From: Acidobacteriota bacterium
GTDB lineage: Bacteria; Acidobacteriota; Aminicenantia; JBFLYD01
Direction: 5' to 3'
NCBI GenBank assembly: GCA_040756905.1
Contig: JBFLYD010000043.1
Location: forward strand, 1 to 64,000
DNA length: 64,000 nt
Below, piece by piece: positions 1 to 64,000 of the stretch. The translations under genes were made by a program, and so were the position numbers. The notes under the pieces are model-generated. The model did no database searches, had not been told where the DNA came from, and saw only the letters and a program-made list of their open reading frames with translations. Position 1 is the stretch's first letter; the number at the start of each line of letters is the position of its first letter.

Positions 1-30
1 ACTTTTTCAAATTCTGATTTCATCGAAAAA

Positions 31-120
31 GTGGCCGGAATAAATCGGAATGGGTGGCCACTTTCAATCAGAATCAGTGGCCGGTTTGAATCGGAATCGA
101 TGGCCACTTTGGATCGGAAT
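31..120. repeat. Tandem GTGGCC...TCGGAAT units, IS-end-like
   Basis: Four imperfect units of 20-24 bp begin at 31, 53, 77 and about 100. Each starts with (G)TGGCC and ends in ATCGGAAT or ATCAGAAT; two carry GTGGCCGG and two carry TGGCCACTTT. Arrays of this kind occur as repeated transposase-binding sites at the ends of some IS21-family elements, so this may be the terminus of an insertion sequence whose body lies left of the window. No transposase is visible here. Confidence 0.45.
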
Positions 121-146
121 ATACAGTCTTAATGTCAAATAAAACA

Positions 147-174
147 TTGAGTTATGGCATTTTCTTGCTAAAAT
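147..174 (+). promoter_or_regulatory. Possible sigma-70 promoter of recD2
   Basis: TTGAGT (147-152) and TAAAAT (169-174) are separated by 16 bp and lie about 35 bp before the recD2 start. No Shine-Dalgarno sequence is obvious ahead of the ATG. This is a motif match by eye only. Confidence 0.35.
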
Positions 175-208
175 TTGTATCATATGTTAATAATTTCTTA
201 AATTAAAA

Positions 209-2419
209 ATGTTAGAAATATTGCAGGGCACAATAGAAAAAATAATCTATGAAAACTCAGAATCAGGATTTGCAATTTTAAAGCTAAAAGAATACGAAAA
301 AGGAGATGAAATTACTGCTCTTGGAAATTTTCCATCAGTTAAAGAAGGAGAACATGTAAGGATTGAAGGAGAATGGATTGTATCGCCAAAATATGGAAAA
401 CAATTTAAAGTCCAGAAAGTTGAACTTTTAATTCCTTCCTCGAAAAAAGGGATTGAAAAATTTTTAGCCTCCGGATTGATAAAGGGAATCGGAAATAAAT
501 ATGCAAAAAAAATTGTTGAAAAATTCGGAGAAAGAACAGTCGAAATCCTTGATAAAAGTCCTGAGGAATTAAAAAAAACCTCTGGAATCGGCGAAAAAAA
601 ATTAGAGCTAATAAAAAATTCCTGGAATAAAGAGAGAGAAAAATTCAGAATAATCTCTTCGATTCAGGAATTTGGTATATCAATAAATTTAGCCCTGAAG
701 ATTTATAAATTCTATAAAAATAATTCACTCGAGGTGATCAAGAATAACCCTTATCAGCTTGCTCTTGACATCTGGGGAGTTGGGTTTAAAACAGCTGATA
801 AAATAGCGCTATCCCTTGGGATTGACCCAAAATCTTTCATAAGAATAAAAGCATACATTCTATATTTAATGGAAGAAGATTTGTCAGAAGGAAATGTCTT
901 TTCCATTAAAAATAGTCTCATAAAAAAAGCAGCAAAACAGCTGGAAGTTGAAGAAGAGGAGATAGGAAGGGCTGTAGAAGAATTAAAAAGAGAGAAGCTC
1001 GTCATCGAAGAACCTATAGCATCAAATTTGAGACCAAATGAGTTTATGAAATCCTCATCTGAAATTTTGACCGCTGAATTAGAAACTTATCAAAAAGCGT
1101 TATATCTTCCGTTTTTTTATAAGATTGAAAGAGAGGTGGCTGAATCAATCCTGAACCTTCTTTCATATCCGAAACTTTTTAAAAATATCGATGTGTCAAA
1201 ATGGATTGAAGAAACAGAAAAAGAGATGGGAATCGAATTTGCAGAGAAACAGAAAGAAGCGATAAAAAAAGCTATAGATGAAAAAGTTATTATAATAACA
1301 GGGGGACCTGGCACGGGAAAAACAACTCTCATAAGAGCAATCTCAAAAATATACAGGAGCATGGGAAAGCTTGTGGTATTGTGTGCTCCAACAGGAAGGG
1401 CGGCAAAAAGATTGGGGGAGACATCCGGTGAGGATGCAAAAACAATACATAGACTTCTTGAATACAGACCCCAGGAAAATAGGTTTTTCCGCAACGAAAA
1501 TAACCCATTAAAAGCAGACCTTGTTGTGATAGATGAGTTTTCAATGGTGGATCTCCCACTTTTTTATAATTTGGTAAAGGCGATTCCTTCCTGGACAAGT
1601 CTTTTAATAGTAGGAGATAAAGACCAGCTTCCCTCTGTTGGTCCCGGTAATGTATTGAAAGATATAATTGAATCAAATGCCATTCCTGTTGTTGAACTTA
1701 ATGAAATATTCAGGCAGGCTAAAAAAAGTATGATTGTTTTGAATAGTCACAGAATCAGACGGGGAGAGTTTCCTTATCTTCCAAAAGATGACACCTATGA
1801 CTTTCAATTTATTCCTGAGGAGGACGAGAACGAAGTGTATAAGAAAATTCTTGAACTCTCTGAAACGATTCCAAGGAAATACGGTTTTGAATCAATTTCA
1901 TCGGATGTTCAGTTAATATCTCCGATGTATAAAGGAATTATAGGAGTTGATAATCTAAACAGAGCCCTTCAGAAATTATTGAACCCCAGCGGGAAAAAAA
2001 TCTCAGAGATTCCATTCCACCAGGGAGATAAAGTGATGCAAATAAAAAATAATTACGATAAAGAAGTATTCAACGGAGATATGGGAAAGGTAATGGACAT
2101 AAGCGAGAGGAGGATGAGAGTAAAATTTGAAGATAGGGAGATTGAATACGGAAGGGAAGAATTTGATGAGTTGGTTCTATCCTATGCAATATCCATTCAT
2201 AAATCCCAGGGAAGCGAATATATAGCCTGTATAATTCCCCTTCTAACACAGCATTATATAATGCTTCAGAGGAATCTCCTCTACACAGCTTTAACAAGAG
2301 CAAAAAAATTGGCGATTATAATTGGTTCAAAAAAAGCTCTCTTCATTGCAATAAGGAACAATAAACCCCTTAAAAGAAATACAAACTTATCTACTCTCCT
2401 CCAAAAAGGTGTTGGATAG
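209..2419 (+). CDS. recD2: RecD2-type ATP-dependent DNA helicase (SF1B)
   Basis: The 736-residue protein has the RecD2 layout: an N-terminal OB-like region, helix-hairpin-helix repeats at about 80-200 (GIGNKYAKKIVEKFG, then GVGFKTADKIA), and a helicase core. Walker A GGPGTGKTT is near residue 365, Walker B VVIDEFSMVD near 440, and the C-terminal motif SYAISIHKSQGSEY near 660. RecD2 is a 5'-3' helicase that, unlike RecD, works without RecBC; none of recB, recC, addA or addB is in the window. The length is normal for the family. The gene is alone on the plus strand and is followed by repeats. Confidence 0.95.
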   Translation: MLEILQGTIEKIIYENSESGFAILKLKEYEKGDEITALGNFPSVKEGEHVRIEGEWIVSPKYGKQFKVQKVELLIPSSKKGIEKFLASGLIKGIGNKYAKKIVEKFGERTVEILDKSPEELKKTSGIGEKKLELIKNSWNKEREKFRIISSIQEFGISINLALKIYKFYKNNSLEVIKNNPYQLALDIWGVGFKTADKIALSLGIDPKSFIRIKAYILYLMEEDLSEGNVFSIKNSLIKKAAKQLEVEEEEIGRAVEELKREKLVIEEPIASNLRPNEFMKSSSEILTAELETYQKALYLPFFYKIEREVAESILNLLSYPKLFKNIDVSKWIEETEKEMGIEFAEKQKEAIKKAIDEKVIIITGGPGTGKTTLIRAISKIYRSMGKLVVLCAPTGRAAKRLGETSGEDAKTIHRLLEYRPQENRFFRNENNPLKADLVVIDEFSMVDLPLFYNLVKAIPSWTSLLIVGDKDQLPSVGPGNVLKDIIESNAIPVVELNEIFRQAKKSMIVLNSHRIRRGEFPYLPKDDTYDFQFIPEEDENEVYKKILELSETIPRKYGFESISSDVQLISPMYKGIIGVDNLNRALQKLLNPSGKKISEIPFHQGDKVMQIKNNYDKEVFNGDMGKVMDISERRMRVKFEDREIEYGREEFDELVLSYAISIHKSQGSEYIACIIPLLTQHYIMLQRNLLYTALTRAKKLAIIIGSKKALFIAIRNNKPLKRNTNLSTLLQKGVG

Positions 2420-2433
2420 TTTTTTAATTAAAC

Positions 2434-2588
2434 TAACACAAACGAATTAAATAAATTGACATGTAGGGCATGGCTTTAGCCATGCATTAAGCAACCTCCG
2501 AATCAACCCATGAAACAAGTCCAGGGCAAGGTTCGGGGCAGGCTCTGAAGGGTTGCCCTACAAATTATTTATTGCTTTTGTATTAACA
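2434..2588. repeat. Family C intergenic element, copy C1
   Basis: The unit is about 155 bp with imperfect terminal inverted repeats. The left end reads AACACAAACGAATTAAATAA and the right end, reversed, AATACAAAAGCAATAAATAA. Inside are TAGGGCATGGC near the left end and GGTTGCCCTA near the right end, plus a conserved core containing AACCCATGAAAC. Related copies lie at 11291-11430, 23971-24124 and 59783-59937, with fragments elsewhere. It encodes nothing and resembles a MITE. Confidence 0.75.
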
Positions 2589-2610
2589 CATGTTCACAAA
2601 CTTTTCACGC

Positions 2611-2655
2611 AAAAATGCAAAAAATGGGGTCAGGTCTTATTTTTTGCATTTTTTT
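2611..2655. repeat. Family B (REP) palindrome, orphan copy B1
   Basis: AAAAATGCAAAAAA and TTTTTTGCATTTTT arms flank GGGGTCAGGTCT. The same sequence forms both ends of the transposase element at 43595-44678. It lies 3' of the PIN toxin gene and could act as a terminator or mRNA-end hairpin. Confidence 0.8.
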
Positions 2656-2710
2656 AATCATGCGGTGTCAGGCTTAACACCGATAGACATCGATATATTA
2701 AATTTTAAAT

Positions 2711-3112
2711 TTATTCCTTATAGGGAAGAGATTCCTGAGCTATGTACTCCTTTAATATTTCATATTCAGGATCTTTATGAATTAGAATTGCATCCATCTG
2801 TTTTGCATAAGCTGCAATTATTGCATCAGCTAAAGAAATGGGATGATTTGCTTTTAAATATCCTGCGCTTAAAAGTATTGGTTCGTCAATTTCATTCAAA
2901 ATTTTTGCAGGGAGTCGTTTTAACATTGCATATCTTTCATCTGCAATTTCCTGACCTCTTCTTTTCAATGTGATGTAATATATCTCAATTAAAACAATGA
3001 AAGGAATATAAACATTATGTTTCTTGATTACATCTTCGACTCTATCAGCTCCTTGCTCATCTTCAAGTAGAGAAATAATGGCAGATGTATCTAAAATGAA
3101 ATTTTTATTCAA
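2711..3112 (-). CDS. PIN-domain toxin, VapC-like ribonuclease
   Basis: The 133-residue protein is a full-length PIN domain. An acidic residue is seen at D8 (FILDTSA), others in IVLIEIY, LADAIIAAY and the C-terminal HKDPE; these are the expected metal-binding positions. VapC toxins are Mg-dependent endoribonucleases, often cutting tRNA, that are held inactive by the cognate antitoxin. The start is probably the TTG at 3112, inside the last codons of the upstream AbrB-type gene, so the pair overlaps by 8 nt and is likely translationally coupled. The target RNA cannot be read from sequence. Confidence 0.88.
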   Translation of the reverse strand: MNKNFILDTSAIISLLEDEQGADRVEDVIKKHNVYIPFIVLIEIYYITLKRRGQEIADERYAMLKRLPAKILNEIDEPILLSAGYLKANHPISLADAIIAAYAKQMDAILIHKDPEYEILKEYIAQESLPYKE

Positions 3113-3332
3113 TCAGTTTATCCTTCTGACGTTCAGAAATTAATATTTGATTTAATTTCTCTCCTTTAGCCGAACCTCTCAGAGCTTTAACAATATCCTC
3201 AGGAACTGGAATAACTTTGATGGTTTTTCCTGTGTCAATCCATTCCAAAGAGGTACCATCTTTTATGCCATATTTATGCCTTATAAAAGATGGAATCACT
3301 GTTTGGCCTTTTTTTGTTACAGAAGTTTTCAC
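3105..3332 (-). CDS. AbrB/SpoVT-type antitoxin
   Basis: This is a 75-residue swapped-hairpin DNA-binding protein starting MKTSVTKKGQTVIPSFIR, the typical AbrB/MazE/VapB N-terminus. I chose a GTG start at 3332 because AGGTG lies 8 nt upstream and the family normally begins exactly here; an in-frame TTG at 3359 would add nine unusual residues. It is followed directly by the overlapping PIN toxin. Antitoxins of this type neutralise the toxin and repress their own operon. Confidence 0.85.
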   Translation of the reverse strand: MKTSVTKKGQTVIPSFIRHKYGIKDGTSLEWIDTGKTIKVIPVPEDIVKALRGSAKGEKLNQILISERQKDKLIE

Positions 3333-3455
3333 TTTATTATCACCTATTTTATGATACAAGACATTTTTTAAATTTGCAAGTCAAATTTTGAATTATGGGG
3401 TTAAAATTGGGCGAGTTCTCAATCACGCAATGTCTATACTCTTTGCAAATCTAAA

Positions 3456-3480
3456 TTAAAAAATTCAGAGGCGTCTCTGA
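3456..3480 (-). terminator. Possible rho-independent terminator
   Basis: Read on the minus strand, TCAGAG-ACGC-CTCTGA is followed by ATTTTTTAA. It lies downstream of the membrane protein gene at 3688-4506 and its repeat, and upstream of the toxin-antitoxin pair. The stem is short (6 bp). Confidence 0.4.
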
Positions 3481-3510
3481 TTTTAAAAAGGTAGCCCACC
3501 CTTTTTGTTC

Positions 3511-3690
3511 TAGTGTGATGTCTCATAAATCTCTTTCCAGACAAACAATTTCTCATAAAGCACACTGAAGGGGTATGGGGAAGGAACTTCCCCAGCCTGG
3601 GGAGCAAAGCGTCTAAGGAGATCTTTCTCCCATAGGGAAAGTGTCATGTCACAATAATATAATGAAAGGTATTTAAGTGACATGACACTA
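3511..3690 (-). repeat. Family A structured element, copy A1
   Basis: The unit is 180 bp and flanked by TA on each side (CTAGTGTG...GACACTAG). Hairpin 1 pairs GTGTCATGTCAC with GTGACATGACAC at 3628-3688. Hairpin 2, at the other end, pairs AGTGTG with CACACT. The middle carries the conserved blocks CCCATAGGGAAAG and GGGGTATGGGGAAG. The minus-strand gene at 3688-4506 takes its TAG stop from the end of this element. It is inverted relative to A2 on the other side of that gene. Confidence 0.85.
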
Positions 3691-4506
3691 GATGCTGTGG
3701 GGGATAAGGAATAAGATAAGGGTAAATATTGCTCCTAAAATCACAAGCTTTGCAAAAAGCTTTGAATCGATTTTTTTGAATTTATAAACAAGAAGGGCTA
3801 AAAGCCAGTAAATTAGAATTATTAAAGTTTTATTATCAGTTATATCCATTCCAAAAGGGATCCCTGTCCAGGCTTTCCCATATACTTCATAGGCAATCCA
3901 CCATCCAATCGGAAACCCGGTAATAAAAAACACAACCAGAGCAATTAACACAGAATTAGTCATCTTGGAAATCGTTTCATTTTTATCATCACCAAAAAGA
4001 TGAAGTAAAGAAAAATAAAGCGAATGAATCAGTATGAACAAAGCAGTCATCATAAGTGTGATATGGAACAAAGTCCCCACTTTTGAAACTGACCCTTCAT
4101 GCTTTATGAAATATAAATTTTTCGGAGCATTTTTCGGAAGAATAATTTCTTTTCCTTCCCTATCCTTTGCCTTGAAAAAAAAGTAAGTTCTTTCTCCCTT
4201 TGGCTTTCCTTTTAAATTGTAAAAATAATAATCTGTACCTTGAAGTTGGGTCATGGTAAAAGTCTCAAATCCTTTCTCTTTCCTTAAATTTAATGTAACT
4301 TCTTCTGCACCGATAGGGGATGAAGATTTTACCTGAATCAGCTTGTCCTTTTTTTCAGGCTGCTCGTCTCTATGAACATATGAGATATAAAAATTTCCAT
4401 TCATTGAAATTTCTGTTGGGTTTTTTATCAAAGTGGCTAAATAGATAAAAAAACCTATAAAAGAAATAAAAATTATTATGGCTCTTGCCTTTCTTTCTAT
4501 ACTCAT
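3688..4506 (-). CDS. Hypothetical membrane protein
   Basis: I do not recognise this 272-residue protein. It has an N-terminal membrane segment (about residues 8-25), an extracytoplasmic region of about 120 residues rich in beta-type sequence (TYFFFKAKDREGKEI, reminiscent of an immunoglobulin-like fold), then about four hydrophobic helices. The start has a good ribosome-binding site (GAGGAGG, 4 nt before ATG). The stop codon lies in the terminal bases of repeat A1, so the original C-terminus may have been trimmed. The gene is bracketed by two inverted family A elements. Confidence 0.7.
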   Translation of the reverse strand: MSIERKARAIIIFISFIGFFIYLATLIKNPTEISMNGNFYISYVHRDEQPEKKDKLIQVKSSSPIGAEEVTLNLRKEKGFETFTMTQLQGTDYYFYNLKGKPKGERTYFFFKAKDREGKEIILPKNAPKNLYFIKHEGSVSKVGTLFHITLMMTALFILIHSLYFSLLHLFGDDKNETISKMTNSVLIALVVFFITGFPIGWWIAYEVYGKAWTGIPFGMDITDNKTLIILIYWLLALLVYKFKKIDSKLFAKLVILGAIFTLILFLIPHSI

Positions 4507-4608
4507 CTTGCCTCCTCTATTTTAAAAAAAGATTTTATAAGAAAAAATTTAGATTATCAAACAGAACCTTTAAAAATTAATAGAAAAGCACAAATATTTG
4601 TTCCATTC

Positions 4609-4788
4609 TATTGTCGTGTCACTTAAATATCTTTTGTTATTCCTTTGTGACACGACACTTTCCCTATGGGAGAAAGATCTCCTTAGACGCTTTGCTCCCC
4701 AGGCTGTGGAAGTTCCTTCCCCATACCCCTTCAGTGCGCTTAAGGAGAAATTCTTTGTCTGTAAAGATATTTATGGGACAGCACACTA
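4609..4788 (+). repeat. Family A structured element, copy A2
   Basis: The unit is 180 bp. Hairpin 1 has TGTCGTGTCAC pairing with GTGACACGACA, which differs from A1 in both arms so that pairing is kept. The middle block TTTCCCTATGGGAG is followed by hairpin 2 (AGTGCGCT with AGCACACT, one G-T pair). It is oriented opposite to A1. Confidence 0.85.
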
Positions 4789-4807
4789 TTTTTATCCCTC
4801 ACCCCCG

Positions 4808-4930
4808 TATCAACCCATGAAACAAGTTCAGGGCAAGGTTCGGGGCAAGCTTTAATCTTCTCCCCTTAGGGGAGAGGGAAGGGTGAGGGGGTAGAAATGT
4901 ATTAAAATTGAATACGTTTGCATTAGTTAT
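4808..4930. repeat. Fragment of family C plus CTCCCC/GGGGAG repeat
   Basis: The sequence AACCCATGAAACAAG...GGGGCAAG is the core of family C. It is followed by a CTCCCCTTAGGGGAG palindrome and the family end AATACGTTTGCATTAG. A similar composite is at 52546-52640. No coding potential is seen. Confidence 0.6.
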
Positions 4931-4936
4931 AATTCG

Positions 4937-5019
4937 CAAAAAGCAAAAAGGGGACAGGCTACTTTTTCACACGCAAAAATGCAAAAAACAAGACCTGACC
5001 CCATTTTTTTGCATTTTTA
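4937..5019. repeat. Family B (REP) palindromes, copy B2
   Basis: Two neighbouring REP-like units are present: a variant with GGGGACAGGCTAC (4949-4961), and a full copy with AAGACCTGACCCC between A-rich and T-rich GCAAAAA/TTTTTGC arms (4973-5019). The second ends on the stop codon of the minus-strand gene at 5017-7176 and may end its transcript. Confidence 0.75.
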
Positions 5020-7176
5020 CTTTGAAGAGGGGATTATAGACAAAACAAAAGGGGGCTCTTCGCTAATTTCAGTTTCATCGTAAATTTTTAATCGAATAAA
5101 ATAAAGATAGCGATCTTTATAAGGGAAAAAAGGGGGGTTTTCGATAGATTTTTCAAATTCTTTTTCTGTTAGACCTTTATAGATTAAAACATCTCCGGAA
5201 AAGAGGGAAGCTTTGGCTTTGATTTTCTTTCTATTTATTAGAAATTTTATCCTATTTATTTTTTTAAAAGATGTAAAAACAAAATCGAATTTTCCTTTAT
5301 TGAAAAGGGAGAATTTTCCAAAATCTTCCATTAAAGTAGTTTCATCGATTGAATGGAATGAGACCTTTGTTCTATCCAGATAAATTGCTCTCTTTGAGCC
5401 TGTAATTCTTATTCTTGGAAAAACAACAAATATAAAGACTAAGAGTAAAGTAAAAATGAGAGTGAGGATTTTATTTATGTTGATTTTTTTTAGAAATTCA
5501 GGCTTTCTGATTTTAAAAATGTAAATAAAAATTAAAGCAACTGTTAGAAATACCCAGAAATAATTTGGAATGTATCCCCAGTTATCTATTTTAATAAAAG
5601 AGGGAAGAAACTTTGGTAACGAGATGTATAGATTGCTCAAATCGTAAAAAAGAGCCCCTGCTCTTATTTTTACATCATGGGTTGTTGGCTGATAAAGAGC
5701 AAGGGGATCAAGGGTCAGAAATACTGAAATCAAAATTGAAAGACACAGAGAAAGGAAAAAAATTGTCATAAAAAATTTAGATTTATTCTCTTTGAGAAAA
5801 AAGCCAAGAAAAATTATAAACGCAAAGGAAACTGCTGTGAAAGGTCTTGCGGGCGGGCACCATCCTCCCCTATGTGTTAAAAATGCGTAGTTAAAGAGGA
5901 ATGAAAATGAGAGGATCGACCATAGAAAAAACTCAATCTTTGATTTTCTGAGAATTTCCACTAATCCAAGGAATGAGAAAAAATAAAAAGGAGAATATGG
6001 AAGAAGTCCATCCCTCTGGTCAAAAAAATAATCCAGAAAGGAATCTATCCTCAATTTTAAAGATATTTTTCTCATTATAAGATCTTTTAAATACTTCATC
6101 TTTTCAGGTGTTAATGTTCCCTCATAAACAGCAAAAGTAGAAATGGTCCCATACTTAGAATACATAAAATTAAGGAAAAACAAATACGAAATCAAAGGAA
6201 TTAAGATAATTGGGATTATTCTAATAAAATAAATTTTATTCTTTATCGCAGAATAAATTAAAAATAAAAAAATTGAGATAAGAATTATATTGTATTTTAC
6301 CCCAAACCATGGAAAAGTCGAGAGAAGCACGCCACAGAAGAATGAATTGAATAAATTCAATTTATTAAAGCGAACAATCCTCAATACATAAACAGAAAAT
6401 GAAATCATTGGAATTTCAGGGTAGACATGAAAAGAATAAAATAGAATTGGAACGGAAAAAGAATAAATGGCCCAGATTGAAAGAGCTATTTTCAAATTTT
6501 TAAATTCATCCTTTGCAAATAAAAATATCTGAATTCCTAAAAATGCGCTCAATAGAATCATGAAAAATCTGACTATAAAATCTGCCCAGCCATGAATCTG
6601 GGTGGAAATCCAGTAAGCCGGGAGAACAAGGTATGAAAGACCCGGAAGATGGATCGAATACCATTCCGATGGGCCTTTTATCCCCCAGGTTGCGTGGGGT
6701 CTCAGTCTATATGGAAAAAATGTCTTGTAATCCTCTCTTATATAATTATTCCTTAAATTTATGTCTCCATCCTTTAATATGCTGTGGGAGATAAGAAGAT
6801 AGTGAGGTTCATCTCCCGAGAATGAGATATTCTTAGAGAGAAATGCAAACAGGAAAATTGTATAGATTGCTAAAGAAATAAAAAAAAGTAGGAAAATGAG
6901 ATTTTTTATATTAATTCTTGAAATATTTTCCAATAAATTCATTATTCTTTTTCTAAAAACATTTTTTATAGGTTCTAAATTGAGATAGACAATCAAAAAC
7001 AAAACTATGAAAAGTAAAAAAAATGCTCTTGTTATGAAATCAGTCCTGTGAACATAAAGTTTAAACCTCATAAATGGAATCAGAGTTAAAAGAATAAGAG
7101 GTGATAGATTCAATAGTCTATTTAATTTATCCCAGGTCAATTTTTCCAATTTGTGATTAAATCTTTCTCTCAACAA
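5017..7176 (-). CDS. GT-C-like polytopic membrane glycosyltransferase
   Basis: The 719-residue protein has about a dozen hydrophobic helices and a C-terminal soluble part of about 150 residues. The first extracytoplasmic loop carries SGDEPHYLLI, the acidic motif typical of GT-C fold (dolichyl/polyprenyl-phosphate sugar dependent) transferases; a later loop holds HRGGWCPPARPFTAV. Such enzymes transfer sugars from lipid carriers on the outer face of the membrane. The acceptor is unknown. The start is unclear: the longest frame begins with TTG at 7176 and overlaps the aminotransferase gene by 20 nt without a clear ribosome-binding site. Confidence 0.65.
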   Translation of the reverse strand: MLRERFNHKLEKLTWDKLNRLLNLSPLILLTLIPFMRFKLYVHRTDFITRAFFLLFIVLFLIVYLNLEPIKNVFRKRIMNLLENISRINIKNLIFLLFFISLAIYTIFLFAFLSKNISFSGDEPHYLLISHSILKDGDINLRNNYIREDYKTFFPYRLRPHATWGIKGPSEWYSIHLPGLSYLVLPAYWISTQIHGWADFIVRFFMILLSAFLGIQIFLFAKDEFKNLKIALSIWAIYSFSVPILFYSFHVYPEIPMISFSVYVLRIVRFNKLNLFNSFFCGVLLSTFPWFGVKYNIILISIFLFLIYSAIKNKIYFIRIIPIILIPLISYLFFLNFMYSKYGTISTFAVYEGTLTPEKMKYLKDLIMRKISLKLRIDSFLDYFFDQRDGLLPYSPFYFFSFLGLVEILRKSKIEFFLWSILSFSFLFNYAFLTHRGGWCPPARPFTAVSFAFIIFLGFFLKENKSKFFMTIFFLSLCLSILISVFLTLDPLALYQPTTHDVKIRAGALFYDLSNLYISLPKFLPSFIKIDNWGYIPNYFWVFLTVALIFIYIFKIRKPEFLKKININKILTLIFTLLLVFIFVVFPRIRITGSKRAIYLDRTKVSFHSIDETTLMEDFGKFSLFNKGKFDFVFTSFKKINRIKFLINRKKIKAKASLFSGDVLIYKGLTEKEFEKSIENPPFFPYKDRYLYFIRLKIYDETEISEEPPFVLSIIPSSK

Positions 7177-8461
7177 TAAGTTTGAGAGATTCGATGAACC
7201 TATCGATATCAGAGAAAGAGTTATAGATGTGGGTTGACACTCTTGTCAAATCATAATCATATTCGGAGACAATTCTAACTACAATCTTCTGATTTTTCCA
7301 TAATTTTTTTGCTATCTCTGCTGCAGGTATTCCATCAATCTTAAATGATACAATGCCTGCTGAAAGAGAATTGTTCATCGGTGAATGAATTTTCAAGCCT
7401 GGAATTTCAAAAAGTTTCCCCCTCAGATATCGATTTAATTGTTTAATTCTCAGTTCAATTCTTTCTTTTCCAATTGTGTTCTGAAATTCAAAAGCTTTTT
7501 TTAATCCAACCAGCAATGATTCATTGATCGTTCCGACAGTGAATCTATCAGATAAAAGTTTTAAATCATTCCATCCTCCGCTTGCGATTACAGGATAGAG
7601 AAGGTGATTGATTTCTTTTCTTATGTAAAGAAGTCCTGTTCCTTTAGGTGCTAAAAGCCATTTATGGAACGAAGATGCATAAAAGTCACAGCCGATCTCT
7701 TTAAGATTTATTTTAATCATTCCAGGTGGATGAGCTCCATCGATTACAGATAGAATTTTTTTATCCCTTGCTAACTTGCATATCTCTTTTACAGGCATAA
7801 CTGCGCCATTTGTGAAAAGGATATGAGATATACTTATCACTTTCGTTTTCTTTGCGATTCCATCATTTATGATGTTTAAAATCTCATTTTCATCTGCAGG
7901 TTGAAAGGGAAGGTGGACTCTTTTTATTCTTATCCCATCCCTTGCTTCTCTCACTTCCCAGCATGCTTTACCTCCCACATGTTCATGGTCGGATGTAAGT
8001 ATTTCATCCCCTTTTTTAAGAACAAGACCCTGGGCTACCATGTTCATTCCTTCAGTGGTATTCCTTGTAATTACAATTTCTTCAGGGTCTGCTCCAAGAA
8101 ACTCTGCTCCGATTTCTTTGAGGTTTGAATAATCCTCTTTCGTCTCTGTAAAATATATTTCATTTTGAACTATATCTCTTATCACAGCTTCGACAACAAT
8201 TCTTGGTGAAATTCCAAGACTTCCATTGTTTAAATAAATTCCTTTTTTTGAAAGAATGAAGTGCTCTCTTACAAGATCCCAGTAGTATTCTTCATCGACA
8301 ATCGATTGCTCTGAAATTCTCTGAAGAGAATATAGAGGACTTTTACTCATTATTCTCAGTAAAGCAGGCAAGCTTATCGAGAAAATTCCCCTTAAAAACT
8401 CTCTCCGAGAGTTTTGTCTTCTTTCGCTTATTCTTCCAGATTTTAATTTTGGCTTTGGAAT
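7157..8461 (-). CDS. Tat-exported class V (PLP) aminotransferase
   Basis: The fold-type I PLP enzyme resembles isopenicillin-N epimerase and cysteine desulfurases. It shows GDEILTSDHEH, the cofactor aspartate in SVIDGAHPPG, and the Schiff-base lysine in ASSFHKWLLAPKGTG. The frame stays open for 30 codons above the first standard start (TTG, 8371) and codes for SRREFLRGIFSISLPALL, a clear twin-arginine signal. Upstream of it an in-frame TAA is followed immediately by ATT at 8461, with AAGGAGG 8 nt before it. I therefore place the start at this ATT, or assume a sequence error. Class V enzymes with Tat signals are known. Substrate unknown. Confidence 0.8.
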   Translation of the reverse strand: MPKPKLKSGRISERRQNSRREFLRGIFSISLPALLRIMSKSPLYSLQRISEQSIVDEEYYWDLVREHFILSKKGIYLNNGSLGISPRIVVEAVIRDIVQNEIYFTETKEDYSNLKEIGAEFLGADPEEIVITRNTTEGMNMVAQGLVLKKGDEILTSDHEHVGGKACWEVREARDGIRIKRVHLPFQPADENEILNIINDGIAKKTKVISISHILFTNGAVMPVKEICKLARDKKILSVIDGAHPPGMIKINLKEIGCDFYASSFHKWLLAPKGTGLLYIRKEINHLLYPVIASGGWNDLKLLSDRFTVGTINESLLVGLKKAFEFQNTIGKERIELRIKQLNRYLRGKLFEIPGLKIHSPMNNSLSAGIVSFKIDGIPAAEIAKKLWKNQKIVVRIVSEYDYDLTRVSTHIYNSFSDIDRFIESLKLIVERKI

Positions 8462-8533
8462 TTAAGTAACCTCCTTATTTATAATTAAGAAATTTATACA
8501 ATAAAATAAGAAGATTGCAAAATCAATAAAAAA

Positions 8534-8610
8534 TGGCGCGCCTAGAGGGACTCGAACCCCCGACCCGCTGCTTAGAAGGCAGCTGCTCTATCCTACTGAG
8601 CTATAGGCGC
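8534..8610 (-). tRNA. tRNA-Arg (anticodon TCT)
   Basis: Read on the minus strand, acceptor GCGCCTA pairs with TAGGCGC. The anticodon stem GCTGC/GCAGC encloses loop CTTCTAA (anticodon TCT, reading AGA). The T arm is GGGTTCGAGTCCC. The 3' CCA is encoded (8534-8536). Confidence 0.95.
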
Positions 8611-8612
8611 AA

Positions 8613-8688
<76 letters not shown>

Positions 8689-8890
8689 TCTTTACCAAAA
8701 TAGCACAAGGATTGACTTGAGTCAATTACATGTTTTAAATCATCTAAAATGTAACCGAAAAATGTTATAAATCCTCCTCAGGAATAAAAGAACCTGACCC
8801 TTTTATATACCTTTATATAAAAATTTGTGGAAAATATTTTTATAAGATGTTAAAAATTTTAGTGTAAATAAAAAGAGGAGGCATGAAGAA

Positions 8891-11002
8891 ATGAGAAAAA
8901 AATTAATTTCAATTTTTAAAGTTTTATTTTTAGTTTTAGTTTTTGTATCACTTTTTACATCAATCTCATTATCTGAAACTCAAAAACAATCTTTTACAAT
9001 TGAAATGATAATGAGTGCTCCATTTCCTTCAAATTTAGTTGCATCTGAAAAAATGGATAGAGTGGCTTGGGTATTCAACGATCAGGGTAAAAGAAATATA
9101 TGGGTTGCTGATGGGCCTGATTATAAAGTTAGACAGATAACAGATTACAATGAAGATGATGGCCAGGAAATAAGTGGATTAACTTTCAGCCCCGATGCTT
9201 CGATAATTGTTTATGTGCGAGGCGGCTCCCCCAACCGTCAGGGCGAAATACCAAACCCAACCAGTGACCCTAAAGGAGCTCAACAGGTTATTCTGGCTTT
9301 AAAAGTAGAAGATGGCAAGACATGGCAGATTGGCCAGGGAACAAATCCCCAGATATCTCCTCGAGGAGATTTAGTTGTTTTTGAAAGACAGGGAAAAATT
9401 TTTAAAGCACCTCTAGATGGAAGTGAGAAGGCTCAACTTCTTTTTGAAGCAAGAGGAAGGAATACCTCTCCAGTCTGGTCACCTGATGGCTCGAAATTAG
9501 CATTCGTTAGTTCACGAGAAGACCATAGCTTTATAGGAATTTTCGATATGGAAAAAAAAGAAATTACCTGGATTGCTCCCACGGTTGATAGGGATAACGA
9601 ACCGGTATGGTCTCCAGACAGCAAAAGAATCGCTTTTATTCGGATTCCAGGAGCCATGGCTGACCCACCTACTACTCGAGATTTAGAATTGCCTTTTTAT
9701 CTTTATGTAGCTGAGGTATCAACTGGACAAACAAAACAGGTGTGGGCATCCCCAAATCCCACAGGAGGGTTTGCTCAATACTACCCTTCCGAACCTCTAA
9801 GATGGGCTTATGGCGATTATTTAGTTTTTTATTCAGAGCATGAGAGCTGGATGCATCTTTACTCAGTTCCTGCTAATAGAGGAAAGGAAATCTGCCTGAC
9901 CCCTGGTGAATTTGAAGTGGAAGATTCGTTTCTTTCTCCTGACAGAAAAATTCTTATCTTTAACTCAAACCAGGGCGACATAGACAGAAGACATCTATGG
10001 CAGGTAGATATCGGCGGAAAAGGTTTAAAACAGATAACAAAAGGAAAAGGGATTGAGTGGAGTCCTGTAATTACCCCCAAAAAAAGAATAGTATTTTTAG
10101 CATCAACAGCTCAACAACCCGCCTCACCAGCTACTCTTGAAGAAAAAGGAAATTCAATCCGATTAATATGTCCTGAAACTATTCCTGGAGATTTTCCTCA
10201 AAAGAAGTTAATCGAGCCCCAGCAGGTCATTTTCAAATCTCCGGATGGAGTACAAATTAACTCCCAGCTATTCTTACCCGAAAAGACTAAAGCTGGAGAT
10301 AAAAGACCCGCAGTAATTTTTATGCACGGAGGACCTATCAGACAGATGCTGCTTGGATGGCATCCCCGTGGTTATTACCATAATGCTTATGCATTAAATC
10401 AATATCTTGCAAGCCAGGGTTATGTTGTCCTTTCCGTCAACTTCCGTTCTGGAATTGGCTATGGTCGTGCTTTTAGAACAGCTCCCGACCAGGGTCCAAG
10501 AGGTGCTTCTGAATATCAGGATATCATTGCTGCTGCAAAGTATCTTCAGGAAAGACCTGAAGTTAACCCAAACAAGATTGGATTATGGGGAGGTTCATAC
10601 GGAGGATATCTAACTGCTCTGGGCCTTGCTCGTGATTCTGAACTTTTTGCAGCAGGGGTCGATTTGCATGGAGTCCATGATTGGTCTTTACGGGCGAGAC
10701 AGAGAGACGGAGGAGGATGGGGAATTCATGGCGAGGAATTGATGCGATTGGCATGGGATTCATCTCCAGTTGCTGATGTAAGTTTCTGGTATTCTCCTGT
10801 TCTTTTTATCCACGGCGATGATGACCGCAACGTGGATTTTGTTCAAACTACAGACTTAATACAGCGTCTGAGAGCAGAAGGAAAAGCTCATGTGGAACAG
10901 TTAATCTTTCCGGATGAGGTTCACAGTTTTCTCTGCCACAAAAACTGGGTCCAGGCTTATAAAGCAGCAGCTGACTTTTTTGATAAGTTTTTGAAAAAAT
11001 AA
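8891..11002 (+). CDS. S9 (prolyl oligopeptidase) family peptidase, secreted
   Basis: The 703-residue protein has an N-terminal signal peptide (KVLFLVLVFVSLFTSISLS), a WD40/TolB-like propeller to about residue 420 (repeats such as WSPDGSKLAFVSSRED and WSPDSKRIAFIR), and an alpha/beta hydrolase domain. The catalytic serine is in GGSYGGY (about 567), the aspartate in HGDDDRNVDF (about 640) and the histidine in EVHSF (about 676). S9C-type enzymes cut short peptides, usually dipeptides or acylated amino acids, here probably in the periplasm. A three-codon frame, ATG AAG AAA TGA, overlaps the start and sits closer to the AGGAGG, which may tune initiation. Confidence 0.92.
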   Translation: MRKKLISIFKVLFLVLVFVSLFTSISLSETQKQSFTIEMIMSAPFPSNLVASEKMDRVAWVFNDQGKRNIWVADGPDYKVRQITDYNEDDGQEISGLTFSPDASIIVYVRGGSPNRQGEIPNPTSDPKGAQQVILALKVEDGKTWQIGQGTNPQISPRGDLVVFERQGKIFKAPLDGSEKAQLLFEARGRNTSPVWSPDGSKLAFVSSREDHSFIGIFDMEKKEITWIAPTVDRDNEPVWSPDSKRIAFIRIPGAMADPPTTRDLELPFYLYVAEVSTGQTKQVWASPNPTGGFAQYYPSEPLRWAYGDYLVFYSEHESWMHLYSVPANRGKEICLTPGEFEVEDSFLSPDRKILIFNSNQGDIDRRHLWQVDIGGKGLKQITKGKGIEWSPVITPKKRIVFLASTAQQPASPATLEEKGNSIRLICPETIPGDFPQKKLIEPQQVIFKSPDGVQINSQLFLPEKTKAGDKRPAVIFMHGGPIRQMLLGWHPRGYYHNAYALNQYLASQGYVVLSVNFRSGIGYGRAFRTAPDQGPRGASEYQDIIAAAKYLQERPEVNPNKIGLWGGSYGGYLTALGLARDSELFAAGVDLHGVHDWSLRARQRDGGGWGIHGEELMRLAWDSSPVADVSFWYSPVLFIHGDDDRNVDFVQTTDLIQRLRAEGKAHVEQLIFPDEVHSFLCHKNWVQAYKAAADFFDKFLKK

Positions 11003-11032
11003 GTTATAGGGAACGCTAAAAATAAATAGATG

Positions 11033-11184
11033 TAGTACTAAGTTGCATAAGTTATGGTTCCATCATTCCCCCAGGCCTTAAGCGGGAATCTATTGATTTT
11101 ACTGGATTACTGCTGGAGTTTACCCTCATAAAAATGGGGGCAGGAATGACAAATATAAAACGCTAATTTATGCAAATTAGTAGT
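11033..11184. repeat. Family E MITE-like element, copy E1
   Basis: The ends are TAGTACTAAGTTGCATAA and TTATGCAAATTAGTAGTA, in inverted orientation. Inside are CATTCCCCCAGG and GGGGGCAGGAATGAC, themselves an inverted pair. The copy at 34450-34603 is almost identical and keeps better ends. Non-coding. Confidence 0.75.
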
Positions 11185-11246
11185 AGGGCAAGGCTTTAGC
11201 CTTGCGTAATTTCATTCAATAATGCAAAGCTAAAGCTTTGCCCTAC
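11182..11246. repeat. Short family C unit, copy C2
   Basis: TAGGGCAAGGCTTTAGCC is followed about 30 bp later by its inverse, GGCTTTAGCC-like AAGCTAAAGCTTTGCCCTA. It is a deleted family C element lying directly next to E1. Confidence 0.6.
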
Positions 11247-11290
11247 ATTTATTATGTGAATTAGATTTACATCTTCATCTCATACATTTG

Positions 11291-11430
11291 TTGTAGGGCA
11301 AGGCTTTAGCCTTGCGAAAAGCGACCCCGAATCAACCCATGAAACAACCCATGAAACAACCCATGAAACAAGTTCAGGGCAAGGTACGGGGCAGGCTCTA
11401 AAGGATTGCCCTCCGAAGAAAATGCCAATT
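11291..11430. repeat. Family C element, copy C3, with internal 12-bp triplication
   Basis: The unit starts TTGTAGGGCAAGGC and ends ATTGCCCTCCG. Unlike the other copies, its AACCCATGAAAC segment is repeated three times in tandem (about 11335-11370), apparently by replication slippage. Confidence 0.7.
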
Positions 11431-11457
11431 AATTTATGTGAGAGCCCTGAAAAACTT

Positions 11458-11541
11458 CCAGATCCGTCATTCCCCGACTTCATCGGGGAATCCAGTGTTT
11501 TTTAATCAAAGACTTCTGGATTCCCGCTTTCGCGGGAATGA
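11458..11541. repeat. CATTCCCGCGAAAGCGGGAATG-type repeat, copy E2
   Basis: Two hairpins are present: TTCCCCGACTTCATCGGGGAA and GGATTCCCGC...GCGGGAATGAC. The outer sequences CGTCATTCCCC and GGGAATGACA are inverted. This motif is common in intergenic repeats of many bacteria. No gene is seen in 11003-11586 apart from these elements. Confidence 0.65.
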
Positions 11542-11586
11542 CACTAAAACAAGACTTTTTCAGATGTCTCTATGCGTTCAATACAA

Positions 11587-12633
11587 TTATTTATATTTTT
11601 TAATTAATTGGGGAAGAGAGATATTTTCATTATTATTAATATAATAACGGGAGAAAGCGCTCGCATCATACGAGATAGTTTTTCCTTTCAAGAATAACTT
11701 ATACCCAAGGGAGGCAACCATAGCAGCGTTATCTGTGCAAAGCTTTGGTGAAGGAATAAAAACATTTATTCCCCTGGATTTAGAAAAATCAGCCATCCTT
11801 TTTCTGAGTTCTCTGTTTCTTGCAACCCCCCCTGCTACGATAATAGAGCTTGTATCATCCATATCGATTGCTCTTTCAACGTTATGAATAAGATAATTGA
11901 TTATTGCGTATTGAAAACTCGCCAGGAAATCCTTCAGATTATTACTATTCTTATCAATTTTCTCTTTTTTTATTATATGGAGCGCAGCTGTTTTCAACCC
12001 GCTAAAACTGAAATCAAGCGTTTTTTCCTTGATTTTTGGAATTGCGAATTTGTATCTCTCATAATCTCCTCCTTCTGCCATTCTATCGATTATAGGGCCA
12101 CCCGGATATCCAAGGTTCAGAAATTTTGCTATTTTGTCCATGGTTTCTCCAGCCGCATCATCTCTTGTCTTTGACACCAGATTAAAATCAAGCTCTCTTT
12201 TTAAATAAAAAATACTCGTATGACCTCCAGAAACAACGAGCCCGAGAACAGGGAATTCAACATCATTTTCGATAAAGGCAGCTTCAAGATGGGAATGAAG
12301 ATGATTCACGCCCACAAGAGGTTTTTCAAAATATAGGGATAAGGCTTTTGCAAAGGTTAAGCCCACTAAAAGGGAACCAATAAGTCCTGGCCCCTGAGTA
12401 ACACAGAATAAATCTATTTCCTCTATTTTTAACCCTGCAATTCTCAAGGATTCCTCAAGGATAAAATCAATATTCTGAAGATGTTCCCTTGAGGCTAATT
12501 CAGGAACAACTCCTCCCCATGGAGAATGAATCTCATCCTGAGATAAAATCACATTAGAAAGGATATCTCTCTTATCGTTTAGAACTGCAACTGAAGTCTC
12601 ATCACAGGAAGTCTCTATTCCAAGGACATACAT
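11587..12633 (-). CDS. tsaD: tRNA N6-threonylcarbamoyladenosine transferase TsaD
   Basis: The protein begins MYVLGIETSCDETS, the family N-terminus. I chose the ATG at 12633 (GAGG 5 nt upstream) over a TTG five codons earlier. The metal-binding HxxxH is H111/H115 (HLHSH), and GLVVSGGHTS and IIVAGGVARNREL are the actin-fold nucleotide motifs. TsaD, with TsaB and TsaE, transfers threonylcarbamoyl to A37 of tRNAs that read ANN codons. It ends the operon that begins at 15184. Length (348 residues) is normal. Confidence 0.95.
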   Translation of the reverse strand: MYVLGIETSCDETSVAVLNDKRDILSNVILSQDEIHSPWGGVVPELASREHLQNIDFILEESLRIAGLKIEEIDLFCVTQGPGLIGSLLVGLTFAKALSLYFEKPLVGVNHLHSHLEAAFIENDVEFPVLGLVVSGGHTSIFYLKRELDFNLVSKTRDDAAGETMDKIAKFLNLGYPGGPIIDRMAEGGDYERYKFAIPKIKEKTLDFSFSGLKTAALHIIKKEKIDKNSNNLKDFLASFQYAIINYLIHNVERAIDMDDTSSIIVAGGVARNRELRKRMADFSKSRGINVFIPSPKLCTDNAAMVASLGYKLFLKGKTISYDASAFSRYYINNNENISLPQLIKKYK

Positions 12634-12718
12634 CCTTGCCTCATTCAATTTTTTTAAATTTCCTAATATAATAATCCATTATTATAACCGCATTTAATTC
12701 CTATACGACTCTGCCCCC

Positions 12719-12757
12719 TTACCCTTCCCCTCTACCCTATGGGAAGAGGGGGGATAT
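12719..12757. terminator. Strong hairpin at the mtnA-tsaD junction
   Basis: CCCCTCT...AGAGGGG with inner ACCC/GGG(A) pairs forms a stem of about 10 bp starting inside the last codons of mtnA. It has no U-tract, so it may be a processing or attenuating hairpin. Its CCCTATGGGA loop resembles a block of family A. Confidence 0.35.
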
Positions 12758-13774
12758 CTTTCTTAAATTATTCTTGTAGGGAGCTCTTATTATGCCCTTG
12801 TCAGTTATGATGGCTGTTATGTATTTATTTGGAGTAACATCAAAAGCAGGGTTCCTTATTTTTAACTCAGTGAAGGATTCTACCCCTTTCAATATCGAAA
12901 GCACCTCATCTGGAGACCTTTCTTCGATTGGAATCTGTTTTCCATTCCTTATTGATAAATCTATTGTTGAATGGGGAGCTGCCACATAAAAAGGAATTTT
13001 ATTCTCCTTTGCAAGAATAGATAATGAGTATGTCCCGATCTTATTAGCAATATCTCCATTCGAAGCGATTCGATCTGCTCCTACTATAACCAAATCAATC
13101 TCTCCCTTATTCATTAGCCACCCAGCCATATTATCTGTAATCAGAGTAACAGGAATCTTCTCCTTTAGTAATTCCCAAGTCGAAAGTCTTGCTCCCTGAA
13201 GGAATGGCCTGGTCTCGTCAATAAAAACAGATATTTCTTTCCCATCCTGAAAAGCTTTTTTAATAATTCCAAGAGCAGTACCAATTCCTGATGTGGCCAG
13301 TGCACCTGCGTTACAATGAGTTAATATTCTATCCCCATCTTCAATCAAACTGCTCCCATATGCTGAGATTTTTCTGTTTAACTCTACGTCCTCTTTTTCA
13401 ATTTTACAGGCCTCTTTGATGAGAATCTTTTTTAATTCATCGAGGGGAACTTTTCTGCTCTCTTCAAATTTTTTCTTGAGTCTTTCAATCGCCCAAAAAA
13501 GATTCCTTGCCGTCGGTCTTGTGGACTCTAATCTTTTGCATATTTCATAAAATTTATCATCCAATTTATCATTAAGTGAAAGATTTAACATTCCAAGGGC
13601 AATTCCATATGAAGCAACAACTCCTATGGCAGGTGCTCCTCTTATCGCCATATTTTCTATTGCTTTTGCAACTTCTTCATGGGTTTTCAAGATTATATAT
13701 TCTTCTTTCTCGGGCAGATACCTCTGGTCAATAATCTTAATGGAATCTCCAAGCCACTCAAATGCTGGCCACAT
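12737..13774 (-). CDS. mtnA: Methylthioribose-1-phosphate isomerase-type protein
   Basis: The 345-residue protein matches the MtnA/eIF2B-like family: IIDQRYLP at the N-terminus, AIRGAPAIGVVASYG, the active-site cysteine in THCNAGALATSGIGTALG and the aspartate in VGADRIASNGDIANKIGTYS. MtnA converts 5-methylthioribose-1-phosphate to the ribulose form in methionine salvage. No other salvage gene is nearby, so a related ribose-1-phosphate isomerase role is possible. I use the ATG at 13774, 2 nt after the stop of the preceding gene; a TTG at 13792 would overlap it. Confidence 0.9.
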   Translation of the reverse strand: MWPAFEWLGDSIKIIDQRYLPEKEEYIILKTHEEVAKAIENMAIRGAPAIGVVASYGIALGMLNLSLNDKLDDKFYEICKRLESTRPTARNLFWAIERLKKKFEESRKVPLDELKKILIKEACKIEKEDVELNRKISAYGSSLIEDGDRILTHCNAGALATSGIGTALGIIKKAFQDGKEISVFIDETRPFLQGARLSTWELLKEKIPVTLITDNMAGWLMNKGEIDLVIVGADRIASNGDIANKIGTYSLSILAKENKIPFYVAAPHSTIDLSIRNGKQIPIEERSPDEVLSILKGVESFTELKIRNPAFDVTPNKYITAIITDKGIIRAPYKNNLRKISPLFP

Positions 13775-13776
13775 CC

Positions 13777-14613
13777 CTATCTTTCCTTCCAATCAGGAGT
13801 TTCTCCATCTTTCCATTTCCATCTTTTTATCCATTGCATATAAACTCTATTCAGCTTTTCTTTCTCATTACCTTCAGAAGATTTAATTAAATTCTTATAA
13901 GAAAATATTATCTGGAGGTCATTATCTCTTCTTATCTTTTCTGTCCTTAATCCTAATTCCTTTGCCATTATTGCTTCTTCATAGGATGTTTTCCAGTCAT
14001 CTAAATGAGAGGAAATCTGGGAGAGCAAATAGTGAAAATAAGAATTTGAAGGATCTTCAATTATAAGAGATTTAACATTTTTTAACAATTCATTGAGATT
14101 CTTTTGCCTTTCCTTTTCATCTATTTCTAAAATCAAAGATAACTCCATATCAACCATTTTCTGAGATGCTAACTCTTTTATCTTCCCAATCTTTGATTTT
14201 CGATAAAGGTTTGCCCATATAGAGATTGTTGCATCTTGAATTCCCATTTTCTCAAGAGTAATTCCAACTCCTGCAAGGGAAACCTCTTTAGCCCATTTTC
14301 CCCCTTCTTCAAAACCAAAATCTTTTGCGATAAGAAAGCTACCTTTTGCATCTTCCCATTTTTCAAGATTTAACTCAATCAATCCCTTTAAAACAAAAGC
14401 CTGGGATGATGGATTTTTTCTTATTTCTTTTTCTAATTTTTCGAGGGCTTTCTTATGATACTTCAGAGCCTGCTCAGTGTTAAAGTTTTCATCAAAATGG
14501 TTCGCCTGAATATAGTAAATCTTTGCATCTTTAAGATAGGATGAACAGCTGAAAAAATAAAGAAAAATATGAAGGGTAAAAATTAATTGGATTGTATTTT
14601 TAATCTTATTCAT
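13777..14613 (-). CDS. TPR-like lipoprotein, unknown function
   Basis: The 278-residue protein has a lipoprotein signal (hydrophobic stretch then FFSCSS, lipid cysteine about residue 23). TPR-type helix pairs follow (ALKYHKKALEKLEKEIRKNP, AFVLKGLIELNLEKWEDAK, YFHYLLSQISSHLDDWKTSY). Such proteins act as scaffolds at the periplasmic face. It overlaps the upstream gene by 8 nt and stops 2 nt before mtnA, so the four genes 15184-11587 look like one transcript. Confidence 0.75.
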   Translation of the reverse strand: MNKIKNTIQLIFTLHIFLYFFSCSSYLKDAKIYYIQANHFDENFNTEQALKYHKKALEKLEKEIRKNPSSQAFVLKGLIELNLEKWEDAKGSFLIAKDFGFEEGGKWAKEVSLAGVGITLEKMGIQDATISIWANLYRKSKIGKIKELASQKMVDMELSLILEIDEKERQKNLNELLKNVKSLIIEDPSNSYFHYLLSQISSHLDDWKTSYEEAIMAKELGLRTEKIRRDNDLQIIFSYKNLIKSSEGNEKEKLNRVYMQWIKRWKWKDGETPDWKER

Positions 14614-15184
14614 GTAATTTCTTTTTTATCTCTTCAAGCAAAATTTTTCTTATCTCTTTTTTATCGAGAGAGCTTAAACCGAGGTTAAAAATCTCTTTTA
14701 AAATCTTATTTATCATAACTCTAAAATCCTTATCCATTCTCAAGGGTTCTGTGTCCTCTTTTGCTTTTTTAAGTCTCTCTTCATAACATTCAAAAATTTT
14801 CTCAAACTCATTTTTTTCAATTTCTTTTTTGAAAAGAGCTCTGAGAAACGGGTCATTCAAGCCGAGGATGGGATAAAGAGTGTTAAACCTTTGTCTCAAA
14901 AAGCTAATATCTTTATTTTTTACATATGGTTCATAATAATTTTTAAGTTCTGCATTAGAAGTAAAAAAATTCATTATAAATTTATCAGGTTTTGTTTCTA
15001 CAATGTCAGGATTTATAAAAACTGGAAGAGAAAAAGCAATTTCCCCGCTTCTTTCTCTTTTTTTTATCGCATCTTCTATTATTGAAATTAACAAGGGGAA
15101 GATTAAATATTTTTTTTCAGGGATAAAAAATTCTATTGTTTCTACTGCGAATCCTAAAACTTTTTTAATTGTTTCTAAATTCAT
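14606..15184 (-). CDS. Hypothetical protein, first gene of the tsaD operon
   Basis: This 192-residue, Lys/Glu-rich protein is mostly helical in appearance. It opens with a segment around an aromatic stretch (EFFIPEKKYLIFPLLISII), then charged helices with no motif I recognise. No clear signal peptide. It overlaps the lipoprotein gene by 8 nt. A conserved cytoplasmic partner of that lipoprotein is possible, but this is only a positional guess. Confidence 0.6.
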   Translation of the reverse strand: MNLETIKKVLGFAVETIEFFIPEKKYLIFPLLISIIEDAIKKRERSGEIAFSLPVFINPDIVETKPDKFIMNFFTSNAELKNYYEPYVKNKDISFLRQRFNTLYPILGLNDPFLRALFKKEIEKNEFEKIFECYEERLKKAKEDTEPLRMDKDFRVMINKILKEIFNLGLSSLDKKEIRKILLEEIKKKLHE

Positions 15185-15257
15185 GACAAAAAGTAATTAT
15201 ACTTTTTATAATGAATTTTTCAAATCTTTCGTTAACCTCTTTTCACCTGAAAATCTC

Positions 15258-15303
15258 CCCTTGCCCTACATGTCAATTTATCTATTGCGTTTGTATTAAT
15301 CCT
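15258..15303. repeat. Right-end fragment of family C
   Basis: TTGCCCTACATGTCAATTTA followed by GCGTTTGTATTAAT is the outer end of a family C element without its other half. A second such scrap (GTATTAATACAAACCAAG...GGGCAGGCT) is at about 17679-17711. Confidence 0.55.
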
Positions 15304-15325
15304 TTAACGGATAATTCTACTGAGT

Positions 15326-16180
15326 TCAAAGGAGTTCTTCTATTCTTGTCTTAACATCTTCTGCAAATCGGTTTATATGAATCAAGATAAATTCTCTAAT
15401 ATCCAGTGTAGGGTCTTTGATCAATGGTGTTAAATCCATGTTAAAGCTCATGGAAGCAGCTACATCCACTGCATGGGAGGCATAATAGGTGGCATTTGCC
15501 CTTCTTCTACCGAGGGTTGCAAGGTCATATTTTTTTCCACCCCAAATCTGGGAATCATAAACACCCAAGAGGGAAGATGCAAGATTTTCATGGGCGGATA
15601 CATCGAAAACAACCTTATCCTCGTCTACAAGCCAATCCAGGCCACCCCATACCTCACAACCATATAAATGGGATGGTTTTAGCTCCTCGGGTAACTCTCT
15701 TAATCCTTCTATTGTCCTCAATGCCACTGCCACATGGGTATTGTGCTTGTCTGCAAGGTTATGGGTATAGATTACAGAGGGCTTTGCCAATGTGAGAAGC
15801 TCCTTTATGTCCTCTTTCGGATTTGGATTTTTTGGATCCCTCACTTCTGAGCTCGGGTAGTTGAGAAAGGCAACCCCAGCATATTCACCAATAACAGCAG
15901 CTTTTTTCTGTTCCTTCCTTCTTACCTTTTTCATTTCCTCATCAGAATAGTTTGTATAAGGGCCACCCCTTGGGCTTCCTCCTCCATCCGTAACAATTAT
16001 GCCAAAGAACCATTCTTTATCACTTTCAAAGCATTTTAATATGCCATCATAAGCTAATATCTCCATATCGTCTGGATGGGCTGCGATAGCTAAATGGGTG
16101 GTTCTCGTCATTCCTTTATCTACGGGCTTTCTATCGGGGATGAATATTTCCGCTCCAGAATGTCTCAGCTTAGGTTCCAT
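15326..16180 (-). CDS. PIG-L/LmbE-type deacetylase
   Basis: The 284-residue protein carries the zinc motif AAHPDDMEI near residue 33 and a distal His motif in THNLADKHNTHVAVALRTI. PIG-L enzymes remove N-acyl groups from GlcNAc-type sugars or conjugates. It lies 9 nt after the ROK-like gene and has a clear AGGAGC ribosome-binding site. The two probably act together on an amino-sugar compound (inference from position). Confidence 0.85.
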   Translation of the reverse strand: MEPKLRHSGAEIFIPDRKPVDKGMTRTTHLAIAAHPDDMEILAYDGILKCFESDKEWFFGIIVTDGGGSPRGGPYTNYSDEEMKKVRRKEQKKAAVIGEYAGVAFLNYPSSEVRDPKNPNPKEDIKELLTLAKPSVIYTHNLADKHNTHVAVALRTIEGLRELPEELKPSHLYGCEVWGGLDWLVDEDKVVFDVSAHENLASSLLGVYDSQIWGGKKYDLATLGRRRANATYYASHAVDVAASMSFNMDLTPLIKDPTLDIREFILIHINRFAEDVKTRIEELL

Positions 16181-16189
16181 TTTTTGCTC

Positions 16190-17593
16190 CTATTTACTCT
16201 CAATAACAGCCAGGCTTGCTGCTGCTAAAGCCTGACCAACACGACGGCTCCACTCATCGGGAAGGTGTATCTCGATACGGCTCTCAAGCTCTGGAAATTC
16301 CTTCTTCAAAACTTCCTTTGCCTTTTCCACTATTATGTATCCACCCTCTTCAGAAGCAACTCGCCCGAGAATGAGGATATGGGAAAAATCATAGAAATCA
16401 GCATAATGGGCGATGCCATAACCTAAGTAGCAACCTATGGTTTCAAATATCTTTATTGCCCTTGTATCCTTTTCTTTCAATAGCTCCTGGACAGCTCTCA
16501 GTCTTTCCACAGGGGATTGACTTTTATCAAGGATTATACCTACTACTTCTGCCAGCCTGAAGACTGCCTGTTGTGAGAAATAATTTACCCCACAGCCATA
16601 GTCACCTGACCATTCATCCCAAGGAGCTTTAGGGTTGAAGTCCACTGGAGCAAAGGCTAACTCGTTAAGCCATCCAGTGATGTTTCCATTCTCATTGACA
16701 TATCCTCCTGCTTGACTTGAACCCATGGCAATACCAAGTACTCTATTCACATTTAAAGTCATCGAGCCCGCCAGTGCAGCAACTTCTCCATCATTTACAA
16801 CCTCAAGGGGAACTTTCCACCATTTCTGAACATCAAGAAAGAGGTTTCTCACTTTTTTTTGGAAAAGGTTAGAGGGAACTCCCCTGAAAAGAGAGGCAAC
16901 CATTACACGGTTATTTATATAGATCCCTGCTGCACTGCAGCCGATAGCATCCACAGAAGGCAAATGAGCAGCTGCGCGATGTAAGGCAGACATAATCTCA
17001 TGATAATGATAGCGCGGGTCTTTTTTATTCTGGGGATCCCATGCCACCTCTTCACTGAAGACTGGTTCTCCCTCTACCACTGAGGTTACTTTTCTATCGC
17101 TAGCGCCAAGGTCAAATCCAATACGACATCCATCTAAATGCCTCCCTAAGGGAAGGGAAGGCTCTGAAGGGGAAGGGACCTTCTCAGGATCTGTAACCTC
17201 TACAGAAAAATCTTTTTTATAAACAGTGGACATTAAATTTAAATCAAACACTCTTTCTCCCGATGGAGAATAAACCTTCTTTATATGTTCTCCGATTTCT
17301 TCAGGACCCCCAATGATAATCTTATACCCACCCTTTTGCCATAGGAGCATCTTAACAAGCCTTTCTATATAAAAGAGATTTAAAGAAGCCAGCCCATGTC
17401 CAGAAGGAAAGACCTCCGTTTCAAAAACCGATATGGAACCATCCCCTCTCTCTAAACCGATTAAAAGAGGAATACCTTTTCCCGATGAATGGATTGCATC
17501 AAGAAAGGCATGATTCCATAAAACAGCAGGACAGAAGTTCTCATCTAAGGGTGGAATTACCTTTGGCTTTACCATTTCCATGATTTTATGCAT
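16190..17593 (-). CDS. ROK/actin-fold sugar kinase-like protein with extra N-terminal domain
   Basis: In this 467-residue protein, residues 1 to about 150 form a separate domain (LLIGLERGDGSISVFETEVF) resembling a sugar-isomerase-like fold, followed by an acidic linker (DPEKVPSPSEPS). The rest is an actin-like kinase with IGFDLGASDRKVTSVVEG, VVNDGEVAALAG, IAMGSSQAGGYV and ILILGRVASEEGG. The CXCGXXGC zinc site of classical ROK kinases is not seen. It precedes the PIG-L gene, suggesting an amino-sugar pathway. The substrate is unknown. Confidence 0.7.
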   Translation of the reverse strand: MHKIMEMVKPKVIPPLDENFCPAVLWNHAFLDAIHSSGKGIPLLIGLERGDGSISVFETEVFPSGHGLASLNLFYIERLVKMLLWQKGGYKIIIGGPEEIGEHIKKVYSPSGERVFDLNLMSTVYKKDFSVEVTDPEKVPSPSEPSLPLGRHLDGCRIGFDLGASDRKVTSVVEGEPVFSEEVAWDPQNKKDPRYHYHEIMSALHRAAAHLPSVDAIGCSAAGIYINNRVMVASLFRGVPSNLFQKKVRNLFLDVQKWWKVPLEVVNDGEVAALAGSMTLNVNRVLGIAMGSSQAGGYVNENGNITGWLNELAFAPVDFNPKAPWDEWSGDYGCGVNYFSQQAVFRLAEVVGIILDKSQSPVERLRAVQELLKEKDTRAIKIFETIGCYLGYGIAHYADFYDFSHILILGRVASEEGGYIIVEKAKEVLKKEFPELESRIEIHLPDEWSRRVGQALAAASLAVIESK

Positions 17594-17719
17594 TTTTTCT
17601 TTTGCTACTTTCCGAACGGTTGGACTCCAAAATAATGGTTTATAATATATCAGAAGGAGTTACTTTGTCAAAGGTTCGTATTAATACAAACCAAGTACAG
17701 GGCAGGCTTTAATTTTCAA

Positions 17720-19513
17720 TCAATCTAACTTTAACAGGGCGAGGAAGGCTTCCTGAGGAACTTCAATTCTTCCAATCTTTTTCATCCTCTTCTTGCCAGC
17801 TTTCTGCTTTTCAAGTAACTTCTTCTTTCTTGTAACGTCACCTCCATAACATTTCGCTAAAACATTCTTTCTCATAGGCTTTACAGATTCTCTTGCTATT
17901 ATTCTCCCTCCTATGGCAGCTTGAATCACCACCTCGAAAAGCTGTCTTGGTATCAGCTCTCTCATTTTTGTTATAAGAGCTCTTCCCCTTTCGTATGCTT
18001 TCTCTTTATGCACGATTGAAGAAAGGGCATCAATTGGTTCTCCATTTAACAAAATATCAAGCCTTACAAGGTCTCCTTCCTGATACCTTGAGAATGTATA
18101 ATCCAAAGATGCATAACCACTGGAAACAGATTTCAGCTTACCATAAAAATCAAGAACTATTTCGTTAAGAGGGATATCGTATACTAATAAAATTTTATTA
18201 GCTGAAACATAATCGAGTTTTTTCTGAACCCCCCGTCTATTCTCTAATAATTTCAATATCGCCCCGAGATAATCTTCAGGCGTCAATATTAAAATCTCAA
18301 TGATTGGTTCTTCAATTCTTAATATATTCGAAGCTGGTGGTAGCTTTGAAGGATTTTCCACATCAAAAAATTTTCCGTCTCTTTTTGCAACTTTATATCT
18401 CACAGACGGAGATGTGGTTATTAAATTTAATCCAAACTCTCTTTCGAGCCTTTCTTGAACTATCTCCTGATGTAAAAGCCCAAGGAATCCACATCTGAAC
18501 CCATAGCCCAATGCAGGGGAATTTTCAGGTTCATAAACAAACGATGAATCATTAAGTTTCAATTTCTCAAGAGCATCCTTTAATTCTTCATAATTTGTAT
18601 CTGCTGCAGGAAACAACCCGGCGAAAACCATTGGCTTTGCCTCTTTAAACCCGGGAAGCGGTGCTGAAGCAGGGTTGGAATCATCTGTAATAGTATCACC
18701 GATTCTCACGTCTGAAATTTTCTTGATGTTTGCGATTAAATAACCTACCTCTCCTGCTGAAAGAAATTCAAATTTTACAGGTTTTGGAGTTAGCTTTCCA
18801 ACTTCTTCAACTTCATACAGGGCTCCTGTATTGAAAAACCTGATTTTCCTCTTTATTTTTAATGTGCCATCAAAAATTCTTACTAAAACAATTACCCCTC
18901 TGTATGGGTCAAACCATGAATCAAATACAAGGGCTTTTAAAGGATTCTCTTCAGAGCCTTTTGGAGGAGGGATTTTTTCTACGATTGCTTCTATAACCTC
19001 ATCTATTCCTGTACCTTCTTTCGCACTTATCAGGTATGCCTCGCTCTGATTAATCCCTATTACATGTTCCATCTGCTCGAGGGTTCGAGGTATATCAGCG
19101 TTTTGTAAGTCGATTTTATTAATCAGAGGAATCAAAACAAGGTCATTTTCAATTGCAAGGTATGTGTTGGCAAGAGTCTGGGCTTCAACTCCTTGGGTGG
19201 CATCTATTATAAGAAGAGCGCCTTCGCATGCTGCTAAACTTCTTGAAACTTCATATGTAAAGTCAACATGACCTGGTGTATCAATAAGATTAAATACATA
19301 ATCATTTCCATCCCTTGCTCTGTATTTCAAAGTTACAGTATGAGCTTTAATTGTGATTCCCCTTTCTCTTTCCAGCTCCATCGAGTCAAGAACCTGCTCT
19401 TCCATCTCTCTTGGTGAGATTGCTCCTGTTTTCTCGAGTAATCTATCGGCAAACGTGGATTTCCCATGGTCAATATGAGCAATGACAGAAAAATTCCTTA
19501 TGAATTTGTTCAT
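17720..19513 (-). CDS. lepA: Elongation factor 4 (LepA)
   Basis: The 597-residue translational GTPase shows P-loop AHIDHGKST (12-20), switch [18 protein letters not shown] and the LepA-specific C-terminus ([35 protein letters not shown] in two adjoining blocks). LepA acts on ribosomes during initiation or back-translocation under ionic stress. Its ATG overlaps the stop of the upstream ROK kinase by 4 nt, indicating coupled translation. Length is normal. Confidence 0.97.
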
Positions 19514-20409
19514 AAATTTTCCCTTGCCCAGAGAGCAGCTCCAATCATTCCTGCTCTGTTACCTAAAGAAGCAATGGATATCTCAGTGTTTTTATATATC
19601 CATTCATGACACCTTCGCTTTATTTCTTCTACAGCAGGTTTCATAATGAAATCACCTGCACCTATAATTCCGCCACCAATAACTATTCTCTGGGGATTTA
19701 ATATATTAATCAGAGATGAAAGGCCTATCCCTAAATAATACCCTGCTTTTCTAAAAGCCTCGATAGCCTCTTTATCCCCTTTTTCTGCCCTTAAATATAT
19801 CTCTTTTGTGTCTAAAATCTCTTCCTTTTTTTTCATTGCAAGATAATTTTTGAGAATTTTCGCTGCAGCGACCTCTGTCTCAACACACCCTTTGCCACCA
19901 CATTTACAGTCATCACCTTCTGGATTCACCACCGAATGGCCAAATTCTCCACCAAATCCATTTGCACCAACCCATAGCTTTCCATTTAGTATAATTCCAG
20001 AACCAACACCTGTCCCCAGGGTGATAAACACCATAGAATGGGAATTCTTTCCAGAGCCTTTTTTATATTCTCCCCAAGCAGCTAAATTTGCATCATTGTT
20101 TATAAAAAACGGCACAGTAAAATAACGATTAAGGAAAAGCTTTATCTTAACCTCTCTAAAATAATCAATGTTTGGGGAGTTGTATATAATTCCCTTTTGT
20201 AAATTATGAAACCCTGCTATTCCAAGCCCTGCAGCTTCGATATCATATTTCTCTTTAAAATCTTTAAAAACATTTCCAATTGAATTTAAAAATTCCTGAA
20301 GATTCTTCGGAGTATCGATTGAAATTTCGCTTTCAATTTCTCCTTCCTCATCAACTACACCACACTTTATTTTTGTCCCTCCAACGTCATATCCTAAAAA
20401 ATAACTCAT
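19510..20409 (-). CDS. ROK-family glucokinase-type kinase
   Basis: The 299-residue protein has ATP-binding [16 protein letters not shown] near the start, catalytic [12 protein letters not shown], substrate motif [10 protein letters not shown] and the zinc motif [13 protein letters not shown] kinases phosphorylate glucose or related hexoses. It overlaps both neighbours by 4 nt (methyltransferase upstream, lepA downstream). Confidence 0.92.
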
Positions 20410-21308
20410 TTTTTTAATCCTACAATCGCATAGTCAACGAAACCAAAGAGAATATTATTTATTTTCCTGAAATTATCTGAAATTATTCGAAATCTCTCAT
20501 CATCTTCCGGGATTTCTTTAAGACGTTGCTTCTCTCCAACCTCAGAAAGATAAATTATCTCAATATCTCCAAAACCAGCGGATTCGAGAAGAAATTTTAA
20601 AGTTTCTGGATGGACTGGCTTTCGATGGGTAAAATCTCTTGAAAATATTTCAGATAGAGCAAAAAGGGATTTGGGATTTATTGTCTCAAGAATTAGATAG
20701 GAATCGCTTTTCAATTTTACAAAAGCTGTTCCAATTAGTTTCTGTAGATAATTTGGTTCTAAATGCTCAATAACCTGAGATGAAAAAATTCCACCTAAAG
20801 ACTCATCATCGATTGAAAGAAGATGCTCAAGAATATCTGCTTTTACGCATTTAATGCCTTTTTCTTTACAGACCTGAACCATTTCATCATTTAAATCAAT
20901 TCCATAAGATTCAATTCCATTTTCTTTTAGGATTTCAAGAAACTCACCTCTCCCACATCCAAGGTCAAGAACATTTTTCTTTCCTTTAAAATATTTTAAA
21001 TAAATTTCCTGCCTTTTCTTTACTTCTTCCTGCCATCCCCTGAAATGAGTTTCAAATCTATGATAACTAAGAGATTCAAGAGCTGATGATAAATCTTTTG
21101 TTTTTTTCACATCGATTTTCCTGTACATTTTTAAATCCATTACAATCTCATCGAGTTCATTTTTAATTTTTGTGTGAGCTTTAAGAAGTGCCCTTAGATC
21201 TTCCTGCTGAAAACCAATCCTGTCAATCTTCCAGTTAAGACTATCGAATAAAATTCCTACATGGTTTGAACCAAGGGCATCCCATTCTCTTTCTTTTGCA
21301 TCTATCAT
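20406..21308 (-). CDS. Class I SAM-dependent methyltransferase
   Basis: The 300-residue protein has a helical N-terminal region of about 95 residues, then the Rossmann fold motif I VLDLGCGRGEFLEIL (about 116), acidic motif II YGIDLND and HLEP(N)YLQKLI. The layout (coiled N-terminus then methyltransferase domain) resembles methyltransferases of polysaccharide biosynthesis loci. Substrate is unknown. It is the first gene of the coupled trio with the ROK kinase and lepA. Confidence 0.85.
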   Translation of the reverse strand: MIDAKEREWDALGSNHVGILFDSLNWKIDRIGFQQEDLRALLKAHTKIKNELDEIVMDLKMYRKIDVKKTKDLSSALESLSYHRFETHFRGWQEEVKKRQEIYLKYFKGKKNVLDLGCGRGEFLEILKENGIESYGIDLNDEMVQVCKEKGIKCVKADILEHLLSIDDESLGGIFSSQVIEHLEPNYLQKLIGTAFVKLKSDSYLILETINPKSLFALSEIFSRDFTHRKPVHPETLKFLLESAGFGDIEIIYLSEVGEKQRLKEIPEDDERFRIISDNFRKINNILFGFVDYAIVGLKK

Positions 21309-21423
21309 CGGAATGATGGATTTAAAATAAATAATGCATAAATTTGTTATTTTCTCGTAAAAAAATAGAATTTCTTTAAGATTTGTTAAATAATTGTAAA
21401 ATAATTGGTTCTTTTCTTTTTTA

Positions 21424-21633
21424 TTAAAAAAAAAATTTTTTTATTTTATCTGAGACCTTTGCTGGTTTTTTAATTGTTTGATTGATTTTTGTCAATGTCT
21501 TTTGAATTTCATATTTTAAATTTTTTAACTCTTCTGCATTTATTAAACTCTCAATTTCATTAAGGTATTTTAAATTTAGCTTTTCACTTTCCTCTCTTTC
21601 TTCGGCCAATTTTTTTAATACTAAAGGATCCAT
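21424..21633 (-). CDS. Small coiled-coil protein
   Basis: This 69-residue, highly charged protein (LKKLAEEREESEKLNLKYLN) has a predicted helical heptad-like pattern and no signal. It follows tatA after 19 nt and could be co-expressed with it. Not recognised. Confidence 0.5.
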   Translation of the reverse strand: MDPLVLKKLAEEREESEKLNLKYLNEIESLINAEELKNLKYEIQKTLTKINQTIKKPAKVSDKIKKFFF

Positions 21634-21652
21634 TTTATTCTAATTTTTTTAA

Positions 21653-21859
21653 TTACTTATTTTCCTGCTCGTTAGAGTTTGAAAGAGATTTATTCTCTTC
21701 TTTCTCTTCTTTCGAGCTCGAGCCAGAAATCGCCTTCTTGAAATTTTTAATTCCCTCTCCAATTCCCTTTCCAATCTCTGGAAGCTTCCTTGCACCGAAT
21801 AGAAGAAGAACGATCAGCAGTATTAATATAATTTCAGGCAAACCTATTCTTCCAAACAT
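21653..21859 (-). CDS. tatA: Twin-arginine translocase subunit TatA/TatE
   Basis: The 68-residue protein has a short N-terminal membrane helix ([20 protein letters not shown]), the conserved FG-x-KLPE hinge, an amphipathic helix ([16 protein letters not shown]) and an acidic tail. TatA forms the pore for folded proteins carrying twin-arginine signals; the aminotransferase at 7157-8461 has such a signal. TatB and TatC are not in the window. Confidence 0.95.
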
Positions 21860-22072
21860 ATTTTTCCTCCTTTCAAAAAATATTATAAATTCTTTAAAAA
21901 GTCAAACTTTATTTGACATTAGAGCCCTTTACATAAGCTTGAAAGAAGATTTATTCAGTTCATCCCAGTGCAGTCAGGGAAGCTGAAAAGAAAGAGATTC
22001 TTCTTATAGCTTCTTATCAGAGATAACAAAAGGCATTATTTAATTTGACTAAAATTATATTAAAAATCCCAG

Positions 22073-23029
22073 TCAATAATAAATACCTGCCATCTCTCTT
22101 AAAATTTTTATCCTTTTCTGAATTGGAGGGTGGGTGCTCCACATCTCAGCAAAAAATCCTTCTTTTGAATTTACTGCTTTGTTCATGGGGTCAGATATGA
22201 AAAGATGGGCAGTCCCCTGTGTGGCTCTATCCACAACTTTATCATAGTGATTTGCAATTTTTTCCAGGGCTTTTGCAAGGGCAAAGGGATTTCTTGTAAA
22301 TTCTGCTGAAGCTGCATCAGCCATGTATTCTCGAGCCCGTGATATGGCCAGAGCCATCAACCTTGCGATGAGTGGAGCTAAAATTGCCAAAACTAAAAAT
22401 ACAATTAGAATTATGGGATGAATTCCTCCACCTCTTCCTTCTCTTTTACCTTTTGTAGATGTTTTTCCTCCTGAGTAGAACAAAATTCTTCTTGCCCAGT
22501 CCGATAGCAAAACAACTGCTCCAAGAAGAGCAGAAACAATAGTCATGGTTAATATATCTTTATTTCTGACATGTCCCATCTCATGGGCAATGACACCTTG
22601 GATTTCTTCTCGACTCATTGTTTCGATAAGTCCGGTAGTGACTCCAATTGAAGAATGTCTTGGGTCTCTTCCTGTGGCAAATGCATTGGGTGATGCTTCT
22701 GGTATGATATACACTTTTGGGGCTGGCATTCCAGATGCAAGGGACATCTCCCTCACAATATTTAACACCTGTTTTTCTTTTAAATCATTCTCATTTGCAG
22801 GTCTTGCTTTCATCGAGAGAAGTACTAATTTATCTCCAAAAAAATAGGCAATAAAACTCTGGAAGCTTCCAAATCCAAGAGCCAATGCTGTTGCATAGGG
22901 AAAATCCAGATTCAGGTAAAATCTGTCGATTAGATATCCGAGAATCCCAAGGATTACAAGGAAAATAAAAATTAAAAATAAAGTTTTCCTGTTGTTTATT
23001 CTCTGCTGTTCAAAGAAATCAATTTTCAT
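22073..23029 (-). CDS. htpX: Membrane-bound zinc protease HtpX-like (M48)
   Basis: The 318-residue protein has two N-terminal membrane helices (about 16-35 and 45-62), the zinc motif HEMGH at 149-153, two further hydrophobic segments and the third ligand in AREYMADAASAEF. HtpX degrades misfolded inner-membrane proteins. It starts 6 nt after lemA; LemA-M48 pairs are common. Confidence 0.93.
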   Translation of the reverse strand: MKIDFFEQQRINNRKTLFLIFIFLVILGILGYLIDRFYLNLDFPYATALALGFGSFQSFIAYFFGDKLVLLSMKARPANENDLKEKQVLNIVREMSLASGMPAPKVYIIPEASPNAFATGRDPRHSSIGVTTGLIETMSREEIQGVIAHEMGHVRNKDILTMTIVSALLGAVVLLSDWARRILFYSGGKTSTKGKREGRGGGIHPIILIVFLVLAILAPLIARLMALAISRAREYMADAASAEFTRNPFALAKALEKIANHYDKVVDRATQGTAHLFISDPMNKAVNSKEGFFAEMWSTHPPIQKRIKILREMAGIYY

Positions 23030-23035
23030 TAAGTG

Positions 23036-23584
23036 TTAAAAACTTAAATCAACCTTTGGGACTGCCTTTTCTTCTTCTGGAGCTTTGAAAAATTCAAAGA
23101 GCTTAAAGGCAAATACAGAAGCAATTATATTACTGGGGAAAACCTGAGTTTTTGTGTTGTATCTCATAACAGAATCATTGTAGTGCTGTCTTGTGAAAGA
23201 TATCTGATTTTCAGTTGTGGTAAGCTCTTCCTGAAGGGCAAGCACATTCTGATTAGCTTTTAAATCAGGATAGTTCTCAAAAAGGGCAAACAGCCTTGAA
23301 AGAACTCCGCTCAGCTCCCCTTCTGCTTCTGCTTTAGCTGTTACACTGGTTGCTGAAACAGCTTTTGCTCTTGCCTCCATCACTCTGTTTAAAGTCTCCT
23401 GTTCATATTTCATGTATCCTCTGACAGCATTAACTAAGTTTGGAATTAAATCATGTCTTCTTTTCAATTGAACATCTATCTGTGACCATGCATTATTTAC
23501 CTGCACTCTCATTCTGATAAGGGAGTTATACATAAGTATTACCCAGACAATAAAAAGAACTACTAAAATAAGTATTACTGTCAT
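23036..23584 (-). CDS. lemA: LemA family protein
   Basis: The 182-residue protein has an N-terminal membrane helix (VILILVVLFIVWVILMYNSL), then the helical LemA domain with VNNAWSQIDVQLKRRHDLIP and FPSNIIASVFAF. Function is poorly defined; it is generally linked to membrane stress and often paired with HtpX or TPM proteins, as here. Confidence 0.95.
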   Translation of the reverse strand: MTVILILVVLFIVWVILMYNSLIRMRVQVNNAWSQIDVQLKRRHDLIPNLVNAVRGYMKYEQETLNRVMEARAKAVSATSVTAKAEAEGELSGVLSRLFALFENYPDLKANQNVLALQEELTTTENQISFTRQHYNDSVMRYNTKTQVFPSNIIASVFAFKLFEFFKAPEEEKAVPKVDLSF

Positions 23585-23717
23585 TTAGCTTCCTCCATTT
23601 CCTGAAAATTAAAAAACTTTACGCAACGAAAATTCATATTATCAAAAAAATTAAACTCAATACAATATCTTAACGGCTTTCTCCACAACCCAGCCTCATC
23701 ACCTTTTTATTTTATTA

Positions 23718-23924
23718 AACCCGAATTACGCAAGGTTTCCTTCAATGTCATTCCTGCCCCCATTTTCATGAGGGTAAACTCCAGCAGGAATCCAGCGTTT
23801 ATTATCCCTTATTTCTGGATCCCCGCCCCCCGTTTTCACGGGGGCAAGTTTACCCCTGCGAAAGCAGGGGGCGGGAATGACGAATTAACGAAGGTTTACA
23901 TAATATCTTTGCGTAATTCGGGTT
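23718..23924. repeat. Family E-type element with 16-bp terminal inverted repeats, copy E3
   Basis: The perfect ends are AACCCGAATTACGCAA and TTGCGTAATTCGGGTT. Inside are nested inverted pairs (CATTCCTGCCCCCATTTTCA and CGGGGGCAAG; CCCCTGCGAAAGCAGGGG). The ends differ from those of E1 and E4, so it is a separate subfamily sharing the same core. Non-coding. Confidence 0.8.
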
Positions 23925-23970
23925 AAATTAAAGAGAGAAACCTCTCACTGAGCGATATATCGACAAGCAT

Positions 23971-24124
23971 CTAATACAAACGAATTAAATAAATTGACAT
24001 GTAGGGCATGGCTTTACCATGCATTAAGCAACCCCCGAATCAACCCATGAAACAAAGTTCAGGGCAAGGTTCGGGGCAGGCTCTGAAGGGTTGCCCTACA
24101 AAGAAAATGTCAACTTATTTATGC
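23971..24124. repeat. Family C element, copy C4
   Basis: The unit starts TAATACAAACGAATTAAATA and has TAGGGCATGGC and GGTTGCCCTA near the ends. It is almost the same as C1. Just left of it is GAGCGATATATCGAC (23950-23964), which recurs inverted at about 47998-48012. Confidence 0.75.
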
Positions 24125-24163
24125 CGCTCATTATAATAAAAAACTTTACTTGCTTCTTCTTTT

Positions 24164-24400
24164 TCACTCCACTGGAATCTCTTCGCCTTCCACCTTTCTG
24201 GGCCATTCAATCTCTAAGACTCCAGGTTTTGTAAGCCTTACTTTGATTTCTTCTTTTTTAACATCCGGGTTTATCTTAATTTTCAATACATGAAATTTCT
24301 CAGTCCTTGTATATCTTACAGGTCTTCCCTGCCCGTGAAAACCGAACCCGAATGGACCGATTCTTATCCCTAAATCTTCCCATAAATCTTCAAAATCCAT
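24164..24400 (-). CDS. Small Hsp20/CS-like protein
   Basis: This 78-residue protein begins MDFEDLWEDLG; the start is fixed by GGAGG 5 nt upstream of the ATG at 24400. The C-terminal half looks like one half of an alpha-crystallin/CS beta-sandwich (FHVLKIKINPDVKKEEIKVR, PGVLEIEWPR). It is too short to be a full Hsp20, so it may be a minimal member or a conserved small family. No operon partner is evident. Confidence 0.6.
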   Translation of the reverse strand: MDFEDLWEDLGIRIGPFGFGFHGQGRPVRYTRTEKFHVLKIKINPDVKKEEIKVRLTKPGVLEIEWPRKVEGEEIPVE

Positions 24401-24528
24401 GACAACCTCCTTTTTTATTATGAGAAAATATTCTATATCTTTCAATACTTCCAGTAAAATTAAGGCAAATTTTCAAATCAAAAATTTGGTGAGAAGAATC
24501 TCCTTTATCTCAATTTCTTATATTTTTT

Positions 24529-25419
24529 TCAATCACAAGGCTCAATCTTACATTCATTACCATTTATACTCTCCACTTGAATTGTGGAATGATGGATTCC
24601 AAACTTTGAAGAAAGTATATTATTAGATTTATCCAAAACCATTTGAGTATCTGTATTTTCTCTTACTACGAGATGAGCTGTTAAAGAAACAAATCCTGAA
24701 GTAATGCTCCAGATATGAAGGTCGTGAACTTTTTGAACTCCATGTATTAAAGTCAGGGCTTCTCTTACCTTATTGATATCCAAATAAGTTGGAGAACCTT
24801 CCATAAGTACATGAAAAGATTCTTTTATCAATTTCCAAGAGCTCCAAAGAATCAATATGCATATCAAAATACTTACTAAAGGATCCACTACCATCCAACC
24901 CGTAAAACGAATCGTAAGACTGGCAATAATTACACCCAAACTTCCTAAAGCATCGCCAAGGACATGAAGAAATGCTCCTTTGACATTTAAATTTTCCTCT
25001 CTTGAACGAAAAAGAATCATCCCACTTGTAAGATTTGCAAGTAATCCAATGGATGCCACTATAAGCATCATTCCACTTCTTACTTCCGGCGGTGATTGAA
25101 AGCGCTTATATGCCTCATAAACAATTACACCTGCAATTATCCACAGGGTCAGACCATTTACAAAAGCTGCAAATATCTCAAAACGATACCATCCAAATGT
25201 CTTTTTAAAAGTTCGATGTTTTGAAGATAGCCAGAACGCAAAAAGGCTTAATCCTAATGCCCCAACATCTGTAAACATATGCCCTGCATCAGCCAAGAGA
25301 GCGAGGCTTTTAGTTATTATCCCTCCTACAATTTCCACTCCCATAAAAAAGAGCGTTATTATAAGGGCATAGCTAAGTTTTTTCTTGCTTTCAGTTTGCG
25401 CTCTTTCCCTAAATTGCAC
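24529..25419 (-). CDS. czcD: CDF (CzcD-type) divalent cation exporter
   Basis: The 296-residue protein has six membrane helices with metal-site motifs LADAGHMFTDVGAL (HxxxD, helix 2) and HVLGDALGSLG (HxxxD, helix 5), and a C-terminal cytoplasmic ferredoxin-like domain. It exchanges Zn/Cd/Co for protons across the inner membrane. The GTG start overlaps the PII-like gene by 11 nt and has an AGAGG site. It is the last gene of the efflux operon. Confidence 0.92.
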   Translation of the reverse strand: MQFRERAQTESKKKLSYALIITLFFMGVEIVGGIITKSLALLADAGHMFTDVGALGLSLFAFWLSSKHRTFKKTFGWYRFEIFAAFVNGLTLWIIAGVIVYEAYKRFQSPPEVRSGMMLIVASIGLLANLTSGMILFRSREENLNVKGAFLHVLGDALGSLGVIIASLTIRFTGWMVVDPLVSILICILILWSSWKLIKESFHVLMEGSPTYLDINKVREALTLIHGVQKVHDLHIWSITSGFVSLTAHLVVRENTDTQMVLDKSNNILSSKFGIHHSTIQVESINGNECKIEPCD

Positions 25420-25750
25420 TTTTTCCTCTTTCTCCAGTCCGAATTTTTATAACATCTTGAACCTCATATATAAATATCTTTCCATCTCCTTTACTTCCAG
25501 TTCTGGCATTCTCCTCAATAGTCCTGACAGTGACCTCTGTAAGCTCATCAGGTACAACGATTTCCAATTTTATCTTTTTATCATATTCTATAATTTCATC
25601 TGAGAATTTATCTTTATAGTTAACTTTCATACTCTTTCCAAAGCCCTTTACTTCAGAAACAGTAATACCAGGAAGCTCCTCAATATACCTCAGGGCCCTA
25701 ATAACTTTTTCAAGCATCAATGGCTTTATAATCGCCTTAATTTCTTTCAT
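25409..25750 (-). CDS. PII-like signalling protein of metal-efflux type
   Basis: The 113-residue protein starts MKEIKAIIKPLMLEKVIRAL and keeps the PII B-loop TGSKGDGKIFIYEV and C-terminal IKIRTGERG. The T-loop (KSMKVNYKDKFSDEIIEYD) does not match GlnB; the usual ELYRGAEY is absent. PII paralogues encoded beside RND metal pumps are a known group (PII-NG). It sits 11 nt from the pump gene and overlaps the CDF gene, so it likely senses nucleotides or metal for the pump rather than nitrogen status. Confidence 0.85.
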   Translation of the reverse strand: MKEIKAIIKPLMLEKVIRALRYIEELPGITVSEVKGFGKSMKVNYKDKFSDEIIEYDKKIKLEIVVPDELTEVTVRTIEENARTGSKGDGKIFIYEVQDVIKIRTGERGKSAI

Positions 25751-25761
25751 CTCTTTTCTCC

Positions 25762-28700
25762 TTATATTTCAATCTCTTCTTTTTTGGCCTCAAACCAACC
25801 ATACAATGTGGGAAGGACTAAAAGCGTTAATAAGGTAGAAGTTATCAATCCTCCAACAACCACTACTGCCAGAGGACGCTGCACTTCAGAACCAGGTCCT
25901 TGGGCAAAAAGAAGCGGGATTAGACTGAATATTGTGATAGAAGCTGTCATCAATACTGGACGGAGACGATGCTCACAAGCTTTTATGATAGATTCTCTTA
26001 AAGGCATTCCTTCTTGACGAAGCTGGTTAATGTAAGAAACCAACACAATACCATTTAAAACTGCTACTCCGAATAATGCAATAAATCCAACTGATGCAGG
26101 TACTGAAAGATAGAGGCCTGATATAAACAATGCTACAACTCCTCCTATCAAAGCAAAAGGCAGGTTCATAATAACAAGGATTGCTAATTTTATTGAATTA
26201 AAAGTCACAAACAAAAGAAAAAAGATAAGCCCTATGGTTATTGGAACAATAACCATTAATCTTTTCATAGCCCTTTGCTGACTTTCGAACTGTCCACCCC
26301 AGGTTATATAATAACCAGTAGGAAGCGTTACATTTTCTTTTATTTTACGTTTTGCTTCAGAGACAAAACCTCCAATATCCCTTCCATGTATATTGCATTC
26401 TATTCCTATGCGCCTCTGGGTATTTTCCCTGCTTATCTGGGCAGGTCCTTCAACAAATGAAATATCCGAAAGCTGGCTTAATGGTATTTTAAAACCATGG
26501 GGAGAATTTACTAATATATTTCCGATTGTGGATATTGAATTCCTTTTTTCTTCAGGAAATCTTATCAAAACGTCAAAGTATTTTTCACCTTCATACAGCT
26601 GAGTTGCAGGCTTTCCTCCTATTGCTGTTTCGATAATCATTTGCACATCATCGATGTTTACTCCGTACCGTGCTATCTTTTGACGATCTACACTTACAGA
26701 GAGATAAGGTTGCCCAGAAACTCGTTCGACAACGAGGTCTTCTACACCTTTAATTTTTGATAAAACTCTTCCGATTTCATCTGCCTTATTTTTTAACACC
26801 TCTAAACCCTCTCCAAATAGTTTTATGATTATCTGTGCTCGAGTTCCAGCAACAACTTCGTCAATCCTGCAGGCAATTGGTTGACTGAATGAAAAAGTTA
26901 TCCCAGGAAGTATTGACAACGCATCTCTCATCTTTTGAGTTAATTCTTCTCTTTTTTTAGCGTTCTTCCATTCAGAACGGGGCCTGAGAGTCCCCACAAA
27001 ACCAGTCCTTTCCACTCCCCTTGCTTCTATAGCTATACCAGTTTGACCTGTTCTTGAAACAACAGTTTCCAATTCAGGGAATTTCATAAGGGTCCTTTCA
27101 ACTTCTTTGCTTATCTCCAATGACTTTGGTAGAGAAATTCCAGGTAATAATTGTACATCCATATCAAATGCACCTTCATCCATTATAGGAATAAATTCTG
27201 TGCCCAATGGAGGGATTAAATATAAGGTGAAAAGAAGGAGTATACCTGCCGAGATAAGAATAATAGCTTTATGGTTTAATCCCCAGCGTAAAACAGGCAA
27301 ATATATTTTTTTTGCCCAATGAATCAAAAAAATTTTTTTCTCAGCTCCTGATTTTAATATCAAAGAGCAAAATACTGGGATAACAAAAATTGAAAGGATA
27401 AGAGATGAAAGAAGAGCTATTGTAACTGTGAAGGCCAGCGGAGTGAACATTTTCCCTTCTATTCCTTGAAGTGTCATTATTGGAATAAATGTTAATGCGA
27501 TAATCAATTCTCCAAAGATACTTGGCTTCATCACCTCTAAAACTGCCCTAAGCACAGTTGATAATTTGTGCTTCGATGCATCTGATTCTGAGTGATGTCT
27601 CTGAACATTTTCAACCTGTATTATTGTAGCATCTATTATCATCCCAATGGAAATTGCCAAACCACCAAGGGACATGAGGTTTGCTGTAAGTCCAGTGTGT
27701 TTCATAACGATAAATGTACATAGAGCAGATAGAGGAAATGCAAAAATAACAATCAGGGCACCACGGAAACTTCTTAAAAATAGATAAAGAACAAAAATTA
27801 CAAAAATTGCGCCTTCTTGCAATGCTTTTGTAACAGTGTGTATACTCTTCTTTACGATGTATGATCTTTTGTAAAAAGGCTTTATTTTCAATCCCTTAGG
27901 AAGAATGTTGCTTTCATTTATTTCTTCCACTTTTTTCTCAACCATTTCAACAACTTCACGACTGTTACTTCCCCGAAGCATCATTACTATTCCGCCCACA
28001 ACTTCTTTTTCACCATTTTTTACAGAAGCACCCTGGCGAACCGCCTGCCCAATTTCCACATCTGCCACATCGCGCATAAATACAGGAATTCCATCCCGGG
28101 ATTTTAAAACGATGTTTTCTATATCTTTTACTGATTGTAAGAGTCCTATGCCCCGGATTAAATATTGTTGGGAGTATCGCTGAAAAATATTCCCTCCTAC
28201 ATTCCGATTATTTCTTTTCAATCCTTCAACCACATCATCAAGGGAAATATCGAATTTCAGCAATTTATCTGAATCTGCATACACCTGATATTGTTTTATG
28301 TAACCTCCAAATGAATTAATTTCATTAACCCCTGGAATTGTTTTTAAAATAGGGCTTATAACCCAATCCTGAATCGTTCGCAATTCTGTTAAATATCTAA
28401 TCCTATCCGTTTCATCATCAGGTTCATTTCCTTCTAATGTGTACTGATAGATTTCACCCATGGCAGTTGATACAGGCCCCATCGAAATATCCACGCCTTC
28501 CGGTACTTTCTCTTTTGCCTCGATTAACCTTTCCAATACAAGCTGTCTCGCAAAATATATGTCGACATCATCTTCAAAGACCACAGTAACAACAGATAAA
28601 CCGAATCTGGAAACCGAACGTATTTGAGTCAATCCTGGTAGACCTCGCATTGCTATTTCAATTGGATAGGTAACAAATTTTTCAACCTCCAGAGGAGAAC

Positions 28701-28866
28701 GACCCGGTGCGGTGCTCAAAATTTCTACCTGAATGTTTGTTACATCAGGAAAGGCATCGATTGGAAGTCTCATGAAAGAATAAATTCCCAATGTAATCAA
28801 CAATATTACAACCACTATAATCATAAGTTTTTGATTTAATGAAAAAGATATTATTTTTTCAATCAT
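25762..28866 (-). CDS. czcA: Heavy-metal RND efflux pump, inner-membrane subunit
   Basis: The 1034-residue protein is a full-length HME-RND transporter with 12 predicted helices and two large periplasmic loops. Proton-relay helix 4 reads ISIGMIIDATIIQVEN near residue 408. The DFG aspartate of zinc/cobalt/cadmium pumps is replaced by Ser, as in CusA-like pumps, so the czcA symbol is by family only. The trimer works with the adaptor (28899-30173) and TolC-like channel (30373-31605). Its ribosome-binding site GGAGG touches the end of repeat A3. Confidence 0.93.
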   Translation of the reverse strand: MIEKIISFSLNQKLMIIVVVILLITLGIYSFMRLPIDAFPDVTNIQVEILSTAPGRSPLEVEKFVTYPIEIAMRGLPGLTQIRSVSRFGLSVVTVVFEDDVDIYFARQLVLERLIEAKEKVPEGVDISMGPVSTAMGEIYQYTLEGNEPDDETDRIRYLTELRTIQDWVISPILKTIPGVNEINSFGGYIKQYQVYADSDKLLKFDISLDDVVEGLKRNNRNVGGNIFQRYSQQYLIRGIGLLQSVKDIENIVLKSRDGIPVFMRDVADVEIGQAVRQGASVKNGEKEVVGGIVMMLRGSNSREVVEMVEKKVEEINESNILPKGLKIKPFYKRSYIVKKSIHTVTKALQEGAIFVIFVLYLFLRSFRGALIVIFAFPLSALCTFIVMKHTGLTANLMSLGGLAISIGMIIDATIIQVENVQRHHSESDASKHKLSTVLRAVLEVMKPSIFGELIIALTFIPIMTLQGIEGKMFTPLAFTVTIALLSSLILSIFVIPVFCSLILKSGAEKKIFLIHWAKKIYLPVLRWGLNHKAIILISAGILLLFTLYLIPPLGTEFIPIMDEGAFDMDVQLLPGISLPKSLEISKEVERTLMKFPELETVVSRTGQTGIAIEARGVERTGFVGTLRPRSEWKNAKKREELTQKMRDALSILPGITFSFSQPIACRIDEVVAGTRAQIIIKLFGEGLEVLKNKADEIGRVLSKIKGVEDLVVERVSGQPYLSVSVDRQKIARYGVNIDDVQMIIETAIGGKPATQLYEGEKYFDVLIRFPEEKRNSISTIGNILVNSPHGFKIPLSQLSDISFVEGPAQISRENTQRRIGIECNIHGRDIGGFVSEAKRKIKENVTLPTGYYITWGGQFESQQRAMKRLMVIVPITIGLIFFLLFVTFNSIKLAILVIMNLPFALIGGVVALFISGLYLSVPASVGFIALFGVAVLNGIVLVSYINQLRQEGMPLRESIIKACEHRLRPVLMTASITIFSLIPLLFAQGPGSEVQRPLAVVVVGGLITSTLLTLLVLPTLYGWFEAKKEEIEI

Positions 28867-28881
28867 CTTTATTCTACCTCC

Positions 28882-29067
28882 AGTGTCATGTCACTTAATT
28901 ATCCTTCGTTACTTTCTTGTGACATGACACTTTCCCTATGGGGGCAAGCCCCCCTTAGACGCTTCGCTGAGCACCCCCCAGACATGGGGAAGCCTCTTCC
29001 CCATGCCCCTTCGGAGCGCTGAGGGAAAAATTGCTTATCTTTGAAGTGATCTACTGAACCGCGCTCC
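28882..29067 (+). repeat. Family A structured element, copy A3 (inside efflux operon)
   Basis: Hairpin 1 pairs GTGTCATGTCAC with GTGACATGACAC (28883-28930). Hairpin 2 pairs GGAGCGC with GCGCTCC (29061-29067), where other copies have AGTGTGC/GCACACT, so both arms changed together. The unit covers the last ~55 codons of the adaptor gene and ends against the pump gene's GGAGG. Confidence 0.8.
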
Positions 29068-30173
29068 AGTGTCTTTTTAAGAAGTTCTGATTTGAGAATG
29101 AAACTGCCTTCAGTAGCAATAATATCACCAGTTTTTAAACCATTCACTATCTCAATAAAACTATCTAATTTTAATCCTGTTTCTATCTCTTTGACTGAGA
29201 AAGAATTGTTCCCAGATTGGAGAAAAACTACTTTTTTACCTTCTAAATCTTGAACTGCAATTTCTGGAATTAAAAGCGATTTTGATTCTGAAGGAAAAAT
29301 CAAGTTAACTTCAGCGTACATCCCAGGCTTTAACTTTCCTGATTTATTCATAACTTCAACCCTTCCTTTTACAGTGCGAGTATTTTTATCTACCACATCG
29401 CTTAAAAGGGTGAGTTTTCCTTTAAATTCTTCATTGGGAAAAGCACTGACTCTTATCAAAGTCTTGCATCCCTGTTTGATTGAAGATAGGTCTTTCTCGT
29501 ATATATTAACGTTGACCCATAGAGTGGATATATCTGCGATTTTAAAAAGACTCGTGCCCGTATCAATGTAGTCTCCAGTAACAACATTACTTTCAATAAT
29601 GCTTCCATTAAATGGAGCTCTTATTGGCAGAAGGAATTTTATCGAATGAGTTTTTTCCAATTCAATTAATTCTTCTTCTCTTATATTTAACAAAATTAGT
29701 TTATTCCTTGCAGAATCAAGAAGGGATTTGGCATTTTGTCTCTCTTCTTCATCGTTATTTTTCATTACTCTTTTCAATCTTTCTTCAGCTTGAATAAATT
29801 CCGCCTGGGCAGAAAGAAAATCCGGACTATAAATGGAAAGAAGCAATTGACCTTCTTTAACTTTATCTCCTGGAAAAGCGAAAACTTCTTCAACTCTTCC
29901 TGATACTCTCGATGTTATATTTACAAACTTTCTTTGATTGAAAGAAATTTCGCCAACCACTTTAATTCTCTGGGAAACTGTCCTCAACTGAACAATGTCT
30001 GTTTTTATCCCAGCTATTTTTAAAGCATCCTCTGAAAGAGTAATGGTAGATCGAGCATTTTCTTCTGCATTCTCTGTATCAACCTCTTCGGCTTTTTTCT
30101 TATTGCATCCATATAAAAAAAGGGTAAAAGCTAAAATCATCAAAATATGTATAAGATAAGGATTCTTCTTCAT
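28899..30173 (-). CDS. czcB: RND periplasmic adaptor (HlyD/CzcB family) lipoprotein
   Basis: The ATG at 30173 follows AGGAGG by 5 nt and begins a lipoprotein signal ending LFLYGC. An open frame continuing upstream to 30380 is only repeat A4 and is excluded. The barrel-sandwich/hairpin layout is visible: ISFNQRKFVNITSRVSGRVE, FPGDKVKEGQLLLSIYSPDF, LPIRAPFNGSIIESNVVTGD and MYAEVNLIFPSE. The normal end is near LLKKTLERGS; the last ~50 residues (FFPQRSEGAWGRGFPMSGG) are encoded by repeat A3 and look non-native. It links pump and outer-membrane channel. Confidence 0.92.
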   Translation of the reverse strand: MKKNPYLIHILMILAFTLFLYGCNKKKAEEVDTENAEENARSTITLSEDALKIAGIKTDIVQLRTVSQRIKVVGEISFNQRKFVNITSRVSGRVEEVFAFPGDKVKEGQLLLSIYSPDFLSAQAEFIQAEERLKRVMKNNDEEERQNAKSLLDSARNKLILLNIREEELIELEKTHSIKFLLPIRAPFNGSIIESNVVTGDYIDTGTSLFKIADISTLWVNVNIYEKDLSSIKQGCKTLIRVSAFPNEEFKGKLTLLSDVVDKNTRTVKGRVEVMNKSGKLKPGMYAEVNLIFPSESKSLLIPEIAVQDLEGKKVVFLQSGNNSFSVKEIETGLKLDSFIEIVNGLKTGDIIATEGSFILKSELLKKTLERGSVDHFKDKQFFPQRSEGAWGRGFPMSGGCSAKRLRGACPHRESVMSQESNEG

Positions 30174-30182
30174 TTTACCTCC

Positions 30183-30370
30183 TAGTGTTGTGTCACTTAA
30201 ATACCTTTCCTTATTCTTATGTGACACAACACTTTCCCTATGGGAGAAAGCCTCTCCCTGGACGCTTCGCTGAGCACCCCCTGACATGGGGAAGCCTCTT
30301 CCCCATACCCCTTCAGTGTGCTGGAAGAGAGACCGTCTGCCTGCGAAGATATTTAAGGGACAGCACACTA
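30183..30370 (+). repeat. Family A structured element, copy A4 (inside efflux operon)
   Basis: The 188-bp unit is bounded by CTAG on both sides and fills the gap between the channel and adaptor genes. Hairpin 1 is GTGTTGTGTCAC/GTGACACAACAC and hairpin 2 AGTGTGCT/AGCACACT. On the mRNA, hairpin 1 ends directly before AGGAGGT of the adaptor gene. Confidence 0.88.
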
Positions 30371-30372
30371 GA

Positions 30373-31605
30373 TTATTCATAATCCTCTCCAGCTACTTCC
30401 AAGTCAGCAAGAGAAACAAGATAAAAGTAAAGGGATCTCAAATATTCAAGCTTTGTAAGTGTATACGTACGATAGAGGTCTAAAAGATTAAGGGCATCGA
30501 TTTTTCCATATTGATAATTGTGGATGCCAATTTTGAGTTGATCCTCGGCCTCTCTGAGAAGTTTTTGCTCAAACACCTTTACCTGCTCCTCTGCTGCTTT
30601 CACTGACGAATATGCATTCTCTAATTGTGTCATTATTCTTCTCTCTATGGCTTCTGAAGAAATTAGGTTTATCTGTTTTGTTGCCTCTGCTTCGAGTATT
30701 AGCCCTTTCTGTCTCTTCTTCCAATAAACCGGAATAGAGAATCCAAACACTACTCCCCCTGCCCCTGTCCGTAAACTCGGAAAGAAAAATTCCACAGAAA
30801 AATCAGGATAAAAACTCATATTTGAAAGCCTCAAGCCAGCATTGGCCTGTTCGAGCTTTAATGCAGCAATATAAAGGGAAGGTCTTGTCCTTTTAGCCTC
30901 TTCTTTGATCTTAGAAAAGTCTTTCTCAAAGGGAATAAAAGAAATATCTGTCAGCAAATGTAATGGTTCATCTCCCTTTCTTCCAAGAAGAAGATTCAAA
31001 TAAGACTTATCTACTTTCAATTCTTTTTTAACCTCAATTAATTGATTCTGTATTCTTGCCTTTTCTACTCTTGCACGAAGAACATCAAGATAGGGAACCA
31101 TTCCCACTTGATATTTGATGTTTGCATTATCGATAAATTCATCAAGGAGACCTAAAGTAGATTCAAGAGTTGAAATAGTCCTCTGACTTAAAATAGCTTT
31201 ATAATATGCTCTCTTTACCCCAGCTTTAATTATAATCTCTATCCTTTCTAATTCAAAAAAAGATATTTCTTCTCCATATTTTCCAATTTTTCCTCTAAGA
31301 GACCTTTTTCCGGGAAACTCAAGAAACTGCTGGATTCCGAAACTTATCTCTCTCTCAGTTCCATTCCTGGAAATTCCACCCATTGGAATACCTTCGTCGC
31401 TAAAAGCTATTTCCGGGTCAGGAATGGCTTCCATTTGCAATCTTTTGCCCAATGAAACATTCAGTTCTCCCTTAGCAGAAAGAATCTCTGGGTTCTGTTT
31501 CATAGCGATATCAATTGCCTGCTCGAGGGTAAGACCTTCCTCTCCTTTAACTATACACCATGAAAAAAGGAGAACAATTATCAATAAATAATTAATTAAT
31601 CTCAA
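30373..31605 (-). CDS. czcC: TolC-like outer-membrane channel of the efflux system
   Basis: The 410-residue protein has a signal peptide (YLLIIVLLFSWCIVKG) and two OEP repeats (LTLEQAIDIAMKQNPEILSA; VPYLDVLRARVEKARIQNQL; AYSSVKAAEEQVKVFEQKLL). This fits the CzcC/CusC type. A TTG start with GGAGG 6 nt upstream is used. It is the first gene of the channel-adaptor-pump set. Confidence 0.9.
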   Translation of the reverse strand: MRLINYLLIIVLLFSWCIVKGEEGLTLEQAIDIAMKQNPEILSAKGELNVSLGKRLQMEAIPDPEIAFSDEGIPMGGISRNGTEREISFGIQQFLEFPGKRSLRGKIGKYGEEISFFELERIEIIIKAGVKRAYYKAILSQRTISTLESTLGLLDEFIDNANIKYQVGMVPYLDVLRARVEKARIQNQLIEVKKELKVDKSYLNLLLGRKGDEPLHLLTDISFIPFEKDFSKIKEEAKRTRPSLYIAALKLEQANAGLRLSNMSFYPDFSVEFFFPSLRTGAGGVVFGFSIPVYWKKRQKGLILEAEATKQINLISSEAIERRIMTQLENAYSSVKAAEEQVKVFEQKLLREAEDQLKIGIHNYQYGKIDALNLLDLYRTYTLTKLEYLRSLYFYLVSLADLEVAGEDYE

Positions 31606-31670
31606 TTTGAGCCTCCATCACAAAAAAATATTAATTTAAAATTAAGGATTATTGGTAAAGCTCAGGAAAT

Positions 31671-31949
31671 TTAATTTGGGGGATGGAAAATATTTTTTAT
31701 AAATTCAGGAGGGATAATACAATTATTACCAAAATAAATATAAAATTTTGAAGAAAGATTAAAATGAAAGACATCATATATAACAGATGAAGGATTATTA
31801 AATAGACTATGTAATGGGCTGCATAATCCATTCAATTCGCCATAACAAAAGAAGTCATGGGAAATTGCAATTGTACTGAGTAAAAATAAAATAAGAAACA
31901 GGGTTAAAATGAACAAATTTTTCAACCATATTTTTTTTGTTTTATTCAT
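31671..31949 (-). CDS. Small exported protein, unknown
   Basis: The 92-residue protein has an N-terminal signal or anchor (FILTLFLILFLLSTIAIS) followed by about 60 residues with two cysteines (CYGELNGLC) and a third at NNCIIPPE. It lies between the barrel protein and the channel gene on the same strand. The Cys spacing might bind metal; I cannot assign a family. Confidence 0.5.
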   Translation of the reverse strand: MNKTKKIWLKNLFILTLFLILFLLSTIAISHDFFCYGELNGLCSPLHSLFNNPSSVIYDVFHFNLSSKFYIYFGNNCIIPPEFIKNIFHPPN

Positions 31950-32016
31950 TAATTACAGATTAGAATTATATAAATTAATTAGAAGAATTTCAAGCATATC
32001 TTTTAACACCGCCATT

Positions 32017-32895
32017 TTAAAAACCTTTTGAAAACCCAAGCTCGAAACTCCAGAGATATTTTGGCGAGTTGAGAGTCTCATAAGTATGCACAACAGCATA
32101 ACCGACTGATAAATCCAAAAAAGTATCAAATATGAGTAAACTAATTCTCGGACCTATATCTAAGGTTAATCTTCTTGTATTCTGAAATACATCTACTGAG
32201 TCTTCTGAGGGGTAAGTAGTAGAAATTTTATCACCTTCCTGCCATACCAATGTTGAGTTTAAGCTAATTCCCAAATTTGTTTTAAAAAATCGCATTATAC
32301 CGAGAGAAACTGTTGCCCTATTCCCAAAACTATAGTTAGATTGTTTTAGAAAATAACTGTAATAGAGTTCACTGAAAATTATATTTCCACCAATATTTAT
32401 GGAATATGCTATACCGCTATTCAATCCCCATGGAATAGGTAGAGAATCATGCTCTTTATGAAAAACATAACCTGAAGGAATTTTAATCCCACCTATAATG
32501 CTCAAAATAGGTCGAGTTGAGACAAACGGCGCCTTCAAGATGAAGTAGCGAGTTAGAACATCAACACCATATGGTATTGAAAAAACAGTATGAAATTTTC
32601 CATCTCGCATAAATCCATTGGCATAAGATATTGGAATATTTGCTCCAAAAGACCAGCGGTCAAAATTTCTAATTAAAGATATTCTTGCATTTTGAAGATT
32701 TCTGTAATAAATATCATCTTCCTGACGCTCAAACCTGTAACGAAAACTAAAATCAAAATTTTGTAACGTAGTAAAAGCATAACCACGCAATGGTAATCCC
32801 ACACTGCCAAGGCATGCAGGACATGTTGCAAAAGAAAAAGATGGAAATAAAATTAAACTTGCGATAAAAATCAAACGAAAACTTCTTCTAAGCAT
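32017..32895 (-). CDS. Predicted outer-membrane barrel with N-terminal CPAC motif
   Basis: Signal peptide (FRLIFIASLILFPSFSFA) is followed at the mature N-terminus by TCPACLGSVG, then alternating beta-strand sequence to an aromatic C-terminus (FELGFSKGF), typical of outer-membrane barrels. I chose the ATG at 32895; a TTG at 32913 overlaps the upstream region. It follows mercuric reductase by 18 nt, so it may bind or admit thiophilic metal. No named family recognised. Confidence 0.6.
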   Translation of the reverse strand: MLRRSFRLIFIASLILFPSFSFATCPACLGSVGLPLRGYAFTTLQNFDFSFRYRFERQEDDIYYRNLQNARISLIRNFDRWSFGANIPISYANGFMRDGKFHTVFSIPYGVDVLTRYFILKAPFVSTRPILSIIGGIKIPSGYVFHKEHDSLPIPWGLNSGIAYSINIGGNIIFSELYYSYFLKQSNYSFGNRATVSLGIMRFFKTNLGISLNSTLVWQEGDKISTTYPSEDSVDVFQNTRRLTLDIGPRISLLIFDTFLDLSVGYAVVHTYETLNSPKYLWSFELGFSKGF

Positions 32896-32913
32896 TTTTT
32901 GTACTTCCTTCAA

Positions 32914-34332
32914 TTATTCCACACAACAACTCATTTTACTCATATCCCGGTTGAATGATTGACTAACTATTTTTATTGCTTCAGAAAATGTTGGGAAGAT
33001 ATGAACTGTATCTATAATATCCTCGATGGTTAACCCTAATTTAATCGCTAAAGTTGCCTCATGAATTATCTCAGATGCTAACCTGGAGACAATATGGACG
33101 CCTAAAATTTTTTTTGATTCTGGATGAAGAACCATATAAATTAAACCCTTTGTATCATTTATTATCTTAGCTTTTGGAATTCTATCCATCTTAACCATCT
33201 GGCATAAACAATTACCAAATATTCTCATAGAATCTTCTTCCTTAATTCCAATGCTGGCAATCTGTGGTGAGGTAAATATTGCATAAGGAATAATGCTGTA
33301 ATCCATCTTGGTCTTCGCATTTTTTAATGCATTTTGTGCGGCTATATTCCCCTCTTTAGCTGCCACTGTCTCAAGCCATGGAGCCCCTGTTATATCACCA
33401 GCAGCAAAGATATGAAGTCGTGAAGCCCTTAAAAATTCATCTACTTTAATAAAACCATCTTTATCTGTTTCAATACCCACATTCTCCAGACCTAAGTCTT
33501 TACTATTTCCAACCAGTCCTGTAGCTAAAAGGATTTCATCAACAAGAAAGGTTTGTATTTTATTTTCTATCTCCACATCTGCCAATTTTTTACCATCCTG
33601 TTTTCTTACTCTTTGAATCTTCGCAGTGGTATATATTTTTATATTTTCTTCTATAAGAGATTTTTTAAGCTCTTCTGAAACAATCGGTTCAACTTGAGGC
33701 AAGATTCTTTCCATTAACTCTACTACAATAACTTTGCTGCCCAGACGAGAAAACATCTGAGCAAATTCTAAACCAATAGGACCTGCACCAATTACTAAAA
33801 AACTTTCTGGCAATTTATTTAACTCTAAAGCTTCACGGTTAGTTAAAAATCCAGTCTCCTTTAGACCTGGGATAGGCAATACTTTTGGGGATGAACCTGT
33901 GGCAATGATAAATTTAGAACCAGAAAACCTCCTGCCTTCAACTTCCACCTCTTTATCTGAGATAAAGCGGGCATAACCCTCAATGTAGGTAACATAAGGT
34001 AAATTATTTAATACATTTTGATAATTTACCTCTCTTAAAGAATTGACTAATTCATTTTTTTCCTCAATAAGTCTGGCAAAATCAATTTTAGATGATGAAT
34101 TAAGTGACTTAAAGCGACTGTTATTCAACTGATGATAATGATCTGCAACTTCTAATAAAAATTTTGTTGGAATACAACCTACATTAACACATGTTCCCCC
34201 AATCGGGAGACTGGAATTTATCAGGAGCGTATCTGCCTTAAATTCATCTGCTTTAATTGCAGCCGAAAATCCTGCTGCTCCTCCACCAATAATTATTAAA
34301 TCAAATTCATTTTTTTTGTCAGAAAAGTTCAT
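32914..34332 (-). CDS. merA: Mercuric reductase (MerA-type flavoprotein disulfide reductase)
   Basis: The 472-residue protein has FAD motif IIIGGGAAGFSAAIKA, redox pair C48/C53 (GGTCVNVGC), NAD(P)H motif VIGAGPIGLEFAQMF and the C-terminal vicinal cysteines C469-C470 (SCCVE), which pass Hg(II) to the active site and separate MerA from lipoamide dehydrogenase. The N-terminal HMA domain of classical MerA is absent; the separate tandem HMA protein may replace it. It reduces Hg2+ to Hg0 in the cytoplasm. Confidence 0.9.
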   Translation of the reverse strand: MNFSDKKNEFDLIIIGGGAAGFSAAIKADEFKADTLLINSSLPIGGTCVNVGCIPTKFLLEVADHYHQLNNSRFKSLNSSSKIDFARLIEEKNELVNSLREVNYQNVLNNLPYVTYIEGYARFISDKEVEVEGRRFSGSKFIIATGSSPKVLPIPGLKETGFLTNREALELNKLPESFLVIGAGPIGLEFAQMFSRLGSKVIVVELMERILPQVEPIVSEELKKSLIEENIKIYTTAKIQRVRKQDGKKLADVEIENKIQTFLVDEILLATGLVGNSKDLGLENVGIETDKDGFIKVDEFLRASRLHIFAAGDITGAPWLETVAAKEGNIAAQNALKNAKTKMDYSIIPYAIFTSPQIASIGIKEEDSMRIFGNCLCQMVKMDRIPKAKIINDTKGLIYMVLHPESKKILGVHIVSRLASEIIHEATLAIKLGLTIEDIIDTVHIFPTFSEAIKIVSQSFNRDMSKMSCCVE

Positions 34333-34449
34333 ACTATTGTTCTCTCCTTTATTACATCTTTAATTAATACAAACGCAAAAAGTTTTATTATATTCTTAGT
34401 ATGACCCCCTCATAAATTGAAGAAGGTATAATAATTATCACCTCTACAT

Positions 34450-34603
34450 CTAGTACTTAGTTGCATAAGTTCTCACTCCGTCATTCCCCCAGGTCTTAAG
34501 CGGGAATCTATTGATTTTACTGGATTCCTGCTGGAGTTTACCCTCATGAAAATGGGGGCAGGAATGACAACATAAGACGCTAATTTACGCAACTAAGTAC
34601 TAG
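34450..34603. repeat. Family E MITE-like element, copy E4, between mer genes
   Basis: The ends are CTAGTACTTAGTTGCATAA and TTACGCAACTAAGTACTAG, nearly perfect inverses. It is inserted between the HMA protein and merA and occupies most of the 300-bp gap; the rest is AT-rich with no gene. Confidence 0.85.
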
Positions 34604-34634
34604 AAATATGCAAAAATTTTGTGCTTAGCTTAGA

Positions 34635-35129
34635 TTACTCTGGCAAGGATGCTCTGTAGGCAATTTTATTTATAGCTTCTAATAGTTGAGAAATTTTTAC
34701 TTTTTTTGGATCATAGCTAACCTCTGCTTCCTTATCTTTTAGGCTTACTTCCGTATTTTTGACACCCTCAATTTTACTCAAAGCAGACTTAACCGCTATT
34801 ACACATCCTTCACATGTCATTCCTTCTACATGGATTTTCTGGGTTATCTCTTTAACTTTAAATTTGCCTTCAGCTATATCTTCAATTACTTTTGCTAAGT
34901 TTTGAGAGGAAACCTCTTTAGATTCAGCTTTTACAGAGACTTTTCCTTTTTCTAATGAGACATTGACTTCATTTACACCTTTTAAATTAGACAAGGAAGA
35001 TTCTATATCTTTTACACACTTCTCACATACAATTCCATCCACTTTGTACTTATATTCAGCTGCATTAACTACCTTTATTCCAAAACTTAAAATCAACCCT
35101 GTGCTAACCATAATTAATAAAGTTCTCAT
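34635..35129 (-). CDS. Periplasmic tandem HMA (MerP-like) metal-binding protein
   Basis: The 164-residue protein has a signal peptide (LLIMVSTGLILSFGIKVVNA) and two heavy-metal-associated domains, with GIVCEKC near residue 32 and GMTCEGC near 103. MerP normally has one such domain and hands Hg(II) to MerT. The double form may pass metal between domains. It is 17 nt after merT. Confidence 0.85.
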   Translation of the reverse strand: MRTLLIMVSTGLILSFGIKVVNAAEYKYKVDGIVCEKCVKDIESSLSNLKGVNEVNVSLEKGKVSVKAESKEVSSQNLAKVIEDIAEGKFKVKEITQKIHVEGMTCEGCVIAVKSALSKIEGVKNTEVSLKDKEAEVSYDPKKVKISQLLEAINKIAYRASLPE

Positions 35130-35146
35130 CTTCTAATCCCCTCCTT

Positions 35147-35470
35147 TCATATCTTCCCTAATATATAGGGAAGAAGGATAATTAAAATTACTATTGCTGA
35201 TACTAAAGTAAGGAAAATCTTATCCTTTGTCAGAAACTTTCTGGCCCCAGTCTCAACCTCACAACATTTATCTTTTTTTATAATAATCCACCAAGCCCAG
35301 CTAATGAGTAATAAGGCAATTAAAATAAATAAATACCTGAATTTTATCAGAAAAGGAATCCATCCTGCTCCAGATACCCCTAACGCAACTACTGCTATTG
35401 GTCCAATGCAACATATAGAAGCAAACATAGCTGAAATAACTGAACCCACTGCAGAAATTTTCTCTCTCAT
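35147..35470 (-). CDS. merT: Mercuric ion transporter MerT
   Basis: The 107-residue protein has three membrane helices. The first holds the vicinal pair ASICCIGPIAVVALG and the cytoplasmic loop a second pair (KDKCCEVE). MerT takes Hg(II) from MerP and delivers it to cytoplasmic reductase. It lies 14 nt after the regulator gene. Confidence 0.9.
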   Translation of the reverse strand: MREKISAVGSVISAMFASICCIGPIAVVALGVSGAGWIPFLIKFRYLFILIALLLISWAWWIIIKKDKCCEVETGARKFLTKDKIFLTLVSAIVILIILLPYILGKI

Positions 35471-35484
35471 CTTAGATTAAAATT

Positions 35485-35778
35485 TTATTTGGCAAATTTA
35501 TAAATCACATCCATCATCTCATTGTAGATTTCTTCCTGCCTTTTTTGATCTTTTGATCGCAGGGCATCAGTGGCGCAAATTTCAAGATAATTTTGCATAA
35601 GTACTTTCCCTAAACCTCGTAAAGCTTCATGCACTGAAGAAATTTGCTGCAAAATATCAACACAGTATCTATCCTCATCAACCATTTTCGCCAGACCTCT
35701 TATCTGACCTTCAATACGCTTTATTCTATCCTTACAAATCTTCCTCCTTTCCAGTGTTAAACAACCTTTTTTTGCCAT
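35485..35778 (-). CDS. CsoR-family metal or thiol-responsive repressor, Cys-Tyr-Cys type
   Basis: The 97-residue all-helical repressor begins its core with RIKRIEGQIRGLAKMV. CsoR copper sensors bind Cu(I) by Cys-His-Cys; here C39 and C68 keep the normal 29-residue spacing but the His position (64) is Tyr. Two extra cysteines (C6, C15) lie in the N-terminal arm. This fits a two-thiol sensor (Hg or persulfide) rather than copper. It leads merT, the HMA gene and merA, and no MerR is present. Confidence 0.9.
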   Translation of the reverse strand: MAKKGCLTLERRKICKDRIKRIEGQIRGLAKMVDEDRYCVDILQQISSVHEALRGLGKVLMQNYLEICATDALRSKDQKRQEEIYNEMMDVIYKFAK

Positions 35779-35813
35779 ATTAATATCTCCTTATACTATT
35801 ACTCCCTATATCT

Positions 35814-35841
35814 ATTATAATTAAAATTTTTTCTTTGTCAA
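35814..35841 (-). promoter_or_regulatory. Consensus sigma-70 promoter of the mer operon
   Basis: On the minus strand TTGACA (35841-35836) and TATAAT (35819-35814) are separated by 16 bp and lie about 36 bp before the regulator start. Between them and the ATG lies TATAGGGAGTAATAGTATA, a possible operator. Confidence 0.7.
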
Positions 35842-36028
35842 GTCCTTAATGAAAAATTTAAGCATCACTTTTTCGGTGATAAGTTATGTAGCATATCTAA
35901 CGAACTCTTTTCGACGCTCTTACCAGTAACTATCCCATTCTCCATTAAGCTTTAAAAGTCTCAATCTTAAAAGAAGATTAGTACCCTTTTTTTCAACCAA
36001 ATCTCAGTAGGTGTATGGCAGTCTGTCA

Positions 36029-36141
36029 GACTAACGGACCAGGCATCAGCCGTGCATGGTAGCGTATCGGCTGATGCCGTGGTTAGGCGAGTGCGATAGC
36101 ACCAAAATTTTCCCCCGAAAATTTTACGTATGACGTTAGGC
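36029..36141. other. attC-like recombination site
   Basis: GACTAAC (36029-36035) and GTTAGGC (36082-36088) flank an 11-bp stem GGCATCAGCCG/CGGCTGATGCC with a 15-nt loop and asymmetric spacers, giving about 60 bp. This is the size and plan of an integron attC site (RYYYAAC...GTTRRRY), with one mismatch. A second GTTAGGC is at 36135-36141, next to the 3' end of the transporter gene. No integrase gene is seen. The rest of 35842-36028 holds nothing I recognise. Confidence 0.35.
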
Positions 36142-36152
36142 AGGTGTAAAAA

Positions 36153-36779
36153 TCAACAATCGCATAGTTTCTCTTCCTTTAAGGTGTTGTAACCTTCTTT
36201 TATTAGAAAGACCACAATAACTAATCCAACAATAGGGTCTGCTTGCCATAGTCCGTATAAATAATTCAGTCCTAATCCAATTAACAAAGCAGCGGACAAA
36301 AATACACATGCAAGTGTCTGCTTAGAGTCTGCTACTAAGCTCCTGCTATTTATTGATTTTCCAGTTTGATATTTCATATAAAACAATACTGGCATCACTA
36401 TTATAGAGAGGACAGCAACGATTATTCCTAAAAGACTTGGTTCTGGGATTTCATGGAAGTACAGTTTCTTGATAGATTCATATAAAACATAAGCACTCAG
36501 TATAAAGAAGGTATAAGCAACGAATTTTATCGCTTTTTTCTCAATTTTTTTCTCTTCCTCTTTTGATATTTTTCCGTGTTTTCTAAATCTCCAAATCATC
36601 ACACTTCCTGACGAAGATTCAACAAAACTATCTAGACCAAATCCGACTAATGCTATGCTACCAGCTAATAATCCAGCAAAGATTGATACTATTCCCTCTA
36701 AAATATTGTATCCTACTGTGAAGTATGATAATAAAAGTGCTTTTTTATGAAGTCTTGAATCCATAATATTAGTATCCAT
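36153..36779 (-). CDS. CDF-like cation transporter, short form
   Basis: The 208-residue protein has five or six helices, LVGFGLDSFVESSSGSVMIW in helix 2 and VADSKQTLACVFLSAALL in helix 5. These are metal-site positions of a CDF subgroup lacking the C-terminal cytoplasmic domain. It probably exports a divalent metal. It lies upstream of the mer genes on the same strand but is separated by the attC-like site and the mer promoter. Confidence 0.8.
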   Translation of the reverse strand: MDTNIMDSRLHKKALLLSYFTVGYNILEGIVSIFAGLLAGSIALVGFGLDSFVESSSGSVMIWRFRKHGKISKEEEKKIEKKAIKFVAYTFFILSAYVLYESIKKLYFHEIPEPSLLGIIVAVLSIIVMPVLFYMKYQTGKSINSRSLVADSKQTLACVFLSAALLIGLGLNYLYGLWQADPIVGLVIVVFLIKEGYNTLKEEKLCDC

Positions 36780-37010
36780 TTGTCAATATGACAAAGTATC
36801 TTTAAACGTCCGCCCGACTAATATGTCGCCAAACTTGTTATCTCCGAATTATTTCGCTTTTTGTCCAGCTTCGGGATGGTACCACGAGTAATTTCTGATA
36901 TCCCAACTTTGGCTGAAAAGCCAGAAAAATTCCTAACGGTTAATAATTTTGTAATTTATAACCACCTCTGTTTTTATTGCCATATTTTTCTCTTTCATTT
37001 TTTTGACTTC

Positions 37011-37703
37011 TTATATTATTAACGGAATAAATCGTTTTGTTCGCTTCGCATATTCAAGATACAAAGTTCCAAATTCCTCAACAGCTTGTCGCTCCTCTTG
37101 TTTTGCAAGCCACACATAGGCACCAATCAAGATGGGCCATAAAATTAATGTTACTACTGAAGGCCAGTGCACAATCCATCCAAAGATGAAGAGAAAAATA
37201 CCCATATACTGCGGGTGCCTTATATATCTGTAAATTCCTGTTGTGACTAACCCTTTTGCCCGATGTATCTGTGCCCAACCAATGGCAATCAAAGCAAGCC
37301 CTATGAAACTGATCGCTGTTCCTACCACAGCAGGTTTCAAACCAAATATTTTAAAATCTTCTTCAAATGCCTCTCCAATTCCAGGGATATTTACAAGCGG
37401 TGAAAGGAGAAAAATAATGAGGGGCCAACCAAACATTTCGGTCATAAGAGCAATCACAAAGGCGGCAAATGTCCCGCGTGATTTCCAGATATGTTTTGTT
37501 GGACGGCGAAATGGGAGCAGCGCCAAAAATCCTAAGACGATGAGAATGTTGAGAACAATGAGGCCCGTTTTTCCGAGGGTTTCTCGAATCCAGCGCACTG
37601 TTACAGGCGGTCCTTCTTGACGAGGTAATAGTTCAATAGCGTAAATTGCCACAAAGAGAACAATCGCCAACCACCCTAAGACTGAGACTATTTTTACTTT
37701 CAT
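37011..37703 (-). CDS. ICMT-like membrane methyltransferase
   Basis: The 230-residue protein has about six helices and the family motif RHPQYMGIFLFIFGWIV followed by EERQAVEEFGTLYLEYAKRT, seen in isoprenylcysteine carboxyl methyltransferase-related bacterial proteins. They bind SAM and methylate lipids or small molecules; the substrate is unknown. Codon use appears less AT-rich than neighbours. Confidence 0.8.
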   Translation of the reverse strand: MKVKIVSVLGWLAIVLFVAIYAIELLPRQEGPPVTVRWIRETLGKTGLIVLNILIVLGFLALLPFRRPTKHIWKSRGTFAAFVIALMTEMFGWPLIIFLLSPLVNIPGIGEAFEEDFKIFGLKPAVVGTAISFIGLALIAIGWAQIHRAKGLVTTGIYRYIRHPQYMGIFLFIFGWIVHWPSVVTLILWPILIGAYVWLAKQEERQAVEEFGTLYLEYAKRTKRFIPLII

Positions 37704-37801
37704 TTTTGTTTACTCCCTTTATATTTTAAAATGTATCCATCATTTATTGAAAACTCAATAAATCATTGACTCAATAAAATCAGTGATTCGGTTAATTCCG
37801 G

Positions 37802-38311
37802 TTACGATAACTTCCGAATCTCTGCTTCAAACACTTCTTTTCCTGGGTATCCGACGTATTTCTTGATGATACTACCATTTTTGTCAATTATAAACGTCGT
37901 TGGTATGCCTATGATGCCTCCATAGCTGTTAGCTGTTTCTCCATCATCGAGCACAATGTGGTAGTTAATTTTGTACTCTTTTATAAAGGGTTTAACGTCG
38001 TCCCATCCACCTTTATCCAACGAGACACCAATTATTTCAAGTCCACGATCCTTATAAGTGTTGTACAACTGGATGAAAGCAGGAATTTCAACTCTGCAAG
38101 GAGAGCACCATGTAGCCCAAAAGTTTAATATTACGACCTTGCCGCGGAAATCTTCCAAGCTTATCCGACGACCGTTTGCATCTGGAAGTGTAAAGTTTGG
38201 CGCTTTTGCTAAGTCACTTATTGATTGTTGCGTTTTAGTAGTATTGTACAATGCAACAACTACTAAAACAATTACTGTGATCAAGAGGGTCACTAAGCTA
38301 GCTTTTTTCAT
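37802..38311 (-). CDS. TlpA/ResA-type thiol-disulfide oxidoreductase
   Basis: The 169-residue protein has an N-terminal anchor (VTLLITVIVLVVVALYNTT) and a thioredoxin fold with active site FWATWCSPCR (C69, C72) and cis-proline GIPTTFIID. Such periplasmic proteins keep cytochrome c haem-site cysteines or other thiols reduced. It is followed by the ccdA-type gene on the upstream side (16 nt), which supplies electrons. Confidence 0.93.
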   Translation of the reverse strand: MKKASLVTLLITVIVLVVVALYNTTKTQQSISDLAKAPNFTLPDANGRRISLEDFRGKVVILNFWATWCSPCRVEIPAFIQLYNTYKDRGLEIIGVSLDKGGWDDVKPFIKEYKINYHIVLDDGETANSYGGIIGIPTTFIIDKNGSIIKKYVGYPGKEVFEAEIRKLS

Positions 38312-38326
38312 CCTTACTCTCCATAT

Positions 38327-39061
38327 TTACTTTGCAAATTTACTTAAGAACCAGAGGTAACTGGATAACCTCGACAGGTTGTTTGTCATAATCAGTAAGC
38401 CTATAGTGATAAGAAGCGCTCCGCTAGCTATTTCAACCAGATTAAGACATTTCTTGAACCGCTGGTAGAACTTTAAAAACCCGTTAATGCCTAAGGCAGT
38501 TAATAGAAAAGGTATACACATTCCTGTCGAATATATACTGAGCAACGCTATCCCTTCATAAATTGTTTCTTTCGTGGCTGAATAAGCTAATATGCCACTT
38601 AGTATAGGTCCAATGCAAGGCGTCCAGCCAAATGCAAATGCTAATCCCATAATAAATGAGCTTATTAATTTGCCTGAGGCAGATCGCTTGCCAAGGCTAT
38701 GAAACCTCTTCTCACGGTATAGCATTTCTATTTTGAAGAGCCCCATTAGGTGCAAACCAAAAACCACGATGATAGCTCCAGCTATTGGCCTCAGCAGCGA
38801 GATATCTGACAATAGAAGTTGCCCAAGCCATGTGGTTAGAGCTCCAAGGATTATAAATATAAGTGAGAACCCTATTACAAATGCCGCTGCATTGAAAATG
38901 ATTTGCTTGAGCAGCCCTGCTCCTTTGTTTTCGCTCTTAAGACGTTCTATCGATACCCCTGATAGTAAAGACAAGTAACCTGGAACCAAGGGCAAAACGC
39001 ATGGTGATAGAAACGATATTACACCAGCTAGAAATGCTGCTGGAATTGATACATCGGCCAT
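38327..39061 (-). CDS. ccdA: CcdA-type electron-transfer membrane protein
   Basis: The protein has six helices with LSPCVLPLVPGYLSLLSG and FGWTPCIGPILSG; the two in-membrane cysteines carry reducing equivalents from thioredoxin to periplasmic TlpA/ResA partners. I use the ATG at 39061 (MADVSIP; GAGG 9 nt upstream) rather than 39076, which lacks a ribosome-binding site. Confidence 0.93.
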   Translation of the reverse strand: MADVSIPAAFLAGVISFLSPCVLPLVPGYLSLLSGVSIERLKSENKGAGLLKQIIFNAAAFVIGFSLIFIILGALTTWLGQLLLSDISLLRPIAGAIIVVFGLHLMGLFKIEMLYREKRFHSLGKRSASGKLISSFIMGLAFAFGWTPCIGPILSGILAYSATKETIYEGIALLSIYSTGMCIPFLLTALGINGFLKFYQRFKKCLNLVEIASGALLITIGLLIMTNNLSRLSSYLWFLSKFAK

Positions 39062-39062
39062 T

Positions 39063-39272
39063 CTAATTAACCTCATAGATTTGATATTTTGTCACGATTG
39101 AAACTACTTCAAGCAAGAGCTGCGGGGCACTAACTATTACGATAATAACGGAGCCTTGAGCTTGAGTTCCAGCAATTGTCAATGAAGAGCTCTTGCTCAG
39201 AAAAATAAGTACCCTTCCTATCTTCACTGAAGGCTTGCCTGAGAATAATTTCTTCGGATCGCTTCTCAACAT
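39063..39272 (-). CDS. Small ORF ahead of ccdA, doubtful
   Basis: The 69-codon frame has its stop 1 nt before the chosen ccdA ATG. The product has one hydrophobic stretch (SVIIVIVSAPQLLLEVVSIV) and no family I know. It may be the remnant of a larger upstream gene, or a coupled leader cistron. Confidence 0.3.
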   Translation of the reverse strand: MLRSDPKKLFSGKPSVKIGRVLIFLSKSSSLTIAGTQAQGSVIIVIVSAPQLLLEVVSIVTKYQIYEVN

Positions 39273-39548
39273 TAATGCCCTATGATTGCCCTGAGCATCT
39301 TTATAAAATTTAGAGTGTCTATTTTTTTATATTGTACTACATTTTTAAGTTTTTTTCTTCATCCTGTCAGAGGAAATAAGACCGTAGCATACAGGCTGGG
39401 TTAAGTGAAGTTGATAATTCTTTTCCCATTCCATTATCCACTCTTTCATAACGCCCAGCGGTTTGTGACCTCCACTTAAGGGGGATGTGACATAAGCCCT
39501 TGCATAAACCGCCTCTTATGTGATGTGTTCTGCAAGCCTCAAATGTTC
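39273..39548. other. Gap with no gene; inverted repeat AGCGGTTT/AAACCGCC
   Basis: A T-rich stretch (39316-39358) is followed by CGCCCAGCGGTTTGTG and, about 45 bp on, TTGCATAAACCGCCTC. These form an 8-bp inverted pair of the kind found near cassette boundaries. I see no coding sequence. Confidence 0.35.
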
Positions 39549-40013
39549 TTACTTTTGTTTCCGTATCCAAATTCCTTTCTCTTCTTCCCACCTATAACGA
39601 GCTTTGCCATCTTCCTTGTGGATGGTGATTTCTCTTACCTCCAAGCCTCGTTCTGTATCTTCCATGAAGATATCAAGGTCGTATGAATGGTTATCAGGCG
39701 TCTTAAAATCCGCACAGGCAAAATAAAGACCTTTCTTCACCATTGAGAGGCGGTCATCATGAACTTTCACTAAGGTGAGCATGAGAGGTTTCTTGGAAAG
39801 ATTGTCATAAAATAAGAAAAATCCACCCTTGAGTTCAGTGTCTTTTTGAACATAATCTTTAATCGCCGTGGTAAGGGACTCCTTGGTCAATCCAAGTCTT
39901 TTAGCACCTGGATGTTCCTGTGTCCCCATCGCAACTGGAATGGCGAATACAATAACCATTATCAGTAAACCACTCTTCCAGTTGTTTTTAAGGAAACTAT
40001 TTAAGTCAATCAT
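39549..40013 (-). CDS. Exported protein of unknown function
   Basis: The 154-residue protein begins MIDLNSFLKNNWKSGLLIMV; GGAGG precedes the ATG by about 7 nt. The signal peptide is followed by a compact alpha/beta domain (KGGFFLFYDNLSKKPLMLTL, YDLDIFMEDTERGLEVREIT, ARYRWEEEKGIWIRK). It is encoded 56 bp after the diheme cytochrome on the same strand, so a periplasmic redox or metal role is possible. Family not recognised. Confidence 0.6.
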   Translation of the reverse strand: MIDLNSFLKNNWKSGLLIMVIVFAIPVAMGTQEHPGAKRLGLTKESLTTAIKDYVQKDTELKGGFFLFYDNLSKKPLMLTLVKVHDDRLSMVKKGLYFACADFKTPDNHSYDLDIFMEDTERGLEVREITIHKEDGKARYRWEEEKGIWIRKQK

Positions 40014-40069
40014 TTCTATCACCTCCTTTCTCAATTGGAAATTCTTTATCTATGGTTAGGTAACATCCC

Positions 40070-40732
40070 CTATTTCCCCTTTCTCATTCTCATCATCATG
40101 GGGCACATCTCTCCCATCGTCGGACGAGCAGGTTCCCCTTTCCCCTCCAATGACTCCACGAAAGCATAAAGTGCCTCTCTCTCAGAGGAAGTGAAGTGGT
40201 CGAAGGATGGCATGTAACAAATACCAGTCTCCAGAATCCTGAAGAATTCTTCCTTTGCAAACCGCTTCGTTGCCCCTGCTAAAGGCGCAGGCTCCATCAT
40301 CCAAACATTAGGGGGCTTAGGGTCATTAGTACTCGCTCGATGACATGACGCACAGTTACTCTTGAATATCCTCTCTCCCAGTCCCGTGGTTGATATCGCA
40401 ACGGACTGAGGCTTCTCATCAAGCAGAAAGGCGATGATGGCCGTCTTCTCTTGCGGAGTAAGATGGAAGAAGGCAGGCATCTTACCCTTACCTTTATCAA
40501 TTATCTCTTGAATCTCTCTTTTTGAGAGTTTTTCTTCGATGTTCAACAATGATGGATAATATGGTGGATTTCCTGTGCGATCTGCTCCATGGCAACCGGC
40601 ACAGTTCAACCGGTAGATATCTTTTCCTGTGATAATGGCATCTTGATTCGAGCTTGTTATGGCCGTCAGCACGATGATCGACAAGATAAATGACGGAGCG
40701 ATGAGCGTTACTAATCTTTGCATTTTCGTCAT
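40070..40732 (-). CDS. Diheme c-type cytochrome with Met-rich tail
   Basis: The 220-residue protein has a signal peptide and two class I cytochrome c domains: CAGCH at 44-48 with ligand Met in KGKMPAFF, and CASCH at 127-131 with CYMPSFD. The tail EMCPMMMRMRKGK is unusually Met-rich and could bind copper. Excellent AGGAGG upstream. It is a periplasmic electron carrier; its partner is not obvious, though TlpA and CcdA nearby would serve its maturation. Confidence 0.88.
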   Translation of the reverse strand: MTKMQRLVTLIAPSFILSIIVLTAITSSNQDAIITGKDIYRLNCAGCHGADRTGNPPYYPSLLNIEEKLSKREIQEIIDKGKGKMPAFFHLTPQEKTAIIAFLLDEKPQSVAISTTGLGERIFKSNCASCHRASTNDPKPPNVWMMEPAPLAGATKRFAKEEFFRILETGICYMPSFDHFTSSEREALYAFVESLEGKGEPARPTMGEMCPMMMRMRKGK

Positions 40733-40853
40733 CTCCTCCTCTGGCAGAATGTCAGAGATTCCCTTGGTTCGACAAATTTTGTCATATTTTACCTCTTTTT
40801 TGTTTCATATTGAAAAGACACGGAGACAAATGAAAATGTTACGCTTGGAACGA

Positions 40854-41714
40854 TTATAGCGCATTTTCATTCATCCAATCACACCCCGGGCCCCATCGCC
40901 ACTTCTTAGAGCGATGCTTTTCCTGACGCTGTATAGAGGGAGAATGCTTTGGCATTTGTTCCATCTCCTCATCCATCATTCTCCTTATCCAGCGACTACG
41001 CATATCGCACATCCTTCTCGCTTCATCTACAATTTCCCGGCTCACTGGATCAACCTGGGGGCGAATTTTCTCTAACACCTCCTTTTGATAAGCATTGAAA
41101 TGGTCTAATTTAGCGAAAAAAATAGGTGCTTTTTCACTCGGTATCTTGCTCTCCTCCAAAGCCATCTTTGCCTCATCAAGCATTGCTTTTAAAAGTTCTA
41201 TGTCAAGTGTACCAGAACGCTGGAGAAGATGGGTCATTTCCCTCAGACGTTCATCTGAAAAAGTAAGCCGAAGTTCTGCTTTCTTTTCAGAATCAAATGT
41301 AAGGAAAAATTTCACTTTTTCAGTTGCTATCTTTATGGGATACAAAATCTCTCCAGGCGTAGTGTTGGCAGAAATAGCAATTGCTCCCCAACTAATCAAA
41401 ATTAAGACAAAGAATCCAATCACAGCTCTTAAGAGTAAAGGATGAGGAAAGAGAAGCCAGTTAATTTTTTTTGTCCTTTCTTTTTGCTTTACTAATTTTT
41501 CACCCGCGATTTCGCCAACTTTCACCAGGGTATAATATAATGCCTCTGGATTAGATTCTGGTTTTGGAGTTTTTTCTATAATCTGTACCATTTCAAGAAG
41601 GGGTTTTAACTCAGAAGAGAATTGAAGATATCTCTTAAGACAATCCTCAATTCTTTTGCCTTGCTGCAATTCTTCTATACATTTTTCCAATATAATCTCC
41701 AAATCCTCTTTCAT
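40854..41714 (-). CDS. DUF5667-type membrane protein, putative sigma-factor partner
   Basis: The 286-residue protein has a cytoplasmic helical part of about 95 residues, one membrane helix (LLLRAVIGFFVLILISWGA), then extracytoplasmic NTTPGEILYPIKIATEKVKF, the core of DUF5667, and a helical His/Trp-rich tail. Its ATG overlaps the sigma gene stop by 4 nt, the usual position of an anti-sigma factor, although no zinc anti-sigma (HxxxCxxC) motif is seen. Confidence 0.8.
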   Translation of the reverse strand: MKEDLEIILEKCIEELQQGKRIEDCLKRYLQFSSELKPLLEMVQIIEKTPKPESNPEALYYTLVKVGEIAGEKLVKQKERTKKINWLLFPHPLLLRAVIGFFVLILISWGAIAISANTTPGEILYPIKIATEKVKFFLTFDSEKKAELRLTFSDERLREMTHLLQRSGTLDIELLKAMLDEAKMALEESKIPSEKAPIFFAKLDHFNAYQKEVLEKIRPQVDPVSREIVDEARRMCDMRSRWIRRMMDEEMEQMPKHSPSIQRQEKHRSKKWRWGPGCDWMNENAL

Positions 41715-42250
41715 TTTATATTACCTTCTTTGAATATATTCCTTAGATTCTTCAAGGCTCTAAATTGCAATGCCCTTATTGCTTCCTTTGATTTATTCAT
41801 TATTTGTGAGATCTCGTCATTGCTAAATCCGTTTATGAATTTGAGAGTAATCATCTCTTGTTGTTCATTGCTCAATTTATTTATTGCTTTTTTTAATTCC
41901 TTTTGAGTTAAATTATCTTCCAATCGAGCTTTGGGTTCTTCTCTTTGCTCTACCAGATCCTCTGTTAAGGGAATCTTCTTTTGAATTCCTCGACGCCGAT
42001 AATAATCAATAACTAAATTTGAGGTAATTTTGAAAATCCATGCCTGGAAAGATCCCTTCTGCTTTTCAATAGTTTTAATCATTTTTACAAAAACTTCGCT
42101 AACAATATCCTCGGCATCTTCTTTGGTGTTAACCCTATAATATACAAACCTGTGGACTTTAGGATAAAAATGTTCACAAAGTTTTGCCAGAGCCTCTGCA
42201 TCATAATTTTTTGCTTGCTCTACAAGGGCAAGAAGCTCATTATTGTCCAA
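41711..42250 (-). CDS. ECF RNA polymerase sigma factor
   Basis: The 179-residue protein has region 2 (VHRFVYYRVNTKEDAEDIVS, VFVKMIKTIEKQKGSFQAWI, YYRRRGIQKK) and region 4 (LSNEQQEMITLKFINGFSND, SKEAIRALQFRALKNLR). TTG start likely. It directs transcription in response to envelope signals, probably with the coupled DUF5667 protein. Confidence 0.92.
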   Translation of the reverse strand: MDNNELLALVEQAKNYDAEALAKLCEHFYPKVHRFVYYRVNTKEDAEDIVSEVFVKMIKTIEKQKGSFQAWIFKITSNLVIDYYRRRGIQKKIPLTEDLVEQREEPKARLEDNLTQKELKKAINKLSNEQQEMITLKFINGFSNDEISQIMNKSKEAIRALQFRALKNLRNIFKEGNIK

Positions 42251-42396
42251 CTTTAAACCTGCTCTGATCTTCTTGCCCTTTCCATATTATAAGACGTATA
42301 AGGGTTAAAATCGTTACACATATTTTTTCACTCCAAGGACCGATCGTTTCATTAATTGCAGAAAAATAGGGCCAACATGAGGAATGCCCTATCTTC

Positions 42397-43578
42397 CTAC
42401 ATCTCCACTGAAAGAGCTACTGAGCCCCCACCTCCGAGGCAGAGAGCTGCTAATCCTTTTTTTGCTTTCCTGTCCTTCATAGCATAGATTAATGTCGTTA
42501 ATATTCTTGCTCCTGATGCTCCTATCGGATGACCCAAAGCCACTGCTCCTCCATTAACATTTACTCTGTCCCAATCCCAGCCCAATTCTTTCCCATCCGC
42601 AAGAACCTGGGCTGAAAAGGCCTCATTTATCTCGATCAAATCAAAATAATCAATGTCCTTTCCTATTTTTCTCAGAAGATTATTCACAGCTTTTACCGGT
42701 GCATAAAAAAGCATCTTTGGTTCTACAAATCCTGTTGCATAAAAGGTTATAAAAGCAATAGGTTCAATTTTTAATTCTTTTGCTCTGTCCTCACTCAGAA
42801 TGACCAAAGCAGAGGCACCATCATTAACAGAGGGCGCATTACCTGCTGTAATTGTCCCATCAGGCTTGAATGCAGGCCTTAGCTTTGAAAGTTTCTCAAC
42901 AGATGTATCAGCTCTTGGTCCTTCATCTGTATCAAACTTAATAGGCTCTCCTTTTTTTTGAGGAATCTCCACTGGAATTATTTCCTCCTTGAATTTTCCC
43001 TCTCTAATTGCTATTAAAGCTTTCTGGTGGGAATTAAAAGCAAATTGATCCTGTTCTTCCCTTGAAATTTTTGAATTTTCTGCAGTGAATTCTCCAAGCA
43101 TTCCCATATGTTTATTTTCAAATGAATCCCACAATCCATCATAAATCATCAAATCAATAAGCTCTCCATGACCCATTCTATAGCCTGTCCTAGCTCGTTG
43201 AAGTATATAAGGACAGTTACTCATCGACTCCATACCTCCAGCGATAAAAATATCTCCATCTCCTGCTTTTATTGCCTGAACTGCAAGCATAACAGCTTTT
43301 AACCCAGAGCCACAAACCTTATTGATCGTCAGGGATGGGACTTCTCCTGGGATTCCAGCTTTTATTGCAGCCTGTCTTGCAGGAGCCTGGCCAATTCCTG
43401 CTGAGACAACATTTCCCATTATCACCTCATCTATAATTTTTGGGTCAATAGTAGCTCTTCTCACTGCTTCTTTTATTACAATAGCTCCCAGTTCAACCGC
43501 ACTTAGAGGAGCTAAAGCCCCCAAGAAATTTCCTATTGCTGTTCTCACAGCACTTATGATTACTGCATTTTTACCCAT
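42397..43578 (-). CDS. Acetyl-CoA C-acetyltransferase (thiolase)
   Basis: The 393-residue protein has nucleophile Cys in INKVCGSGLKAVML (about 90), EINEAFSAQ, ALGHPIGASGARI and the second Cys in AALCLGGGGSVALS. It condenses or cleaves acetoacetyl-CoA. AAGGAGG precedes the ATG. Its promoter region abuts REP palindrome B3. It is monocistronic, with no PHB or fatty-acid partners beside it. Confidence 0.95.
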   Translation of the reverse strand: MGKNAVIISAVRTAIGNFLGALAPLSAVELGAIVIKEAVRRATIDPKIIDEVIMGNVVSAGIGQAPARQAAIKAGIPGEVPSLTINKVCGSGLKAVMLAVQAIKAGDGDIFIAGGMESMSNCPYILQRARTGYRMGHGELIDLMIYDGLWDSFENKHMGMLGEFTAENSKISREEQDQFAFNSHQKALIAIREGKFKEEIIPVEIPQKKGEPIKFDTDEGPRADTSVEKLSKLRPAFKPDGTITAGNAPSVNDGASALVILSEDRAKELKIEPIAFITFYATGFVEPKMLFYAPVKAVNNLLRKIGKDIDYFDLIEINEAFSAQVLADGKELGWDWDRVNVNGGAVALGHPIGASGARILTTLIYAMKDRKAKKGLAALCLGGGGSVALSVEM

Positions 43579-43594
43579 ATTATTCCCTCCTTAT

Positions 43595-44678
43595 AAAAAT
43601 GCAAAAAAATGGGGTCAGGTCTCATTTTTTGCATTTTTTATTAAAATATTATCGCGAATATTTTCAATCTTGCTTTTAAACTTTTCATTACTTAACATCA
43701 ATTTTTCTATTTCTTTAATGTGTCGACTTATTACAGAATAATGAATTCCAAAAAATGATTTTATCTCGTTTAAATTTAATCCATTTATTTCTCTTAATAA
43801 ATACATTGCAATTTTTTTCTTAATCTTTTTTTCTTTCTCTTTAAATTCATTATTTAAAATATTCATAATTCCTACTACGGGTAATGGAGAAAGTTTTTTT
43901 AATTCTTTTTTAGGTGAAATCTCCTTTTTCTTTTTTTTAGCAAAAATACTCTTCATTTTATTTACAAATGCATCATTCCCAAGAAAACTTTGAGCTTTTA
44001 AATTTCTAAACGGATTTATTACAGGAGATCTAATTCCATCCATTATGAATTTATTGAATTTTTCAATGGAGCTTTCAATATTTTCAGAAAATAGACTTAA
44101 GACTTCCTCTCTTTTTAACCATGGAATATTTTCTCTCCTTATATAAGTTTTATAACTGCTCCAGGGATAATCAGCTATATCATCAACGAGTTTTGCTCTT
44201 ACAGGATTTAAATGGAGGTATCTTACTAATTCTAATAAATAAGAATCTTTCTCTACGAGGATACTTTTATATCTACCCTGTAAAAGAGGCCCTACTCTAT
44301 TATATTCTTTATTAAAATAAGTTATATAGCTCGAATTCAAATCATGCATCATCTTACTTAAATTTCCTAAACGAGTTTCTAATAAAAGATGATAATGATT
44401 ATCCATTAAAACATAAGCATAAAGATTTATGGAATACCTTTCGACCATTTTTTTAAGCAATTTTAGAAATATTCTATAATCTTTGTCATTCAGAAATATT
44501 TTCCTTTTTTCTATCCCTCTGGAAGTTATGTGATAAAAAGCGCCTGGGAATTCAATTCTTAATGGTCGTGCCATTTTGAATGACGATTTTACAGGATAAA
44601 AAAATAAAACACAATACAAAATTTATTTTTCTCAAAAATGCAAAAAATGAGACCTGACCCCATTTTTTTGCATTTTTT
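43595..44678 (-). mobile_element. REP-associated transposase element with palindromic ends B3 and B4
   Basis: Two inverted copies of one palindrome, B3 (43595-43639; GGGGTCAGGTCTC) and B4 (44634-44678; GAGACCTGACCCC), bracket the transposase gene. The transposase stop codon lies inside B3. Each copy is itself palindromic through AAAAATGCAAAA and TTTTGCATTTTT arms. Orphan copies are at 2611-2655 and 4973-5019. Confidence 0.85.
43615..44574 (-). CDS. REP-associated tyrosine transposase (Y1/HUH family)
   Basis: The 319-residue protein starts MARPLRIEFPGAFYHITSRG (ATG 44574). It has the metal-binding HUH in MDNHYHLLLE and the catalytic tyrosine in LVRYLHLNPVRA. The C-terminal part adds a helix-turn-helix (NLNEIKSFFGIHYSVISRHI) as in many RAYTs. 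Such enzymes cut and join single-stranded REP hairpins and spread REP sequences without moving themselves as a classical IS. Confidence 0.92.
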   Translation of the reverse strand: MARPLRIEFPGAFYHITSRGIEKRKIFLNDKDYRIFLKLLKKMVERYSINLYAYVLMDNHYHLLLETRLGNLSKMMHDLNSSYITYFNKEYNRVGPLLQGRYKSILVEKDSYLLELVRYLHLNPVRAKLVDDIADYPWSSYKTYIRRENIPWLKREEVLSLFSENIESSIEKFNKFIMDGIRSPVINPFRNLKAQSFLGNDAFVNKMKSIFAKKKKKEISPKKELKKLSPLPVVGIMNILNNEFKEKEKKIKKKIAMYLLREINGLNLNEIKSFFGIHYSVISRHIKEIEKLMLSNEKFKSKIENIRDNILIKNAKNET

Positions 44679-44690
44679 CCCATTCTTGAT

Positions 44691-44719
44691 TTGACAATGA
44701 AGAAAAAATTTAATATATT
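44691..44719 (+). promoter_or_regulatory. Strong sigma-70 promoter of rpsU
   Basis: TTGACA (44691-44696), 17-bp spacer, TATATT (44714-44719), 13 bp after palindrome B4. Ribosome-binding site AAGGGGGTG is at 44741-44750. Confidence 0.75.
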
Positions 44720-44756
44720 TCATCTTTAAATTTTAAAAGAAAAGGGGGTGCTATAA

Positions 44757-44960
44757 TTGGCATTTATTATTGTACAGGATGGAGAGTCATTGGAGAGCGC
44801 ACTCAAGAGATTCAAGCGAAAAGTTCAGCAGGAATCAATAATAAAAGAAATTAAAAAACATTCAGTTTACATGAAGCCCGGGGAAAAAAGACGAATGAAA
44901 GAAGCAATGGCAAAGAAAAGAATACGGAAAAAACTGAGAAGAGAACCGATAGAATTTTAG
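44757..44960 (+). CDS. rpsU: 30S ribosomal protein S21
   Basis: The 67-residue basic protein MAFIIVQDGESLESALKRFK...KKLRREPIEF matches S21. It starts with TTG, with AAGGGGGTG upstream. It binds the 30S platform near the anti-Shine-Dalgarno region and helps initiation. It is likely the first gene of the plus-strand group with lipA. Confidence 0.95.
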   Translation: MAFIIVQDGESLESALKRFKRKVQQESIIKEIKKHSVYMKPGEKRRMKEAMAKKRIRKKLRREPIEF

Positions 44961-45007
44961 CATCTTCTCTACAAAAAATAATTTAGTTTTAATTAAAAAA
45001 AGAAATA

Positions 45008-45877
45008 ATGTTGGAATTAATGCAAAAGCCTTCTTGGCTTAAAACAAAAATTCCCTCCGGAGAAAAATACTTTTCGTTAAAAAAAATCTTAAAAGAAAAT
45101 AAAATTTTTACTGTATGTGAAGAAGCAAAATGCCCAAATATTGGAGAATGCTGGAACAGAAATACTTTAACGTTTTTAATATTAGGAGATATATGCACGA
45201 GACATTGTAAATTCTGCAACGTAAAAAAAGATATTCCTTCTGAAGTTGATAAAGATGAACCAAAAAGACTTGCACGAATAGTTAAGAAACTTAATGTAAA
45301 ACATGTGATTATTACTTCTGTTACGAGAGATGACCTCGAGGATGGTGGTGCAACGATTTTCTGTGAGACCTTGAGAGAATTAAGAAAAATAAATTCAAAA
45401 ATAGTAGTGGAATTTTTAATTCCAGATTTTAACGGAAATCTAAATTCGTTGAATAATGTATTTAATGAAAACCCTGATATCTTAGGCCATAACCTTGAGG
45501 TTCCGGAAAATATATACCCAAAAATAGGAAGAGAGAGATGTCTTTACAATCGTTCTTTAAATATATTAAAAAAGGCAAAAGAAAATGAACTTACCACTAA
45601 ATCAGGAATAATGGTAGGAATAGGTGAAACAATCAATGATATTATTAAAACTTTTAGAGATTTAAACTCTATAAACTGTGATTTTCTTGTAATAGGTCAG
45701 TACCTTTCTCCTTCAATTGGCCATATAAAAGTTGAAAAATACTATTCTCCTGAAGAGTTTGAAACCTTGAAAGAAATTGCAATGAGATATGGATTCAAGA
45801 ATGTAATATCTCATCCTCTTGCAAGAAGCTCATATCGTGCTGATGAATTATTTAGAGATGTCCGATATCGCCAATGA
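45008..45877 (+). CDS. lipA: Lipoyl synthase
   Basis: The 289-residue radical SAM enzyme has auxiliary cluster cysteines C37, C42, C48 (CEEAKCPNIGEC), the SAM cluster C63/C67/C70 (CTRHCKFC) and the C-terminal serine motif RSSYRAD. It inserts two sulfurs into octanoyl groups of lipoyl domains. The stop overlaps the next ATG by 4 nt. No lipB or lplA is seen here. Confidence 0.97.
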   Translation: MLELMQKPSWLKTKIPSGEKYFSLKKILKENKIFTVCEEAKCPNIGECWNRNTLTFLILGDICTRHCKFCNVKKDIPSEVDKDEPKRLARIVKKLNVKHVIITSVTRDDLEDGGATIFCETLRELRKINSKIVVEFLIPDFNGNLNSLNNVFNENPDILGHNLEVPENIYPKIGRERCLYNRSLNILKKAKENELTTKSGIMVGIGETINDIIKTFRDLNSINCDFLVIGQYLSPSIGHIKVEKYYSPEEFETLKEIAMRYGFKNVISHPLARSSYRADELFRDVRYRQ

Positions 45878-46614
45878 AATATTTAGTATTCTCTGACATT
45901 CATGGAAATTTAGAAGCCCTTGTCTCTTTTCTCAAATTTATAAAAAAGAAGAGGATTGATTCCTTCTTATTTCTTGGCGACCTTGTAGGATATGGAGCAA
46001 ACCCCAATGAAGTAATTGAAAGTTTAAAAAAATTCAGTTCTATAACAATGATCAGGGGAAATCATGATAAAGTTTCCTGTGAACTGAACGATATTGAAAG
46101 TTTCAATCCCATCGCTGCAGAAGCAATAAAATGGACAAAAGCCCATTTATCACTAGAGAACATTTCATATCTGAAGAGATTGAGAAAGGGTCCATTGGAA
46201 GTCGATGAAGAAATTTATATCTGCCACGGTTCTCCATCTAATGAAGACTACTACGTATTTGACGATTACGAAGCAAGGGAAGCATTTTCAGTTTTTAATT
46301 CAAAAATATGTTTTCTCGGTCATACTCACTTTCCGGTTATTTTTAAAAAAAAAGATAATCTCATTGAAACCCACTATATATTAGAAAATCATAAAATTAT
46401 AAAACTCAATAGAAATTCCAGATATCTGATAAATCCTGGCTCAATCGGCCAACCAAGGGATAGAAATCCTAAGCTGTCCTTTATTATCTTTGATACGTTA
46501 AAATGGGAAGTGACCTTCTTCAGGCTTGATTATGACATCCAAACCGCGCAGAAAAAAATCATTGAAAACAATCTTCCCCCTATTCTGGCAAGAAGATTAG
46601 AGTACGGAATTTAA
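45874..46614 (+). CDS. Calcineurin-like metallophosphoesterase (YfcE/MJ0936-like)
   Basis: The 246-residue protein has the full metal-site series DIHGNLEAL, GDLVGYGANP, RGNHDK, CHGSPS and GHTHFP. Such enzymes hydrolyse phosphodiesters or phosphomonoesters; substrate unknown. It overlaps lipA by 4 nt and the radical SAM gene by 1 nt (TAATG), so the three are one translation unit. Confidence 0.92.
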   Translation: MKYLVFSDIHGNLEALVSFLKFIKKKRIDSFLFLGDLVGYGANPNEVIESLKKFSSITMIRGNHDKVSCELNDIESFNPIAAEAIKWTKAHLSLENISYLKRLRKGPLEVDEEIYICHGSPSNEDYYVFDDYEAREAFSVFNSKICFLGHTHFPVIFKKKDNLIETHYILENHKIIKLNRNSRYLINPGSIGQPRDRNPKLSFIIFDTLKWEVTFFRLDYDIQTAQKKIIENNLPPILARRLEYGI

Positions 46615-47549
46615 TGGCTCTTGAACCATCCTACATAAAAATTTTTAAAACCGGTGATTTAAAAAAAAGGATTATAAAAGCATTCGAACTTTTAGAAAAT
46701 TGTTCCATGTGTCCCAGGGAATGTGAAGCAGAAAGAACAAAAAATAAAAAGGGGACCTGTGAAATTGGGCATCTCCCCAGAATTGCAAGTTATCATGCTC
46801 ATTTTGGAGAAGAAGATCCTCTTGTGGGAAATTATGGTTCTGGAACGATATTTCTTTCCTCATGTAATTTACTCTGTATTTATTGCCAGAATTACACAAT
46901 TTCTCATCTGAATGAGGGGAGCGAGGTCAGTTTTGAGAATTTTGCAAAAATGATGCTCTATCTTCAGGAAAAAGGATGTCACAACATAAATTTCGTTACG
47001 CCTACCCATCAGGTGCCCCAGATATTAAAATCTCTTGAGATTGCGATTGAGAAAGGTCTTTCAGTTCCCCTTGTTTACAATTCAAGCGGGTATGATAAAG
47101 CTGAAACTTTGAAACTTTTAGATGGAATATTTGACATATACATGCCTGATTTAAAATACATGGATTCTGAAGCAGCACAGAAATATTCAAAAGCAAAAGA
47201 TTATCCTGAGGTTGTAAAAAAAGCGATAAAAGAGATGCATAATCAGGTGGGAGACCTTGTGCTCGATGAAAGAGGAATTGCAATTCGCGGACTTCTCATC
47301 AGGCATTTAGTTCTCCCGAATAGATTATCAGGGACAAAAAAAGCGATGGAATTCATCGCAAACGAAATTTCAAAGAATACATATGTTAACATAATGGACC
47401 AGTACCATCCATGTTATAAAGCTTTTGATTTTCCAGAACTTTCAAGAAGAATTTCCCATGAAGAATACAAAGAAGCAGTAAACATTGCAAAGGAAGCTGG
47501 CTTAACCCGCCTCGACAGAAGGGAAAGAGTAAGGATTGTATTTCTTTAA
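46614..47549 (+). CDS. Radical SAM enzyme, PflA-like
   Basis: The 311-residue protein has C84/C88/C91 (SSCNLLCIYCQN), the radical SAM cluster, plus an N-terminal group C30, C33, C37, C49 (CSMCPREC...GTC) likely to hold another cluster or zinc. It belongs with pyruvate formate-lyase activase-like proteins of uncertain substrate (PflX/AmrS-type). No glycyl radical enzyme is nearby. Confidence 0.85.
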   Translation: MALEPSYIKIFKTGDLKKRIIKAFELLENCSMCPRECEAERTKNKKGTCEIGHLPRIASYHAHFGEEDPLVGNYGSGTIFLSSCNLLCIYCQNYTISHLNEGSEVSFENFAKMMLYLQEKGCHNINFVTPTHQVPQILKSLEIAIEKGLSVPLVYNSSGYDKAETLKLLDGIFDIYMPDLKYMDSEAAQKYSKAKDYPEVVKKAIKEMHNQVGDLVLDERGIAIRGLLIRHLVLPNRLSGTKKAMEFIANEISKNTYVNIMDQYHPCYKAFDFPELSRRISHEEYKEAVNIAKEAGLTRLDRRERVRIVFL

Positions 47550-48101
47550 TTTTATTTAAATTAAGAGGTCAACCATCCCCTTCACTCAGAGGTTTTAGAG
47601 TAATCAGCAAGGGTGACTCCGAAAACCCGCTGTATTTTCCCCATCAAAGTGTCGCCTCACCTGAATACTCTTTGCTGTATCATTGTGAGACGACACTTTC
47701 CCTATGGGGCAAGCCCCCTTAGACGCTTCGCTGAGCACCCCCAGACATGGGGAAAATATCTTCCCCATACCCCTTCAGTGTGCTTTATGAGAGATATTTC
47801 TTCTTTGAAGATACATATGGAAAAGCACACTTCAAAATTACAGCTCTTAACTCTGTCTTCGCTCTTCTCTTCCGATATCCATCGGGAGAGAAACCATGCC
47901 CGCTCCGCATTCGTGACGGTTTTCTCCGCCACCCTTCCTGCTCACTCTTTTATGTTCAGTGTTTAGAATTTGCTGTTTCTTAGGTATTTAGATGCTCGTC
48001 GATATATCGCTCAGAAGATGGTTGACTTCTTTAAGGCATTCAGATGTGACCCTAATTTTCTGATCACCCTTGCTGCTCAAGTTATTAACCGCCAAAAAAC
48101 C
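47550..48101. other. Gene-free 550-bp gap with crossed inverted repeats and repeat A5
   Basis: GTCAACCATC (47568) pairs with GATGGTTGAC (48017), and CAGCAAGGGTGA (47605) pairs with TCACCCTTGCTG (48064), in crossed order. Family A copy A5 lies between them. The rest is unannotated; frames through it are short and repeat-derived. Confidence 0.5.
47648..47831 (+). repeat. Family A structured element, copy A5
   Basis: The 184-bp unit is bounded by AAGTGT and ACACTT. Hairpin 1: GTGTCGCCTCAC with GTGAGACGACAC (one mismatch); hairpin 2: AGTGTGCT with AGCACACT. The middle blocks TTTCCCTATGGGG and TTCCCCATACCCCTT are conserved with the other copies. Confidence 0.85.
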
Positions 48102-50030
48102 TTATTTACTTCCTTCTTCAACCATTAATTGAGTTGCTCGAAATCTATTGTTTATTATAATGAATTTTTTCCATTTGAACAGAGAGTCGATAACAATTAT
48201 TGTTGCAAGAACCGCCATCGTTCCTATTAGAACTGCATTCAAATAGAAATTAAAACTCATCCCAGGTTCTTGAGCAGCTCTGTTTAAAAAATTGAAAAAC
48301 AATTTATATGAAGCAGTAAAGGTCATGACCAACATGAAAGACATTGGAAGAATTGTTATCCATATATATTTTTCTTTTTTCATCTTTATAATTATGGTCG
48401 TTCCAACGCATAGAGCTAACATGCCGAGCAGTTGATTGGCAACTCCGAACATGGGCCATATCGTTGAAATCGAACCTGTAGCGATAAAATAACCCCATGC
48501 AAAAACAACGATAAAACTCATAAGAACATTTCCAGGAAGCCATCGATAATCGCCAAGGGGCTTGTATAAAAACCCTCCAACTTCCTGAAGGATATACCTT
48601 GCTACCCTTGTTCCTGCATCAATCGTTGTAAGAATGAATAATGCTTCAAACATAATCGCAAACTGGTAAAGGTATGCCATCAAATTTTTAAGTCCTGGAA
48701 TTGAACCAAAAATGTATGCCATTCCCACTGCCAGAGAGACAGCGCCACCAGGCCTTCCAGCCAAATTTATACCTATCATCTGAGAAAGTTCATCTAATTT
48801 ACTCACAGGAAAACCCATTGAAACAATCTGGCTAATCGAGAGTTTTGTGTTTATTGCAAAATAATCACCGGGAATTAAAACAGAGGCTGCAACAAGAGCC
48901 ATAATTCCCACAAACCCTTCTGTTAGCATAGCTCCGTAGCCTATCATTCTCGCCTGGGACTCCTTTTCGATCATCTTTGGAGTAGTACCAGAAGAAATAA
49001 GTGAGTGAAATCCAGATATTGCTCCACAGGCTATCGTAATAAAAACAAACGGAAACATGGTTCCTGGAATTATCGGCCCTCCTCCTTTTATAAATTTTGT
49101 GATATCCGGCATGTGAAGTTCAGGAGCGACGATAAAAACTCCCAGGGCAAGAACAAAAATAACACCGATCTTCATAAATGATGATAGATAATCTCTTGGC
49201 GCTAAGAGCATCCACACTGGAAGAACCGATGCAACAAACCCATAGCCTGCAAGAAGAAATACAAGGGTATGGGCGTCAAAATCTAAAAATTTTGCTAAAG
49301 GACTTGTCGGGATGTACTTTCCCAAAACAACCGTCAGGAACAACAAAGAAATACCAATGACTGAAACTTCAAATACTCTGCCTGGCCTGAAGCTTTTTAA
49401 ATAAAATCCCATAAGAAATGCAATCGGAATTGTCATTCCTATTATAAAAGTTCCCCATGGATTGTGATAAAGGGAATTTATAACTGCAAGACCAAGACCT
49501 GCAAGGGCTACTATTAAAATAAATATTATTGCTATTGCTGTTGCTATTCCTGTTACTTTTCCAATCTCTTCCTTTGCAATCTGGGCAAGGGATTTTCCAT
49601 CCCTTCTCATCGAGGCTACCAGGATTATAAAATCATGGACTCCTCCGGCAATGACTGCGCCAATCAAAAGCCATATAAATCCTGGCAAATAACCGAATTG
49701 AGTGGCAAGCACAGGCCCAATAAGAGGACCGGCTCCAGCGATTGCAGCGAAATGATGGCCGAAAAGAACCCATTTATTTGTAGGATAGAAATTCTTTCCA
49801 TCATTTAGTGTTATTGAAGGTGTTAATTTTGAATCATCAAGAGCTGCTACTCTTGCGGCAAGGAATGCTCCATAGAATCTATAAGCAAGGGCATAGAAAC
49901 ATGCTGCTGCAGTTAACAACCATATGGCATTTACCCTCTCAGATGGATTAAGAATTCCAGCAACAATCCCGAAAGCTACGGCAAAAAGAATTGAGATTAT
50001 AATCCATATTAAAACTGAAATCTTTTTCAT
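48102..50030 (-). CDS. cstA: CstA-family peptide/pyruvate transporter
   Basis: The 642-residue protein has about 16 membrane helices and the family signature FGHHFAAIAGAGPLIGPVLA and AGGVHDFIILVASMRRDGKS. CstA carriers take up peptides or pyruvate during carbon limitation. Full length; monocistronic. The secreted peptidases in the window would supply peptides (inference). Confidence 0.95.
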   Translation of the reverse strand: MKKISVLIWIIISILFAVAFGIVAGILNPSERVNAIWLLTAAACFYALAYRFYGAFLAARVAALDDSKLTPSITLNDGKNFYPTNKWVLFGHHFAAIAGAGPLIGPVLATQFGYLPGFIWLLIGAVIAGGVHDFIILVASMRRDGKSLAQIAKEEIGKVTGIATAIAIIFILIVALAGLGLAVINSLYHNPWGTFIIGMTIPIAFLMGFYLKSFRPGRVFEVSVIGISLLFLTVVLGKYIPTSPLAKFLDFDAHTLVFLLAGYGFVASVLPVWMLLAPRDYLSSFMKIGVIFVLALGVFIVAPELHMPDITKFIKGGGPIIPGTMFPFVFITIACGAISGFHSLISSGTTPKMIEKESQARMIGYGAMLTEGFVGIMALVAASVLIPGDYFAINTKLSISQIVSMGFPVSKLDELSQMIGINLAGRPGGAVSLAVGMAYIFGSIPGLKNLMAYLYQFAIMFEALFILTTIDAGTRVARYILQEVGGFLYKPLGDYRWLPGNVLMSFIVVFAWGYFIATGSISTIWPMFGVANQLLGMLALCVGTTIIIKMKKEKYIWITILPMSFMLVMTFTASYKLFFNFLNRAAQEPGMSFNFYLNAVLIGTMAVLATIIVIDSLFKWKKFIIINNRFRATQLMVEEGSK

Positions 50031-50175
50031 ATTTCAGATTTAATAAAAATCCCCTCTCGATGTCAAATTAAATCAATATCTTGTGTATTTATATTAATTA
50101 AAATTAATGAAAGAAAACAAAATTATTTGACAAGTGATGATTCTCTTTTTCTTCTATTTCTAATATTATTTAATC

Positions 50176-51867
50176 ATGAAGAAAACATTGAAAGTTTTCT
50201 TTCTCATCATTGCCCTCGGCCTTTCGATTACCTTTATCTTCCCTCAGAGGATGGAAAAAGATTTAGTTAAAATTTTTAGAAAAGATAGTTTGGAATATCT
50301 AAATTTTGATAAAGTCGAAATTCTTCAGGAACTCAAGAGAACTTACATAATCCGATCAGACCCAGAATACATCGAAGAAATAAAAAGCCTTAGAATTCCA
50401 TTAGAAGTCATCGATAAAGATGTTGAGGGTAAAGAATATTTTCTTGTTAGAATTGAAGACATAAACGATTTACTGATTTTAAGAGCATATGGAAATGCTA
50501 AATTCATAGAGGAAAAGACAGCTCTTTTCTGGACTGATTCAGGTGAAGCGAGAGAGATTCTCCCAGAAAAATTTTTATTAAAGAAATTAAACGACACTCC
50601 AATCTATCTGAGAAAAGAAACATATAAGCCTTATTCAAGAGCTTATTATTTTCCAAAATTCAATTACACAATTCAGGAAATTAAAGAAAAATTCTCCATC
50701 GATAATGTTAAAAACATAATCAAGGATCTGGAAAATTTCAAGACGAGGTATGCCTCAACTTTAAATTGTGAGTTAGCAGGCGACTACATTTATAATTATT
50801 TCCATCAACTTGGTTTAAACGTTGAATTTGACCCCTTTATATTCAAAAATTATCAGACTCGAAATGTAATTGGAATTCTGGAAGGAAAAACAAACCCGGA
50901 AGCTATATATATCATCTGTGCTCATTATGATTCTTACAGTAAAAATGCGAAAATCAGTGCGCCAGGAGCAGATGACAATGCAAGCGGAACTGCGACGATG
51001 ATGGAAATAGCAAGGATTCTCAGTGAATATTTTTTTGACTTCTCGATTAAATTTATAGCGTTTTCAGCAGAAGAATGGGGATTGTACGGAAGTAAGCACT
51101 ATGCAGAAAAAGCAAGAACAAGGGGAGAAAGAATAGAAGGTGTGATAAACCTTGACATGATTGGATATGCGGATTTAATTCCTGAAGATTTGAATATCAT
51201 CCTCAACAGATTCTCCAGCTGGTTGGCAGACAGGTTCATGCTTGCTTCCCAGTCTTATTTTCCATACTCCATTACAAAAAATCTCGATCCATCGTTTGTT
51301 TACAGTGACCATTCTCCATTCTGGGATAAAGGTTATGATGCAATATTGGGAATCGAAGATTACAAAATTAATAACCCCTATTATCATACTGAATACGATA
51401 GACTCGAGACTCTAAATAGTGAATTCCTATCATCTTCAGGAACATTAGCTTTAATTTCTATCGCTGACCTTTCTCAGCCAATAAGGTATGACCTCCCAAA
51501 AACTCCAAAAGGCTTAAAAGTATTAAAGCAAATAATTTCGTCTCTTTATCAGACAAGAAAATCAAATTACCTTTCCTGGGAAGAAAATCCAGATAAAATC
51601 ATCGGATATAACATATATCGAACAGAAGTGAAGCACATAAATTACAAAAAATTGAATTCATCTCCAATAAAGGAGAATTTCTACATCGATAAGAATCTCG
51701 ATATTAATACTATTTATTATTATACAATCACTGCAGTGGATACACAACTCAGGGAAAGCAACTTCTCTATGGAGGTATCAGATTCAGAACAAGAATTTTA
51801 TGCAATTTATTATTCCTCATTCAATTTCACAAGGAATAAATTTTTGTTTAAAAAATTCAATGAATAA
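50176..51867 (+). CDS. Secreted M28 family zinc aminopeptidase
   Basis: The 563-residue protein has a signal peptide (FFLIIALGLSITFIFP), a prodomain of about 200 residues, then the M28 site: CAHYDS, PGADDNASGT, FSAEEWGLYG, NLDMIGY and SDHSPFWDKG/YYHTEYD, with all expected metal and catalytic residues. A C-terminal fibronectin-III-like region (LSWEENPDKIIGYNIYR, NTIYYYTITAVD) follows. It releases amino acids from peptides outside the cytoplasm. It overlaps the next gene by 8 nt. Confidence 0.92.
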   Translation: MKKTLKVFFLIIALGLSITFIFPQRMEKDLVKIFRKDSLEYLNFDKVEILQELKRTYIIRSDPEYIEEIKSLRIPLEVIDKDVEGKEYFLVRIEDINDLLILRAYGNAKFIEEKTALFWTDSGEAREILPEKFLLKKLNDTPIYLRKETYKPYSRAYYFPKFNYTIQEIKEKFSIDNVKNIIKDLENFKTRYASTLNCELAGDYIYNYFHQLGLNVEFDPFIFKNYQTRNVIGILEGKTNPEAIYIICAHYDSYSKNAKISAPGADDNASGTATMMEIARILSEYFFDFSIKFIAFSAEEWGLYGSKHYAEKARTRGERIEGVINLDMIGYADLIPEDLNIILNRFSSWLADRFMLASQSYFPYSITKNLDPSFVYSDHSPFWDKGYDAILGIEDYKINNPYYHTEYDRLETLNSEFLSSSGTLALISIADLSQPIRYDLPKTPKGLKVLKQIISSLYQTRKSNYLSWEENPDKIIGYNIYRTEVKHINYKKLNSSPIKENFYIDKNLDINTIYYYTITAVDTQLRESNFSMEVSDSEQEFYAIYYSSFNFTRNKFLFKKFNE

Positions 51868-52480
51868 CACAAAAAAAATTTTTCCAATCCTTTTGGTTAT
51901 ACTATTTATGCTCACCCTTTCAAAGCAAAATTTTTCTGAAGAATTTAAAATCTTTAAAAAAACTTCATTTTCTGTCATGACTGGCTATTTCATTCCTTCT
52001 GAGTCATCCTATAAAAAAATTTATGGAAATAGAAACTTCCCCATTTCTGTATCATTTTCTTTAGAGATCTCAAAAATAACTGGACTTTCTCTTGGATATA
52101 GATTCATAAAAAGTAGTGGTGAAACAATAATTCTTGGACCTAAATTATTTGAGGAACATTACAGCCTTACTCTTACGAATCATACTTTTTTTGTAAATCT
52201 ATTTATTTTTTATACTGGAAGCAGGTTTAAGCCAAAATTTGAAATAGGATTGAATTTGAGTGACTATTCAGAAAAATGGAAGGAGATTAACATATCAACT
52301 GAAAATCAAAAGTTTGGATATAACACTGCATTTAGCGTTGAATCTTCCCTTTCAAGAAAAATTTCATGTATTGTAAAGCTACAGTATCTTTCAATTTCAA
52401 CGCCATCCCAGAGTAAAATCAAAGAAAAAATTAACCTCGGCGGAATAGAAACCCTCCTTGGGATTTGTTATTATTTCTAA
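51860..52480 (+). CDS. Predicted outer-membrane barrel protein
   Basis: The ATG at 51860 (MNNTKKIFPILLVILFML) begins a signal peptide. About 175 residues of alternating beta-strand sequence follow, ending LLGICYYF with a terminal aromatic. The start overlaps the M28 stop, indicating coupling. Function unknown. Confidence 0.6.
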   Translation: MNNTKKIFPILLVILFMLTLSKQNFSEEFKIFKKTSFSVMTGYFIPSESSYKKIYGNRNFPISVSFSLEISKITGLSLGYRFIKSSGETIILGPKLFEEHYSLTLTNHTFFVNLFIFYTGSRFKPKFEIGLNLSDYSEKWKEINISTENQKFGYNTAFSVESSLSRKISCIVKLQYLSISTPSQSKIKEKINLGGIETLLGICYYF

Positions 52481-52482
52481 TT

Positions 52483-52513
52483 AATGAAAGACATTTAAGT
52501 GACACGACACTAA
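52483..52513. repeat. Fragment of family A hairpin 1 (A6)
   Basis: AATGAAAGACATTTAAGTGA followed by CACGACACTA matches one arm of hairpin 1 in A1 (there AATGAAAGGTATTTAAGTGA). It lies 2 bp after the barrel gene stop. The other arm is missing. Confidence 0.6.
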
Positions 52514-52545
52514 TCCGAAAGCACTAATATTTGTTACATCTTACT

Positions 52546-52640
52546 CGTTTTCCCCCTCACCTCAATCCTCTCCCCTCAGGGGAGAGGGAGGGGTGAGGGG
52601 ACAGGAAAGCATCAGAATTAAATGCGTTTGTATTAGCTTT
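52546..52640. repeat. CTCCCCTCAGGGGAGAGG repeat with family C end
   Basis: CCTCTCCCCTCAGGGGAGAG is followed by GAATTAAATGCGTTTGTATT, as in 4860-4930. It overlaps the stop of the minus-strand gene that follows. Confidence 0.6.
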
Positions 52641-53454
52641 TTTCCCATTTAATACGGAGAGCTAAGGAATACAGGTTGTCTGCTTTTAAGAATCCAGATG
52701 GCGGAATGTTGTTGTACGATAAAAAATGAGAAAATACCAATCTTATTCTCTCAGAGAAAATAAAAGAAACTTCTGAATTTGAAATAATTTTATAGTCATT
52801 GAAAAAATTGTTTATAAAATTAGAGAAATTTGACATGTTCTGAAATTCAATTTTATCTGATAATTTTGTTTTTAAATGCGTCTTAAATGCAGACCGCAAG
52901 GTTTCTTTTTCAGCTTGGTTTCTTGTCGAATCTTCAATCTCTCTTGTAACGCCTTCTGCCAGTGAAAATTGAAATTCTTCTTTCTTTACAAAAACATATT
53001 CAATACCTGGTCCAGCCTGAAGTCTTTTTCTTATTCCTGTGTATGGATTTCCGAAATAATCTATTAAAACAAGCATATTCATTCGCTCAGAAAATCTATA
53101 ACCACTGTAAAAATATCCAATCCATTGTTTTAAAAAAGTTTTCCCGAGTGATTCTCCATAGTTGTATCCTAACCTTGCTTTAATCACATATTTGTTTTTC
53201 TCGAGTTCAAGACCTCCTGAAGTTCCAAATGATATATTTTTTACATTTCCTGTGTTACGAAGAAAGCTGAAATCAAAATTTAAATTTAATTTATCATTTC
53301 CGGAAATACTTTTTTTTGTATCCGGGTTTACCACGAGATCAGCAAGGTTATCAAATTTTAAGTCTACTTTATCATTCCCTAAAACATCCCTTCTGAAAAA
53401 GAAAAGAAAAACCATAATTAAACTTAAAATAAAAATCTTCTTCTTTTCCATCAT
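52633..53454 (-). CDS. DUF481-like outer-membrane protein
   Basis: The 273-residue protein has a signal peptide (FILSLIMVFLFFFRRDVLG). The body resembles DUF481/YdiY barrels (NTGNVKNISFGTSGGLELEK, QAGPGIEYVFVKKEEFQFSL, LRIKWEKS end). An earlier short repeat KVDLKFDNLADL and KLNLNFDFSFL is seen. The 5' leader is a duplicated sequence (53456-53524, again at 59587-59652). Confidence 0.6.
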   Translation of the reverse strand: MMEKKKIFILSLIMVFLFFFRRDVLGNDKVDLKFDNLADLVVNPDTKKSISGNDKLNLNFDFSFLRNTGNVKNISFGTSGGLELEKNKYVIKARLGYNYGESLGKTFLKQWIGYFYSGYRFSERMNMLVLIDYFGNPYTGIRKRLQAGPGIEYVFVKKEEFQFSLAEGVTREIEDSTRNQAEKETLRSAFKTHLKTKLSDKIEFQNMSNFSNFINNFFNDYKIISNSEVSFIFSERIRLVFSHFLSYNNIPPSGFLKADNLYSLALRIKWEKS

Positions 53455-53455
53455 T

Positions 53456-53524
53456 CACCATCCTGCCAATAAATTTTGCCTAAATAAACTATAAAATTTT
53501 TTTAAACAATTCAATAAAAAAATA
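53456..53524 (-). repeat. Duplicated gene leader, copy G1
   Basis: About 69 bp including the ribosome-binding region (AGGATGGTGA on the minus strand) of the DUF481-like gene. The block AAATTTTGCCTAAATAAACT is identical in G2 at 59587-59652. Confidence 0.65.
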
Positions 53525-53618
53525 GCTAATAGAAGAAGAAAGCATTAGAAAAAGAGGGATAAGCGCTTTATTTAGTGCCCAAAGAGAATTAAATTGTAGA
53601 TTAACTCTTATTATAAAG

Positions 53619-55391
53619 CTATATTCCAAGTCTTGCTTTCATATCATTAAATTCCTGCCAGATCTCTTGGGGCATGTGATTACCAAATTGGCCAAGAAAC
53701 TTTTCTATATCTTCTAATTCTTGTTGCCACTCCGATGGATTAATTTCAAATAATTTTTTAAGCTTATCATTGGAGATATTTAATCCCCCCAGGTCAAGAT
53801 CTCCTAAATGAGGGATAAGCCCAAGGGGCGTTTCTTTAGCATCCACTCGATTATTTATCCTGTCCGCTATCCATTTTAACACCCGGATATTTTCCCCAAA
53901 TCCTGGCCAGAGAAATTCTCCTTTCTCATCAACTCTGAACCAATTAACCATATATATTCTTGGAGGAGAGGTTAGTCTTTTTCCAATGTCAATCCAATGT
54001 CTCAAATAATCGCCCATATTATAACCACAAAAAGGAAGCATTGCCATGGGATCTCTCCTCAATACGCCTACCTGATGAATAGCAGCAGCTGTAGTTTCAG
54101 ACCCAGTTCTTGCACCTAAAAATACACCATGTTGCCAATTAAAATTCTCAACTACCAGAGGTATAAGTTTGGTTCTTTTCCCACCCAGAATTACCGCTGA
54201 AATAGGCACACCTTTGGGATTATCAAATTCTTTTGTGAGTGTGGGAGAATGATATATAGATACTGTAAATCGAGAGTTAGGATGGGCGGCTTTGGTACCC
54301 AAGGAGCTATTCCAGGGTTTGCCCTGCCAATCAGTTAAACTTTCAGGGGGAGATCCTTCCATTTCTTCCCACCAGGGCTCATTGGTCTCTACATTTAAAG
54401 CGGTGTTAGTAAACAATGTGGGATAGAAGGTTCCTTTCTTTAATGTTTTCAGCATATTGGGATTGGTCTTCATAGAAGTTCCCGGTGCCACCCCAAAAAG
54501 ACCTGTTTCAGGATTAATTGCCCAGAGCCTGCCATCTGGACCGACATTCATCCAGGCAATATCATCTCCCAATGTCCACACTTTATACCCAGGTAGTGTG
54601 GATTCAAGCATTGCAAGATTAGTCTTTCCACAGGCAGAAGGCATGGCAGCAGTAACATAGATGATATTACCTTCTGGATCCTCAATTCCAATTATTATCA
54701 TGTGCTCAGCAAGCCATCCTTCTTTTGAACCTAACCAGGAAGCAATTCTTAGCGAAAAACATTTTTTTCCTAATAGGGCATTTCCTCCGTAGCCAGAACC
54801 AACACTCCAAACTAAATTTTCGTCAGGAAAGTGCATGATAAAACGCCTATTGGGATCAAAGTCACCCACAGAATGAAGTCCTTTTACAAAATCCTCACGA
54901 TTTCCTATCTTATCTAACACGAATTTTCCTAATCTTGTCATAATTCTCATGCTTACAGCCACGTAAGAAACATCAGTAAGCTGAACACAGGCCTTTGCAT
55001 AAGGTGAATCAGGATGTCCCATCATATAAGGCAAAACATACATAGTTCTTCCCCGCATACAGCCATCACTTAATTTTATAAGCATCTGCTTTGCTTCTTG
55101 AGGCTCCATCCAGTTGTTATTTGGTCCTGTGGTTTCTTTATCAGGGTCGCAGATAAAAGTTAAATGCTCTGTCCGTGCCACATCTGTAGGATGACTGCGA
55201 TGTAAATAGGCATTGGGCCAGGTTTTTTGATTCAATTCATAAAAAACAGGATTATTGCCAATTCTCTCCTCTTCCATACCTATCTCTATAAGTCTGTGGG
55301 CTTCCTCTTCTGAACCATCGCACCAGTAAATCTTATCTGGTTTGGTAAGCCTTGCCTGCTTTTCAACCCATTTTTCAAGCGGTATAGACAT
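53619..55391 (-). CDS. pckG: Phosphoenolpyruvate carboxykinase (GTP)
   Basis: The 590-residue protein has the P-loop with active-site Cys MPSACGKTNLAML (about 252), WTLGDDIAWM, the R-loop HRSHPTDVARTEH, and FPSF-type substrate sites (GTSMKTNPNMLKTL). It interconverts oxaloacetate and PEP, the first step of gluconeogenesis, fitting growth on peptides. Confidence 0.97.
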   Translation of the reverse strand: MSIPLEKWVEKQARLTKPDKIYWCDGSEEEAHRLIEIGMEEERIGNNPVFYELNQKTWPNAYLHRSHPTDVARTEHLTFICDPDKETTGPNNNWMEPQEAKQMLIKLSDGCMRGRTMYVLPYMMGHPDSPYAKACVQLTDVSYVAVSMRIMTRLGKFVLDKIGNREDFVKGLHSVGDFDPNRRFIMHFPDENLVWSVGSGYGGNALLGKKCFSLRIASWLGSKEGWLAEHMIIIGIEDPEGNIIYVTAAMPSACGKTNLAMLESTLPGYKVWTLGDDIAWMNVGPDGRLWAINPETGLFGVAPGTSMKTNPNMLKTLKKGTFYPTLFTNTALNVETNEPWWEEMEGSPPESLTDWQGKPWNSSLGTKAAHPNSRFTVSIYHSPTLTKEFDNPKGVPISAVILGGKRTKLIPLVVENFNWQHGVFLGARTGSETTAAAIHQVGVLRRDPMAMLPFCGYNMGDYLRHWIDIGKRLTSPPRIYMVNWFRVDEKGEFLWPGFGENIRVLKWIADRINNRVDAKETPLGLIPHLGDLDLGGLNISNDKLKKLFEINPSEWQQELEDIEKFLGQFGNHMPQEIWQEFNDMKARLGI

Positions 55392-55440
55392 AATTTTAAT
55401 GCCCTTCTCTCTTTATGTTAAAAACTTTATGTTAAAAATC

Positions 55441-55539
55441 ATTATTTTGCAATAAAAAAACAATTTCATCTATCTCCAGCCAGGGATTTAAATTTTTGAC
55501 TATATTCCTATACAAAAAATTAATTCTTTTTGTATGCAT
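55441..55539 (-). pseudogene. 5' fragment of a DUF4143 ATPase gene
   Basis: Starting at ATG 55539, the minus strand codes MHTKRINFLYRNIVKNLNPW then LEIDEIVFLL, nearly the same as the first residues of the intact ATPase at 61286-62608 (MYTKSIKFLYRNIVKKLNSW). About 35 bp upstream is also shared. The frame then departs before the Walker A motif. The gene body is lost; pckG lies 50 bp away. Confidence 0.8.
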
Positions 55540-55681
55540 AATATTACAGTTTTATATAAATTTTTTATAAATGACAATAGCAATTTATTCTGCCTCCTTC
55601 CATGATTCTTTTCATTCAATAATAATTGACATACATCATCTTCTAATGGGATGATATATTTTTATTAATGGAGGGTGTAAA

Positions 55682-58108
55682 ATGAAATCAGAAGCAAGGG
55701 CTATTCGCTTTATTGAAATCATTTTTTTAGCCTTCTTCGGATTCAATCTTTCGTTTGTCCCATTCCTTCATGCCCAAAATGACTACTGGGTACCCACCAA
55801 TCCGCCGAAATGTCACTATGTGATCGATGGCCGTATAGACCTTGAGAAAGGCTTCATCGAGGGAAAGGAGAAGATTATCCTGAAAAATGACGCAAAAGCC
55901 GCATTGAGTGTTATAGCCTTAGACTGGTCTATCAGCTCAGACTCTTCGATCGAAATCTCTGTTTCAGATCAGAATCTCCCATTATTAAATCCCAAAAAAG
56001 GCTCTTCAGTCTCAGCTCCTCTTTTCTACCAGCTGCCAAAAACCCTTAGATCTGGGGCGAAAGTCGAAATTGAAGTGGCGTTCAAGCAATCCTTCGAATT
56101 CTCAAGCTTAAACACCGAGTTTAAGACAACCCGCTTTTACCCGCGCCTCTGGTGGGACGGCCTTCCTGTCCATGATTCCTACTCGGTCAAGCTTGACATT
56201 CCAGAAGGATTCGCCTTGGCTATCAGCGGACGTCTGAATGAAAAGACAGGCCGCTATGAAAACGAAGGAGCCAGAACCTTAGGCATTTACCTGGGAAAAA
56301 ACCAGAAAAAAGAATCAAGGGAGGTTGAGGGTGTTCTCGTTACCACCCTATTCACGGAAAAAGGAGCCAGGTGTGCAGCCGTCTGTATGGAGACAGCCGT
56401 CGACGCCATCAAATTCTATAAAGACTGGCTCGGTTTCTACCCCTTTAAGTTTCTATATATCATTCCTGGCGGTAAAGGACGCTGGGGAGGCTATCCCTTT
56501 GCCACAGGTATTGTCATCATTCATGGCCAGGAGACATTCAAGGAAGGCGAGTCGCTTCTGTGGTGGCAGTGGATTACTGCTCACGAGATTGGACACGAGT
56601 ATTGGGGGGAATGGGTCCTTGACCCTGACAAACCCGCCTGGCTCTGGATAGGGATGGGCATCTTTGCTGATACGGAGTATCTCATCGCCAGAAAGATTGA
56701 CCCGGAACGTCGCACCAAGTGGATGAGTGATTATATCCAAGGAATCTCCATGTATTATGACACCACTGTGGATATTCCACCAGCCCGTCTTTCAAAGATT
56801 AAGTACGACCACAACAACACCATTATTCACAGCAAGGGCTTCAGCATCATCAGCGCACTCGATTCTGTAATAGGTCGAGATACCTTTGAGAGAATCTACA
56901 AGAAAGCATTAAAGGTTTACGGCGGTAAGCGTCTGAGCTGGCAGGAGTTCCAGAGGTTCTGCGAAGTGGAGAGGGGAGAGAACCTGGGCTGGTTCTTTGA
57001 CCAGTGGGTGCGCTCGAATAATTACCTCTGCTACAGAATAGAATCAGAAGAGAGCAGGAAGGAGGGCGCTGGATATTTATCCATCATCAGAGTAAAAAGG
57101 CTCGGCTCGATGAAAATGCCCGTGATGGTTAAAGCAGTTTTCGAGGATGGTACAGAGCAAATGAAGTTTACAGACCGCAACCTGGAGTTAAGTGTTTTGA
57201 GATTGAAGAGCCAAGCCAAGCTCAAGAAAGCAATTCTCAATCCAGAAAAAAAAATTGCTATGCTGGAAAATCCTCTTCCTGAAATATCTGATGAGGCAGC
57301 CGAATTGCTCTCCCTTGGATGGAAGGCAGAAGAGAGTCGCGAGGTCTACTTAAGAGTCAGGGAAGAAAGCATAGAAAACAGCGATATCTGGTATCGTTTG
57401 GGAATGTATTTATATGATGGTGAGGATTTTCCCGAGGCCTTCGACTGCTTCAAGCGAGTCAATACTCTTCATTCAGACGGAGTAACCAAGTTTGCAGCAC
57501 TTGGCTGGATGGGATTGCTGAAGGATCTTCTTGGAGAAAGGGAGCAGGCGCTCATTCACTATAAAGAAGCCCTTAAATATGACACTGGAGAGCCGATGGG
57601 ACACTATAGTCTGAGAATTAATATGGACCGCAAGTGGCTTGAAGAAAGGCTCAAGGAGCCTTTCACCATGGAGAGCAAAATCGATATTCCTCCACAACCA
57701 ACGGCCGAGCAGCTGATAAAGATCGTGGAGGAACTTAACTACAAGCGCGAAGGCAAGACACCCTTTCTGATCTATGAAAAGACGAAAAATCTGAATATAG
57801 AAAAGTATGACTTCTGGTTCAAGCTGGGATTATTGCTTTTTGATAGCGGATTCTATAAAGAGTCGTTTCTCGCCTTTGAGAAGGTCTTTAAATTAGAGTC
57901 CCCGGAGCTTTATAAATTCGCTTCTCTGACCTGGATGGGACATCTCAAGGACCTTGAGGGGCAAAGGGAAGAAGCTGTGAAATATTACAAGCAGGCTCTG
58001 GAAAGGGATACAGGAAACTCAATGCAGCACAGTCAGTACAGGATGAGAATCAACCGTAAATGGATTGAGCAAAGGCTTAAAACGCCTTTCACCTGGAAAA
58101 GAAAGTAA
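55682..58108 (+). CDS. M1-like exported metallopeptidase homologue with TPR-like duplication
   Basis: The 808-residue protein has a signal peptide (IIFLAFFGFNLSFVPFLHA), an M1-type N-terminal beta domain, and the catalytic-domain motif HEIGHEYWGEW (H301). The expected third zinc ligand in WLNEGFA is WIGMGIFA here, so no Glu is at that position. The C-terminal ~230 residues hold two copies of a ~115-residue TPR-like module (DIWYRLGMYLYDGEDFPEAF; DFWFKLGLLLFDSGFYKESF), each ending RKWxExRLKxPFT. Base composition looks GC-richer than neighbours. GGAGGGTG precedes the start. Confidence 0.8.
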   Translation: MKSEARAIRFIEIIFLAFFGFNLSFVPFLHAQNDYWVPTNPPKCHYVIDGRIDLEKGFIEGKEKIILKNDAKAALSVIALDWSISSDSSIEISVSDQNLPLLNPKKGSSVSAPLFYQLPKTLRSGAKVEIEVAFKQSFEFSSLNTEFKTTRFYPRLWWDGLPVHDSYSVKLDIPEGFALAISGRLNEKTGRYENEGARTLGIYLGKNQKKESREVEGVLVTTLFTEKGARCAAVCMETAVDAIKFYKDWLGFYPFKFLYIIPGGKGRWGGYPFATGIVIIHGQETFKEGESLLWWQWITAHEIGHEYWGEWVLDPDKPAWLWIGMGIFADTEYLIARKIDPERRTKWMSDYIQGISMYYDTTVDIPPARLSKIKYDHNNTIIHSKGFSIISALDSVIGRDTFERIYKKALKVYGGKRLSWQEFQRFCEVERGENLGWFFDQWVRSNNYLCYRIESEESRKEGAGYLSIIRVKRLGSMKMPVMVKAVFEDGTEQMKFTDRNLELSVLRLKSQAKLKKAILNPEKKIAMLENPLPEISDEAAELLSLGWKAEESREVYLRVREESIENSDIWYRLGMYLYDGEDFPEAFDCFKRVNTLHSDGVTKFAALGWMGLLKDLLGEREQALIHYKEALKYDTGEPMGHYSLRINMDRKWLEERLKEPFTMESKIDIPPQPTAEQLIKIVEELNYKREGKTPFLIYEKTKNLNIEKYDFWFKLGLLLFDSGFYKESFLAFEKVFKLESPELYKFASLTWMGHLKDLEGQREEAVKYYKQALERDTGNSMQHSQYRMRINRKWIEQRLKTPFTWKRK

Positions 58109-58290
58109 AAAAAGTATCACAACCATACACATGTATTAGTATATTCATATTTCACCTTTCCTAATTTATCAAAGGTCACTTTCTCTTACGATTAGAAATA
58201 CCTTTGGATTCTAAATAATATCCTTAATAAACGGATCTTTTTCTTCCTTTTTGGTCATAAATTCTCTCTTGAAATTCAAAGAGGTGTACC

Positions 58291-59433
58291 TTAGATGTTT
58301 TCTGTTCCCTTTTTTATAATTTCAACATAATCTTTAAATTGGTATTTTTTGTATCTCTGTTTCCCGGTTATCTCTTTTAAAATCCTAATTTTCTCAAACC
58401 TTTTTACCAATGTATTTGCAGCCTCTTTTGAAATATTCAATTTTTCAATAACATCTTTCACACTAATCAAAGGTGTTTCAAAGAGCGTTTCGATCAGCTT
58501 CACAGCGTAGATACTCGATATAGAGTTTTCATGAAGTTTAGTTATCAAGGATTCTTTTAATTGAATAACTTCTTTGGCAGTTTTTACTGCTTCTTGAGAA
58601 GTATCAATGACCCCTTTAAGAAAAAATTGAACCCATTTTTCCCAAGCTCCTTTTAGTCGAACATCCATTAGCAATTTGTAGTAATTATCTCTATATTTTT
58701 TCAAATAATAACTCAGGTACAACAAAGGTTTTGATAAAATTCCCTTCCAGAAGAGATAAAATGTAATGAGTAATCTGCCTATCCTACCATTTCCGTCTAA
58801 GAATGGATGGATGGTTTCAAATTGGGCGTGTATTAAAGCAATCTTAATTAATAACGGAATTTCTTCTTTGCTGTAAAAGAATTTTTCAAGGTCTCCCATT
58901 GATGGTATAACCATATCAGGCGGCGGTGGAATAAATATTGCTTCACTCAAAGAAGCACCAGGTGGACCTATCCAATTTTGCGATTTCCTGAACTCCCCAG
59001 GATTTCTATATCTACCTCTTGAACCTTCTAACAAGATTTTATGGATCTCGGTTATAAGTCTCAAAGACATGGGAAGATTCTTGAGCCTTGATATTCCATA
59101 ATTAAGCGCTTTTATGTAATTGATCACGTCCCTTATCTGATTTATATCTTCTCGAGGTATCACATCAGCCTCAAATTCTAAGATTCCCTCAAGAGAAGCC
59201 TGAGTCCCTTCAATCTGGGAACTTAAAAGTGCTTCTTTTTTCACATACATGGCGATGAAAAGGTCGGGATTAGGAAGAACGGTAGTAATCCCGTCTAATC
59301 GTGCAAGGGACCTGTCTGCTTCAGATAATAATTCTGCATTGTACTTAACAGGAGGTTCAGGAGGCAACGGATTGGGTATAAATGTCTTATATCCTTGCGG
59401 CTGTAGAACAAACCTTCCAGCCCTTTCACTCAT
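58291..59433 (-). CDS. Fic-domain protein with C-terminal HTH
   Basis: The 380-residue protein has an N-terminal Fic_N region with inhibitory motif SSQIEG (71-76), catalytic HPFLDGNGRIGR at 199-210 and a C-terminal winged-helix segment (VKDVIEKLNISKEAANTLVK). Fic enzymes transfer AMP (or other nucleotide parts) to Ser/Thr/Tyr of targets; the N-terminal motif blocks ATP binding. The HTH and the boxes upstream suggest autoregulation. Confidence 0.93.
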   Translation of the reverse strand: MSERAGRFVLQPQGYKTFIPNPLPPEPPVKYNAELLSEADRSLARLDGITTVLPNPDLFIAMYVKKEALLSSQIEGTQASLEGILEFEADVIPREDINQIRDVINYIKALNYGISRLKNLPMSLRLITEIHKILLEGSRGRYRNPGEFRKSQNWIGPPGASLSEAIFIPPPPDMVIPSMGDLEKFFYSKEEIPLLIKIALIHAQFETIHPFLDGNGRIGRLLITFYLFWKGILSKPLLYLSYYLKKYRDNYYKLLMDVRLKGAWEKWVQFFLKGVIDTSQEAVKTAKEVIQLKESLITKLHENSISSIYAVKLIETLFETPLISVKDVIEKLNISKEAANTLVKRFEKIRILKEITGKQRYKKYQFKDYVEIIKKGTENI

Positions 59434-59518
59434 AAGTCGCCTCTCTCTGACTTATACATAATTTTCATGTCTAAGTCAAAATTTCTTGACTTAGAAAGTG
59501 ATAAGCATATTTAAGTCA
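59433..59518 (-). promoter_or_regulatory. Array of five TAAGTCA boxes upstream of fic
   Basis: TAAGTCG at 59433 (overlapping the ATG), TGACTTA at 59448, TAAGTCA at 59472, TGACTTA at 59487 and TAAGTCA at 59512 alternate in orientation. The middle two form the palindrome CTAAGTCAA-N6-TTGACTTAG. A likely operator, possibly for the Fic protein's own HTH. Confidence 0.55.
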
Positions 59519-59586
59519 ACGATTCTTTACTTATTTACACTCAACTTTGACTGTTTTTGATTATTCGGAAAGCAAAAACCTTTACT

Positions 59587-59652
59587 CACCATCCTTAAAT
59601 AAATTTTGCCTAAATAAACTATAAAGTTTCTTTAAATAATTCAATAAAAAAA
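59587..59652 (-). repeat. Duplicated gene leader, copy G2, without its gene
   Basis: Matches G1 (53456-53524) over about 65 bp including the GGATGGTGAG end, but no barrel gene follows. The remaining AT-rich stretch 59653-59780 shows nothing I recognise. Confidence 0.6.
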
Positions 59653-59782
59653 ATTAAAATTAAATTTAATTCTCTCAATGCATAACCTAAAAGGATTACA
59701 AAAAATTGATAAAGAGATAAAATTTTTTATAAAAATAGCTCTATTTTATCTCTTAAAAATCAATTTATATAATATTTAAAAC

Positions 59783-59937
59783 TAATACAAAAGCAATAAA
59801 TAATTTGTAGGGCAACCCTTCAGAGCCTGCCCCGAACCTTGCCCTGAACTTTGTTTCATGGGTTGATTCGGGGGTTGCTTAATGCAAGGCTAAAGCCTTG
59901 CCCTACATGTCAATTTATTTAATTCGTTTGTATTAAT
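59783..59937. repeat. Family C element, copy C5 (reverse orientation)
   Basis: Starts TAATACAAAAGCAATAAATA and ends ATTTAATTCGTTTGTATTAA, with GTAGGGCAACCC and GCCTTGCCCTAC inside. It is the best-preserved complete copy, just ahead of the amidohydrolase gene. Confidence 0.8.
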
Positions 59938-59965
59938 ATATAATAAAGAATTTGGGAGGAAAGAA

Positions 59966-61303
59966 ATGAAAATCATTCGAAAAATTTTAATTCTTTTTAT
60001 TTTTATCCATTTTTTCAACCTGATTTTTATCTTATCAGCGGGTGAAAATATCAAATATAAAAAATTATTAAGCTTCATTGAGGAGACTAAATTTATCGAT
60101 GTCCATTCCCATCCTGTCTCAGGCCATGTTAAATATGAGGCAAAAGACCTATATCCAACATTAGAACCTCCCCTTAGAAGACCATTCTGGGTGATAATAA
60201 AAGAAAGAATAGCTGTTTTTGATTCAATGCAAGTTGAAGCACTCAAAGAAATCTATGGCTATGACAAAAAAGATGTTTCAGAAAATGATATTAATGAATT
60301 GGAAAACCTTTCTTCAAAATTCTGGAAATCAGGAAACAAAGAAGGATTTAACAGAATTCTTGATATTTGCAGAATTGAAAAAGTTTTTTCAAACTCAGGT
60401 TTACCAATGAAAGACCTTGATGAAAAGAGAGTTCTCTGGGTTCCGTTTGTAGATGCTCTATTTTACCCTCTCGACCCATCTGAAGTGAAATCTATAAGCC
60501 CTAACCTTAAAAACTCTCTCCATGGCTATCACAGAGAGGTAACGGAACTCTCAAAAAAATTCGAAATGAACATAAAGGATTTATCATCTTACCTCGAGTT
60601 AGTAAACAGAGTTCTTGACCATTACAAGAAAAACAAAGCTGTTGCGTTGAAAGTTGCAAGCGGATACATAAGAACTCTCTGGTTTGATGATGTAGATGAG
60701 GATGAAGCTTCTAAAATTTTTAATGGGGAAATGAATGAAAAAATTTCAGATTGGAGTAAATATAAAAAACTCCAGGATTTTATAGCCAAATATATTTTTT
60801 TAAAAGCAGGAGAGCTAAGTCTTCCTGTTCACTTTCACACTGGATTCGGTGCAAATGCTACCTTGAAGAACCTTGATTCAAACCCTCTAAATTTAGAAAG
60901 TATTTTCTCAGATATGAGGTTCAAAGATACCAAATTTGTTATGCTCCATGCAGGCTACCCTTTCTGGGACAAACTAAAGCCAATACTTGAAAAGAAGAAT
61001 GCATATGTGGAATTTTCCGCAGTAAATTGGTTTGTGTATGATGATGAATTAGAAAAAATTCTCTACGAGTGGCTCTGTTACCCTGGAGCTTCTGAAAAAA
61101 TAATGTTTGGAAGCGATGCAGGAGCACCTGTATTTTTCTGGATTGCAGCAAAAAACTCACGAAAGGCTCTTTATAATGCTCTCTCCAAACTTATAGACAG
61201 AGAAATTATAACTGAAGGGAAAGCCATCCTCATCGCAGAAAAAATCATGAAGAGCAATGCACTCCGACTCCACAATTTAACTTTATTACAAAGGATTATG
61301 TGA
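59966..61303 (+). CDS. Exported amidohydrolase-related TIM-barrel protein
   Basis: The 445-residue protein has a signal peptide (ILILFIFIHFFNLIFILSAG), FIDVHSHPVSGH (HxH), VHFHTGFG, VMLHAGYP and FGSDAG, the metal-ligand positions of amidohydrolase family 2. Substrate unknown. GGGAGG precedes the ATG. Its 3' end overlaps the convergent ATPase gene by 18 bp. Confidence 0.82.
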   Translation: MKIIRKILILFIFIHFFNLIFILSAGENIKYKKLLSFIEETKFIDVHSHPVSGHVKYEAKDLYPTLEPPLRRPFWVIIKERIAVFDSMQVEALKEIYGYDKKDVSENDINELENLSSKFWKSGNKEGFNRILDICRIEKVFSNSGLPMKDLDEKRVLWVPFVDALFYPLDPSEVKSISPNLKNSLHGYHREVTELSKKFEMNIKDLSSYLELVNRVLDHYKKNKAVALKVASGYIRTLWFDDVDEDEASKIFNGEMNEKISDWSKYKKLQDFIAKYIFLKAGELSLPVHFHTGFGANATLKNLDSNPLNLESIFSDMRFKDTKFVMLHAGYPFWDKLKPILEKKNAYVEFSAVNWFVYDDELEKILYEWLCYPGASEKIMFGSDAGAPVFFWIAAKNSRKALYNALSKLIDREIITEGKAILIAEKIMKSNALRLHNLTLLQRIM

Positions 61304-62608
61304 AGCAGATGAAAGGGATGACTTCTGCCATAAATCAAACTCGATTGACCAGGGAGGCAGGAATTTTATAGGACAATTATTAATTTTTTTTTCATCCCAG
61401 ATGTCTTTAGATACAACATATGCAATATCCAGCCTCATATTTTTTACTAACCTTTGAATTACATCTGGAATCTTATCTACTTCTCGCCATTTCACCTCTA
61501 TCGGAATTATTTTCTTTTCTCTTCTTAAAATAAAATCAATCTCATTACCTGTTTTTTCCCTTAAAAATCTTATTTCTTCAGTACTTCTTAACTCTCTTAA
61601 AAGAGCAGTATACACCGTAGATTCTATCAACTTACCAGTATCAGTTCTAAGGAAAAAAGACCTGAAATCCTTAATTGTAAAATTCAAAAATCCAGTATCT
61701 AAAAAGTATAATTTGGGAACTCGTGTTAATTCTTTTTGCCTATTTTTTGCCCATGGTCTCAATAATCCTATAATAAATGTCTCTTCAAGAATTGTTATGT
61801 ATCTCTGAACTGTAGCTCGAGCAATTCCAACCTCTTTAGAAATCTCTAAAACTTTAACAAGGCCACCGTTCTGCGCAGCTAAAAATTCCATAAGGAACCT
61901 GAATTTACTAAAACTTTCTTCTCTCATAAGGCCTCTAATCTCTTTATCAATATATGTGGTCTGAACTTCTTTAAGGATTTGCTCTTTCATATCATAAGAA
62001 GTTGCAAGGGCTACTTTGGGATAACCACCATAGATTACATATTCTTCATATGCTGCAAGGATATGGGAGATAAGCGGTTCTGGAATTTTTCTACCCTGAG
62101 AATTATCAAGAATTTCTTTGAATTCTTGTTTTCCTGAAAAATATAGGAATTCGCTGAATGATAAAGGATGAAGATCGAAAACTACTTTCCTGCCTGTAAG
62201 AGGTTCTCCCATTTTAAATTTTAATTTAAGACTTGAGGAACCTGTGGCGATTAGTTTCAATTCTGGATAATGGTCATGAGTATACTTCAATATGCTACTG
62301 ATATCTTCAATATAATGGATTTCATCAAGAAAGATGTATGCCCTCTGACCCTTTCTCCAACCCAATGCCTCCAAAAAAGATATGAGGTTTCGTACTGACT
62401 TTATATATGATCGAAGTTCAATATCTTCAAGGTCAAGAAAATACGTTTTTTCCCCCTCTGCATCTAATTTCTCCTGGAGATAGTGAAGAAGTGAGGTCTT
62501 ACCAACCTGTCTTGCACCAAGAATAACAATAATCTCATCCCTATCCAGCCAGGAATTTAACTTTTTGACTATATTCCTATACAAAAATTTAATACTTTTT
62601 GTATACAT
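61286..62608 (-). CDS. AAA ATPase with DUF4143 domain
   Basis: The 440-residue protein has Walker A GARQVGKTS (31-39), Walker B YIFLDEIHYI (91-100), sensor TGSSSLKL, a winged-helix segment (VLEISKEVGIARATVQRYIT) and the C-terminal nuclease-like DUF4143 (TGNEIDFILRREKKIIPIEV). These are accessory-genome ATPases of unclear role. A 5' fragment of a paralogue lies at 55441-55539. Confidence 0.9.
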   Translation of the reverse strand: MYTKSIKFLYRNIVKKLNSWLDRDEIIVILGARQVGKTSLLHYLQEKLDAEGEKTYFLDLEDIELRSYIKSVRNLISFLEALGWRKGQRAYIFLDEIHYIEDISSILKYTHDHYPELKLIATGSSSLKLKFKMGEPLTGRKVVFDLHPLSFSEFLYFSGKQEFKEILDNSQGRKIPEPLISHILAAYEEYVIYGGYPKVALATSYDMKEQILKEVQTTYIDKEIRGLMREESFSKFRFLMEFLAAQNGGLVKVLEISKEVGIARATVQRYITILEETFIIGLLRPWAKNRQKELTRVPKLYFLDTGFLNFTIKDFRSFFLRTDTGKLIESTVYTALLRELRSTEEIRFLREKTGNEIDFILRREKKIIPIEVKWREVDKIPDVIQRLVKNMRLDIAYVVSKDIWDEKKINNCPIKFLPPWSIEFDLWQKSSLSSASHNPL

Positions 62609-62660
62609 AATAATACAATTTTATATAAATTTTTGTAAATGTCAAGAAAAAAGCTATTTA

Positions 62661-62759
62661 CATCCCCAATTTAACGGGTCTTCTTTTCTCACTGAAGCTG
62701 ATAGAGGAATATCCGGTTGAGACCGAAAAGGAGAGTCGCAATCCCCAATTTAACGGGTC
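62661..62759. CRISPR. CRISPR-like mini-array 1 (two repeats, one spacer)
   Basis: Repeat 1 (62661-62696) and repeat 2 (62735-62759) share CCCCAATTTAACGGGTC; the full repeat, seen in array 2, starts TCGCAATCCCC and ends TTTTCTCACTGAA. The 38-nt spacer is 62697-62734. The second copy loses its 3' half and runs into ATAAATTCTCTCAT. No cas gene is in the window. Confidence 0.5.
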
Positions 62760-62775
62760 ATAAATTCTCTCATCT

Positions 62776-63042
62776 CTATAATTTCCGATATGCATCTCTA
62801 CGATGTCGAACATAATAAATAGTCACAGTCTTTGATTTAGTATCTACTTGGTAAATCACCCTATAGTCCCCGACTCTAATTCGGTAAAATCGTTCTACTG
62901 CTTGAAGCTTACGGTTTTGAGGTGGAAATGGATTGTTTGCAAGGGAATCGACAGCTTCAATAATTCGAGGAATATCTTTTAGATCGATTTTACTTAAATC
63001 CTTTTCTGCTGAGTGCTTCCATTGAACTTTATAAAAGGCCAT
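62776..63042 (-). CDS. RelE-family toxin
   Basis: The 88-residue protein MAFYKVQWKHSAEKDLSKID...RIRVGDYRVIYQVD...VTIYYVRHRRDAYRKL matches RelE/ParE mRNA interferases of the YafQ/RelE group, with the basic/tyrosine C-terminus. It cuts mRNA on the ribosome. It overlaps the antitoxin gene by 14 nt. Confidence 0.93.
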   Translation of the reverse strand: MAFYKVQWKHSAEKDLSKIDLKDIPRIIEAVDSLANNPFPPQNRKLQAVERFYRIRVGDYRVIYQVDTKSKTVTIYYVRHRRDAYRKL

Positions 63043-63220
63043 CTTTTCTTAGCCTTTTCTTCAGTTCTTCAAAAGTAATCACAGACTCATCTCGACGCTC
63101 GGCAATAACTACTAAATCGTGAATATCCTCCAAAAGTTCTTCATATTCTTCAATCGGAAGAATCACTGCTGTCTTGTTTCCTTTTTCATCTACAATATAT
63201 TGTTCCCGAGATTTCTCCAT
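63029..63220 (-). CDS. Phd/YefM-like antitoxin
   Basis: The 63-residue protein has YIVDEKGNKTAVILPIEEYE typical of short Phd/RelB-type antitoxins, then an acidic helical tail that would wrap the toxin. GAGGAG lies upstream of the ATG. Forms a toxin-antitoxin operon with the RelE gene. Confidence 0.88.
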   Translation of the reverse strand: MEKSREQYIVDEKGNKTAVILPIEEYEELLEDIHDLVVIAERRDESVITFEELKKRLRKDGLL

Positions 63221-63397
63221 AATATTTCTCCTCTTTGATTTTCATGGCGATTATTTACATCTTTATGATACCACAGATTTACAATTTAGTATAACAGTTA
63301 ATCTAAAGAAGTTGCTCCACTAACTCTTCTCTTCAAAAACAGAAATCTCTTCATCCCACCTCGCTTCCCATCGTCTCTCGCTCACCACTATTTCTTC

Positions 63398-63498
63398 ATC
63401 GCAATCCCCAATTTAACGGGTCTTCTTTTCTCACTGAAAGAGCATGAGGGGCTTCGTGGTATCAGTTCAGAAGGTCGCAATCCCTTATTAATCAAGTC
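63398..63498. CRISPR. CRISPR-like mini-array 2 (two repeats, one spacer)
   Basis: Repeat 63398-63438, 35-nt spacer 63439-63473, and degenerate repeat 63474-63498 (GTCGCAATCCCTTATTAATC) followed by the same ATAAATTCTCTCATT tail as array 1. The rest of 63221-63397 has no feature I can name. Confidence 0.5.
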
Positions 63499-63511
63499 AT
63501 AAATTCTCTCA

Positions 63512-64000
63512 TTAAGAGATGGTTTTGCCTTTTATTATATTTTTTGAAATTTCGGACCAGAAATCGTCAATGTTGCGGTTGAGGTAGGAGATTCGGTGCC
63601 GGATTTGTTTTCTTGCCTCAAAGAAGAAAGCCTTGCAGAGCATAATTTCATAGCTTGAATTTTCAAGGCTTTTTTCTTTTATTATCGAATCAGTCTTAGA
63701 AAGTGTTGCAAGCATTCCGTAAAGATAAATTGCTACATCAGCAAGCCTTTCAAGGATATACTCTTTTTCGATTATCTTTTTACCGTATCTCTTAAGCACT
63801 CTTTCAGTCCAGATGCTCAAAGCCTGGGTATACTGGGAAACCATGTTTGCTTCTCTTTTCAAAGGCGAAGGAATTCCTTTAAGTTTTTCAGGTGCAATTC
63901 TTTTTTTTATCTCTTTATATGCAAAGTCTTTTAAAATGCCAATTGATGTAAATGGAGATTTAAGAGCTCTTCCCATCTGCTTTAAATATTCTCCTACCCC
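63512..64000 (-). CDS. Acyl-CoA dehydrogenase, C-terminal part (runs off the window)
   Basis: At least 162 codons remain; the frame is open to the window edge (VGEYLKQ before MGRALKSP). The helical sequence (ERVLKRYGKKIIEKEYILER, LADVAIYLYGMLATLSKTDS) resembles the extra C-terminal domain of long-chain/VLCAD-like dehydrogenases. The catalytic part lies outside. Confidence 0.7.
   Translation of the reverse strand, partial: GVGEYLKQMGRALKSPFTSIGILKDFAYKEIKKRIAPEKLKGIPSPLKREANMVSQYTQALSIWTERVLKRYGKKIIEKEYILERLADVAIYLYGMLATLSKTDSIIKEKSLENSSYEIMLCKAFFFEARKQIRHRISYLNRNIDDFWSEISKNIIKGKTIS

Follow-up and report, generated by a model that had tools for sequence, protein, structure and literature searches.

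Family A, a repeat present in five near-complete copies in the window (the whole 64,000-nucleotide stretch of Acidobacteriota DNA analyzed), is best explained, with a probability of roughly 0.85, as a MITE-like element that inserts at TA, is moved in trans, rebuilds stop codons and is tolerated in frame. Its copies duplicate a TA target site, in part use the stop codons of host genes and display covarying hairpin arms together with reassorted modules. Within protein genes, inserts that keep the frame can be recognized at the sequence level.

Anatomy, target site and distribution of family A

The first-pass annotation had placed near-complete copies at positions 3511, 4609, 28882, 30183 and 47648, and all five are present: A1 (3511–3692) on the minus strand, inverted relative to A2 (4608–4788), A3 (28881–29069), A4 (30182–30371) and A5 (47647–47832) on the plus strand. 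In the same order, the repeat sequence was confirmed at 3512–3690, 4610–4787, 28882–29064, 30183–30369 and 47648–47831. With A4 as a BLASTN query, the 2.56-Mb genome gave 48 matches, some of them fragments; profile searching of the retrieved loci yielded 54 near-full-length copies, which aligned with a mean pairwise identity of 83%. Copies also lie near the ends of contigs C30, C38, C47, C58 and C63, so the copy number is probably underestimated. Standard copies measure 172–199 bp net, short ones 87–94 bp and long ones about 340 and 369 bp; as expected of a MITE, the element is short, occurs in many copies and carries no transposase gene.

The ends of the element, TA|GTGTCRTGTCACTTAAATAYCTTT and AAAGATATTTATGGGACAGCACAC|TA, form an imperfect inverted repeat around a core reading GTGTC...GCACAC. 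This terminal inverted repeat follows a shared, imperfect 24-nt consensus with GTGTSSTGTCMCWTAAATATCTTY at both ends, a pattern matched 175 times compared with five for a reversed control. The left end pairs with an internal copy to give hairpin 1 (13 bp), and the right end likewise gives hairpin 2 (8 bp). In A4 (all plus strand), the left TA (30183–30184) is followed by the 5′ arm of hairpin 1, which is also one terminal inverted repeat (30184–30196), its 3′ arm (30221–30233), the inner arm of hairpin 2 (30315–30322), the outer arm, which is also the other terminal inverted repeat (30362–30369), and the right TA (30369–30370). The stretch between the end hairpins holds alternative middle hairpins, such as GGGAGA..TCTCC or GGGGGC..CCCCC, and the long copies contain other hairpin cassettes. 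The inner arm of hairpin 1 is missing from short copies at several loci; a pair of these copies, at different loci, has one identical deletion junction. With script-assigned module labels and uncorrected p values, the two ends of the element were associated with each other (p = 0.001 and 0.01), as were the hairpin arms (p < 0.001), whereas arms and middle modules were not (p = 0.23–0.75); copies therefore exchange modules.

A2 lies inside another dispersed repeat, with four other copies at the same point of that repeat. The unfilled site (L068:2270-2386) reads ATTC-TA-TTTTT, with a single TA, whereas the filled site reads ATTC-TA[TTGTC..GCACAC]TA-TTTTT, with two, and a C precedes the TA in 18 of 29 cases. 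Some copies stand in tandem, head-to-tail, abutting at their ends. A mobile element had been one of two readings offered by the first-pass annotation, and it is borne out by the TA duplication with its unfilled site, the terminal inverted repeats, the dozens of copies and the tandem arrangements. Three transposase profiles (DDE_3, IS630 and DDE_Tnp_1) gave nothing in the genome, whose 69-contig assembly may lack such a gene, and no IS630 or DDE_Tnp_1 source element was found. Insertion at TA is common to family A and IS630/Tc1-mariner; the search detected no IS630-type transposase, so we did not file family A as a member. The terminal inverted repeats, the tandem copies and the lack of any transposase of the three profiles therefore point to a MITE-like, non-autonomous element, presumably mobilized in trans. 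A transposase acting in trans would move it into TA dinucleotides, preferably those preceded by C, and insertion plus TA duplication would commonly add 186 bp; both inverted-repeat ends would in addition form hairpins by folding back, and middle hairpins would be exchanged between copies.

Insertion into the TA of a stop codon rebuilds the stop, because each element end reads TAG inward. In 14 of 66 copies, the TAG of the element exactly ends an ORF of at least 100 codons, the TA of the stop codon having been used and rebuilt as TAG. A1 is one of these 14, its TA+G being the TAG stop codon of the ORF at 3688–4506 (minus strand). The non-coding TAs of the window give an expectation of about 4%, against which this usage has a p of about 6e-8; assuming 8% raises it to 2e-4. 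The null rests on simple ORF calling in this single 64-kb stretch.

Family A shares the genome with other repeats. A5 is nested in a larger composite repeat common to L028, L033, L058 and L066, in which the nested family A copies have like ends and differing middle hairpins. Other dispersed palindromic families occur in the window at 2485, 11338 and 24023, at 11027 and 34445, and at 4974 and 43594; at L048, one copy of the 11027 type is apparently inserted in a long family A copy. Outside this genome, no family A DNA was detected in 39 other class-level genomes and no family A peptide in 395 other genomes of the phylum. Collections of genomes and of viruses likewise contained no exact match to the core. 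For one host gene, the closest named homologues (68% and 65%) belong to Candidatus Aminicenantes, so the genome itself appears to come from this group.

Covariation of the hairpin arms and its cause

The hairpin 1 arms that had been quoted for the window copies proved correct, down to the one C.A mismatch of A5, and covariation of these arms is significant across the genome-wide alignment of 54 copies. Overall, 94.7% of stem cells were paired. Changes on both sides affected 52 cells, compared with 18.1 ± 3.2 in shuffles, none of 500 reaching 52, although the shuffles ignore the relatedness of copies and 52 is not a count of independent events; sliding the structures by 1–3 columns left 0–26 such cells. 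The pair changes in hairpin 1 include C-G to U-A, G-C to A-U, G-C to U-A, G-C to C-G and U-A to A-U.

The reported two-arm change in hairpin 2 of A3 was likewise found, with GGAGCGC at 29013–29019 and GCGCTCC at 29061–29067 (plus strand). A3 and A4 lie in an efflux operon encoded on the minus strand. A4 is located between an outer-membrane efflux gene (30373–31605), upstream, and the gene for a CusB/CzcB-type adaptor of 424 residues (28899–30173), ending just before the GGAGG of the latter; a CusA/CzcA-type RND transporter (25762–28866) lies downstream of A3. Adaptor homologues end near residue 373, at ...LKSELLKKSLEGE, whereas the window protein runs about 50 residues further through A3, the minus strand of which encodes its C-terminal tail, a coding role that the first-pass annotation does not mention. 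On that strand, the outer arm of hairpin 2 overlaps CTG GAG, the conserved Leu-Glu near the C terminus of adaptor homologues, and the inner arm pairs with it. The outer-arm bases are thus probably host codons, and a templated rewrite of the inner arm would be the simplest account (mechanism in PMC8794818).

Because short copies without the inner arm have spread and the A3 change looks templated, a mutational cause of the covariation by template switching (PMC8794818) appears at least as likely as structural selection. In this mutational reading, to which we give even odds, template switching in quasi-palindromes would be the main source of covariation, rewriting either arm to match its partner while the fold itself is not selected; the reading concerns the cause of the covariation only and is compatible with a mobile element. 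Template switching can both create and maintain hairpins (PMC8794818), and the most variable pair has five unpaired cells compared with two G.U intermediates. However, A3 is the one clear case, and the mismatches could also come from recombination between subfamilies. The arms may thus be kept matched by templated correction of quasi-palindromes, by selection for the fold or by both.

The other reading offered by the first-pass annotation, selection on an RNA or cruciform structure, fared less well than the mobile element, given that short copies at two loci have lost the hairpin 1 inner arm and that the A3 change looks templated. We consider it improbable that family A is retained for its hairpins, as a structured regulatory RNA or cruciform acting on neighboring transcripts. 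The excess of covariation over shuffles, strong predicted folds on both strands (z = −4.8 and −3.8) and the frequent position of copies between co-directional genes (++ 24 versus -- 12) would fit such an element, but several loci hold the short copies, and others occur inside coding genes, inside other repeats and in both orientations. An Rfam search of the window returned only two tRNAs and no match above the gathering score for family A, and a known RNA family was rejected accordingly. A terminator or attenuator in the efflux operon was also rejected, as neither A3 nor A4 contains a terminator-like site. Nor is the proposed wiring into that operon specific, since family A also lies next to or within genes of other kinds, among them those for glycosidase, pilin and BadF-type ATPase.

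Family A inside protein genes

The commonest net insertion is 186 bp, that is, 62 codons. One of the six frames of the element, the NTA codon frame in minus orientation (VCCPINIF...SDTTL, 62 codons), is open, so insertions there lengthen a protein rather than break it. Among standard copies, 15 of 54 combine this open frame with a length divisible by three, including all five recognized as read through end to end inside a likely gene; genic copies were recognized by long open frames, which favors open frames and makes the contrast with other copies partly circular. At least three proteins are interrupted in the open frame, one of them cleanly when compared with homologues from several phyla. 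This protein, L076, is the only one for which alignment with homologues removes the open-frame bias cleanly; for L073, L075 and A3, ragged alignments around the insert make the removal less exact. The L076 protein matches G002 at residues 19–295 and 359–864, with 3 nt between the two matches, and homologues from three other genera (53–68% identity) are continuous or almost continuous across residues 295|359. The class-level homologues covering this point and 11 named homologues from several phyla are without the insert. AlphaFold2 predicted insert residues 295–354 as a low-confidence segment (pLDDT below 50) between two confidently modeled domains, a beta-sandwich and a helical barrel. The L075 protein has two in-frame inserts and the L073 protein one, at points where homologues are shorter and poorly aligned.

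Judged by ORF, further in-frame cases are L065 (signal-peptide end), L077 (pilin leader) and L078 (N terminus). In L077:3520-4329, the 62-codon insert lies in the pilin-like leader just before KGFTLIEV, and prepilin processing there would remove it. The open frames at L014, L015 and L071 were left out of the genic set, since they probably extend upstream from genes whose starts lie past the element. At contig ends, long-cassette copies adjoin DUF5107/TPR genes (L071 and L070), and the L070 TPR protein (780–2642, minus strand) has a second kind of insert (SPSPPHQVRGRLQSSPLRGEGGVRG), in frame at about residues 167–209 and apparently window repeat D9.

The inserts are presumably translated. Neither ribosome bypass nor splicing of the inserts would need the recognized genic copies to be in frame, a weak argument against both because these copies were found as long ORFs. 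Substitutions in the open copies show no excess at the third codon position (104/67/84), so no maintenance of the peptide at the protein level is visible. That it is a functional domain or localization tag under protein-level selection is very unlikely: every recognized genic copy uses the same frame and the long cassettes keep it open, but the substitutions, the disorder predicted for the insert in the one model made and the non-coding location of most copies stand against it. Tolerance would instead act as a filter on the copies that survive. Since the open frame and stop regeneration spare the host gene, surviving copies would lie in intergenic DNA, within stop codons or other repeats, or, in frame, within spacer-tolerant protein segments.

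In the 340- and 369-bp cassettes the same frame also stays open, for which first-order resampling gives a chance of 0.0004–0.0008 per cassette, although the 340-type copy used is itself genic and the open-frame bias is avoided only in the 369-type pair. Possibly, then, although we would put it below even odds, the lineage has adapted to genes, with stop-regenerating ends and a frame open through the middle cassettes (62, 114 and 123 codons). If true, family A would be selfish DNA that is compatible with genes and has been through coding sites repeatedly.

Family A among known repeats

Several known repeats resemble family A in part. Rickettsia palindromic elements (RPE) are small hairpin repeats that occupy intergenic sites and, in frame, unrelated protein genes (PMC10969869, PMC2229807), as does family A, which lies in frame in L076, L075 (two copies) and L073, by homologue alignment, and in intergenic DNA. 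The likeness is one of behavior, and the host belongs to a different phylum. Family A further differs in its demonstrated TA duplication, marked unknown for RPE (PMC2229807), and in its variable middle modules, long and short versions and own hairpin at each end. ERIC/RU-1 of enterobacteria is similarly MITE-like, with TA termini, target duplication, an open frame and some ORF fusions (PMC2759123, PMC2229807), among them an amidase, a dehydrogenase and many hypothetical ORFs, but measures 127 bp with a 7-bp terminal inverted repeat; the literature available to us contained no description of stop-codon regeneration for it. The pneumococcal RUP shares the TA termini and is presumed to be mobilized by IS630 (PMC3049150, PMC2229807), but has stops in all six frames (PMC2229807), in contrast to the one open frame of family A. 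BOX, also pneumococcal, has conserved end and variable middle modules (PMC3049150, PMC2229807), varying by the number of boxB modules whereas family A varies by alternative hairpins. CIR of Caulobacter likewise joins two separate long stem-loops by a linker, but every frame of it carries stops and it has not been found within genes (PMC2229807). Each of the five thus shares at least one feature with family A, and the combination was not found in the portions of this literature available (PMC10969869, PMC2759123, PMC3049150, PMC2229807).

A 2024 review treats Rickettsia as the case of unusually frequent in-frame small mobile repeats and considers the same conceivable elsewhere (PMC10969869). 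Family A is an example from another phylum, its logic visible as TA target, stop regeneration and one open frame in six. Whether in-frame inserts are merely tolerated becomes testable with it, and its many-copy hairpins offer material with which mutational and selective causes of covariation may be separated.
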